Origin: Sulfurimonas sp. endosymbiont of Alviniconcha boucheti
GTDB lineage: Bacteria > Campylobacterota > Campylobacteria > Campylobacterales > Sulfurimonadaceae
Assembly: GCA_021766785.1 (NCBI GenBank)
Contig: JAICBP010000082.1
Location: 31,320 to 71,531 of the forward strand
Length of the DNA: 40,212 bases
Direction of reading: 5' to 3'
The notes beneath the pieces are model-generated. The model saw only the letters and a list, made by a program, of their open reading frames with translations, was not told the origin of the DNA and did not search any database. A program made the translations under genes and the position numbers. This document shows positions 1 to 40,212 of the stretch, piece by piece; position 1 is the stretch's first letter; every line of letters begins with the position of its first letter.

Positions 1-1509
1 AAATAGCTCATTTGGCATATTTATTACATATTTAAGTGTATGTTTAGATAAAATTCTCTTTCTAATAACTTCATCTTTAAAGTATGTTGATAAAGGTGAA
101 ATTATCACTCCATAGCGACTAACATTATCTAGCATTTTTTCTAAAAATTGTATCTCTTTTTTAGTGGGATTTGCTTTATTGTCTCTACCTCCATAAGGTG
201 GATTTATAAAACCTATTGTTGGATTTATAGTTTTTAAAATTATAGTTGCTTCATCACTAAAAAAGTCAATGTTAAATATTTTTGATTTACCATCACCACG
301 AAAAAGCATATTTGAGATAGCTAGTGAATACATAGTATTACTTTTTTCAAATCCTAAAAGTTGTTTCTGTTTTATATGTTTGATTTTTTCTTGCTTATTT
401 GCTATTTTTGAATTATGAATAGTATCAACTAATTTATTCATACCAGCGATTAGAAATGCACCTGTACCACAACATGAGTCAAATATTATATCATTAGTTT
501 TTATTTCAATTAATTCTGTGAAAAGCTTTGTAATATGATTAGGAGTTAAAACAATACCTTTTTTAACATTTGCGATACCTGCATACCTTAAAAATTCTTC
601 ATAGAATTTTCCAATAATGTCATAGCTTGTTTGCTTATTAAATAAAGGTATTACATTGTTTTCAAGCTCAATTAATATATCTTTTAATATCTCTGTATCA
701 TTTAAATCTTTATCAGTTTTAATAAAAGCTAATTCATTTAACAATACATCAATTTTTGGTTGGTCTATATCTTCATTGATTAGAATATCATTAATTGTTG
801 TTGGTATATTTCTTATTATATTAATAGTATTATAGTTATGATAGCTATTTTTAAAAACATTACCAAAATCATCTTTTTCATATAAACAAACCATTAAGGC
901 ACTTAATAAAACAGGTCTTTTTTGAGAGTCAATATTTCGTAATATTCTATTGATCTCACTTGAACTTTTAGAAATATTATTAGATATTAATTCTAAATCA
1001 AGATTCTCAAAAAGAGAAATATAGTCATTTTCATTTAAAAATTCAGCTATATTGATATCTTCAATTTTATTATCTTGAATAATAAATGTTGTAATTAAAT
1101 GATTATTTTCATCATGTATATTACCTGAGAATGCTATACCTAAAATTCTAAAGTTTTCTAAATACTTTTGAACAGTTTTTTGTTTAGTTTCAATGTTTTC
1201 TTTTAAAAAGAATTTTAAATAATGTTTTATACCATCTACTGCATAAAGTTGTGGTTTATTTACTTTTGGTGATTTATGGTCATTTATTTTATCTTTATTT
1301 TCAATTAATATTAATAATTTTTTATCTTCATTTAGATAGATTAAATCTGGACTTCCCTTATTTCCTTTCTCTGATTTACTAGCTTTACTTAGCATCTCTT
1401 GAATATTAGGATTTTTTGTTTTTTGTGGTATCCATTCTTTAGTAAAGTTTTTTTCAGTAGTTAAATAATTGAAAAGCTCTATATCTGTTTTTGCTTCATT
1501 TTTTGCCAT
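1..1509 (-). CDS. DNA N6-adenine methyltransferase with N-terminal PD-ExK-like nuclease region, partial
   Basis: Predicted restriction-modification enzyme that would methylate adenine using S-adenosylmethionine. I translated it directly: the frame is open from an ATG at 1509 to the left edge, so about 503 residues are seen and the C-terminus is missing. Near residues 54-72 there is GSPDLIYL followed by LLILIENK, a PD...ExK pattern typical of type I or IIG restriction nucleases. The SAM-binding motif FDSCCGTGAF lies near residue 340 and the catalytic NPPYGG near residue 436, both hallmarks of N6-adenine methylases. Having both parts in one chain suggests a type IIG-like enzyme, but the target-recognition domain would lie outside the window. 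It reads leftward, away from the CRISPR array, in visibly AT-rich DNA. A type I HsdM-like protein is the main alternative. Confidence 0.85.
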   Translation of the reverse strand, partial: MAKNEAKTDIELFNYLTTEKNFTKEWIPQKTKNPNIQEMLSKASKSEKGNKGSPDLIYLNEDKKLLILIENKDKINDHKSPKVNKPQLYAVDGIKHYLKFFLKENIETKQKTVQKYLENFRILGIAFSGNIHDENNHLITTFIIQDNKIEDINIAEFLNENDYISLFENLDLELISNNISKSSSEINRILRNIDSQKRPVLLSALMVCLYEKDDFGNVFKNSYHNYNTINIIRNIPTTINDILINEDIDQPKIDVLLNELAFIKTDKDLNDTEILKDILIELENNVIPLFNKQTSYDIIGKFYEEFLRYAGIANVKKGIVLTPNHITKLFTELIEIKTNDIIFDSCCGTGAFLIAGMNKLVDTIHNSKIANKQEKIKHIKQKQLLGFEKSNTMYSLAISNMLFRGDGKSKIFNIDFFSDEATIILKTINPTIGFINPPYGGRDNKANPTKKEIQFLEKMLDNVSRYGVIISPLSTYFKDEVIRKRILSKHTLKYVINMPNELF

Positions 1510-1539
1510 TATTTAACCCTAAATTTGAATTATCGTGTA

Positions 1540-1545
1540 ATTATA
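1540..1545 (-). promoter_or_regulatory. Possible -10 box of the methyltransferase gene
   Basis: On the minus strand this reads TATAAT, about 30 bases upstream of the methyltransferase ATG. No convincing -35 is visible, which is common in Campylobacterota promoters. Judged by position and match only. Confidence 0.35.
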
Positions 1546-1646
1546 ATTGATTTTTTAAATTGTATTGAAAAATATTGCAAATTGTAATATTTTCCACTTA
1601 GATATGCATTTTATCTATTTTTTACTAAACTTTTCATAAAGACAAA

Positions 1647-1663
1647 ATCACTATATCAGTGAT
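1647..1663 (-). terminator. Weak hairpin beyond the distal end of the CRISPR array
   Basis: A 6-bp stem (ATCACT / AGTGAT, 5-base loop) lies just past the last repeat of the leftward-transcribed array. On the minus strand it is followed by TTTTGTCTTT. It could end the pre-crRNA, but the stem is short and the T tract is interrupted. Confidence 0.3.
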
Positions 1664-1721
1664 GAGTATAATGCCTCTAAAAATCAAGACAACTTTTTAA
1701 CATAATACAACTTAATCCTAA

Positions 1722-1966
1722 GTTTCAATCCCCTTTAGTCGGGTCATAGTATTCAATTGTGGGAAGATATTAGCAAAACAATAGGTAGTGTGTTTCAATC
1801 CCCTTTAGTCGGGTCATAGTATTCAATGTATAGGCTACAAGACAGATTGAGTGTTGCACAGTTTCAATCCCCTTTAGTCGGGTCATAGTATTCAATCAAA
1901 TGCACCATACTATGCTATTCTAATATTAACGTTTCAATCCCCTTTAGTCGGGTCATAGTATTCAAT
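1722..1966 (-). CRISPR. CRISPR array A: four 36-bp repeats, three spacers
   Basis: Four identical 36-bp repeats lie at 1722-1757, 1792-1827, 1861-1896 and 1931-1966, with spacers of 34, 33 and 34 bp. On the plus strand each repeat starts GTTTCAATCC and ends AGTATTCAAT. Read on the minus strand the repeat therefore ends in ATTGAAAC, the usual 8-base 5' handle of type III and related crRNAs. Together with the direction of the cas genes and the leader on the right, this means transcription is leftward. This is the older, leader-distal array; a leader copy sits directly to its right. Confidence 0.97.
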
Positions 1967-2247
1967 AGCCTAAAATAAGTGATATTGTAACTTATTTGAG
2001 TTGAAACGAAGCTTTTTAACTCCCATGTAGCCTTTGTTTAGTAAAAAGTTCGTAAATGAGAGAAAAACTTTAAAATAGAGCTTTTTATTTTTGACCTTTT
2101 TCTTTAAAAGTAGCTATTTTAGGGCTTTCCTTTTCAAAACACTCATAAATATCTTTGAGATTTTTTCAAAAAACGAAAATTTCTACTTTTTAGTATTTTT
2201 TTAAATACTTCTTCCTAATTTCTCATCTCAAACAACAAAGGAACACA
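1967..2247 (-). promoter_or_regulatory. CRISPR leader copy A, between the two arrays
   Basis: This 281-bp AT-rich stretch lies between array A and array B and contains no gene. It is the same sequence as 2430-2710, displaced by exactly 463 bp with no indel; I see two base differences, both near its upstream end (2222 and 2235 against 2685 and 2698). On the minus strand a TACAAT -10-like box (1984-1989) sits about 18 bases before the first repeat, so a transcript could begin right at the array. An internal leader this well conserved suggests a recent duplication. Confidence 0.8.
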
Positions 2248-2429
2248 GTTTTCACAATCCCCTTTAGTCGGGTCATAGTATTCAATCCAGCTTCTCTTTC
2301 TTCTAAAGTTGGAGTCTCTTCGTTTCAATCCCCTTTAGTCGGGTCATAGTATTCAATTGTTGAAGATATGGTTATGTCTGCCGGTAAACCCAAGTTTCAA
2401 TCCCCTTTAGTCGGGTCATAGTATTCAAT
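2248..2429 (-). CRISPR. CRISPR array B: hybrid repeat plus two full repeats, two spacers
   Basis: Two perfect 36-bp repeats (2322-2357 and 2394-2429) and one altered repeat (2251-2286) enclose spacers of 35 bp (2287-2321) and 36 bp (2358-2393). The altered repeat differs from the consensus at plus-strand positions 1, 3 and 4 (TTCACAATCC instead of GTTTCAATCC) but matches the remaining 32 positions. Its left part resembles the relic repeat at 2711-2749 and its right part the true repeat, so it looks like a recombination hybrid. The array is read leftward from the leader at 2430-2710. Confidence 0.95.
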
Positions 2430-2710
2430 AGCCTAAAATAAGTGATATTGTAACTTATTTGAGTTGAAACGAAGCTTTTTAACTCCCATGTAGCCTTTGT
2501 TTAGTAAAAAGTTCGTAAATGAGAGAAAAACTTTAAAATAGAGCTTTTTATTTTTGACCTTTTTCTTTAAAAGTAGCTATTTTAGGGCTTTCCTTTTCAA
2601 AACACTCATAAATATCTTTGAGATTTTTTCAAAAAACGAAAATTTCTACTTTTTAGTATTTTTTTAAATACTTCTTCCTAATTTCCCATCTCAAACAATA
2701 AAGGAACACA
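2430..2710 (-). promoter_or_regulatory. CRISPR leader copy B, upstream of array B
   Basis: This AT-rich non-coding stretch lies between the last cas gene and array B, where a leader is expected. It carries the same TACAAT -10-like box as copy A (2447-2452, minus strand), close to the first repeat. It is the leader-proximal site for array B. New spacers would be inserted here if adaptation proteins are supplied from elsewhere in the genome. Confidence 0.8.
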
Positions 2711-2749
2711 GTTTTCACAATCCCTTTAGTCGGGTCATGGCGTTTGTAT
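2711..2749 (-). repeat. Degenerate relic CRISPR repeat beside the effector gene
   Basis: The core CCCTTTAGTCGGGTCAT matches the repeat, but both ends have diverged and one C is lost. On its right the sequence AGCCTGAAAC resembles the leader end AGCCTAAAAT that follows true repeats, so an old leader-repeat junction seems to survive here, 16 bases from the effector gene's stop codon. It is probably inactive. Confidence 0.75.
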
Positions 2750-2764
2750 AGCCTGAAACAGCCG

Positions 2765-3985
2765 TTATTTTTGATTAATATAATTCTTAAAAATGTTAAG
2801 ATATTTTTTTAGCCTGTTTATGTCTTCTCGAACTAAAGTATCTCTATCGTTATTTTGATGGGCTATAGAATTTCTAATATTTGAAATACTATCTTTATAT
2901 TTACTATTACCCTTTTTTGTATAAAAATATTTACCAAATTCATCTTTCCCCAGTGATCTTTTTGCCTTCTCTCTCGATTTATAGTCATTAACATCATAGT
3001 CTTTCAATTCACAAGATTTTGAGATAATTGCCTCATAAAGTGCTAGATAAGAAAAAGCATAATTTTTATTTTTATAAAACCAATTTGCTAAAGTAAATTG
3101 AAATTGTGACTTTTCCTCTTTCTCAAGTTCCTCAACAAGTTTTATAATATCAGGTACTAAAAGTTTTACAATATTATTTGAAGAGTTTAACAAAGGTTTG
3201 ATTTTTTTAGAAGCATGCTTTATAAACTTTTCTAAAGCAGCAAGATTCATCATTTTTAGAGAATTATTTAAATGAATGAAGGTATCATTAACATCTTTCT
3301 CCACATTAACTTCTTCATTCTCTAAAAGCTGTACCAAAGGATCAAAATCAGAGTAAACTTTTATAGCCTCAATAGCTTTTATCCACTCTTGAATTTCTAA
3401 TAATAATTTAAGATCTATAATGGGAGTTTTTCCATCATTTTCTTGACTATATTCAAACATACCATAAAAAACACCACCAATTTTAAACTTTTTATCTGAA
3501 ATTGTTGTAGCAAATTGAGTCATGACAAAAGACATCAAAGAGAGGGAACGAAATGAGTGTGTAATATCAAGATAAAGAGTATCTCCATCTTCTATATTGT
3601 CTGCAATCTTTAGAAATTTTTCAAAATTATTCCAAAGTTCACCATCATTTAAACCATAATCTATAATAAAATTTTTAGAACCGTTTGGTAATATTTTTTC
3701 AAAATCACTCAATTTTTCTAAATCTATACCACCCTCTTCTTTGGCTTCATATAACTCTAACTGATATTCTGTATCTTCTCCCCCAAAAACTGAGTATGCC
3801 TCATCCCAAATTGATTTTTTTGTTCCTACTAAAAAGAGTTTATCAATGTTGAAATGTTGATACAATGCATCTGCTATAAAAGATGTTTCGTAAGTTTTTT
3901 CATCAATCTCATACGTAGCTTTTTGATAATTGCCTCCATCTTCTTTTTTACCCATTCCCAGCGAACTAATTAATATTTTAGCCAT
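2765..3985 (-). CDS. CARF-HEPN ribonuclease, Csx1/Csm6-type effector of the type III system
   Basis: Ancillary RNase expected to be switched on by cyclic oligoadenylate made by Cas10. The N-terminal half looks like a CARF domain of the DxTHG / TM1812 group: KILISSLGMG at residues 3-12 and LDITHSFRS at 139-147. The C-terminal half is helical and ends with RNSIAH (R371, H376), the R-x4-H signature of HEPN RNases. The length of 406 residues suits the family. It is the last gene of the cas operon, 24 bases after csm5, with the CRISPR leader just downstream. Family knowledge predicts non-specific RNA cleavage and dormancy; the naming (Csm6, Csx1 or Csx2-like) is uncertain. Confidence 0.88.
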   Translation of the reverse strand: MAKILISSLGMGKKEDGGNYQKATYEIDEKTYETSFIADALYQHFNIDKLFLVGTKKSIWDEAYSVFGGEDTEYQLELYEAKEEGGIDLEKLSDFEKILPNGSKNFIIDYGLNDGELWNNFEKFLKIADNIEDGDTLYLDITHSFRSLSLMSFVMTQFATTISDKKFKIGGVFYGMFEYSQENDGKTPIIDLKLLLEIQEWIKAIEAIKVYSDFDPLVQLLENEEVNVEKDVNDTFIHLNNSLKMMNLAALEKFIKHASKKIKPLLNSSNNIVKLLVPDIIKLVEELEKEEKSQFQFTLANWFYKNKNYAFSYLALYEAIISKSCELKDYDVNDYKSREKAKRSLGKDEFGKYFYTKKGNSKYKDSISNIRNSIAHQNNDRDTLVREDINRLKKYLNIFKNYINQK

Positions 3986-4009
3986 TTTTTAATTCCTTAA
4001 GACTCTTGT

Positions 4010-5323
4010 CTATTTTAAGTGTACGTTGATAATTTTTGTCTTTTTCCATTTTTTTTCATCAATTAATATTTTTTTCAACAATTCAAGTGATTCAAGATCT
4101 TTCTTCAAATCCCCATTTTCTATTGCTTTATGTAGAAGTGTACTTTTTGGAGTATTCGCTTTATCATTTTCGACCATTTCTTCTAATTGTTTTTCGAGTG
4201 GACTTAATTTACTCAGCTCTTCTTCTCTCTTTTTTGCCTTTTCTTCCTTCTCTCTTTGTTCAGCAAGAAGCCTCTCCTCTTTCTCTTTTTGCAAGCGAAG
4301 AGTTGTCTCTTTTTTTTGTTGAATCTTTTGTTTTATAGAGTATTGACTTTTTTCTAACTCTTTAAAGTATTCGGTCTCTTGGTTCTGAATTTGTTGTAAC
4401 GATTCTGTGTAGATTTCATCATCGATACGCTCAATTGTAACCCAACCAAACTGTTCATCTTTTAGCGTGTCATTTTCATATAAGAAGTGTGTAGCTAAAG
4501 GTTTTTTATAGCTGTTTTTTAATGTATCTACATTCTCAACATTAACAATATAATCCATACCAACATTCTTTCCAACTCTCGCACTAAAGCTATCAGCTGT
4601 GTCTCTATATCTACTGTTAGATCTTTTTGAGTGGTAATTTTTGAGACTCTTTTTTATATCATCAAATGTTTTATCGCAGGATATTGTAAATATAAACTCT
4701 GATTTTGGCTTAATAACTTCTATAATCTGAGGTATCCCATTGTTTGATGATTTATTAGGATCTCTGTGTTTTCTGTTAGCATACCCTATTTCAACACTGC
4801 CCTTTAAAAGCAAGGCATCAGATATTATAAGGTTTTGACGTTGCTCATTCCCTTTTACTTTTTCAGGATATATTTCAAGAGCTGTCTCTAACATACCTTT
4901 TATACTACTTCCTGGAATAATAGGTCGAAAGGTATTTGGATTTTTAAAAGTCTTTTCGATATGAAGTTGATTTTTATTTTTTGTGTTATTTTTGTTTTTT
5001 CGTTTATCATAAGCACCTTGTACTTTTTTTGATGTGCTGCATTTAAAGTTGGCTATGGCTATGGCTATTGCTCTTTTAGATTTGTAAAAATCTATCATTT
5101 GCATGTAATCTTGAAGAGACTTATCAAATTTTTCTTTATCAGCAGAATCCAAACTTTTGAAAAACAAAATCGGATCAAAATGATGAAGTACATTTTTATC
5201 AATTATATAATCTGTTGGCTCATAAACTTCACCTGTTCCTATATGTAGAGGGGAGAGAGTAGTTATCTTGAGCTTATAATGATGAAGACTATCTCTATTT
5301 ACTATAATGGTTGTATTACTCAT
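4010..5323 (-). CDS. csm5: Type III-A RAMP protein Csm5 with long coiled-coil C-terminal extension
   Basis: RAMP subunit that caps the crRNA 3' end of the Csm complex. The N-terminus has LSPLHIGTGE (residues 23-32) and the middle has IPGSSIKGML, both standard Csm5 motifs. After about residue 300 the protein continues as a highly charged Glu/Lys/Arg-rich helix (for example KEKEERLLAEQREKEEKAKK) followed by a small helical end, making it 437 residues where I expect about 350. That extension should form a coiled coil and has no obvious role in RNA binding. The ATG overlaps the end of csm4 by 8 bases, indicating translational coupling. Confidence 0.9.
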   Translation of the reverse strand: MSNTTIIVNRDSLHHYKLKITTLSPLHIGTGEVYEPTDYIIDKNVLHHFDPILFFKSLDSADKEKFDKSLQDYMQMIDFYKSKRAIAIAIANFKCSTSKKVQGAYDKRKNKNNTKNKNQLHIEKTFKNPNTFRPIIPGSSIKGMLETALEIYPEKVKGNEQRQNLIISDALLLKGSVEIGYANRKHRDPNKSSNNGIPQIIEVIKPKSEFIFTISCDKTFDDIKKSLKNYHSKRSNSRYRDTADSFSARVGKNVGMDYIVNVENVDTLKNSYKKPLATHFLYENDTLKDEQFGWVTIERIDDEIYTESLQQIQNQETEYFKELEKSQYSIKQKIQQKKETTLRLQKEKEERLLAEQREKEEKAKKREEELSKLSPLEKQLEEMVENDKANTPKSTLLHKAIENGDLKKDLESLELLKKILIDEKKWKKTKIINVHLK

Positions 5324-6203
5324 TATCGATCTCCTTTATAGGAAGTGTAATGCTATATCCTTGATGTATTGTCTCTTTATGTGTTGAATGACCAGAGATA
5401 GACTTTCCTATATATTGTATATTTTTTGTATTGTCAAATACAACTACACTGCCACTCCTTGCCATAAGTAGAGGTTTTTTAAAAGGACTATGTGTCGCTA
5501 AATCTCCTCCATGCTTTCCAAACTTTGTAATTGGAGTGTAGTAAATATTTTTTGCCTGAAGGTTTTGGAACAAAACATTTGATAGCATCATAAAAGTAGT
5601 TGATTCTTGTTTTGGAAACATAATACTTTCAAAAGAGGTATGTTCAAATCTGCCTTTCCCAATTGTACTATTTTTTCCATATCCACCTTCACCAAGAAGT
5701 TTAAAGATCTCATTAAGTTCCTCTAGGCTAAATTTTGTGTCATCAAGTAGTGCATAGATGTCTTGATTCACAAGAGAAGTTTCAGTTTCACTATATGGGT
5801 CGAACCCATTTTTAGTCGTAAAACTTTTATAGTTGATTGCATTTTTTACGACTGCTTGAGTTAAAGAGATATTGCCAATATCTGTATCACTTTTTGTATT
5901 TGCAAAATTTCCATCTTGTAAATCTTTTACAGTTAACCATACTTTTTTACGATTTTCTTTCTTTTTGTCCAAGTCTTCACCCAATATCGCAGTTGGAAGA
6001 GATGGTTTTGGTAAATAACCACTAGTAAACCCATCAGAGATAATCAAAAAAGGTGATTTTTCATAATCTTCTAAAAGAGTTACTAGTTTATTTTCACCCC
6101 ATTTATATCTAATTAGCCAACAAATCTGCCCAAAAAGTGTATCACCTTGCAAAAAAGATGCAAAGTTTGAGGTAGGTCTTATCATAGTTTTATAGAGTGT
6201 CAT
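5316..6203 (-). CDS. csm4: Type III-A RAMP protein Csm4
   Basis: Subunit that holds the crRNA 5' handle and contacts Cas10 at the base of the Csm complex. Early residues include GDTLFGQICW, the usual Csm4 opening, and the glycine-rich loop GEGGYGKNSTIGKGRF lies near residue 170. The length of 295 residues is normal. It starts 3 bases after csm3 and overlaps csm5, so it belongs to one tight operon. Assignment rests on motifs and on position between csm3 and csm5. Confidence 0.92.
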   Translation of the reverse strand: MTLYKTMIRPTSNFASFLQGDTLFGQICWLIRYKWGENKLVTLLEDYEKSPFLIISDGFTSGYLPKPSLPTAILGEDLDKKKENRKKVWLTVKDLQDGNFANTKSDTDIGNISLTQAVVKNAINYKSFTTKNGFDPYSETETSLVNQDIYALLDDTKFSLEELNEIFKLLGEGGYGKNSTIGKGRFEHTSFESIMFPKQESTTFMMLSNVLFQNLQAKNIYYTPITKFGKHGGDLATHSPFKKPLLMARSGSVVVFDNTKNIQYIGKSISGHSTHKETIHQGYSITLPIKEIDNE

Positions 6204-6206
6204 ACT

Positions 6207-6884
6207 TTACTCACTTATATGAAAAGTAACTCGTCCATACCCTCTTGAACCACTTCCCCCAAGATAGTCGGACTCAATAAGTTCAAAACCCTTTTTTACC
6301 ATTGTGATAAGCTTTTCTTCATTATCTTCATCTAAAATTTTTATTCGAATATCAAAATCAAATTTAATACCTGCTGGTACTCTCTCTATCTGTCTTGGAT
6401 GTTTAGCTGTTCCACTTTTTCTATCGATCACATTTTCATATTTTGCTTCAGATAGCACCATATCTTTAGATGTCTCATTTAAAAGACAATCACCAACATT
6501 AATTCTTGTGATACCAAAATCTCCCTCTTTATCCCCAAAAAGCTTTAACAGAGTTTCGGCACTATCTTTATCTCCCTTTTTATCCCCAAAAAGCTTTAAC
6601 AGAGTTTCGGCACTATCTTTTTTTTCTTTATCATCAAAGATGTTATTAGTTAATAACTTAGAGTTAAATGGATTCCCATCACCAATGCCAACAACTCCTA
6701 TATGCCACTCTAGTAAACTTCTCATTTTACCTTTTAAACTACTTCCTGGAATATAAGGTTTATTTGTATTGATATCTTTTATAACACCATTATTAATTCC
6801 ACCTATTTTCATAGTGTCATCACCACCACCAATGTGAAGCCCACTTAATAATTCTATTTGTCCTTTTATTTTTACTATTTTCAT
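6207..6884 (-). CDS. csm3: Type III-A backbone RAMP Csm3, with catalytic Asp apparently replaced by Asn
   Basis: Forms the repeated backbone of the Csm complex and normally cuts target RNA every six nucleotides. I prefer the ATG at 6884 (225 residues) because an AGGGAGA ribosome-binding site precedes it and it lies one base after the csm2 stop; an upstream in-frame ATG at 6923 is less likely. Motifs: GLHIGGGDD (15-23), IPGSSLKGKMRSLLEW (45-60) and LGGSGSRGYGRV (208-219). The segment IGGINNGVIKD (27-37) aligns with the family's IG..D.PVIKD, where the Asp is the catalytic residue (D33 in S. thermophilus); here it is N31. Residues 89-122 are a 17-residue segment in two tandem copies. Confidence 0.93.
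   Translation of the reverse strand: MKIVKIKGQIELLSGLHIGGGDDTMKIGGINNGVIKDINTNKPYIPGSSLKGKMRSLLEWHIGVVGIGDGNPFNSKLLTNNIFDDKEKKDSAETLLKLFGDKKGDKDSAETLLKLFGDKEGDFGITRINVGDCLLNETSKDMVLSEAKYENVIDRKSGTAKHPRQIERVPAGIKFDFDIRIKILDEDNEEKLITMVKKGFELIESDYLGGSGSRGYGRVTFHISE
6520..6621. repeat. 51-bp in-frame tandem duplication inside csm3
   Basis: Two 51-bp units (6520-6570 and 6571-6621) differ at a single base (6526 against 6577), which gives Glu in one copy and Lys in the other. They encode SAETLLKLFGD and flanking residues twice. The near identity points to a recent event. Confidence 0.93.
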
Positions 6885-6885
6885 C

Positions 6886-7281
6886 TTAATCTCTCCCTTG
6901 AAAAAATCCAATAACTGCTTCAAAAAACAATTTAAATGTTTTTAAATCACTTTTCTCCTCTACATCAGCAATGCATTGCTTCATCATTTCTTGAAACTCA
7001 TCACTGACTACTTTACGACTGCGTCCATATGCAACTTTAGAATTTAACATTTTTACAAATGGTACAATATCGTTCCACTCTTCTCTCTCTGATCTCTCAC
7101 AAAGCTCTAAAACTTTGTTATAAAAGTTTCTTACTTGTGTCTTTTTTGTTCCTTTTTGTATCTTTTTTGTTCCTTTTTGTATCTTTTCTGTGTCTTTAGC
7201 AATCCTTTCTGCCCACTCTTTAGCTGTTTCATTAAATAGCTCTGTATTTTGCTTGTAATCTAATATTTTTTTTTCTTTCAT
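6886..7281 (-). CDS. csm2: Type III-A small subunit Csm2
   Basis: Small helical subunit that lines the target-RNA groove of the Csm complex. The C-terminal half shows the Csm2 pattern TQVRNFYNKV followed by FVKMLNSKVAYGR. I place the start at the ATG at 7281 (131 residues) because AAGGAGA lies 7 bases upstream; an in-frame start at 7377 would run into the end of cas10. Residues 33-46 are a perfect tandem repeat, KIQKGTK twice, in the linker before the conserved domain. It lies 19 bases after cas10 and 1 base before csm3. Confidence 0.9.
   Translation of the reverse strand: MKEKKILDYKQNTELFNETAKEWAERIAKDTEKIQKGTKKIQKGTKKTQVRNFYNKVLELCERSEREEWNDIVPFVKMLNSKVAYGRSRKVVSDEFQEMMKQCIADVEEKSDLKTFKLFFEAVIGFFQGRD
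7141..7182. repeat. Perfect 21-bp tandem repeat inside csm2
   Basis: Two identical 21-bp units (7141-7161 and 7162-7182) encode KIQKGTK twice without disturbing the frame. Confidence 0.9.
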
Positions 7282-7300
7282 ATTCCTATCTCCTTTTATT

Positions 7301-8824
7301 TTAATGTTCTCTTTGTTTGTAAATAAATTCACATAGAAAGATTTTTGTTTCACTTGGATGTTTTTCAATATTTTCATTGAGTATTTCCATTAGTGAACTA
7401 TCTTTACTCATATCCATGTTTCTACTAAAAAGATAATTTAGCTTTGACTTCCATAGAGTATTTTTTATATCTTTATCTATATGTTTACTCATATCGCAAA
7501 ATTCTAAAAATCTGTATATTGTTGTTGTCTTAAGATCTTGATAATCTTTAAATGCTTCACTTAATTTTGTGTGAACTTGAATGTAGTCTGCCCATTTTAC
7601 ACTTTCACCCCAAATTGTTAGTGCATCTTTCTCATCATCAATCTCTTTGGAAGCTTTAAGCAACTCTTCAGTGTGATTTGCGAGATAACTTATAGGAGTT
7701 GATGGTTTTGCTATAGCTATTCCAAAGGAGATAGAGAGTTTTGTCTCTTTGCTATAGACAAACTCTTTAAATTGCTTCTGAATATCTCTTGAAAACTCCA
7801 TAATCTCATCCCAAGCACCTACTAAAAAAAGATCATCTCCACCAGAAAAAACAGTATAAATATTTTGGTATTTTTCTCTTAAAAGACGTGGTATATAGAT
7901 ACTGAAAAAGTTATCTAGCCCCTTACTGAATTTATCGAAGTTTGTAAAACTATCTGTCACATCACTCTGTTTTATAAAATTTCCCATACTATCAACATCT
8001 GCTTTTAATATACCAAGTGCCTTAATACCTACATCACTATTTTTGCAACTCTTTTCTGCAATAGACTCAAATAGAAGAGGATTACCATTCTCCTCTTCTT
8101 TTGGAATGTATGATTTAAGTCTCTCATCAACTTCTATTATGGTTTTAAAATCATCAAAAATTATACCTAACTCATCGCTGCTCATCGATATATTATTTTG
8201 AGTAAGTATTTTTCCAAACTCTACAAATATTTCACATTGATGGCAATAATCGTGTTCTTCTTTTCTTCTTCTTAGATTACAAACTTTACATAGATTCTGA
8301 TTAGTAATACCTGTATCATACTCTAAAATAGGATTAGTATGAATAAGATCGAATTTATTAAATTTACTCTTTTCAATCTCTTTTGCAACATCATCTCTAA
8401 AAGATTTGTAATTATCTCGCCACTGAGATCTACTAACATTTATGCTACAAAGAATAACTCCACTAAGAGCATAAAATTTTTCTATGAAGTAGGTATCTAC
8501 TTTTTTTTGTATCTCATTTATATCTGCATTTGGAAATGGAACAAGTATCTCAAATTTTCCTGCATTTATAGAAATAATATATTTTTCATCAATACTTAAT
8601 CTCTTACAAATGTATTTAGCTAAAACCTCTGTAAATACCTGAATAAAGGCAGATTTACTTCTTAAGACCTTTGCTGCAGTTACTGTTGTAAGACCATCAA
8701 AAAGGAAACTTTGAATTCCCCAAAAGTCACCAACAACCAAACTCATATGCTCTTCGATTAAGGTGTCAATATCACTTTCTTGATAATCTGGATTATAAAT
8801 TTGTGTATTAAAATAGTTATTCAT
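7301..8824 (-). CDS. cas10: Cas10/Csm1 without an HD nuclease domain
   Basis: Large subunit of the Csm complex; its Palm domain makes cyclic oligoadenylate from ATP when target RNA binds. At 507 residues it is much shorter than the usual 750-850. The first Palm begins almost at once (VGDFWGIQSF, residues 31-40), so there is no room for the N-terminal HD DNase. A zinc site is seen at C179, C182, C194 and C197. The second Palm has LKADVDSMG (273-281) and FSGGDDLF (326-333), so the GGDD cyclase site is intact. It overlaps the end of cas6 by 8 bases. The expected output is signalling without ssDNA cleavage. Confidence 0.94.
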   Translation of the reverse strand: MNNYFNTQIYNPDYQESDIDTLIEEHMSLVVGDFWGIQSFLFDGLTTVTAAKVLRSKSAFIQVFTEVLAKYICKRLSIDEKYIISINAGKFEILVPFPNADINEIQKKVDTYFIEKFYALSGVILCSINVSRSQWRDNYKSFRDDVAKEIEKSKFNKFDLIHTNPILEYDTGITNQNLCKVCNLRRRKEEHDYCHQCEIFVEFGKILTQNNISMSSDELGIIFDDFKTIIEVDERLKSYIPKEEENGNPLLFESIAEKSCKNSDVGIKALGILKADVDSMGNFIKQSDVTDSFTNFDKFSKGLDNFFSIYIPRLLREKYQNIYTVFSGGDDLFLVGAWDEIMEFSRDIQKQFKEFVYSKETKLSISFGIAIAKPSTPISYLANHTEELLKASKEIDDEKDALTIWGESVKWADYIQVHTKLSEAFKDYQDLKTTTIYRFLEFCDMSKHIDKDIKNTLWKSKLNYLFSRNMDMSKDSSLMEILNENIEKHPSETKIFLCEFIYKQREH

Positions 8825-9647
8825 AAATCTCCTTCACTCTAATTTTTCCAAGTCCGAATACTGTCTGTTTTCCAACACCTATGAGTTCACCTACTTTTAA
8901 GACTTCATAACTCTCTTTATTAAGATTTTTTACCTCGATTTTTCCAATAATACCACCTAAGTTCATTGTTGTCTTTTGTCTATTGCTCAATCTTGTCAAC
9001 TCTTTGTAATTTATATCTTTTGTAACTATATCACCTTGTATGTCATAAGGAAATTTTTTATACCCTTGGTTTAAAAGCTTCATCTGTCTTTGGTATATAG
9101 AATTAATAAGATCTTTTAACTCTAAATGGTCATCTCGTAAAAAGATATTGTTTTTCTTAATCCTTAGAGGAGTTACTAATTCTACACTTATACTCTCATA
9201 TATATCATCTATATGAAGAGTATTTATATAATTTTTTGGTAGTTTTATCTCTTTGTTATCCATACAACTTATATCATTGATATACATTGCAAAGTCTGTA
9301 AAAGTGACTCTCTCTTTTCCTAGTCCTAGTTGAGTGAGCATCATATGCAAAGCACTGACTACATAAGGTAATCTCTTACATGCATCATTAAAAAGATAAA
9401 AACTAAAATCATAATAATCATGACCTAGCTCAAAATCCAACCTATATTTGTGAAAACTATTTTTTTGCTCATAAAAACTGTAATACAAACAATTATTTGC
9501 TGCAAAGCACTCTTTGCATTGAAACGACGGATTTATACAGGTAACTTTTTTAAGAGCATATCCAAATGCACCACGTAATTGACTACCAATAAAGTATGGT
9601 ACTCTTACTCTTGGATTTATTAAAATAGATACCTTAGTAAACTGCAC
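8817..9647 (-). CDS. cas6: Cas6 pre-crRNA processing endoribonuclease
   Basis: Would cut pre-crRNA within the repeats to leave the 8-base ATTGAAAC handle. The C-terminus has the glycine-rich loop GELIGVGKQTVFGLGKIRV (253-271) typical of Cas6 of the PF10040 type. Four cysteines near the N-terminus (C37, C44, C47, C53) suggest a small metal site seen in part of this family. The start is a GTG at 9647, with TAAGG 7 bases upstream; the ATG two bases earlier is out of frame and soon stops. It is the first gene of the cas operon, and cas10 overlaps its end. Confidence 0.88.
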   Translation of the reverse strand: MQFTKVSILINPRVRVPYFIGSQLRGAFGYALKKVTCINPSFQCKECFAANNCLYYSFYEQKNSFHKYRLDFELGHDYYDFSFYLFNDACKRLPYVVSALHMMLTQLGLGKERVTFTDFAMYINDISCMDNKEIKLPKNYINTLHIDDIYESISVELVTPLRIKKNNIFLRDDHLELKDLINSIYQRQMKLLNQGYKKFPYDIQGDIVTKDINYKELTRLSNRQKTTMNLGGIIGKIEVKNLNKESYEVLKVGELIGVGKQTVFGLGKIRVKEIYE

Positions 9648-9774
9648 ATTTAGACCTTATTTTATGCTATAACTGTTTTTAGTACTTGTTGCAGTTTATC
9701 TAACATCACTTAAGATAAAACTTAAATTTTATTTACCATTGATGTATTGATCTGTTAGAGATTTTGCACCGTTT

Positions 9775-9878
9775 CTATTCAAATATCTCATCTTTAAACT
9801 GATTTAGTTCATCTTCTTGCAATTTTATAATTAATTTATCCTCTTTGGACTTTTGAACTCTATAGATAGAAGACTCTC
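9775..9878 (-). other. 33-codon open extension in frame after the ATPase stop codon
   Basis: Reading on in the same frame past the TAA at 9879-9881, the minus strand encodes 33 sense codons (starting ESSIYRVQKSKEDKLIIKLQ) before TAG at 9775-9777. It looks protein-like and charged but has no good start of its own. It could be a lost C-terminus, a remnant of another gene or chance. The rest of the 231-base gap up to cas6 shows only AT-rich DNA that should hold the cas promoter. Confidence 0.3.
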
Positions 9879-10943
9879 TTAATCACCAAGTGCCCAAATA
9901 TCAAAGGGAATGATCTCTACATGAGAGAGGGGGTGTGAGAGTATTGTCTCTTTGTTCATACTAATAATAGTTACTTTTTTAATAGCGTAGCTGAAGAGAA
10001 AACTCTCAATAGACTCTAATCTTTTAAAGAGTTTACGTTCATCTACAAAAGGTTTGCATAAAATAATCTCATTGCTCACAGGGAGAAAAAAGTCTATTCC
10101 CTCTTCATAGTAAGTCTCTCTTGCAGATTTTAGAAGTTCAAGATAAACCATATGCTCAAAAAGCTTGGAGAAATTCTTCTCTATGGTTAGAGCAGATTTA
10201 AGAGAGATGTCGCAGAGATAGAGCTTTTTTGTTGCTTTTGGTGAATTGTACTTTTGGAGTTGGTGAATATAGTTCGCTTCAACTAGCTCATCAAAGGCTT
10301 TATAGAGTTTATCTTTACTTATCTTTCTACTCTGCTTCAATCTTCCATATATAGTAAATGCAGAGAGCTTGTGTGAGTTAAACTTTGCACAGAGTTTTAG
10401 AATATCAAACGCCACATCATCAAGAGTATTTTTGAGCATTTTTTGGATATTGAGTACTCGCTCATCAGCACTTACCTTATGCATATGGGCAAAGCCACCA
10501 ATCTGGAAAAAGTGGTTGAGTGCGCTAGAGTCATACTTATGCTCGTAGGCTAAAAACTCTTCATAACTGAGAGGGTAGAGTTGTAGAGGTATGAGAGAGT
10601 CTATGTTGTATCTTTTTTGTGAAGTGATGATCAGTTGATTGACATTTGGGAACTTGATACTTTTGACATAGTTGTCTAAAACAAGAACATCAATACGATT
10701 TTTATTGCAAAAACTATTGAGATGAAGGTTAAGTTGTTCTATATCTATACGTACATCACTACAGTCTATATAGAGATAGGAGTTTTTTTTCAGTCCAAGC
10801 AGATAGTTTTTGACTAACTTACTTTTGCCACTATGTGTTATACCATTTATCTGGTAACTTCTTTCATCTAAAAAAACTTTTCTAAAATGAAATTTTTCAA
10901 GATTAAGGTCAGTTTTGTAAAATTCTTCAAGTAATATTTCCAT
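9879..10943 (-). CDS. ATP-binding protein, AAA with DUF4143-like C-terminus
   Basis: P-loop ATPase of unknown role. Walker A is GITHSGKS (34-41) and Walker B is IDVLVLDN (about 84-91). The middle part (PLSYEEFLAYEH and the region after) and the helical C-terminal half resemble the widespread AAA/DUF4143 ATPase family. The length of 354 residues is somewhat short for that family. It stands alone, divergent from rpsJ and separated from cas6 by 231 bases. Nothing links it to CRISPR function except position; it may be a resident gene beside the ribosomal operon. Confidence 0.75.
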   Translation of the reverse strand: MEILLEEFYKTDLNLEKFHFRKVFLDERSYQINGITHSGKSKLVKNYLLGLKKNSYLYIDCSDVRIDIEQLNLHLNSFCNKNRIDVLVLDNYVKSIKFPNVNQLIITSQKRYNIDSLIPLQLYPLSYEEFLAYEHKYDSSALNHFFQIGGFAHMHKVSADERVLNIQKMLKNTLDDVAFDILKLCAKFNSHKLSAFTIYGRLKQSRKISKDKLYKAFDELVEANYIHQLQKYNSPKATKKLYLCDISLKSALTIEKNFSKLFEHMVYLELLKSARETYYEEGIDFFLPVSNEIILCKPFVDERKLFKRLESIESFLFSYAIKKVTIISMNKETILSHPLSHVEIIPFDIWALGD

Positions 10944-11014
10944 ATGAAATGATACAGTTTCCTTATTAAAAGGAAATAAATTGAACTAAAATTTAGTTTT
11001 TAAGTGGTAAATAC

Positions 11015-11043
11015 TTGTATATATAGCAAAGCTTGGATATAAT
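11015..11043 (+). promoter_or_regulatory. Promoter of the S10-spc operon
   Basis: A -35-like TTGTAT (11015-11020) and a perfect -10 TATAAT (11038-11043) are 17 bases apart, upstream of rpsJ. The segment TTGGATATAATTC (11033-11045) recurs exactly before rpmJ at 32535-32547. Transcription would start near 11050, leaving about 60 bases of leader. Confidence 0.8.
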
Positions 11044-11072
11044 TCTCAACCCTAAAAAATAGTGGTCAATAG

Positions 11073-11087
11073 TTAGGTGACGCCTAA
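11073..11087 (+). promoter_or_regulatory. Small hairpin in the rpsJ leader
   Basis: TTAGG / CCTAA with a 5-base loop lies in the presumed 5' leader, 24 bases before the rpsJ start. It might be part of an autoregulatory structure, but the stem is short. Confidence 0.3.
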
Positions 11088-11111
11088 TGAGTTCTTTATA
11101 GAAGGAAAGAC

Positions 11112-11423
11112 ATGGAAAAAATTCGTTTAAAATTGAAAGCTTACGATCATCGTGTACTCGATAGATCAGTAGCATCAATAGTTGAAGCTGTAAAGCGTAC
11201 AGGTGCCGCAATTCGTGGTCCGATCCCTTTACCAACAAAAATCCGTAAATACACGGTACTTAAGTCTGTACACGTTAATAAAAAAGCACGTGAGCAATTT
11301 GAGATCCGTATGCACGCAAGAATGATCGACATCGTTTCTGCAACACCAGAGACTGTAGATTCGTTAATGAAGCTTGATCTTGCACCAGAAGTGGACGTTG
11401 AAGTTCGCTCTATGGACAAATAG
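11112..11423 (+). CDS. rpsJ: 30S ribosomal protein S10
   Basis: First gene of the S10-spc operon; S10 sits in the 30S head and, as NusE, also takes part in transcription antitermination. The 103-residue product has the family's opening ([15 protein letters not shown]) and the loop region GPIPLPTKI. The ATG follows GAAGGAAAG. A strong promoter lies about 70 bases upstream, and the next gene starts 8 bases after the stop. Confidence 0.99.
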
Positions 11424-11431
11424 GAGTAATC

Positions 11432-12007
11432 GTGGAATATATTGTTGAAAAAATCGGTATGAGCCGTACTATCACAGTTCCAGCTAAACCAGTTACTCTT
11501 TTAAGAGTTCTTGATGCTAAGGTATGTGAAGTAAACGAAGGGACTGCTATTGTATCGTACAACAGTGGCAAAAAATTAAATAAAGCGATCGAAGGTCAGC
11601 AAAAAAAGTATAACTTATCTGCTGAATTTAACCGTTTTATTACTCTTGAGGTAGCAAACACTGAAGCTGGTGACATAGATTTAACTCCTTTAGCAGAAGC
11701 TAAAGTTATAAAGTCAACTTTTAAAACAAAAGGTCGTGGTTTTTCAGGTGCTATGAAGCGTTGGAATTTCGGTGGTGGTCCAGCTTCTCACGGTCATAGA
11801 TTTGGTCGTAGAACAGGTTCAATCGGTAATGCTGAATGGCCAGGTCGTGTAATGAAAGGTAAGAAAATGCCAGGTCATTATGGAAATACACAAAATAGTG
11901 TAAAAAATGAGATCGTTTCTTACGATGCAGAAAATAAAATCATTGCGGTTTTGGGTTCTGTATCTGGTGCTAACGGTTCTTTAGGTCGTGTAAAGGTAGC
12001 TAAATAA
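11432..12007 (+). CDS. rplC: 50S ribosomal protein L3
   Basis: L3 is an early assembly protein near the peptidyl transferase centre. The 191-residue product contains the conserved core [20 protein letters not shown] and [20 protein letters not shown]. It starts with GTG, preceded by TAGGAG, the only non-ATG start among the ribosomal genes here. Its TAA shares one base with the rplD ATG, indicating coupling. Confidence 0.98.
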
Positions 12008-12621
12008 TGAGCGCAATCGTTTTAAATGAAAAAATGGAAAAAGCATCTGAGTTAGCATTACCAGAAGCATTTTCTGGTATTAACCCTCATAACTTATGGC
12101 TTTATGTAAAGTCTGCTCAAGCTGCACAACGTGCAAATACAGCGACAACTAAAGGTAGAAGTGAAGTGAGAGGTGGTGGTAAAAAACCATGGGCTCAAAA
12201 AGGTGGCGGTCGTGCTCGTGCTGGTTCACGTCGATCTCCTGTGTTCGTAGGTGGTGGTAAGGCGTTTGGTTCTCAAAACAACCATAACTACAACTTAAAA
12301 GTAAATAAAAAGCAAAAGAAATTAGCTTTAAACTTTGCTTTAAATGAGCATGCACAAAATGGTACTCTTTTTGTAGTTGATTCCTTAGAAGTTGCATCTG
12401 GTAAAACTAAAGATGCAAATGCAATCTGGAAAAAACTCAACCAAAGAGATACTCTTTTTGTTAAATCTTTGTTAGATGAGCCTACATTTTTGGCGTTTGA
12501 AAATCTTTCAAACACTTATGTAATCGAATCTAACGAGTTAAACGCGTACTTAGCTGCAAACTATCGCTCAGTTGTGATAGAGAAAGCTGTATTCGAAACT
12601 TTAACAAGTGAGGCTAAGTAA
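12007..12621 (+). CDS. rplD: 50S ribosomal protein L4
   Basis: L4 lines the exit tunnel and in some bacteria also represses the S10 operon. The 204-residue product contains the tunnel-loop signature [20 protein letters not shown] and [14 protein letters not shown]. It overlaps rplC and rplW by one base each (ATG within TAATG). Confidence 0.98.
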
Positions 12622-12902
12622 TGGCTGATATTACAGATATTAAATCTATTATATATACAGAAAAGACTCTTAGTTTACAAGAAGATGGTGTTATAGTCGT
12701 TCAAACTTCACCACGTGTAACAAAGAGTGGACTCAAGGAAATTTTTAGAGAGTACTTTGGAATTATTCCAAACAAGATTAACTCTCTAAATCAAAACGGA
12801 AAAACAAAACGTTTCCGTGGTGTACTAGGGAAGCAAAATAACTTCAAAAAGTTTTATGTAACTTTACCTGAAGGTGCACAAATTGAAAGTTTGGCGGTAT
12901 AA
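12621..12902 (+). CDS. rplW: 50S ribosomal protein L23
   Basis: L23 sits at the tunnel exit and docks trigger factor and SRP. The 93-residue product has the family pattern (SIIYTEKTL near the start, then [20 protein letters not shown]). It starts within the rplD stop and is followed by rplB after 3 bases. Confidence 0.97.
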
Positions 12903-12905
12903 CAC

Positions 12906-13751
12906 ATGGCAATTAAAACTTATAGACCGATAACTCCGTCTCGTCGTTTTTATACAAATGTTGATAGCTCAGATATCACGGCTAAGGCTAGTGTACGTTC
13001 TTTACTTGTAAAACTTCCACAACATGCTGGTCGTAATAACAATGGTCGTATCACTTCTCGTCACCGTCAAGCTGGTGCTAAAAAGCAGTATCGTATTATT
13101 GATTTTAAAAGAAATAAATTTGATATTCCTGCTACTGTAAGTGCAATTGAGTACGATCCGTATAGAAACTGTCGTATTGCTCTTGTTACTTATGCTGATG
13201 GTGAGAAGCGTTATATTCTTCAACCAAAAGATTTAGTAGTTGGTGATACTATTGAATCTTCAGCAGGGGGTCTTGATGTAAAAGCTGGAAACAGTATGAA
13301 ACTAAAAAATATCCCTGTGGGTACATTAGTTCACAATATCGAACTTAAAACTGGTAAAGGTGGACAGATGTGTCGTGCTGCTGGTACATCTGCTCAGATC
13401 ATGGGTCGTGATGGTAAATATGTCTCTTTGCGTATGCCATCTTCAGAGATGCGTTTAGTGCTTGGTGAGTGTTTAGCTACTATAGGTCAAGTTGGTAACG
13501 AAGAGTTTGGTAATATTGTTATTGCTAAAGCAGGTCGTCAACGTCACCTAGGTATTCGCCCACAGACTCGTGGTTCGGCTATGAACCCGATTGATCACCC
13601 ACATGGTGGTGGTGAAGGTAAAACAAACTCAGGTCGTCATCCAGTTACTCCTTGGGGTAAACCAACGAAGGGTGCTAAAACTCGTCGAAAGAAAGCAAGT
13701 GATAAGTTAATTATTACTCGCCGTAAACCAAATGCTAAAAGGGTAGGTTAA
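12906..13751 (+). CDS. rplB: 50S ribosomal protein L2
   Basis: L2 is needed for subunit joining and peptidyl transferase activity. The 281-residue product is standard in length and carries [20 protein letters not shown] with the conserved His of the family, plus [19 protein letters not shown] near the N-terminus. Confidence 0.99.
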
Positions 13752-13753
13752 TT

Positions 13754-14029
13754 ATGGCTCGTTCATTAAAAAAAGGTCCATTTGTTGATGACCATTTAAG
13801 TAAGAAGATTGAAAAGGCAAGAGCTGAGGGGAGTAAAAAACCTATCAAAACTTGGTCAAGAAGATCTATGGTAACTCCAGATATGGTTGGTTTTACAATT
13901 AACGTTCATGATGGACGAAAATTTGTTCCTGTACATATATCAGAGAACCATATTGGTTACAAGCTTGGTGAATTTGCACCAACTCGTACATTTAAGGGCC
14001 ATAAAGGCTCTGTTCAGAAGAAAGGATAG
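13754..14029 (+). CDS. rpsS: 30S ribosomal protein S19
   Basis: S19 binds 16S rRNA in the 30S head with S13. The 91-residue product opens with [15 protein letters not shown] and has the conserved [20 protein letters not shown] and [10 protein letters not shown]. It lies 2 bases after rplB and 2 before rplV. Confidence 0.99.
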
Positions 14030-14031
14030 TC

Positions 14032-14349
14032 ATGGCTAGAGCATTATTAAAATTTATCCGTGTATCTCCGATCAAATCTCGTCTTATTGCAAGAGAGGTT
14101 CAAGGTATGAACGCAGAAGAAGCTATGGCAGCTTTAGAGTTTACACCAAACAAAGCTGCAAAAATCATCTATAAAGTAATTGCTTCTGCAGTTGCAAATA
14201 GTGGTAATGAAGCTGAAGATTGTGTAATTACATCTTGTCGTGTTGACAATGGTCCAGTTCTAAAACGTTTCCGTCCACGTGCCCGTGGTATGGCTTCAGG
14301 TATTAGAAAACCAACAGCACATATCTTAGTAGAAGTAGAGGGTAAATAG
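14032..14349 (+). CDS. rplV: 50S ribosomal protein L22
   Basis: L22 reaches into the exit tunnel with a beta-hairpin. The 105-residue product has the family features [16 protein letters not shown] and [19 protein letters not shown], the latter being the hairpin where macrolide-resistance changes occur in other bacteria. Confidence 0.98.
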
Positions 14350-14350
14350 T

Positions 14351-15055
14351 ATGGGTCAAAAAGTTAATCCTATTGGTTTACGTCTTGGTATCAACCGTAA
14401 CTGGGAGAGCCGTTGGTTCCCTAACTTTAAAACAGCTCCTGCTGCTTTAGGTGAAGATCACAAGATAAGAACATTTTTGAAAAAAGAGCTTTATTATGCT
14501 GGTGTTGCTAACATTATTATTGAGAGAACAGTTAAGAGACTTCGTGTAACTATCGTTGCCGCTCGTCCTGGTATTATTATTGGGAAGAAGGGTGCGGACA
14601 TAGAGAAACTTAAAACTGCACTTCAAAAACTTGTTGGAAAGCAAATTTCTGTAAACATCAAAGAGGAGAAGAAGGCACAAACTTCTGCTCAACTTGTTGC
14701 TGAAAATGTTGCTACTCAGTTAGAGCGTCGTGTTGCATTTCGTAGAGCTATGAAAAAAGTTATGCAAGGTGCACAACGTTCTGGTGCTAAGGGTATTAAA
14801 ATTGCTGTTGCTGGTCGTCTTGGTGGAGCTGAAATGGCTCGTACTGAGTGGTATTTAGAAGGACGTGTTCCACTTCATACGCTTCGTGCTAAAATCGATT
14901 ATGGTTTTGCAGAGGCTCATACTACATACGGAATTATTGGTATTAAAGTATGGATATTTAAAGGGGAAGTCCTTGCTAAAGGTATTCCTGCTGAAGTAGC
15001 AGAAGAGAAGCAAGATCGTAAACGTCGTGCTCCAAGAAAAGAAAAGGCTGAATAA
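14351..15055 (+). CDS. rpsC: 30S ribosomal protein S3
   Basis: S3 lines the mRNA entry channel. The 234-residue product opens [20 protein letters not shown], has a KH domain with [15 protein letters not shown] (about 74-88), and ends in a basic tail. It follows rplV after one base. Confidence 0.99.
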
Positions 15056-15057
15056 TT

Positions 15058-15483
15058 ATGTTAATGCCAAAAAGAACAAAATATCGTAAAGTTATGAAGG
15101 GGCGTAACCGTGGTTATGCTCGTTCAGGTTACTCCTTAGCTTTTGGTGACATTGCATTTAAAGCTGTTGAAGCTGGTCGTATTAACTCTCGTCAAATAGA
15201 GTCAGCACGTATCTCTGCAACACGTCACATTAAGCGTCAAGGTAAAATTTGGATTCGTGTATTCCCAGCCAAGCCATTAACTGCTAAGCCTCTTGAAACT
15301 CGTATGGGTAAAGGTAAGGGAGCAGTTGATCAATGGGTGATGAATATAAAGCCAGGTCGTATCATATTTGAGATGGCTGGTGTACCTGAGGAGCTTGCAC
15401 GTGAAGCATTAACTCTTGCTATGCACAAGCTACCATTCAAGTGTAAAATTATAACTGCGGAGATGAGCAATGAAATATTCTGA
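15058..15483 (+). CDS. rplP: 50S ribosomal protein L16
   Basis: L16 organises the A-site side of the large subunit. The 141-residue product begins [20 protein letters not shown], the family's usual N-terminus, and has [11 protein letters not shown] in the middle. The ATG at 15064 is an alternative start but the first ATG matches other L16 proteins. Its last 14 bases overlap rpmC. Confidence 0.98.
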
Positions 15484-15658
15484 TTTAGCAGATAAAACGG
15501 CAGCAGAGCTTAAAGCACTGCTTAAAGAAAAAAAGAATGAACTGTTTACTCTTAAGATTAAACAAAAAATGATGCAACTTCAAAATACTAGCGAACTTCA
15601 TGTAGCTAAAAAAGATATTGCTAAGATTAATACTGCACTTACTGCAGTAGCAAACTAG
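15470..15658 (+). CDS. rpmC: 50S ribosomal protein L29
   Basis: L29 lies near the tunnel exit next to L23. The 62-residue, two-helix product has the typical [20 protein letters not shown] and a second helix ending [11 protein letters not shown]. It starts inside the end of rplP, so translation is probably coupled. Confidence 0.96.
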
Positions 15659-15668
15659 GAGCTTTTTT

Positions 15669-15917
15669 ATGACACACAAACGTGAAATTCAAGGTAAAGT
15701 AGTAACAAAGTCAGGTGATAAGACAGTATCTATTCTCGTAGAGCGACGTGTTATGCATCCGCGTTACCATAAAGTTGTAAAACGTTTCAAAAAGTATTTA
15801 GTACATGATGAACGTAATGAAGTTAAAGTTGGAGATGAGATTATTGCAATCGAATGTCGTCCACTTTCTAAGACTAAATCTTTTAGACTTAAAACAGTAG
15901 TATCAGGAGCTAAGTAA
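15669..15917 (+). CDS. rpsQ: 30S ribosomal protein S17
   Basis: S17 is a primary 16S rRNA binder. The 82-residue OB-fold product shows [38 protein letters not shown] and [13 protein letters not shown], all conserved. Its stop shares one base with the rplN start. Confidence 0.98.
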
Positions 15918-16285
15918 TGATCCAAGGTTTTACTCGTTTAGTAGTAGCTGATAACACAGGTGCTAAAGAGATTATGTGTATTAAAGTGCTTGGTGGTTCT
16001 AAGCGTCGTTATGCTTCAGTGGGTGATGTAATTGTTGCTTCTGTAAAAAAAGCGACACCAACTGCTAAAGTTAAAAAAGGTAAAGTTGTTAAAGCTGTTG
16101 TAGTAAGGACTCATAAAGAGATCCAACGTGAAAATGGTTCATTAATCCGTTTTGATGATAATGCAGCTGTAATTCTTGATGATAAGAGAGAGCCAATTGG
16201 TACTCGTATTTTTGGACCTGTTGGTCGTGAAGTGCGTTATGCTGGTTTTATGAAAATTGTTTCTCTTGCACCGGAGGTTGTTTAA
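15917..16285 (+). CDS. rplN: 50S ribosomal protein L14
   Basis: L14 forms part of the subunit interface. The 122-residue product is full length, with [20 protein letters not shown] at the N-terminus and [13 protein letters not shown] near the end. One-base overlaps with rpsQ and rplX show tight packing. Confidence 0.99.
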
Positions 16286-16515
16286 TGTCAAAGTTTAATT
16301 TCAAAAAAGGTGATACTGTAGAGATTATTGCTGGAGATGATCGTGGAAGAAAGGCTACTGTTTTAGCAGTTATGCCTAAGAAAAACAAGGTTATCGTTGA
16401 GGGTTGTAAAATAGCTAAAAAAGCTGTTAAGCCAACAGAAGAGAATGCAAAAGGTGGTCATGTTAATAAAGAGATGCCTATCGATGCTTCAAATGTACGT
16501 AAAGTGGAGGCATAA
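16285..16515 (+). CDS. rplX: 50S ribosomal protein L24, short form
   Basis: L24 starts large-subunit assembly. The product has a KOW motif ([20 protein letters not shown], 7-26) and the conserved [10 protein letters not shown]. At 76 residues it is clearly shorter than the roughly 100 found in most bacteria. I believe this short form is usual in Campylobacterota rather than a truncation, because the frame ends cleanly and rplE follows after 2 bases. Confidence 0.96.
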
Positions 16516-16517
16516 TA

Positions 16518-17063
16518 ATGGCTCGTTTTAAAGAGAAATATTTAGCTTTAAAATCTGATTTACAAGCTGAATTAGGAATTACAAATTCTATGCAGACACC
16601 AAAAATAGAGAAGATTATCATCTCTGTTGGAACTGGTTTTGCGATGAAAGATAATAAGTTAATTCAAAATATTGAAGATACAATTACAACTATTGCTGGT
16701 CAAAAAGCATCAACTGTGATCGCGAAAAAATCTGTTGCAGGTTTTAAAGTTCGTGAAGGTATGCCAGTAGGTGTACGTGTAACTCTTCGTGGCGAAAATA
16801 TGTATGATTTCTTAGACCGTCTCGTATCTATTGCACTTCCACGTGTAAAAGATTTTCGTGGTGTTCCAAGAAATGGTTTTGATGGTCGTGGTAACTATAA
16901 CTTCGGTCTTCAAGAACAACTTATTTTCCCAGAGATTAGCTATGATTCAATCATGCAGATCCACGGTATGAATATCACTGTAGTAACTACAGCTGATTCA
17001 GATAAGGCAGGGTTTGCTCTTTTAGAGAAAATGGGAATGCCTTTCACTAAAGGGAGTAACTAA
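16518..17063 (+). CDS. rplE: 50S ribosomal protein L5
   Basis: L5 binds 5S rRNA and contacts the P-site tRNA. The 181-residue product is standard, with [30 protein letters not shown] and [20 protein letters not shown]. It overlaps the rpsZ start by one base. Confidence 0.99.
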
Positions 17064-17248
17064 TGGCTAAGAAGTCTATGATCGCAAAAGCGGCAAGAGA
17101 ACCTAAATTTAAAGTACGTGGCTACACAAGATGTCAAATCTGTGGTCGTCCACACTCAGTACTACGTGATTTTGGAATTTGCCGTATATGTTTTAGAAAA
17201 ATGGCAAATGAGGGAATGATCCCAGGTGTTAGAAAGTCTTCTTGGTAA
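17063..17248 (+). CDS. rpsZ: 30S ribosomal protein S14, zinc-binding short form
   Basis: S14 helps assemble the 30S head. This is the 61-residue zinc form: C24, C27, C40 and C43 make the zinc site (CQICGRPHS and GICRICF). The stop codon lies inside a hairpin (17240-17258). An 87-base gap follows, the longest within this operon. Confidence 0.98.
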
Positions 17249-17258
17249 GTCACCAAGA
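17240..17258 (+). promoter_or_regulatory. Hairpin overlapping the rpsZ stop codon
   Basis: TCTTGGT and ACCAAGA form a perfect 7-bp stem with a 5-base loop that includes the last bases of rpsZ. There is no T tract after it, so it is more likely an mRNA stability or processing element than a terminator. Confidence 0.4.
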
Positions 17259-17278
17259 GGAAACTACTATTCATTAGC

Positions 17279-17316
17279 AGTTACATAGTTGATAAATTAA
17301 TTTTAACAATGTAACT
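17279..17316 (+). promoter_or_regulatory. Second hairpin in the rpsZ-rpsH gap
   Basis: AGTTACAT and ATGTAACT form a perfect 8-bp stem with a 22-base AT-rich loop, ending 19 bases before rpsH. No good internal promoter is seen. It may be a protein-binding leader structure; in E. coli S8 regulates the spc operon from this part of the mRNA, but no S8-site consensus is recognised here. Confidence 0.35.
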
Positions 17317-17335
17317 ACAATAAAAGGAAATAAAA

Positions 17336-17734
17336 ATGGCAATAAATGATCTAATATCAGATGCGTTAACACGTGTTCGTAATGCAGGTATGAGAAGATT
17401 ACCCGTTACTACTTTAGTACACTCTAAGGGTGTTGAAGCATTAGCAAACATCTTAGTAGATAAAGGTTATCTTGAGTCTGCAAATGTTCTTGAAGATGGC
17501 GTTAAAAAGACAATCAAAGTTGTACTTAAGTATGATGAAAATGGTAAAGTAGTTATTAATGAGATGAAAAGAATCTCTAAACCTGGACGTCGTGTTTATA
17601 AAGGTAAAGAAGAGATTAAACGTTTCAAAAATGGTTACGGAACTATTATTGTAAGTACATCACATGGTGTTCTCGCTAATGACAAAGCATATGAGCTTGG
17701 CATTGGTGGTGAAGTTATGTGTACGATATGGTAG
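17336..17734 (+). CDS. rpsH: 30S ribosomal protein S8
   Basis: S8 binds the central domain of 16S rRNA and in E. coli represses its own operon. The 132-residue product has the family features [12 protein letters not shown] and the C-terminal [14 protein letters not shown]. It has a clear AAAGGAAA ribosome-binding site and follows the two hairpins. Confidence 0.99.
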
Positions 17735-17743
17735 GAGTATAGT

Positions 17744-18280
17744 ATGTCAAGAATTGGAAAATTACCAGTAGATTTTGGAACTGATATTAAAGTTAGTACA
17801 AGTGGAGATATTATTACTTTTACTAAAGGTAAAGTAACTATGGATTTAGACACAAAAGGGAATGTTGATTTCAATATTGATGGGAATGTTATTACTTTTG
17901 CTGCTAAATCAGATGCTAAAGAGCATAGAGCTTTTTGGGGAACATATAGAGCATTAGCTAATAATATTGTAGTCGGTTTAACAACTGGATATACAAAACA
18001 GTTAGAGATTAATGGTGTTGGTTATAGAGCTGCTGTTAAAGGCAAGGTGCTCAATTTGCAACTTGGTCACTCTCACGATATTAACTATGATTTAGTTGAT
18101 GGTCTTGAAGCTACTGTTGAGAAAAATGTTATTACTCTTAAGAGTCATGACAAACAACTTTTAGGTGCTGCAGCTGCAAAAATAAGAAGTTTCCGTCCAC
18201 CAGAGCCTTATAAAGGTAAGGGTGTGAAATACATGGAAGAGCATATCGTGCGTAAAGCCGGTAAAACTGCTAAGAAGTAA
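17744..18280 (+). CDS. rplF: 50S ribosomal protein L6
   Basis: L6 lies near the factor-binding site. The 178-residue product starts MSRIGKLPV and shows the repeated L6 fold, with LEINGVGYRAAVKGK and PPEPYKGKGVKYMEEHIVRK near the end, both conserved. Confidence 0.99.
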   Translation: MSRIGKLPVDFGTDIKVSTSGDIITFTKGKVTMDLDTKGNVDFNIDGNVITFAAKSDAKEHRAFWGTYRALANNIVVGLTTGYTKQLEINGVGYRAAVKGKVLNLQLGHSHDINYDLVDGLEATVEKNVITLKSHDKQLLGAAAAKIRSFRPPEPYKGKGVKYMEEHIVRKAGKTAKK

Positions 18281-18296
18281 GGGAAGGTATTAAAAT

Positions 18297-18653
18297 ATGA
18301 ATGCAAAAGTATTAAAAAGTAAAGTAGCAAATCGTCTTAGACGTAAGTTACGTATTCGTGCAAAAATATCTGGTAGTGCTACACTTCCTCGTGTTTCTGT
18401 ATTTAAATCAAATCGTTATCTAAGTGTACAGGCTATTGACGATGTAGCTGGAGCAACACTATGTGCTGCTAACTCTAAAACACTAGGAAAATCTGCGAAC
18501 AAAGATGGTGCAACAGCACTTGGTGAAGCATTTGCTAAAACACTACAAGCTGCTAATATCACTGAGATTGTATTTGATCGTAATGGTTACCAATACCACG
18601 GCGTTATCGCTGCATTTGGTGACGCACTTCGTGCTAACAAAATTAAGTTCTAA
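18297..18653 (+). CDS. rplR: 50S ribosomal protein L18
   Basis: L18 binds 5S rRNA with L5. The 118-residue product has a basic N-terminus ([20 protein letters not shown]), [12 protein letters not shown] and [20 protein letters not shown], as in the family. It lies 16 bases after rplF. Confidence 0.98.
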
Positions 18654-18662
18654 GGAAGACTA

Positions 18663-19103
18663 ATGGAAATTAACAGAGATGATTTTGAAGAGTCAATTGT
18701 AAATATTGGTCGTGTAACTAAGGTTGTTAAAGGTGGTAGACGTTTCCGTTTTACTGCTCTTATTGTAGTTGGTAATAAAAATGGTACTATTGGTTATGGT
18801 ATGGGAAAAGCAAAAGAGGTTCCTGATGCTATACGTAAAGCTGTTGATAATGCATTTAAAAATCTTACAACAGTAAGTATTAAAGGTACAACAATAGCAC
18901 ATGATATTGAACATAAGTATAATGCTTCTCGTGTTTTACTTAAACCAGCATCTGAAGGTACAGGTGTTATTGCTGGTGGGGCTGCTCGTCCAGTTCTTGA
19001 GCTTGCAGGAATACAAGATATTCTTACAAAATCAATCGGTTCTAATAACCCTAACACACTAGTGCGTGCAACTGTTGAAGCACTCGGCAGACTAAAAGGA
19101 TAA
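18663..19103 (+). CDS. rpsE: 30S ribosomal protein S5
   Basis: S5 acts in decoding accuracy. The 146-residue product has the N-terminal RNA-binding part ([35 protein letters not shown]) and the C-terminal [19 protein letters not shown]. rplO follows after 3 bases; rpmD, which lies here in many bacteria, is absent. Confidence 0.99.
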
Positions 19104-19106
19104 TTT

Positions 19107-19505
19107 ATGGGTATTGAAAATTTAACACCTTCTAAAGGTTCTACTTCTAATCGTAAACGTGTTGGACGTGGGCAAGCTTCTGGTACTGGTAAGACTGCAG
19201 CTCGTGGTCAAAAAGGTCAAAAGTCTCGTTCAGGTTACAAGAGAAAGCGTAATTTTGAGGGTGGACAACAACCACTTGCAAAGCGTATGCCTAAAATAGG
19301 ATTTACATCTAAGCTTGTAAAACCTTATGTCATTAATGTTACAAAAATTAAAGCAGTTGCCGAACTTTCTGAAATTACAATGGAATCTATCCGTAGTGTT
19401 CACAGAATTGCTAATTCAGTTGCTAAAGTCAAGTTAGTTGGAACTGGCGCAAAAGAGCTTGCTTCCAAAATAAAAGACGAAAACATTACAACTACTGGTA
19501 ATTAG
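19107..19505 (+). CDS. rplO: 50S ribosomal protein L15
   Basis: L15 joins late in large-subunit assembly. The 132-residue product has the basic glycine-rich N-terminus ([20 protein letters not shown]) and [17 protein letters not shown]. It is followed by secY after 5 bases, as usual. Confidence 0.98.
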
Positions 19506-19510
19506 TTATT

Positions 19511-20773
19511 ATGAATAAGAATCTAGTAAATAAGGTACTTATTACTATCGGTTTTTTATTTATCTACCGCCTGTTGGCTTATGTGCCAGTTCCAGGTGTA
19601 GATACAGCAGTTATTGCTTCTTTTTTCGACTCACATCAATCAGATGCTCTCGGACTTATGAATATGTTTAGCGGTAATGCCGTACAGAGATTATCTATTA
19701 TTTCACTTGGTATTATGCCTTATATCACCGCATCAATCATCATGGAGCTTTTAGCCGCAACTTTCCCTACTTTAGGGCAGATGAAAAAAGAGCGTGATGG
19801 TATGGTTAAGTATATGCAAATTATTCGTTATGCTACTATTGTAATTACTATAATTCAAGCAATTGGTGTTAGTGTAGGACTTCAAAGTCTTACTGGCCCT
19901 AGTGGTAATAGTGCTATTTTAACCGATCACAATGCATTTATCATTCTCTCTGCGATCTCAATGCTTGCAGGAACTATGCTATTAATGTGGATAGGTGAGC
20001 AGATAACTCAAAATGGAATCGGTAATGGTATATCTTTGATTATCTTTGCAGGTATTGTATCAGCAATACCAAATGCTATTGGTAAAACAGTAACGATGGT
20101 AAATACAGGTGCAATGAGTTTTATTACAGTTATAGGTATTTTACTTCTTGTGTTAGGAACTGTAGCTATTATTATATATGTTGAACTTGGTGAACGCCGT
20201 ATCTCTATCACCTATGCGAAAAAGACTATGATGCAGAACCAAAACAAGCGTATAATGAACTATATTCCCATTAAAGTAAATCTTGCTGGTGTTATTCCAG
20301 TAATCTTTGCAAGTGCTATTTTAATGTTTCCTATGACAGTTTTATCTTCTAGTACGAACCCTATTATTATGGCTATTGCCGATGTGTTAAATCCAAATAG
20401 TTATTTATTTAACTTTTTAACATTTGTATTTGTAATTTTCTTTGCATTTTTTTATGCAAGTATCACTTTTAATGCAAAGGATATATCAGATAATCTTAAA
20501 CGCCAAGGTGGATTTATCCCTGGTATCCGTACTGGTGAAGCAACAAAGAACTTTTTAAATGAGACAGCAAGCAGGCTTACAGTAACTGGTGCATTTTATT
20601 TAGGTTTAATTGCAACTCTACCATTTATGATTATCAAAGGGATGGGTGTTCCATTTTTCTTTGGTGGTACGGCAGTTTTAATCGTTGTTCAAGTTGCACT
20701 TGATACGATGAGAAAAATTGAAGCTCAGATTTATATGAGCAAATATGAAACGTTAAGTGCAGTCGGTCTCTAG
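19511..20773 (+). CDS. secY: Protein translocase channel SecY
   Basis: Membrane channel for protein export through the inner membrane, working with SecE and SecG. The 420-residue product begins with the first helix (VLITIGFLFIYRLLAYVPVP) and has ten expected hydrophobic segments, SIISLGIMPYITASIIMELL in helix 2, GIGNGISLIIFAGIV, and a KRQGGFIPGIRTG loop near 330. Its TAG overlaps the GTG before map. Confidence 0.99.
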   Translation: MNKNLVNKVLITIGFLFIYRLLAYVPVPGVDTAVIASFFDSHQSDALGLMNMFSGNAVQRLSIISLGIMPYITASIIMELLAATFPTLGQMKKERDGMVKYMQIIRYATIVITIIQAIGVSVGLQSLTGPSGNSAILTDHNAFIILSAISMLAGTMLLMWIGEQITQNGIGNGISLIIFAGIVSAIPNAIGKTVTMVNTGAMSFITVIGILLLVLGTVAIIIYVELGERRISITYAKKTMMQNQNKRIMNYIPIKVNLAGVIPVIFASAILMFPMTVLSSSTNPIIMAIADVLNPNSYLFNFLTFVFVIFFAFFYASITFNAKDISDNLKRQGGFIPGIRTGEATKNFLNETASRLTVTGAFYLGLIATLPFMIIKGMGVPFFFGGTAVLIVVQVALDTMRKIEAQIYMSKYETLSAVGL

Positions 20774-20775
20774 TG

Positions 20776-21531
20776 ATGGCTATTTCACTTAGAAAACCTC
20801 AAGAGATAAAAAAACTTCGTGCTGCCAACAAAATTGTTGGTGGTGCACTCGAACTTCTTAAAGCAAACACAAAAGTGGGAGTGACTCTTAAAGAGCTTGA
20901 TGCTATGGCAGAAGAATATATCCTTTCATCAGGTGCTAAACCATCATTTAAAGGTCTTTATGGTTTTCCAAATGCAGTATGTACATCTCTAAATAATGTT
21001 ATTATTCACGGTATTCCAACTGATTATAAACTCCAAGAGGGTGATGTAGTTGGTTTTGATATTGGGGCTGAACTTGATGGCTGGTTTGGTGATGCTGCTA
21101 TTACTATTGGTGTTGGAGAGATATCTACTGAGGATAAAGCACTTATCGCTTGTGCAAAAGATACTCTATATCATGCTATTGGTGAGATTAAACAAGGGAT
21201 GCGTTTTAAAGAGTTGTCCCTAATTTTGCAAACATCTATTAAAGATGCTGGATATGTTCCTCTGAGAGATTTTTGTGGACATGGTATAGGTAAAAAACCT
21301 CATGAAGAGCCTCAAATTCCTAACTATCTTGATGGAAAAGCTAAAGCTGGACCAAAGATAAAAAATGGAATGGTTTTTTGTTTAGAACCAATGATCTGTC
21401 AAAAAGAGTCAAAACCAGTTATTTTAGAGAATGGTTGGGATGTTGTTAGTACCGATAATTTACACGGTTCACATTATGAGCATACTGTTGCTATTATCAA
21501 TGGTAAAGCTGAAATATTATCTCTTGCTTAA
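20776..21531 (+). CDS. map: Methionine aminopeptidase, type I
   Basis: Removes the initiator methionine from new proteins, using two metal ions. The ligands are visible at D95, D106, H169 (CGHGIGKKPHEEP), E204 and E235. I choose the ATG at 20776 (251 residues, MAISLRKPQEI); a GTG just before it at 20773 would add one Met and overlaps the secY stop. infA follows after 21 bases. Confidence 0.97.
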   Translation: MAISLRKPQEIKKLRAANKIVGGALELLKANTKVGVTLKELDAMAEEYILSSGAKPSFKGLYGFPNAVCTSLNNVIIHGIPTDYKLQEGDVVGFDIGAELDGWFGDAAITIGVGEISTEDKALIACAKDTLYHAIGEIKQGMRFKELSLILQTSIKDAGYVPLRDFCGHGIGKKPHEEPQIPNYLDGKAKAGPKIKNGMVFCLEPMICQKESKPVILENGWDVVSTDNLHGSHYEHTVAIINGKAEILSLA

Positions 21532-21552
21532 GAGAAACTAAAAGGACTAAGA

Positions 21553-21771
21553 ATGGCTAAAGCTGATGTTATTGAAGTTGACGGCAAGATTATTGAAGCA
21601 TTACCAAATGCAACTTTCCGTGTTGAACTAGAGAATGGACATATTATTTTATGCCATATTGCTGGGAAAATGAGAATGCATTATATTAAAATTCTTCCAG
21701 GCGATAAGGTAAAACTTGAACTTACTCCATACTCTTTAGATAAGGGACGTATCACTTACAGATACAAATAG
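21553..21771 (+). CDS. infA: Translation initiation factor IF-1
   Basis: Small OB-fold factor that binds the 30S A site during initiation. The 72-residue product is full length, with [20 protein letters not shown] and [19 protein letters not shown]. In many bacteria rpmJ follows at once; here the alpha operon resumes only at 32700, nearly 11 kb away. Confidence 0.98.
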
Positions 21772-21811
21772 AGAGAAGACTTTTGTCTTTATCTCAGTCC
21801 TCTTTTTTATA
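21771..21811 (+). terminator. Likely terminator after infA
   Basis: GAGAGAAGAC and GTCTTTATCTC pair imperfectly around a TTTT loop (core AAGAC / GTCTT), and a run of six T residues follows at 21803-21808. It lies between the converging infA and chorismate-mutase-like genes and might serve both. Confidence 0.5.
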
Positions 21812-21812
21812 G

Positions 21813-22106
21813 TTAGAATGTATCTGCATTTCTAAACTCTGCTATTTCGGTCTCAATCATCTCATTTATCATAGTAGTAAAAAGGTCGCAAACCATATTT
21901 GGGTTTACACCTAATTCTATTGCTTGATGTCGAATGCGAGTTTTTATAAATTCTATTCTATCCTCTGCTTTAACCTCTTCTATACTATTTTTAAATGTGG
22001 CTGCTTGACGAATAAGATGGCTACGTTCTGAGATAAGCTCTACTAGTTTATTATCAAGTATATCTATCTCAGTTCTTACTTCTTCTAGTGAATTACATTT
22101 TTTCAT
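21813..22106 (-). CDS. Chorismate-mutase-like protein, AroQ class
   Basis: Predicted all-helical AroQ-type chorismate mutase or relative (the PchB-type lyase has the same fold), which converts chorismate to prephenate for Phe and Tyr synthesis. The 97-residue product has the family pattern EVRTEIDILDNKLVELISER, then a conserved Lys (K47) and the helix end NEMIETEIAEFR. The ATG follows AAGGATAAATCGTT. It converges with infA. Confidence 0.8.
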   Translation of the reverse strand: MKKCNSLEEVRTEIDILDNKLVELISERSHLIRQAATFKNSIEEVKAEDRIEFIKTRIRHQAIELGVNPNMVCDLFTTMINEMIETEIAEFRNADTF

Positions 22107-22209
22107 AACGATTTATCCTTTGAGAGTTATTCATACTTTTATAACTATCTGTTTATAATTTTATTACTATTTTCTTTGTATATCCTTATTTTGGTCTCTC
22201 TTTTTATTA

Positions 22210-23070
22210 CTACTTCACTTTGAGGTAGGTTCCAGTATCTTTTACCTCAATTTTACCACTATTTTGCAGTGAAGTGAGTGTGCGTTTAAACTCTTTTTTG
22301 CTGAGTCCAAATGTATTCTGTATAAGTGATGCATCACTTTTGTAGTTGTATGGCATAATACCTTTAGCCTCTTTAAGATATGCGAGAATTTTCTCATCAC
22401 TGCCACCACTATTTTTACTACCTGGTTTTCTAAGGGTAAGATCAATTTTACCATCTTTTCTCACACTCTTGATATAGGCGATACGTTTCTCTCCGAGTTC
22501 AATAGTTTCAAAGATCTCATTATGATAAATAAGACCTTCATACTTCTCATTTACAATGCACTTAAATCCTAGTGGCGTTCTTTGTATTATGAGAATATTT
22601 ACAACTTTATTTACTGCAAGACCTACAACTTTTTTTTCTAAAAAGTCTCCTATTTTTTCTGTCCCAACAAGCCTATGTGTCCTCTCATCATAGATTACTT
22701 TTATAAATCTTTTTTCTCCAACTTTAAAAGGTGTCTTTTGAAACATATTTGGTACAAGGAGATCTTTAGAGAGATTCCAATTCATAAATGCACCAAAAGG
22801 AGCAGTGTCAACTACTTCAAAAAGTGCCATCTCATCAAGCCTTGCAGTAGGTTTATGTGTAGTAGCTACAAGTCTATCTTCTGAGTCAGTATAGAGAAAT
22901 ACATCTACAAGTACTCCCTCTTTCATATCTGGTGTGAGATAGGAACCAGGCAGTAGTACATCTTGCCCATCTTGTGCCATAAGGTATGCACCAGGAGTAG
23001 TAAGTCTATCAATCACAAGAGTATTGATTAGACCGAGTTCTAAAAATTCGCTTTGTCTCTTTGTTGTCAT
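22210..23070 (-). CDS. S1-domain RNA-binding protein, CvfB family
   Basis: Predicted cytoplasmic RNA-binding protein of the CvfB/YitL family, known as virulence or gene-expression regulators. Of the 286 residues, the N-terminal part has tandem S1-like OB domains (for example APFGAFMNWNLSKDLLVP around 90-107) and a third near 150-210 (GLIYHNEIFETIELGEKRIA). The C-terminal 60 residues form the winged helix of the family. It is 103 bases from the chorismate-mutase-like gene. Confidence 0.85.
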   Translation of the reverse strand: MTTKRQSEFLELGLINTLVIDRLTTPGAYLMAQDGQDVLLPGSYLTPDMKEGVLVDVFLYTDSEDRLVATTHKPTARLDEMALFEVVDTAPFGAFMNWNLSKDLLVPNMFQKTPFKVGEKRFIKVIYDERTHRLVGTEKIGDFLEKKVVGLAVNKVVNILIIQRTPLGFKCIVNEKYEGLIYHNEIFETIELGEKRIAYIKSVRKDGKIDLTLRKPGSKNSGGSDEKILAYLKEAKGIMPYNYKSDASLIQNTFGLSKKEFKRTLTSLQNSGKIEVKDTGTYLKVK

Positions 23071-23102
23071 TTGGTTTTTCCGTTATCTATTTTTAATAAT
23101 AT

Positions 23103-23507
23103 TTAAAGTTTTAGAATATCTCTAGTTATTGGGATGAGTTCCATCTTAAGTGTCTTTATTAGTCTCTCTAAGTCTGTAGAGTTCTCATAGTTTTCATCAT
23201 CATACTCAATAGCTATAACTACTGTGTTTTCTGAAAATTCAGGTATTTTTTTTGATGCTTTTTGGCTTAGAGATAGTACTAAGTCATATTCGGTATTTAA
23301 AACACTAAGAGTCTCTTTTGTTGTATATTCATCTCGCCAGGATCCATCTTTGATAAGTGCTGTCTTGACATTTTTGTTTATGCTTTTTGCAGCTTTTACT
23401 CCAGCACTCTGAACCTCTATATCAGGGAGGTATCTATTGAGTATCGCTTGTGCTAGTATTGAGAGTGCGCTATTATCATCGCACAAAACAAGGAGTTGTT
23501 TATTCAT
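23103..23507 (-). CDS. Low-molecular-weight phosphatase/ArsC-fold protein with degenerate active site
   Basis: The fold matches low-molecular-weight protein tyrosine phosphatases and ArsC arsenate reductases: LLVLCDDNSALSILAQAIL lies at the position of the phosphate loop. The loop should be C-x5-R, but here it is C9-D-D-N-S-A-L15, so the essential Arg is missing and no general-acid DP motif is clear. It is probably not an active phosphatase. I choose the ATG at 23507 (134 residues) because a TATAAT on the minus strand (23537-23542) overlaps the earlier TTG at 23537. Confidence 0.65.
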   Translation of the reverse strand: MNKQLLVLCDDNSALSILAQAILNRYLPDIEVQSAGVKAAKSINKNVKTALIKDGSWRDEYTTKETLSVLNTEYDLVLSLSQKASKKIPEFSENTVVIAIEYDDENYENSTDLERLIKTLKMELIPITRDILKL

Positions 23508-23536
23508 ATTTTGAGAACCTCTGTTATTATTGTGCA

Positions 23537-23542
23537 ATTATA
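23537..23542 (-). promoter_or_regulatory. -10 box upstream of the phosphatase-like gene
   Basis: TATAAT on the minus strand, 30 bases from the chosen ATG, in the short gap after the NnrS gene. It argues against the upstream TTG start, which it overlaps. No clear -35 is seen. Confidence 0.45.
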
Positions 23543-23553
23543 CTCTTAAATAA

Positions 23554-24726
23554 TTAAATTTTTGCTCCAGTAATTAAAACCTTTGCATATCGAATACTCC
23601 AAATAAGAAATAGAACCAACCAGAGGGTAAACGATATATCAAATAAGAACCCTAATCCCCATCCAAACGCCACATTGAGACTAAAAAGAGCACGACCAAT
23701 GACAACTACTTGAACAAATATAAAAATAGTAGTTGTAAATCTATCTGCATGAGGAGCTTGTCCAGAGTGACCGAGTGTCACACGTGTTCCAAATCCTATG
23801 AGAAGAGTTGTCAAAAAACCAATGGCAAGGAGATGAATATTTAAAAAATAAAAAGAGGTATCTAGGTAAATCTCTCCAAGCAGACTAAACGCCGAGAGTA
23901 AAAATGCAACAGGTAACCAAAATAGAGCAAGGTGTAAAACCCAAAGAATAGCAGGAGACTCAAAAGGTCTTAGCTCCCAGCGTTTAAACTCCAAAATCAT
24001 ATAAATACCAAGAAGTAGGTCAACAACTATTTCAGCAATTTTGATCTCAAATGAAGAAAAAAGTGTTTTAGCGATAAAGAGAGTAAAAATTATCTTGATG
24101 AAATTCTTATTTTTTTGTGCAAAAGAGTGTGAGAAAAATGGAATCATTCTCTGTCCAACACTAAACGCCAAGAAGATTAGGTAGAGATAAAAAGAGATAT
24201 TTATAGCTGCATTTAAAGCTACTGACACATAGAGTGACACTATAAAAAGTAGATTACCTAAAAGAGCAAAATAGTTGGCGTTTAGTATCCAAAATGAGTC
24301 TGTTTTATCGGGAGCATGACCACTTCTGTAGATAGTGCGAAGTTTTGCAACTATGAGTAGTTGTGTTATAAATGTACTAAACATTCCAAGCATAGAGAGT
24401 TCAACTGAGATTAAAGAGCCTATTATGAAGAGTATAGAAGCAAAAATAGAACTCAAAAAAGTATTTATATAGTATTTTTTGCTAATGACATTACTTTGGT
24501 TAAATCTTGGAAAAGTAGTAAATAAAAACCCTGTAAAAAGATTCATAAAGACTAAAAATGTAAGTGAATAGACATGAAAGATTTTTAAATCAATCGCTAG
24601 TATAAAAATTCCCTTATAGCTAAGAGCAAAAATGAGCATCATAATAATGGCGTTTATAATACCTATCAAGAAAAATGGCTGGTGTGGTTGTGATAAAAAG
24701 TAGTTCTCTTTTGTTTGTGTGTTCAT
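23554..24726 (-). CDS. NnrS family membrane protein
   Basis: Integral membrane protein linked in other bacteria to nitric oxide and nitrosative stress tolerance during denitrification. The 390 residues form about twelve hydrophobic segments. Family features: HQPFFLIGIINAIIM at the start, HVYSLTFLVFMNLFTGFLFT, VGQRMIPFFS, and LLIGFGTRVTLGHSGQAP near 310, which hold conserved His and Arg residues. It follows the radical SAM gene by 8 bases, so the two are probably co-transcribed. Confidence 0.88.
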   Translation of the reverse strand: MNTQTKENYFLSQPHQPFFLIGIINAIIMMLIFALSYKGIFILAIDLKIFHVYSLTFLVFMNLFTGFLFTTFPRFNQSNVISKKYYINTFLSSIFASILFIIGSLISVELSMLGMFSTFITQLLIVAKLRTIYRSGHAPDKTDSFWILNANYFALLGNLLFIVSLYVSVALNAAINISFYLYLIFLAFSVGQRMIPFFSHSFAQKNKNFIKIIFTLFIAKTLFSSFEIKIAEIVVDLLLGIYMILEFKRWELRPFESPAILWVLHLALFWLPVAFLLSAFSLLGEIYLDTSFYFLNIHLLAIGFLTTLLIGFGTRVTLGHSGQAPHADRFTTTIFIFVQVVVIGRALFSLNVAFGWGLGFLFDISFTLWLVLFLIWSIRYAKVLITGAKI

Positions 24727-24734
24727 ACTGTTCC

Positions 24735-26003
24735 TTATAGTAAATAATTTTGTCCGAGTTTTTTACAATAAGCTTCAAGCATTGCATGTTCAAAGTCATT
24801 GTTTGTTGCGTACTGATAGCCAAATGTTTTTGCCCACATCTGATGCTCTTCCATACAGAGGTAGAAGAAGACACTATCGCTACTAGCAACTTTTTTCTGC
24901 CAAGGAGAGAAACTCTTATAAGCCTCTCTAAACATTTCCTCTTTTGTCTCATCTGGATAGGACGTTTTTCCACTAGCATCTACATGAGGGATTTGAGTGA
25001 TTTTACTTCTAAATTCTCTCTCTCTTAACTGTTTGATAACGGGTTTTATAAATGTAAGTGTCCCGAAACTTACAAGTGCTACTTCGCTAGGATCAAACTC
25101 TGCTATAACTCTTTCATAGAGTTTTTTGTACTCATCAAGATAGCCAATATACTCAACTATAGGATGGAAATGAAAACCGACTTTTATACCTTTATCTGCC
25201 ATCTTTCTTGCTGCATTTATACGTTTGTCGAGTGAAGCTGTCAAATGCTCTTCATTTTTTATGATGGTTGGAGTATTGAGACTCCATGTAAGGAGTATGT
25301 TCTTTGGTACGGTGTTTTCTAAAAAGTAAGCAATGTTATCTGACTTTGTTTTGAACTCTAAAATGACATTAGGATTTTCTCTTGCAAACTCAAAAAGAGC
25401 ATCTAAAATCCCCTCACGATTTCCAAACATAAGTGAGTCAGAAGCTTGACCTGTACCTATGTGATAGGTTCTGTTTTTGTCAAGATTGAGATTTAATAGT
25501 TTATTTTTGAAACTACTATCAAAGGTGATGGTGTTTTGGTTGTAAAAACTCTGGATAGAGCAGTAGGAGCAGTCAAATCCACAAGACTCAACAGCATCGA
25601 GTGTGAGTAGATTACAACATCGTGTTTTTTCACTTGCTACAGGACAAAGTCCAAGACCAAACCCCTCTTTTTGAGCCACCTTGAAGGTAAATCTCTGCTC
25701 TCTTGGGACATTTTTGAGTGTAAAATTCTCATAGGAGTTTGGTTTATCGCGTATGGTTTCATAAGCTTTTCGCAGACGAGTAAAGAGTACTTTTCTCTGA
25801 GTATGCTCAGGAAAGATCTCACTAATCCTACTCTCATCCCACATTTCAAGATCACGAGCCATATCGATTATTTGCTTAAGTTCTTGGTGTGAGAACTTAA
25901 AGGTAAAGGCTTTCTCTCTTATGAACTCTTGTTCATACTCTGGAAGCTTTGAGAGAAATGTTTTTGCAACTGCTCTGTTATATTTATCTTCATATTCATC
26001 CAT
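24735..26003 (-). CDS. Radical SAM protein, spore-photoproduct-lyase-like
   Basis: Likely DNA repair or related radical SAM enzyme. The cluster-binding motif C-x3-C-x2-C is at C141, C145 and C148 (ESCGFDCSYCSIQSFY), as in the SplB family. The 422-residue length and the surrounding pattern (LGLCPVASEKTRCC before it, TYHIGTGQASDSLMF after it) fit SPL-like proteins of non-spore-formers, whose substrate is not settled. It leads a leftward pair with nnrS. Confidence 0.82.
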   Translation of the reverse strand: MDEYEDKYNRAVAKTFLSKLPEYEQEFIREKAFTFKFSHQELKQIIDMARDLEMWDESRISEIFPEHTQRKVLFTRLRKAYETIRDKPNSYENFTLKNVPREQRFTFKVAQKEGFGLGLCPVASEKTRCCNLLTLDAVESCGFDCSYCSIQSFYNQNTITFDSSFKNKLLNLNLDKNRTYHIGTGQASDSLMFGNREGILDALFEFARENPNVILEFKTKSDNIAYFLENTVPKNILLTWSLNTPTIIKNEEHLTASLDKRINAARKMADKGIKVGFHFHPIVEYIGYLDEYKKLYERVIAEFDPSEVALVSFGTLTFIKPVIKQLREREFRSKITQIPHVDASGKTSYPDETKEEMFREAYKSFSPWQKKVASSDSVFFYLCMEEHQMWAKTFGYQYATNNDFEHAMLEAYCKKLGQNYLL

Positions 26004-26421
26004 AAGTGTATTTTAGCGAAATAATAAGTTACTTCTTGTAATATCTCTTACGAAAACTGCCTATTTTAACTCCGCGGTTGATAATTTATGTGCTTGGTGT
26101 TTAAATGTTTATTAACTAATAGTTATAAGTAAGGAAGAACATATATGACAATCCAAAAACTTCTTAGAGGATGTTTTTTGTTATGAAAAAAATATACTGC
26201 TTAATCCAATGAATATAAGTCCTCTCAGTCGAATAACTATAATGTTTAAAATGTTTTGTTATTTGTATATAGAGTATAAGATATACACTCAATTATTAAG
26301 AATAATATTGCAAATTATGTGATTTTCTCAAAAATATTGCACCTTGCTATATTTTAGATAATATTAAAAAATAACACTTATTTATTATCTTTGTTATTAC
26401 TGATATTTAAGGTTTATGGTA
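26004..26421. other. Non-coding left edge of the accessory island with gene-start remnants
   Basis: No full gene is seen. At 26145-26186 a good ribosome-binding site (AAGGAAG) precedes a 13-codon reading frame, MTIQKLLRGCFLL, whose stop overlaps a second frame of 9 codons, MKKIYCLIQ (26183-26212). This looks like the beginning of a lost gene or a pair of leader peptides. A 7-bp inverted repeat (TGTATAT 26264-26270, ATATACA 26281-26287) lies further on. Base composition shifts to very AT-rich from about 26.2 kb. Confidence 0.45.
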
Positions 26422-26427
26422 TATAAT
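26422..26427 (+). promoter_or_regulatory. -10 box upstream of the PARIS-like operon
   Basis: TATAAT within TGGTATATAATG, about 70 bases before the chosen ATPase start. No -35 match with normal spacing was found. Confidence 0.45.
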
Positions 26428-26495
26428 GTTTGTTGATAAATAGTTAGGTTTATATGGTACAATATTTGCTAGTTTTTTACCAAAAAGGATATAAA

Positions 26496-27830
26496 GTGAA
26501 ACTTTTACATATTGAAATAAAAAATCTTTTTAATATTTTTAATCATTCTATTGATTTAAAAAAAGAACGAATTACAATTTTAACTGCTCCAAATGGTTAT
26601 GGTAAAACAATAACTTTAAAAACTATTAATAGCTTATTTAATAAAAATTTTTCTTTTTTTGTAAATTTATCCTTTTCTGAAATAATTTTTAAATTTGAAG
26701 ATGATTATACAATAACAATAAATAAAATATTATCTGAAGAATTATCAAGCATAGAATTTATTTTATTGCAAAATAACAAAAAAATAGAAAGTTTTATATA
26801 TCCACCTAAAAACTCCATTGAAGATCTGAAGAGATATTTTCCTACTCATGTAATAGAAGATTTTATACCTGATTTTATTCATAGAATAGGTAGTAATGGA
26901 TGGTTAAATGAATTAAACAATGAAGTATTGTCTTTAGATGAAGTATTAAATCAATTTGGTGAGTATTTACCCGAAAAGATAGCAAAAAGAATAGATGTAC
27001 AAATACCTGAAAATTTTTTAGATTTTATTAATAATTTTAATGTTTATTTAATTCAAGAACAAAGATTAGTTTTAAGACAACCAATTTCTGAAGCAAGATA
27101 CAGAAGAGAAGTTGTAATTACAGATACTATTGAAAAATATTCAAAAGAACTTAGCAACTTAATAAAGCAAAAAATTGGAGAATATGCCCAAATTACACAA
27201 GTATTGGATAGTAGTTTTCCTAAAAGACTTTTTGAACATGAAAATAAAAATGAAAATATTACTATTGAAGAATTAAAAGATAAATTAAAAAACTTGGAAT
27301 TTAAAAGAGAGCAATTATCAAAATATGGTTTTTTGAAGTCTGAAGAAACATCTTTATTTGAATATGATAATATTGAAGTAAATGACACAAAAGTTTTATC
27401 ACTTTATATTAAAGATAATGGAGAAAAACTATCTGTTTTTGATACTTTGATTGGTAAAATAGAATTATTCACTAATATTTTAAATAATAGAAGATTCAAT
27501 TTTAAAAGTATTGAGATTGATAAAGATAAAGGTTTTATATTTGAATCAAAAGATAAATCAAGCTTAAAACTCACAGAGTTATCATCTGGAGAACAACATG
27601 AAGTCGTATTATTGTTTGAATTGTTATTTAAAGCAGAAGAAAACTCACTTGTCTTGATAGATGAACCAGAAATTTCATTACATGTTGTGTGGCAAAAAGA
27701 GTTTTTAAATGATATTCAAGAAATTATAGAATTACAAAAAATTGATATTATTATTGCAACTCATTCACCTCAAATTATTAATGATAGATGGGATTTAACA
27801 GTTGATTTAGGAGTATCGGTGAATGAATGA
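26496..27830 (+). CDS. ABC-type ATPase resembling AriA of the PARIS defence system
   Basis: Predicted sensor ATPase. I choose the GTG at 26496 (444 residues) because AAAAAGGAT lies 5-8 bases upstream; an in-frame ATG at 26454 lacks this. Walker A is APNGYGKT (31-38), the ABC signature LSSGEQHEVV (362-371), Walker B LVLIDEPEIS (385-394) and the switch region ATHSPQI (421-427). The middle is long and helical. This is the AAA_15/AAA_21 layout of PARIS AriA. The next gene overlaps it by 8 bases and carries DUF4435, the domain of the AriB effector, which makes the pair convincing. Other ATPase-TOPRIM defence pairs are possible. Confidence 0.78.
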   Translation: MKLLHIEIKNLFNIFNHSIDLKKERITILTAPNGYGKTITLKTINSLFNKNFSFFVNLSFSEIIFKFEDDYTITINKILSEELSSIEFILLQNNKKIESFIYPPKNSIEDLKRYFPTHVIEDFIPDFIHRIGSNGWLNELNNEVLSLDEVLNQFGEYLPEKIAKRIDVQIPENFLDFINNFNVYLIQEQRLVLRQPISEARYRREVVITDTIEKYSKELSNLIKQKIGEYAQITQVLDSSFPKRLFEHENKNENITIEELKDKLKNLEFKREQLSKYGFLKSEETSLFEYDNIEVNDTKVLSLYIKDNGEKLSVFDTLIGKIELFTNILNNRRFNFKSIEIDKDKGFIFESKDKSSLKLTELSSGEQHEVVLLFELLFKAEENSLVLIDEPEISLHVVWQKEFLNDIQEIIELQKIDIIIATHSPQIINDRWDLTVDLGVSVNE

Positions 27831-28683
27831 TATTCAAGGTATTTCAAATCAACTTAATACTAAACTAAATGAAATAAGATTATCTAAAAATCACCCATCT
27901 AAAAAAGATAAAGTTTTTGTATTATTAGAAGGTAAAACAGATATTAACTTATTTAGGAATATTTTTAATACTAATAAAACTTATATGACACAAATCAATG
28001 GAAAAGAAAAACTAAAACAAGCATTAGAAATTTTACAAGATGAAGGGTATTCGACAATATTTGGTATTAAAGATTCTGATTTCGATAATTTAGAAAATAT
28101 TACTTATGAAAATATAAATTTATTTACAACGGATTATGCTGATATAGAAATTCATATGATAGAAAGTTCAGCTTTTGAATCAATAATAAATGAGTTTGCA
28201 AGTGAAAATTGTTGTAAACTGTTTTCAGATGATTTGAAAGAAAAACTTTATAACGAAACTATTAACATTGGTTATATAAGATGGTTTAATGAAAGACTAT
28301 CTAAAAATATTAATTTTAAAAGATTAAAGTATGAAAATTTTATTAATAAATTTGAATGCAATATAACTATTGATTCAAATAAACTAATAAATGAAATTAT
28401 AAATATTTCAGATTTAAATAAAAATGAAACAGTAAGGGAAATAGGGAAATTAAAATCAATTTCAGATGATTATTTACAAATATGTAATGGACATGATATA
28501 ACAAAATTATTGGCATATCTATTCAATTATCAAGGCAATAGTGATAAAACAAATGTTAAACAAGAAAGAATTGAAGAAGCATTAAGAGTAGCTTATAATT
28601 TTAATGATTTTAAGAAAACAAGACTATATAATAATCTGAATATTTGGCAACAACAGTATAATATTCAGATTTTCAAAATCTAA
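27823..28683 (+). CDS. DUF4435/TOPRIM protein resembling AriB of PARIS
   Basis: Predicted effector nuclease; in studied PARIS systems AriB is held by AriA and, when released by a phage anti-restriction protein, cleaves host tRNA. The N-terminal TOPRIM features are FVLLEGKTDINLFR with E36 and FGIKDSDFD with D84 and D86, spaced as in DUF4435. The remaining 200 residues are helical with no known motif. The length of 286 fits AriB. Coupled to the ATPase by an 8-base overlap. Confidence 0.78.
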   Translation: MNDIQGISNQLNTKLNEIRLSKNHPSKKDKVFVLLEGKTDINLFRNIFNTNKTYMTQINGKEKLKQALEILQDEGYSTIFGIKDSDFDNLENITYENINLFTTDYADIEIHMIESSAFESIINEFASENCCKLFSDDLKEKLYNETINIGYIRWFNERLSKNINFKRLKYENFINKFECNITIDSNKLINEIINISDLNKNETVREIGKLKSISDDYLQICNGHDITKLLAYLFNYQGNSDKTNVKQERIEEALRVAYNFNDFKKTRLYNNLNIWQQQYNIQIFKI

Positions 28684-28693
28684 TAAATCCTTG

Positions 28694-28728
28694 CACCGAA
28701 CAAGTAAATCTGTCGGTGAAGTCGACCG
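28694..28728 (+). promoter_or_regulatory. Alternative hairpins between the DUF4435 gene and the small gene
   Basis: CACCGA (28694-28699) pairs with TCGGTG (28713-28718), while CGGT (28714-28717) can instead pair with ACCG (28725-28728). The GC-rich segment stands out in AT-rich surroundings and lies 30-60 bases before the next start. The overlap of the two stems hints at a switch, but this is speculative. Confidence 0.3.
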
Positions 28729-28756
28729 TTATTTTCCCAGTCAAAGGAATTATAAA

Positions 28757-28963
28757 ATGTTAAATTTAATTGAAGAATTAATAAAGCTAGTTGAAAGTAA
28801 AGAAACTTATCCGTACTTAAAATTCGGTGCAAAATTTGCAATAGATATTGAGAAAAGTAATTATACCCCAAATGATATATTGAATAAAGCAGGATTAAGA
28901 CCAAGTTACCAAGCAGAAATCAATAAAGGCATCAGTATATATAACTATCTAAATCGTTCATAA
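28757..28963 (+). CDS. Small protein of unknown function in the PARIS-like operon
   Basis: I do not recognise this 68-residue protein. The start at 28757 is supported by AAAGGAAT 7-8 bases upstream; an in-frame start at 28691 would cross the hairpin region. It looks helical, with a helix-turn-helix-like second half (YTPNDILNKAGLRPSYQAEI). It lies 73 bases after the DUF4435 gene in the same direction and has the same AT-rich composition, so it may be a third component, a regulator or an unrelated passenger. Confidence 0.55.
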   Translation: MLNLIEELIKLVESKETYPYLKFGAKFAIDIEKSNYTPNDILNKAGLRPSYQAEINKGISIYNYLNRS

Positions 28964-29056
28964 AACAAAGTATAGTAGAGAAAATAAAGTTTTTATAAAA
29001 TCTAAAATTTTGAAATTATGCTAAAATATCTTATAAACAAATTTTAGGACTAAAAA

Positions 29057-29181
29057 ATGCCAACATGGTGAAGTAAAGTTTTGGCTAGACCCATAAATTG
29101 AACTAGCAAAAAATTATTAAAGAGCATTATGAAGATTTTATTAAAGCATGGGTGAAATACTTTGGAAACGGAAGTTACTAA
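29057..29181 (+). pseudogene. Decayed DUF4160 gene
   Basis: ATG CCA ACA at 29057 gives MPT, the usual DUF4160 start, then the frame breaks. Fragments in shifting frames read HGEVKFWLDP, IELAKNY and EHYEDFIKAWVKYFGNGSY before the TAA at 29179-29181. In order these match the second half of DUF4160 proteins, with internal deletions and a missing middle. DUF4160 usually pairs with DUF2442, whose remains follow directly. Confidence 0.65.
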
Positions 29182-29289
29182 TATATCAAATGACAAAGGA
29201 GGACATTATATTATTCTAATGAAAGATAATTTAGATTAAATTAATAGAATCCCGAGAATGTTGAGAAATATATGATATACTTAGTTTAA
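29162..29289 (+). pseudogene. Decayed DUF2442 gene
   Basis: From TTG at 29162 the frame reads LETEVTNISNDKGGHYIILM, then stops at TAA (29236-29238); in another frame NPENVEKYMIYLV runs to the TAA at 29287-29289. Start and end resemble DUF2442 proteins, which commonly end in a NPEKY-like stretch. Most of the middle is deleted. It overlaps the DUF4160 remnant as an intact pair would. The remaining bases of the 385-base gap before the Fic gene show nothing else. Confidence 0.55.
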
Positions 29290-29349
29290 ATTAATTAAAA
29301 TTAAGTAAATCCCTAAGAGATATACATAATCCCAATAAATGGATAAATA

Positions 29350-30870
29350 ATGTCTATAGCTTTTCAAAGTGAGGTACTACCAAGTTCATGTAAATTAATT
29401 GGTTACTCTTGGCTACTCAATTATTTTCATATTACCTTGCCTTTGAGACAGTTATCTTGTGTAAGCGAAAAAAGAATAGCTGCACAAACTATATTCAAAG
29501 GAAAGTGGTTAATATTTGATTCGCAATTAATGGTAGAAGAATCATTATATGCACAACTAGAGTTTGCAATAAAACATGAGCATTTAGATCTGTTATTGCT
29601 CAAAAAGATATTAGAACTATTTCCAAAAGAGAACTTGATAACAAATATTCAAAATAACTCTAAACGCATCTTGAGTAAAAAGATATGGTTCTTATATGAA
29701 TTTTTACTAAAAACAGAGCTACCATTGGAAGATCTTCCAGTAGGTAAATATGATGACCTTCTCAATAAAGAAAAATATATTGTAAACAGTAATTTTTCAA
29801 AATCAAAGAGACACAAAATTAATAACAATCTCTTAGGTACAGAGGAGTTCTGCCCAATAATTAAACGCACAGAAAAACTTCAAAACTATTTAGAGCTCAA
29901 TTTAAAAAATGAAATCACAAATGTAATAGGTCAGGTCTCAAAAGTACTAGTTAGACGTGCTGCTAGCTTTTTGTTATTATCCGATTCTAAGGCATCATTT
30001 GAAATAGAGGGTGAACATCCTCCAAAAAATAGAATTGAAAACTGGGGAAAAGTTATCAATGAAGCTGGTAAATCAGATTTAAGTATTGATGAAATCCAAA
30101 GACTTCATGCAATTCTTTTACAAGATTCTAGGTTTATGAAAATTGGGCTAAGAGATGAAGAAGTGTTTTTAGGGGATAGAGATAGAGATAATTATCCAAT
30201 TCCTGAATTTATAGGTGCTTCTAGTAAAAGCTTAACTTTTTTAATCTCTAACTGGATAGAGCTAGATAAGAAACTCATAGATGCAGATATCGACCCTATA
30301 CTTCATGCTGTAATAATTGCTTTTTCATTTGTCTATATTCATCCACTTGAAGATGGAAATGGCAGAATACATAGATATCTACTCCATCATGTACTAGCAA
30401 AACAGAACTTCTATCCCAAAGGTATGATTTTTCCAATCTCTAATGTTATTTTAGATGAAATTGATAAGTATAGAGATGTGATAGTAGCCCATACAAAGCC
30501 TTTAATGAATTCAATTGAGTGGGAAGCCACGACAACAGGAAATGTAAAAGTTTTAAATGATACGGATGATTTGTACAGGTATTTTGACTCTACACAAAGT
30601 TGTGAATTTATTTATGAGTGTGTTCAAATCACAATAGAAGAGACTCTACCTAATGAATTGAAATATCTAAAGTCATTTGATCAATCTTATACAGAGATTA
30701 ATAAATTATTAGAGATGCCTGACAATAAAATAAGAAGCCTCATTACATTTGTTCTTCAAAATAATAATAAATTATCAAAAAATAAAAAAGAGAAATATTT
30801 TTCGCAATTAACAGTTAATGAAGTGTCAACAATAGAAAATATTATTTCTGAAAACTTTTCTGATGAATGA
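29350..30870 (+). CDS. Fic family AMP-transferase-like protein, class II
   Basis: Predicted to transfer AMP from ATP to a protein target. The catalytic motif HPLEDGNGRIHR (331-342) matches HxFx(D/E)GNGRxxR with the catalytic His and anion-binding loop intact. An inhibitory helix motif S-x3-E-G is at 216-221 (SFEIEG), upstream of the Fic core, which defines class II and predicts self-inhibition. The N-terminal 180 residues look helical and unfamiliar, and the 506-residue length exceeds the bare Fic domain. It stands alone at the right side of the island; its role in defence is unproven. Confidence 0.87.
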   Translation: MSIAFQSEVLPSSCKLIGYSWLLNYFHITLPLRQLSCVSEKRIAAQTIFKGKWLIFDSQLMVEESLYAQLEFAIKHEHLDLLLLKKILELFPKENLITNIQNNSKRILSKKIWFLYEFLLKTELPLEDLPVGKYDDLLNKEKYIVNSNFSKSKRHKINNNLLGTEEFCPIIKRTEKLQNYLELNLKNEITNVIGQVSKVLVRRAASFLLLSDSKASFEIEGEHPPKNRIENWGKVINEAGKSDLSIDEIQRLHAILLQDSRFMKIGLRDEEVFLGDRDRDNYPIPEFIGASSKSLTFLISNWIELDKKLIDADIDPILHAVIIAFSFVYIHPLEDGNGRIHRYLLHHVLAKQNFYPKGMIFPISNVILDEIDKYRDVIVAHTKPLMNSIEWEATTTGNVKVLNDTDDLYRYFDSTQSCEFIYECVQITIEETLPNELKYLKSFDQSYTEINKLLEMPDNKIRSLITFVLQNNNKLSKNKKEKYFSQLTVNEVSTIENIISENFSDE

Positions 30871-30878
30871 AAGAGAAT

Positions 30879-30989
30879 TATAATATCCTCCTTGATCAAG
30901 ACAACTTAACCAAACATTCTTATTTCACTCATTATGCTACTAATCGTAACTCTTAATTTTTAAATAAGTCAAATGTTTGGTTGACCTTG
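30879..30989 (+). ncRNA. Candidate small structured RNA or bidirectional stem-loop after the Fic gene
   Basis: AACCAAACATT CTTATTT (30908-30925) pairs with AAATAAG and AATGTTTGGTT (30962-30982, a 3-base bulge), giving about 18 bp, and CAAG (30897-30900) pairs with CTTG (30986-30989). The inner loop is about 36 bases. A TATAAT at 30879-30884 would start a transcript near 30891, right at the base of the stem. It lies between the converging Fic and Hsp20 genes. No T tract follows on either side, so it is not a classic terminator. Confidence 0.35.
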
Positions 30990-31012
30990 TGTAATTGCAA
31001 TTCTAGCAAAAC

Positions 31013-31438
31013 CTACTTAATAGAGATAGATTTTGCTTTTTTCTCTTCAACTTTTTCCATTGTAAGGTAAAGTCTTCCATTCTCATACTTTGCTTCAATA
31101 GAGTTTCTATCTATGTTATTAGAGAGTACAAAGCTTCGTGAGATCATTCCAAAATTAGATTCACAAAGATAATAATCATCCTCCTTTACCTCATTTTTGT
31201 AGTGACGAACAGCACTTACTGTTAGGTAATCATCTTCTACCTTTAATTCAATATCCTCTTTTTGTACACCAGGTAAATCGATCTCAATTGAGAAACTGTC
31301 ATTATCTTTTTTTGCTAAATTAGCAAAAGGAAGGTGTGATGCAACATTTCTAAAATTTTCTTTTACGACCTCTAAACCTTTTTCAACTTTTTCTTCAACT
31401 TTGTTAAGTACTTCTTGTCCTGATTTTACAATATCCAT
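31013..31438 (-). CDS. Small heat shock protein, Hsp20 family
   Basis: ATP-independent chaperone that holds unfolding proteins. The alpha-crystallin domain covers about 45-140 (FSIEIDLPGVQKEDIELKVE and YLTVSAVRHY). The 141-residue product has an N-terminus that is amphipathic and charged (NKVEEKVEKGLEVVKENF) and differs from that of the paralogue just upstream. It is the second gene of a pair, 27 bases after the first. Confidence 0.93.
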   Translation of the reverse strand: MDIVKSGQEVLNKVEEKVEKGLEVVKENFRNVASHLPFANLAKKDNDSFSIEIDLPGVQKEDIELKVEDDYLTVSAVRHYKNEVKEDDYYLCESNFGMISRSFVLSNNIDRNSIEAKYENGRLYLTMEKVEEKKAKSISIK

Positions 31439-31465
31439 GATAAACCTCCTAAAATTATTGTTTAA

Positions 31466-31903
31466 TTATTGAATCTCAATTTTTTTTGTTTCATCTTTTA
31501 GTACTTTGAGTTTTGGAATAATAACCTCTAGTACTCCATTATCACTAGTCGCTTTAATGTTTTCAACATCTACTTTTTTTGGTAGTGTAAAGCTTCTTGA
31601 AAAAGATCCATATTTACTTTCAATTCTATAATAATCTTCCTCTTTGACTTCCTCTTTCACTTCACGTTTTCCAGAGATAGTAAGTATATTTTTATCTATA
31701 CTAATCTCAACATCCTCTTTGTTAATTCCAGGAAGATCAACATCAATATGATAAGCTTCTTCTCCTTCGCGAGTATTTACTGCTGGAGTAAAGTCAAATA
31801 CTTCTTTCGTCCCTTGATCTTCAAGAGAGTGAAAAAACTCATGAAAAAGATCTAAACTTCTACTTCTATTTACAATTGGGTTTCTGTATCTTGTTACTAA
31901 CAT
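31466..31903 (-). CDS. Small heat shock protein, Hsp20 family
   Basis: First gene of an Hsp20 pair. The 145-residue product has a typical N-terminal arm (SLDLFHEFFHSLED) and alpha-crystallin domain from about 50 (YHIDVDLPGINKEDVEISID) with the conserved NGVLEVIIPK near the end and a C-terminal IEIQ. TATAAT on the minus strand at 31933-31938 lies about 30 bases upstream of the ATG. The two Hsp20 proteins are similar in the core but clearly diverged. Confidence 0.94.
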   Translation of the reverse strand: MLVTRYRNPIVNRSRSLDLFHEFFHSLEDQGTKEVFDFTPAVNTREGEEAYHIDVDLPGINKEDVEISIDKNILTISGKREVKEEVKEEDYYRIESKYGSFSRSFTLPKKVDVENIKATSDNGVLEVIIPKLKVLKDETKKIEIQ

Positions 31904-31932
31904 TTTAAACTCCTTATTTTTTTGATAAGAGA

Positions 31933-31938
31933 ATTATA
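31933..31938 (-). promoter_or_regulatory. -10 box of the Hsp20 pair
   Basis: TATAAT on the minus strand, with an AAGGAG ribosome-binding site between it and the ATG at 31903. I looked for a CIRCE operator and did not find one. Confidence 0.5.
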
Positions 31939-32160
31939 AAATGTTTTTTAAAACTCTTTTGCTACCTAAGTGGCGTTTGTGATTTTTTTTGATGAGCGAT
32001 CAGAAGTAAAAAGCTAAGATCAAATGTATTCTCATTTTTTAAATCGCAAAGAAGTCTATTTTGAAATAAAAGTGAAAAAATATGACAAATTGCAATAAAA
32101 TATAAGATATGAATATTTTATAGCTATAGTAATTAAAATTATTACAAAGAGGAGTCTAAA

Positions 32161-32505
32161 GTGGTCTTGGGGAAGTGTCCTTACTGTAACGATGGAAAGA
32201 TAGAAGTTAGAGATAAAGAGGTAAGAGGCAAAAAAGTAAAACTCTATGCCTGTAGTAACGCTTACTGGAAAAGTGAAGATGGGGAGATGTATGAATTAAC
32301 CGAACAATCTACATGTGACTTTAAAATTTGGCAAAATACTTTAGCAAAATATGGAAGATGGTTACAATATAAAGATATAAGAACACTACTATTAGGTGAA
32401 GAGTTGGAATTAGAGTTTTTAAGTAAGAGATACGGAAATAAAGTCTATTATTCGAAGTTTGTTGTATTAAATAGGGAGTATGGAGTGAATATTCTTTGGG
32501 ATTAA
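32161..32505 (+). CDS. Zinc-ribbon protein of unknown function
   Basis: The 114-residue product has C6, C9, C31 and C52 in a CPYC...C...C arrangement like the zinc fingers at the C-terminus of topoisomerase I, so a nucleic-acid-binding ribbon is likely. The rest is not recognised. It starts with GTG preceded by AAAGAGGAG, and is divergent from the Hsp20 pair with a 257-base AT-rich gap between them. It ends about 35 bases before the rpmJ promoter. Confidence 0.6.
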   Translation: MVLGKCPYCNDGKIEVRDKEVRGKKVKLYACSNAYWKSEDGEMYELTEQSTCDFKIWQNTLAKYGRWLQYKDIRTLLLGEELELEFLSKRYGNKVYYSKFVVLNREYGVNILWD

Positions 32506-32534
32506 GCACTTCTTAATAAAACTTTTAAATATGT

Positions 32535-32547
32535 TTGGATATAATTC
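32535..32547 (+). promoter_or_regulatory. Promoter of the alpha (rpmJ-rplQ) operon
   Basis: TTGGATATAATTC contains the -10 TATAAT (32540-32545) and is identical over 13 bases to the rpsJ promoter core at 11033-11045. No good -35 is seen. Transcription would start near 32552, giving a leader of about 150 bases before rpmJ. Confidence 0.7.
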
Positions 32548-32554
32548 CTATCCG

Positions 32555-32677
32555 CTTTACTGTTTCAACAAACAAGAGAGTATTTCTATCTTTATATACG
32601 TTATATAGATAAAAGTATTGGCAAGCTAAATTCTTAAGATTTGAGAAATAAAAGTTTTTTGCCTAAGAGCAGTAAAG
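32555..32677 (+). promoter_or_regulatory. Structured 5' leader of the alpha operon mRNA
   Basis: CTTTACTG (32555-32562) pairs perfectly with CAGTAAAG (32670-32677) across about 107 bases. Between them lies an AT-rich hairpin (TATC 32587-32590 with GATA 32608-32611, enclosing TATATA on both sides). The leader is long for this genome's operons and could be an r-protein autoregulation site, as S4 regulates the E. coli alpha operon, but I see no recognised consensus. Confidence 0.4.
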
Positions 32678-32699
32678 ATGTATAAACAAAGGACTACTT

Positions 32700-32813
32700 A
32701 TGAAAGTAAGAGCTTCAGTGAAGAAGATGTGTGATGACTGTAAAGTCATCAAAAGAAAAGGCATTGTAAGAGTAATCTGCAAAGTCAAAAAACATAAACA
32801 GAGACAAGGATAA
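32700..32813 (+). CDS. rpmJ: 50S ribosomal protein L36, zinc-binding form
   Basis: I translated this 37-residue protein directly: [14 protein letters not shown], then [11 protein letters not shown] at the end. The zinc ligands C11, C14, C27 and H32 are all present. It starts at an ATG preceded by AAAGGACTACTT, and rpsM begins 2 bases after its stop. Confidence 0.98.
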
Positions 32814-32815
32814 CC

Positions 32816-33178
32816 ATGGCCCGTATATCTGGTGTTGATTTACCGAAAAAGAAAAGAATTGAGTACGGTTTAACGTATATCTATGGTATTGGTCTTCATG
32901 CATCTCGTCTAATTTTAGACGCGACAGGAATTGACTATAATAAAAGAGTTTTTGAACTCAATGAAGCTGATGTTGCTGCAATAACTGCTGAAATCCGTGA
33001 GAACCATATGGTGGAAGGTGATTTGCGTAAAAAAGTAGCAATGGATATTAAAGCTCTTATGGATTTAGGTTCATATAGAGGTCTTCGTCACCGTCGTGGT
33101 CTTCCATGTCGTGGTCAAAAAACTAAGACAAATGCGCGTACTCGTAAGGGTAAACGTAAGACTGTCGGCGCAGCATAA
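32816..33178 (+). CDS. rpsM: 30S ribosomal protein S13
   Basis: S13 contacts the P-site tRNA and the large subunit. The 120-residue product has [20 protein letters not shown] at the start and the conserved basic end [16 protein letters not shown]. Second gene of the alpha operon. Confidence 0.99.
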
Positions 33179-33188
33179 GGAATAGATT

Positions 33189-33581
33189 ATGGCAAAAAGA
33201 AAAGCTGTTAGAAAAAAAGTAGTAAAGAAAAATATCGCACGTGGTATTTGTCACATTGCGGCATCTTTCAACAATACACTTGTAACAATTACAGATGAGA
33301 TGGGTAACATGATTGCTTGGAGTTCTGCTGGTTCACTTGGTTTCAAGGGTTCTAAAAAGTCAACTCCGTTTGCTGCACAAGCTGCTGTTGAAGATGCAGT
33401 TGCAAAAGCACAAGTACATGGTATCAAACAACTTGGAATTAAAGTTCAAGGTCCAGGTTCAGGTCGTGAGACTGCTGTTAAAGCAGTTGGAGCCATTGAA
33501 GGAATTAGTGTTACATTTATGAAAGATGTTACACCATTACCACACAACGGTTGTCGCGCGCCTAAGCGTCGTAGAGTTTAA
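33189..33581 (+). CDS. rpsK: 30S ribosomal protein S11
   Basis: S11 forms part of the 30S platform. The 130-residue product has [31 protein letters not shown] and the basic end [13 protein letters not shown], all as expected. It lies 10 bases after rpsM. Confidence 0.99.
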
Positions 33582-33592
33582 GGAGATTACTG

Positions 33593-34219
33593 ATGGCAAG
33601 ATATAGAGGTCCGGTAGAAAAAATCGAAAGAAGATTTGGTGTAAGTCTTAACCTTAAAGGTGAGCGTCGTTTAGCGGGTAAATCTGCATTAGAAAAAAGA
33701 CCTTATGGCCCTGGTCAACATGGTCAGCGTCGTAAAAAAGTTTCTGAGTATGGTTTACAACTTAATGAAAAACAAAAAGCAAAGTTTATGTATGGCGTTT
33801 CTGAAAAAGGTTTTCGTGCGCTATTTGTCGAAGCAAAGCGTAAAGCTGGAAATACAGGTACTAACCTTATTACTTTAATTGAGCAGAGACTTGATAATGT
33901 TGTTTACAGAATGGGATTTGCATCTACTCGTAGATTTGCCCGTCAGCTTGTAACACATGGTCATATTCTTGTTGATGGTAAAAAACTTGATATCCCTTCT
34001 TATCGTGTGAAGCCTGGACAAAAAATTGAGATCAAAGAGGCTAGTAAAACAAATGCGCAGATTGTACGTGCTATTGAACTTACTAATCAAACTGGTCTTG
34101 CTCCTTGGGTAGATATTGATGCAGAAAAAGTATATGGTATTTTCACTCGTTTACCAGAGCGTGAAGAAGTTGTTATTCCAGTTGAAGAACGTTTAATCGT
34201 TGAGCTTTACTCTAAATAG
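33593..34219 (+). CDS. rpsD: 30S ribosomal protein S4
   Basis: S4 is a primary assembly protein and in E. coli represses the alpha operon. The 208-residue product has the N-terminal [20 protein letters not shown] and an S4 RNA-binding domain ([20 protein letters not shown], about 97-116). The N-terminus lacks the zinc-type cysteines. Confidence 0.99.
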
Positions 34220-34250
34220 TAATTAATTTAATAAAAGGGCGTTTCAAAAT

Positions 34251-35249
34251 ATGAAAAAAATTAAAACAACTCCTCTAGCTCCACAAGAGTTTGAGGTAGA
34301 ACAAATTAGTGAAAATGAAGCAAATATCATGGCTTATCCGTTTGAAACGGGTTATGCTGTCTCATTAGCTCATCCACTTCGCCGTTTCTTATTAAGTAGT
34401 TCTGTTGGTTATGCACCAATTGCTATTAAAATAGAAGGTGCTAAACATGAGTTTGACTCAGTTCGTGGCATGCTTGAAGATATTTCAGATTTTATATTAA
34501 ATCTTAAGGAGATTCGTTTTAAATTAAATGATGAATCTACCGAATCAGAAATTAACTATAGCTTTGTTGGTCCATGCAATATTACTGGTGCTGATCTTAG
34601 TAATGATGAAGTTAATATTGTAACACCAGAAGCACCACTTGCTACATTAAACGAAGATTCTACTCTTAACTTTAGCATTAAGATTGCTCAAGGTATTGGG
34701 TATGTACCTAGTGAAGATACTTATGAAGAGTTAGAAGATGGATATATCGCTTTAGATGCATTCTTTACACCAGTTAGAAGTGCTACTTACAAGATTGAAA
34801 ATGTTCTTGTAGAAGATAATCCTAATTTTGAGAGAGTTGTTATGAACATCAGAACTGATGGACAGATTACTCCTGTTGATGCATTTAGAAACTCTTTAGA
34901 GGTTATGTATGCACAACTTGCTGTATTTAACTCTGAAATTAGTATAAAAACTCCAATAACTGTTGAGAGAGTTGAAGAGTCGGCAGATCTTAAAAAACTA
35001 ACTACTAGTATAGATAGTCTTGGATTAAGTGCTCGTTCGTTTAACTGTCTTGATCGTTCAAGTATTAAGCTTATAGGTGAGATTACACTTATGAGTACAA
35101 ATGACTTGAAAAATGTTAAAAATCTTGGGAAAAAATCATACGATGAAATCGTTGAAAAGGTTCAAGAGTTTGGTTTTGCTGTTGGTGCAGATTTAGCTGA
35201 TGATTTAGCTACTGCATTAAAAAAGAAAATTGAAGCTTTAAAAGCTTAA
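34251..35249 (+). CDS. rpoA: RNA polymerase alpha subunit
   Basis: Alpha starts RNA polymerase assembly and contacts promoters and activators. The 332 residues include the N-terminal assembly domain ([19 protein letters not shown] near 31-49; [19 protein letters not shown]), a linker near 235, and the C-terminal DNA-contacting domain ([20 protein letters not shown], then [16 protein letters not shown]). It lies 31 bases after rpsD. Confidence 0.99.
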
Positions 35250-35264
35250 TATAGAGGATTATAT

Positions 35265-35615
35265 ATGAGACACCGTCATGGATATCGTAAACTAGGTCGT
35301 ACAAGTGCGCACAGAGCTGCACTACTTAAAAACCTTAGTATTTCGTTAATAGAACATGGAAAAATTGAAACTACTGCTATTAAGGCAAAAGAGTTACGTT
35401 CTTATGTAGAGAAGCTTATTACAGTTGCTACTAAAAATGACTCAAATGCTCACAGAACAGTATTTGCCGCGCTTCAAAGTAAAGAAGCAACAAACAAACT
35501 TGTAACAGAGATCGCACCTAAATATGTTGATCGTGCTGGTGGATACACTAGAGTTACAAGAACTAGAATTCGTCGTGGTGATGCTACTACTATGGCGTTT
35601 ATTGAGTTAGTATAG
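35265..35615 (+). CDS. rplQ: 50S ribosomal protein L17
   Basis: Last gene of the alpha operon. The 116-residue product opens [20 protein letters not shown] and ends with [20 protein letters not shown], both diagnostic. A strong hairpin follows 19 bases after the stop. Confidence 0.99.
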
Positions 35616-35634
35616 TTTATACTGCTTAATATCT

Positions 35635-35656
35635 AAACGTGGGTTTTCTCACGTTT
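35635..35656 (+). terminator. Hairpin terminator after rplQ
   Basis: AAACGTG and CACGTTT pair over 7 bp, extendable by two more pairs, around a TTTT loop. No clean T tract follows on the plus strand, so it may act as a 3' stabilising structure or factor-assisted terminator. Confidence 0.6.
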
Positions 35657-35708
35657 AACCTCTCTATACTTCCCAATTCTCAAATACTTTAATAACAGGA
35701 TTTAGATC

Positions 35709-36926
35709 ATGAGTAATTTTGCATTTGGAACTTATCGTATTACTGATCAAAACCCACAACATATTCAAGCACTTATAGATGCTATAGAAGCAGGTATAAG
35801 AGTGATAGATACTTCCACAAATTATATGGACGGTAGTGCCGAAAAAGCTATAGCAAAAGCACTCAGAAACTTTGATGATGAGACACGTTCATCTATAGAG
35901 ATAGTAAGTAAATTTGGCTATATTCAAGGGAGTACTTTAGCTAGGCATAAAGAGGAACCTTTTGAAGATGTTGTAGAGTTTAGCCCCACTTGCTTTCACT
36001 CAATAAGTAAATCTTTTATGCTCGATCAGCTTGAAAAATCACTTATTCGCTTAGAAGTTACCAAAATAGATTGTTATCTTTTACACAATCCAGAGTATTA
36101 TATACTTACCATGCTTAACAAAGAGAAGCCATTAGATGAAGTATTAGATAGTATGTTTGATAGGATTTTTGATGTTTTTGTTGCACTAGAAGAGCAGGTA
36201 AAAAATGGAACAATTGGAAGCTATGGTATTAGCTCTAATAGCTTTAGTGTAGATCATAAATCCTTAGAGTTTTTACCTTATGAAGATCTTATTACCTTAG
36301 CAGATAAGGCATCTGAGATGGTAGGTAATGAGAGACACAGTTTTACTACTATACAACTGCCTATAAATATGCTTGAAAGAGAAGGACTGAAGTGTGCTTC
36401 CTGGGCAAAAGCTAAGGGAATAAGGGTATTAGCAAATCGTCCTTTGAATGCACAAAAAGATGAACTTATGTTTCGCCTTGCAGATTATGATGAGAGTCAT
36501 GAGTATTATCATCATCTTAATGAACTCTTAGATGTTTGTGGTGAGGAGCAACTTCAACCTTTACGTAATCTTATTGAACAGCTAGATGAGAATAAACATA
36601 AATATGGCTGGATAGGTGATTACGATAGTTTCCTGTATGCACAGATAATTCCCCACATCCAAAGGACACTAGAAAATATAGAGAAAAATTATTTAGAGAC
36701 TATGCTTAACTATATAGATATGTTTTTAGTCGAATATAGAAAGATGGTAGCCTATGAGTGTGCAAAAAGTACTCGAATACAACTAAAAGAAGAGTTAGAG
36801 GGGTGTAACAAAACACTGCAAGAGTGCGCACTTAATTTTCTTGCTCAGAGAGAAAGTATAGATTATATTTTAATTGGTATGAGAAAACCTTCGTATGTAG
36901 CTGATATTATGGCTTTAGCAGAATAG
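35709..36926 (+). CDS. Aldo/keto reductase family protein
   Basis: Predicted NAD(P)H-dependent oxidoreductase of unknown substrate. The N-terminus (FAFGTYRITDQNPQHIQALI) and IDTSTNYMDGSAEKAIAKAL (about 33-52) carry the family's Asp and Tyr; SKFGY holds the Lys and LLHNPEYY the His of the catalytic set. At 405 residues it is longer than the usual 300-330, with extra helical sequence in the second half (240-370). It follows the rplQ hairpin and probably has its own promoter. Confidence 0.82.
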   Translation: MSNFAFGTYRITDQNPQHIQALIDAIEAGIRVIDTSTNYMDGSAEKAIAKALRNFDDETRSSIEIVSKFGYIQGSTLARHKEEPFEDVVEFSPTCFHSISKSFMLDQLEKSLIRLEVTKIDCYLLHNPEYYILTMLNKEKPLDEVLDSMFDRIFDVFVALEEQVKNGTIGSYGISSNSFSVDHKSLEFLPYEDLITLADKASEMVGNERHSFTTIQLPINMLEREGLKCASWAKAKGIRVLANRPLNAQKDELMFRLADYDESHEYYHHLNELLDVCGEEQLQPLRNLIEQLDENKHKYGWIGDYDSFLYAQIIPHIQRTLENIEKNYLETMLNYIDMFLVEYRKMVAYECAKSTRIQLKEELEGCNKTLQECALNFLAQRESIDYILIGMRKPSYVADIMALAE

Positions 36927-37018
36927 ATAAATATTTATTTTATGACTTGTTAAGCGATATTGTTCTATTTTATGTTATTAAATGATAAAATTACTCAGTA
37001 GAGTTATAAAGGAAGAGA

Positions 37019-37294
37019 ATGATTCCATTTTCAGATGAAGAGTTATTAGAGCCAGTAAAAGCAGTTATAGATAAAGTTCGCCCATCTTTGGCACTTGATG
37101 GTGGAGATATAGATTTTATTACTGTAAAAAATGGTGCTGTTTATGTGCAGCTTAAAGGTGCATGTATTGGATGTGCTAGTAGTGGCAGTACACTTAAGTA
37201 TGGAGTGGAACGCCAGTTAAGAATGGATATACATCCTGAGTTAAGTGTAGTGAATGTTCCTGCTGGAATGGAACATAATATAGAGAGTCTATAA
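37019..37294 (+). CDS. NifU-domain iron-sulfur scaffold protein
   Basis: Small protein related to the C-terminal domain of NifU, which carries or delivers Fe-S clusters. The 91-residue product has SLALDGGDIDFITVKNGAVY and the cluster motif C49-x2-C52 in GACIGCASSGSTLK. The start is supported by AAAGGAAGAG. It is the first of three closely spaced genes with the TPR-like protein and murE. Confidence 0.93.
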   Translation: MIPFSDEELLEPVKAVIDKVRPSLALDGGDIDFITVKNGAVYVQLKGACIGCASSGSTLKYGVERQLRMDIHPELSVVNVPAGMEHNIESL

Positions 37295-37318
37295 AAAAAT
37301 TACGAGTAAAAGAAAAAT

Positions 37319-37906
37319 ATGAGTACAATAAGTAAATATCAAACATTAACCAAAGCAAAAGAGAGTTTTAATAAGGCAGAGTATAAAAGTGCCCTAGAAA
37401 AATTTGCTATAGTTTTGCAAAACTACCCTAACTCAAAAGAGGCCTATAATGGTGTTATTCTTTCTGAGATGGCAATGAGTGGAGAGGGTGGTGCTGAAGC
37501 CCTTTTTGATTATTATGAGATACTTAAAGAAGATGATAAAGAACAAGCTGACATCATCATGAGCGAAATTTTGCAAAATATGGATGGAACTTTAGAAAAG
37601 TTGAGTGAAATTTTTGCAGATCCTCTTAGAGAACGTTTAGAGTTTGAAGATGGGATTTTATACAGTGACTTTAAACAGCTTTTAAAGGAGGGTGCTCCAT
37701 TTAAAGAGACTTTTGAAAATATAATGTTCTCAACTCGTGTAATGATTACTCAAAAAGAGGATTTCATAGACTTCTTAGACAAATTAATAGAGCATGATTT
37801 TGCTGAGATGGCACTCACTTATTTGGAGAATGCACTGAGTGTATATCCAAGTGACAAACTACTGTATAAACTTTTGAAAAAACTTGCAAAAGGTAAAAAG
37901 AGTTGA
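37319..37906 (+). CDS. TPR-like protein of unknown function
   Basis: The 195-residue product has one or two tetratricopeptide-like helix pairs at the N-terminus (KAKESFNKAEYKSALEKFAI, then NYPNSKEAYNGVILSEMA) and another near the C-terminus (MALTYLENALSVYPSDKLLY). No signal peptide is seen, so it should be cytoplasmic. Its stop overlaps the murE start by 4 bases (TTGA), suggesting coupling. Function unknown. Confidence 0.7.
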   Translation: MSTISKYQTLTKAKESFNKAEYKSALEKFAIVLQNYPNSKEAYNGVILSEMAMSGEGGAEALFDYYEILKEDDKEQADIIMSEILQNMDGTLEKLSEIFADPLRERLEFEDGILYSDFKQLLKEGAPFKETFENIMFSTRVMITQKEDFIDFLDKLIEHDFAEMALTYLENALSVYPSDKLLYKLLKKLAKGKKS

Positions 37907-39195
37907 AAATAGAAATCCCTAATCAAGCTTATAAATATGTAACAGAAAATTCAAAAGAGTGTGATAAAGAGACAGCATTTCTTCTTACAGTACAAAATGA
38001 GAGTTATTTAGAAAATGCCCAAGAAAATCAAGCCCACTCGATCATAAAGGTAGCAGAGATCGCTTCACTTTTTCGTGTTGATGAGATAGAGATAGTAGGT
38101 ATTACCGGTACAAATGGTAAAACAACTACTGCAAGTGCTATATACTCTTTTCTTCTTGATTTAGGCTATAAAGTAGCTATGCAAGGTACACGTGGTTTTT
38201 TTATGAATGATATGTTAGCAGAGGGGAAAACACTCACAACACCATCAGTTTTAAATACATATAAGCATATTTATCAAGCCGTAGAAGCAGGATGTAAATA
38301 CTTTATTATGGAAGTTAGCTCCCATGCTATAGTTCAAAAACGTATAGAGGGTCTATCATTTGCTTTGAAAATTCTTACTAATATTACTCAAGATCATCTT
38401 GATTATCATAAGAGATTAGAAGATTATATCTATGTAAAGAACTCTTTTTTTCAAGATGAGGGTAAAAAACTTATCAATCGTGATGAACCTAGAGCTGATT
38501 TTAACTTCAAAAATACCTATACATACTCTATAGAAAACCCTTCAACCTATAGACTTATGGCTTACTCTCTTAACAGTGGAAGTAGTGGACTTATCCAACA
38601 TTTTGCTGAAATAGTGCCATTTACTGCATCACTGCATGGCTTTTTCAATCTCTATAATCTTATGGGTGCTATCTCAGCAGTACACCTTTTGACAGGAAAA
38701 AAACTTGAAGAGATAACTGATGTAGTAGATAACTTTGCAGGAGTAAGTGGAAGGATGGAGCAAGTGAGTACTCTTCCAAATGTCATAGTAGATTTTGCTC
38801 ATACTCCTGATGGGATGCAACAAGTTCTTAATGCGCTTAAAGAGAAAGAGCTTATAGTAGTTTTTGGAGCAGGTGGAGATAGGGACAGAGTTAAACGCCC
38901 GCTCATGGGTCGAGTCGCCTCCTCTTTGGCAAAAAAAGTATTTATCACTAGTGACAATCCAAGGCATGAAAATCCTGAAGCAATCGTACAAGATATCTTA
39001 GATGGTATTGAAGATCGATCAGATGTCATAGTTGAGCTTAATCGTAAAAAGGCTATTGAAATGGCACTTGAGATACAAGGAGATGATGAAGTAGTTGTAA
39101 TACTAGGAAAAGGGGATGAAGCGTATCAACTCATCTATGATGAGAAACTCCCTTTTGATGATAGAGAAGTAGTTCGAGAGCTACTCCATCTCTAA
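37903..39195 (+). CDS. murE: UDP-MurNAc-tripeptide synthetase (diaminopimelate-adding ligase)
   Basis: Adds meso-diaminopimelate to UDP-MurNAc-L-Ala-D-Glu in peptidoglycan synthesis. The ATP-binding GTNGKTTTAS is at 69-78, with later Mur-ligase motifs MEVSSHAI and NITQDHLDYHK. DNPR at 351-354 is the diaminopimelate-specific signature, as opposed to lysine. The 430-residue length is short for MurE because the N-terminal domain is reduced. It starts with TTG overlapping the TPR-like gene and converges with the next gene, sharing 4 bases of stop codons. Confidence 0.95.
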   Translation: MKIEIPNQAYKYVTENSKECDKETAFLLTVQNESYLENAQENQAHSIIKVAEIASLFRVDEIEIVGITGTNGKTTTASAIYSFLLDLGYKVAMQGTRGFFMNDMLAEGKTLTTPSVLNTYKHIYQAVEAGCKYFIMEVSSHAIVQKRIEGLSFALKILTNITQDHLDYHKRLEDYIYVKNSFFQDEGKKLINRDEPRADFNFKNTYTYSIENPSTYRLMAYSLNSGSSGLIQHFAEIVPFTASLHGFFNLYNLMGAISAVHLLTGKKLEEITDVVDNFAGVSGRMEQVSTLPNVIVDFAHTPDGMQQVLNALKEKELIVVFGAGGDRDRVKRPLMGRVASSLAKKVFITSDNPRHENPEAIVQDILDGIEDRSDVIVELNRKKAIEMALEIQGDDEVVVILGKGDEAYQLIYDEKLPFDDREVVRELLHL

Positions 39196-39818
39196 TAAAA
39201 AGTTTTATTAAAATCTACTTGATTTGCACTATTGAGGAAGAGTGAAGCTTTTAAAAATATAGAAGTTACCTTTTTATCGATAGTGAATGTTACACTACTT
39301 GCATTTTGCTCACTTATAGTAATATTTTCATCTCCACTCCAAGTAATATTATTTGCTAGGGAGACATTGCTCTCATTATTTTCAAAGTTCCCTTTTACAG
39401 TAAGTGTTTGAGGATCTCCTATCTTAGAGATATTAATATCTGTCTCATTAACATATGTTAATGATTGTAAGCTTTTTATATGGACAAGAGATGTATGACT
39501 CAATTTTGAGGCATACTCTATTTGTAAAGTAGAATTACCACCATTTTGAAGTGGGGAGATCATACCAGTTTCTGTAAAGAGTATGGATGGATCACTACTT
39601 GACCATGTTATATTTTTTGTTCCATCTGCTATTGTAGTATCATTATAGTGAATTATGGCTTTATAGCTGATATTTGCATCTGTAGAGTACAGTGAAATAT
39701 TTGACTCATTGATATCTATTGAAGAGACATCTCGGATAGGTGAGGTTGTGGTATTGTCACCACATGAGATAAGAAAAAAAGGTAGTAAAAATGAAGATAA
39801 TTTTGTAGTGATCTGCAT
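39192..39818 (-). CDS. Lipoprotein with Big_2-like repeats
   Basis: Predicted secreted lipoprotein: hydrophobic signal with lipobox LISC (C19), then a Thr/Ser/Asn-rich mature part. ITWSSSDPSILFTETGMISP looks like a bacterial Ig-like (Big_2) domain, with a second weaker copy near ITWSGDENITISEQNASSVT. The 208 residues have no catalytic motif. It probably follows the outer-membrane protein gene (7-base gap), and its stop overlaps murE by 4 bases. Confidence 0.7.
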   Translation of the reverse strand: MQITTKLSSFLLPFFLISCGDNTTTSPIRDVSSIDINESNISLYSTDANISYKAIIHYNDTTIADGTKNITWSSSDPSILFTETGMISPLQNGGNSTLQIEYASKLSHTSLVHIKSLQSLTYVNETDINISKIGDPQTLTVKGNFENNESNVSLANNITWSGDENITISEQNASSVTFTIDKKVTSIFLKASLFLNSANQVDFNKTFY

Positions 39819-39825
39819 AAAAGTC

Positions 39826-40212
39826 CTAATATCTGTAGTTTATACCGAAGTATAGAGTGTTCATAACTGAGTTATAGCTTGTTTTTGTTGCGATGGTATT
39901 GATGCCTTCATAAGAGTTAGCTCTCGCTTCATATCCTAGTTCTAAATTAAAATGGTGCTTTAAGGGGATATAGGTACCAAGTGTTAACTGAAATGAGCCA
40001 AATGCAAGTGAGCTTTGTAGGACTCTGTCTATATCTTCAACGCCACTTCCAAAACCAATTTTTACAAAAGGAAGTGCATATATATCAAAGTCAAAAACTT
40101 TAATTAGAGTTACATTAAATCCTATTTTGTTACCATCTTTTGTAGTGCTTGGCACTGAAGAAAAGATTTTTGCGTCATTATTAAGATAGTCAAGGGAAAA
40201 TTCAACTGCATA
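39826..40212 (-). CDS. Outer-membrane beta-barrel protein, partial (N-terminus outside the window)
   Basis: The frame is open to the right edge; the first visible residues are YAVEFSLDYLNND and there is no reason to start at the internal GTG at 40155. Alternating hydrophobic strands (FGSFQLTLGTYIPL, HFNLELGYEARANSYEG) and a C-terminal aromatic YFGINYRY are typical of outer-membrane barrels. About 128 residues are seen. The particular porin or OmpW-like family cannot be decided. Confidence 0.65.
   Translation of the reverse strand, partial: YAVEFSLDYLNNDAKIFSSVPSTTKDGNKIGFNVTLIKVFDFDIYALPFVKIGFGSGVEDIDRVLQSSLAFGSFQLTLGTYIPLKHHFNLELGYEARANSYEGINTIATKTSYNSVMNTLYFGINYRY

Follow-up and report, generated by a model that had tools for sequence, protein, structure and literature searches.

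A natural type III-A CRISPR-Cas locus with an HD-less Cas10 and asparagine at the catalytic position of Csm3

Can a type III CRISPR-Cas complex that has lost its two nuclease activities still serve the cell through signalling? Cleavage of target RNA is regarded as the off-switch for type III signalling and as a guard against autoimmunity. Type III complexes with a dead RNase have so far been made in the laboratory, and they proved toxic or unobtainable in two archaea. The question is raised by a locus of a Sulfurimonas sp. endosymbiont of Alviniconcha boucheti, contained in a stretch of 40,212 nucleotides (hereafter, the window). An initial annotation of its sequence proposed that Cas10 lacks the HD nuclease, that Csm3 carries Asn at the catalytic Asp, and that the complex would signal persistently to a neighbouring CARF-HEPN ribonuclease without cutting DNA or RNA.

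The operon and its CRISPR array

The locus is a type III-A (Csm) CRISPR-Cas system. Its operon is complete and reads cas6-cas10-csm2-csm3-csm4-csm5-csx1 on the minus strand (9647 down to 2765), followed by the CRISPR array; all features given below lie on this strand. The reading frame is unbroken in all seven genes, with no stop and no frameshift. Cas10, Csm2, Csm3, Csm4, Csm5 and Csx1 pass their curated NCBIfam cutoffs and Cas6 passes its Pfam cutoff. The crRNA-processing endoribonuclease gene cas6 (8817..9647; PF10040, 2.2e-12; PADLOC Cas6, 2e-48) shows no deviation at 34 conserved columns. It is followed by cas10/csm1 (7301..8824), encoding a protein of 507 aa with Palm domains (TIGR02578, 343.7 bits at a cutoff of 170; Palm2 PF22335, 4.5e-35), by csm2 for the small subunit (6886..7278, start possibly 7377; PF03750, 7.8e-16) and by csm3 for the backbone subunit (6207..6884; TIGR02582, 192.3 bits); the positions first given for cas10 and csm3 were confirmed. 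Csm3 has 225 aa when read from ATG, the open reading frame of 238 aa starting at an upstream TTG. The remaining genes are csm4 (5316..6203; TIGR01903, 104.3 bits), csm5 (4010..5323; TIGR01899, 41.8 bits, above cutoff) and csx1, which encodes a CARF-HEPN ribonuclease (2765..3985; TIGR02221, 149.9 bits; PADLOC CARF_HEPN, 9.7e-118). Upstream of cas6 and on the same strand lies an AAA ATPase/DUF4143-like gene (9879-10943; PADLOC PDC-S01 match, 5e-18) that was not found in related loci.

The array (1722..2429) is built of 36-nt repeats, which read ATTGAATACTATGACCCGACTAAAGGGGATTGAAAC on the minus strand and end in ATTGAAAC, the usual tag. Eight copies of this repeat are present genome-wide, all at the type III-A locus. 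The array holds five spacers in the window and one more just outside, and the five window spacers have neither an exact core match in viral contigs nor a meaningful phage match. A probable leader (2430..2693) recurs in an identical copy at 1967-2230 that interrupts the array, leader and array being partly duplicated as a repeat of 300 identical nt. A DNA methylase/restriction-type ORF also occurs twice, in nearly identical form (window 1-1509 and G000:C80:28556-31319, the latter being L123:1556-4320). The two copies meet at a single N, with more array repeats next to it; this is a scaffold join and makes the array region of the assembly uncertain. The genome also has two type II loci (L134:4880-10975 and L135:8310-13398), whose Cas9-like proteins measure 1410 and 1133 aa; both loci have cas1 and cas2, and the first is followed by a Cas4-like gene.

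Two nuclease sites and the order of their changes

Residue 30 of the window Cas10 lines up with residue 250 of L. lactis Csm1, so the protein is short of some 220 residues at its N-terminus, where the HD would lie; the initial annotation was right to call the HD absent. An HD nuclease is typical of type III-A but does not define it, a recognisable HD being present in 65% of III-A loci (PMC11229360). A Cas10 tree with 58 rows places 15 of the 16 HD-less ones, the window Cas10 among them, in a single Campylobacterota group (SH-aLRT 89). The rows nearest to the window Cas10, L039 and L040, share up to 64% identity with it and are HD-less too. HD loss is an ordinary, old and common trait of this Campylobacterota clade. 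The possibility that a separate HD nuclease encoded elsewhere joins the complex, raised at the outset, found no candidate when the genome was searched: a second Cas10 and a Cas3-type HD nuclease are both absent, and the only extra match to the Cas10 model was rejected as RNase Y. The cyclase half of Cas10 is retained, with Palm2 and the GGDD motif at residues 328-331 (7832..7843) in the places described earlier. GGDD and a CARF effector together mark the locus as a putative cOA-signalling system; subtypes III-G and III-H, by comparison, are recognised by an inactive Palm cyclase and an active HD, whereas here GGDD is present and HD absent.

The second change lies in codon 31 of csm3 (6792..6794), which is AAT and encodes Asn. 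In a gap-free alignment, this residue falls on D32 of S. epidermidis Csm3. It also falls, again without gaps, on position 34 of the S. marcescens protein, whose D34 has been published as catalytic (changed to D34A in the 9zs2 construct; PMC13060164). We compared 213 unique Csm3 proteins spanning the catalytic column, from Campylobacterota, Thermodesulfobacteriota, Bacillota and others. Asp occupies the column in 209, Asn in two and Glu in two, and all 46 other Campylobacterota proteins have Asp. Such uniformity argues against a chance alignment at N31, and the broad alignment upholds its placement at the catalytic Asp. Across the 55 columns that are at least 95% conserved in the 46 other Campylobacterota proteins, the window Csm3 departs from the consensus once, at the catalytic Asp, and the other 54 are intact. 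This Asp is a typical feature of type III-A, not a subtype-defining one. The predicted structure, suggested earlier as a check on the position, settles the fold and not the site: the AlphaFold model has a clear Csm3 fold (best PDB match E. italicus Csm3, Z 17.8), but its catalytic loop 20-31 has a pLDDT under 50, so the assignment of N31 comes from sequence alignment.

The genome holds this single Csm3 and no second one. Relatives of it were absent from viral contigs, and plasmid records contained distant Csm3 only (<60% identity). A limited literature search found no report of a natural type III-A Csm3 without the catalytic Asp, which leaves such absence unproven. The other Asn-bearing protein in our set belongs to a Bdellovibrionales MAG (L107:9971-10774), in an operon whose Cas10 has both an HD motif and GGDD. 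The two Glu-bearing proteins (L148 and L215) come from the phylum sample of G503 (Bacillota).

All 15 other sampled HD-less loci keep the Csm3 Asp, including the sister loci L039 and L040 as well as L120 and L121. HD loss is therefore the older event, and D31N arose later, on the window's own branch; within the sampled HD-less Campylobacterota clade it is seen in one genome only. The codon change would have been a single base step, GAT to AAT. A general tie between the D-to-N change and HD loss was considered and rejected, given that the L107 Cas10 has an HD and the 15 other HD-less loci have Asp. Among the 135 genomes of the genus, Csm3-like matches of any kind came from only four others, three of them clear Csm3 proteins, all with Asp; the species itself has one genome. 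In the same-genus operon of G402, the stretch downstream of csx1 (L120:1410-6590) holds a MYG1-like phosphohydrolase gene, named by its opening motif, that overlaps csx1 and was not found beside other fetched type III loci; it also holds a WYL-like gene, a DarT/DarG-like pair and cas1/cas2.

One relative shows the reverse arrangement. L047, from a Hydrogenimonas MAG (7994-10675 plus flanks), is a type III-A locus with an HD-less Cas10 of the same clade and an intact Csm3 Asp, whereas its GGDD is replaced by EAGH (LFAEAGHFF versus VFSGGDDLF in the window). No csx1 was present in the 20 kb fetched. L047 is a candidate RNA-cutter-only complex, the putative mirror image of the window, whose place in the tree is unsure owing to its long branch (1.94).

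Proposed signalling without cutting and competing explanations

What would these changes do to the complex? In P. furiosus Cmr4, the equivalent exchange, D26N, abolished target-RNA cleavage while DNase activity and oligoadenylate synthesis were kept (PMC7192623). Asp-to-Ala mutants are likewise RNase-dead in the Csm complexes of S. thermophilus (PMC11040160) and S. marcescens (PMC13060164), and in III-Dv, where the catalytic Asp coordinates Mg at the scissile phosphate (PMC11026444). By analogy, RNA cleavage has probably been lost in the window complex. Given that HD is absent, that no substitute was found in the genome and that Csm3 carries Asn31, cleavage of either DNA or RNA by the complex is not expected, and this part of the initial proposal is well supported as a prediction by the sequence and the P. 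furiosus precedent. The signalling half beside it is intact as proposed: since Cas10 keeps its cyclase motif and Csx1 its HEPN motif R371-x4-H376 (2858..2875), signalling is the remaining output, with Csx1 as its probable executor. Judged from these motifs, the complex would be expected to synthesise oligoadenylate and to activate Csx1.

These analogies are best read as "signals but does not cut", and we lean slightly towards the view that the window encodes a III-A effector that has lost its two nuclease activities and acts only through signalling. In this mechanism, the crRNA-loaded complex would bind a matching transcript; ssDNA would not be cut for want of an HD in Cas10, and the bound RNA would stay uncut, or be cut very slowly, with Asn replacing the metal-binding Asp of Csm3. 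Target binding would lead the Cas10 Palm domains to produce cyclic oligoadenylate, which would activate the neighbouring Csx1, and the resulting unspecific RNA decay would provide the defence.

The main rival explanation is that D31N marks a recent loss of function in a system that is starting to decay or being silenced, and not one adapted to signalling only. Given that RNase-dead type III complexes were toxic or not tolerated in two archaea, a recent damaging mutation must be weighed, and Csx1 without an RNase brake could be costly. D31N is confined to the window genome, the sisters L039 and L040 keeping Asp, and csm3 contains a 51-bp in-frame tandem duplication (6519..6620; 17 aa twice), missing from the initial annotation, that is recent, as 50 of 51 bases are identical. 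A 21-bp x 2.7 tandem repeat lies in csm2 (7135-7191), and csm2 and csm5 appear accelerated relative to L040, which along with the csm3 duplication could mean weakened selection. Tandem duplications of at least 10 aa occur in exactly two of the 213 Csm3 proteins, namely the two with Asn (in L107, 15 aa with 43 of 45 bases identical). Were the two features unrelated, the chance of this coincidence would be 1 in 22,578, in a post hoc test on two cases. The simplest explanation of the link is relaxed constraint after RNase loss; possibly, it reflects adaptation in a backbone that does not cut. Several observations argue against decay: the seven genes have neither stop nor frameshift, the other 54 conserved columns of Csm3 are intact, and csx1, cas6 and csm4 show no deviation at conserved columns. 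Furthermore, csm3 and cas10 have not evolved faster than in L040 (15 versus 12 and 46 versus 44 unique changes, respectively), and under random decay a single change at a conserved site would have a chance of about 1 in 55 of striking the catalytic column. We thus regard decay as possible though rather unlikely. With one genome as the evidence base, Asn31 could be recent or deleterious, and a base error is less likely; were it only recent damage, the locus would be a minor curiosity.

It is improbable, in our view, that the complex still cuts target RNA, with Asn31 or its neighbours allowing slow cleavage in an ordinary HD-less III-A system with a weak RNase. Cleavage is carried out by the RNA's own 2'-OH and a metal (PMC11026444), and the HD-less Cmr complex of Vibrio metoecus (VmeCmr) works despite very slow cleavage with its Asp intact (PMC8682760); against this stand the loss of cleavage in PfuCmr4 D26N and in the Asp-to-Ala mutants elsewhere, and no other acidic residue moves into the catalytic column of Csm3. 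A natural RNA-binding complex that holds or blocks chosen transcripts without cutting or alarm would suit the loss of both nucleases and the spacers without a known phage match, but is very improbable next to a retained GGDD and an intact Csx1, and the spacers of the array, which differ from one another, resemble those of ordinary immunity, with no host target shown.

If the complex does signal without cutting, the alarm might also be persistent, as first suggested, and here the precedents diverge. In a III-D complex, slowly cut thiophosphate targets raise oligoadenylate (PMC6053304), and RNase-dead Cmr4 of S. islandicus causes autoimmunity, dormancy or death (PMC9368842). On the other side, S. 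thermophilus Csm retains RNA ends for ~80 min and is active after cleavage (PMC11040160), and D26A made little difference to HD-less VmeCmr (PMC8682760), whose cleavage is slow anyway. That signalling in the window outlasts that of Asp-bearing relatives can be weakly inferred; a longer alarm is plausible, yet not established. No stand-alone brake on such an alarm was seen, a point against the signalling-only reading: there is no ring nuclease in the operon or next to it, and a genome-wide search for the Crn2 family found none. However, a known ring nuclease accompanies no more than 34% of Csx1 loci, and certain Csx1 proteins can themselves break down the signal (PMC12409355). The small array may lower the chance of self-triggering, by analogy with an argument made about 200 crRNAs (PMC7192623). 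A wild genome that combines the D-to-N change with no DNase and a small array would make it possible to test directly whether the off-switch is dispensable once the DNase is gone, and what else limits the alarm.

A broader idea, speculative and somewhat more doubtful than decay, is that functions have split within one HD-less clade, the window being a pure sensor or alarm and L047 a pure RNA cutter, and that the Csm3 Asp was lost at least two times, on each occasion alongside a tandem duplication within csm3 that maybe adapts the non-cutting backbone.

Comparison with known systems

The novelty lies in the natural occurrence together of an HD-less Cas10 and an Asn-bearing Csm3, with the cyclase and Csx1 retained; the window appears, from its sequence, to be a rare natural version of a laboratory-made mutant. 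The P. furiosus Cmr4 D26N complex (PMC7192623) shares the Asp-to-Asn exchange in a type III backbone RNase, but is type III-B, laboratory-made and equipped with an HD. Dead Cmr4 could not be introduced into P. furiosus except when HD and Csx1 were both inactivated (PMC7192623), whereas in the window HD is gone and Csx1 intact. The closest solved Csm3 by sequence is that of the type III-A Csm complex of Serratia (PMC13060164; PDB 9zs2/9zs4). This complex has a degenerate HD and signalling-based interference like that proposed here, and its D34A mutant mimics N31; the wild-type Serratia Csm3 has Asp, however, and the effector is NucC instead of Csx1. With Csm3 D34A, partial interference remained in S. 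marcescens, where interference is signalling-dependent (PMC13060164).

VmeCmr (III-B; PMC8682760) similarly has an HD-less Cas10, a signalling-only defence and very slow RNA cleavage, but differs in its catalytic Asp, its subtype and its NucC effector. In another known system, the Cas7 catalytic Asp is not conserved either, and the balance is the opposite one: the Cas10 Palm is inactive, HD is active and there is no CARF partner. The HD-less type III-A systems of Campylobacterota (L039, L040, L120 and others) share the Cas10 clade and the operon of the window, with csx1 also present in L120, and differ in that every one of them has kept the Csm3 Asp.
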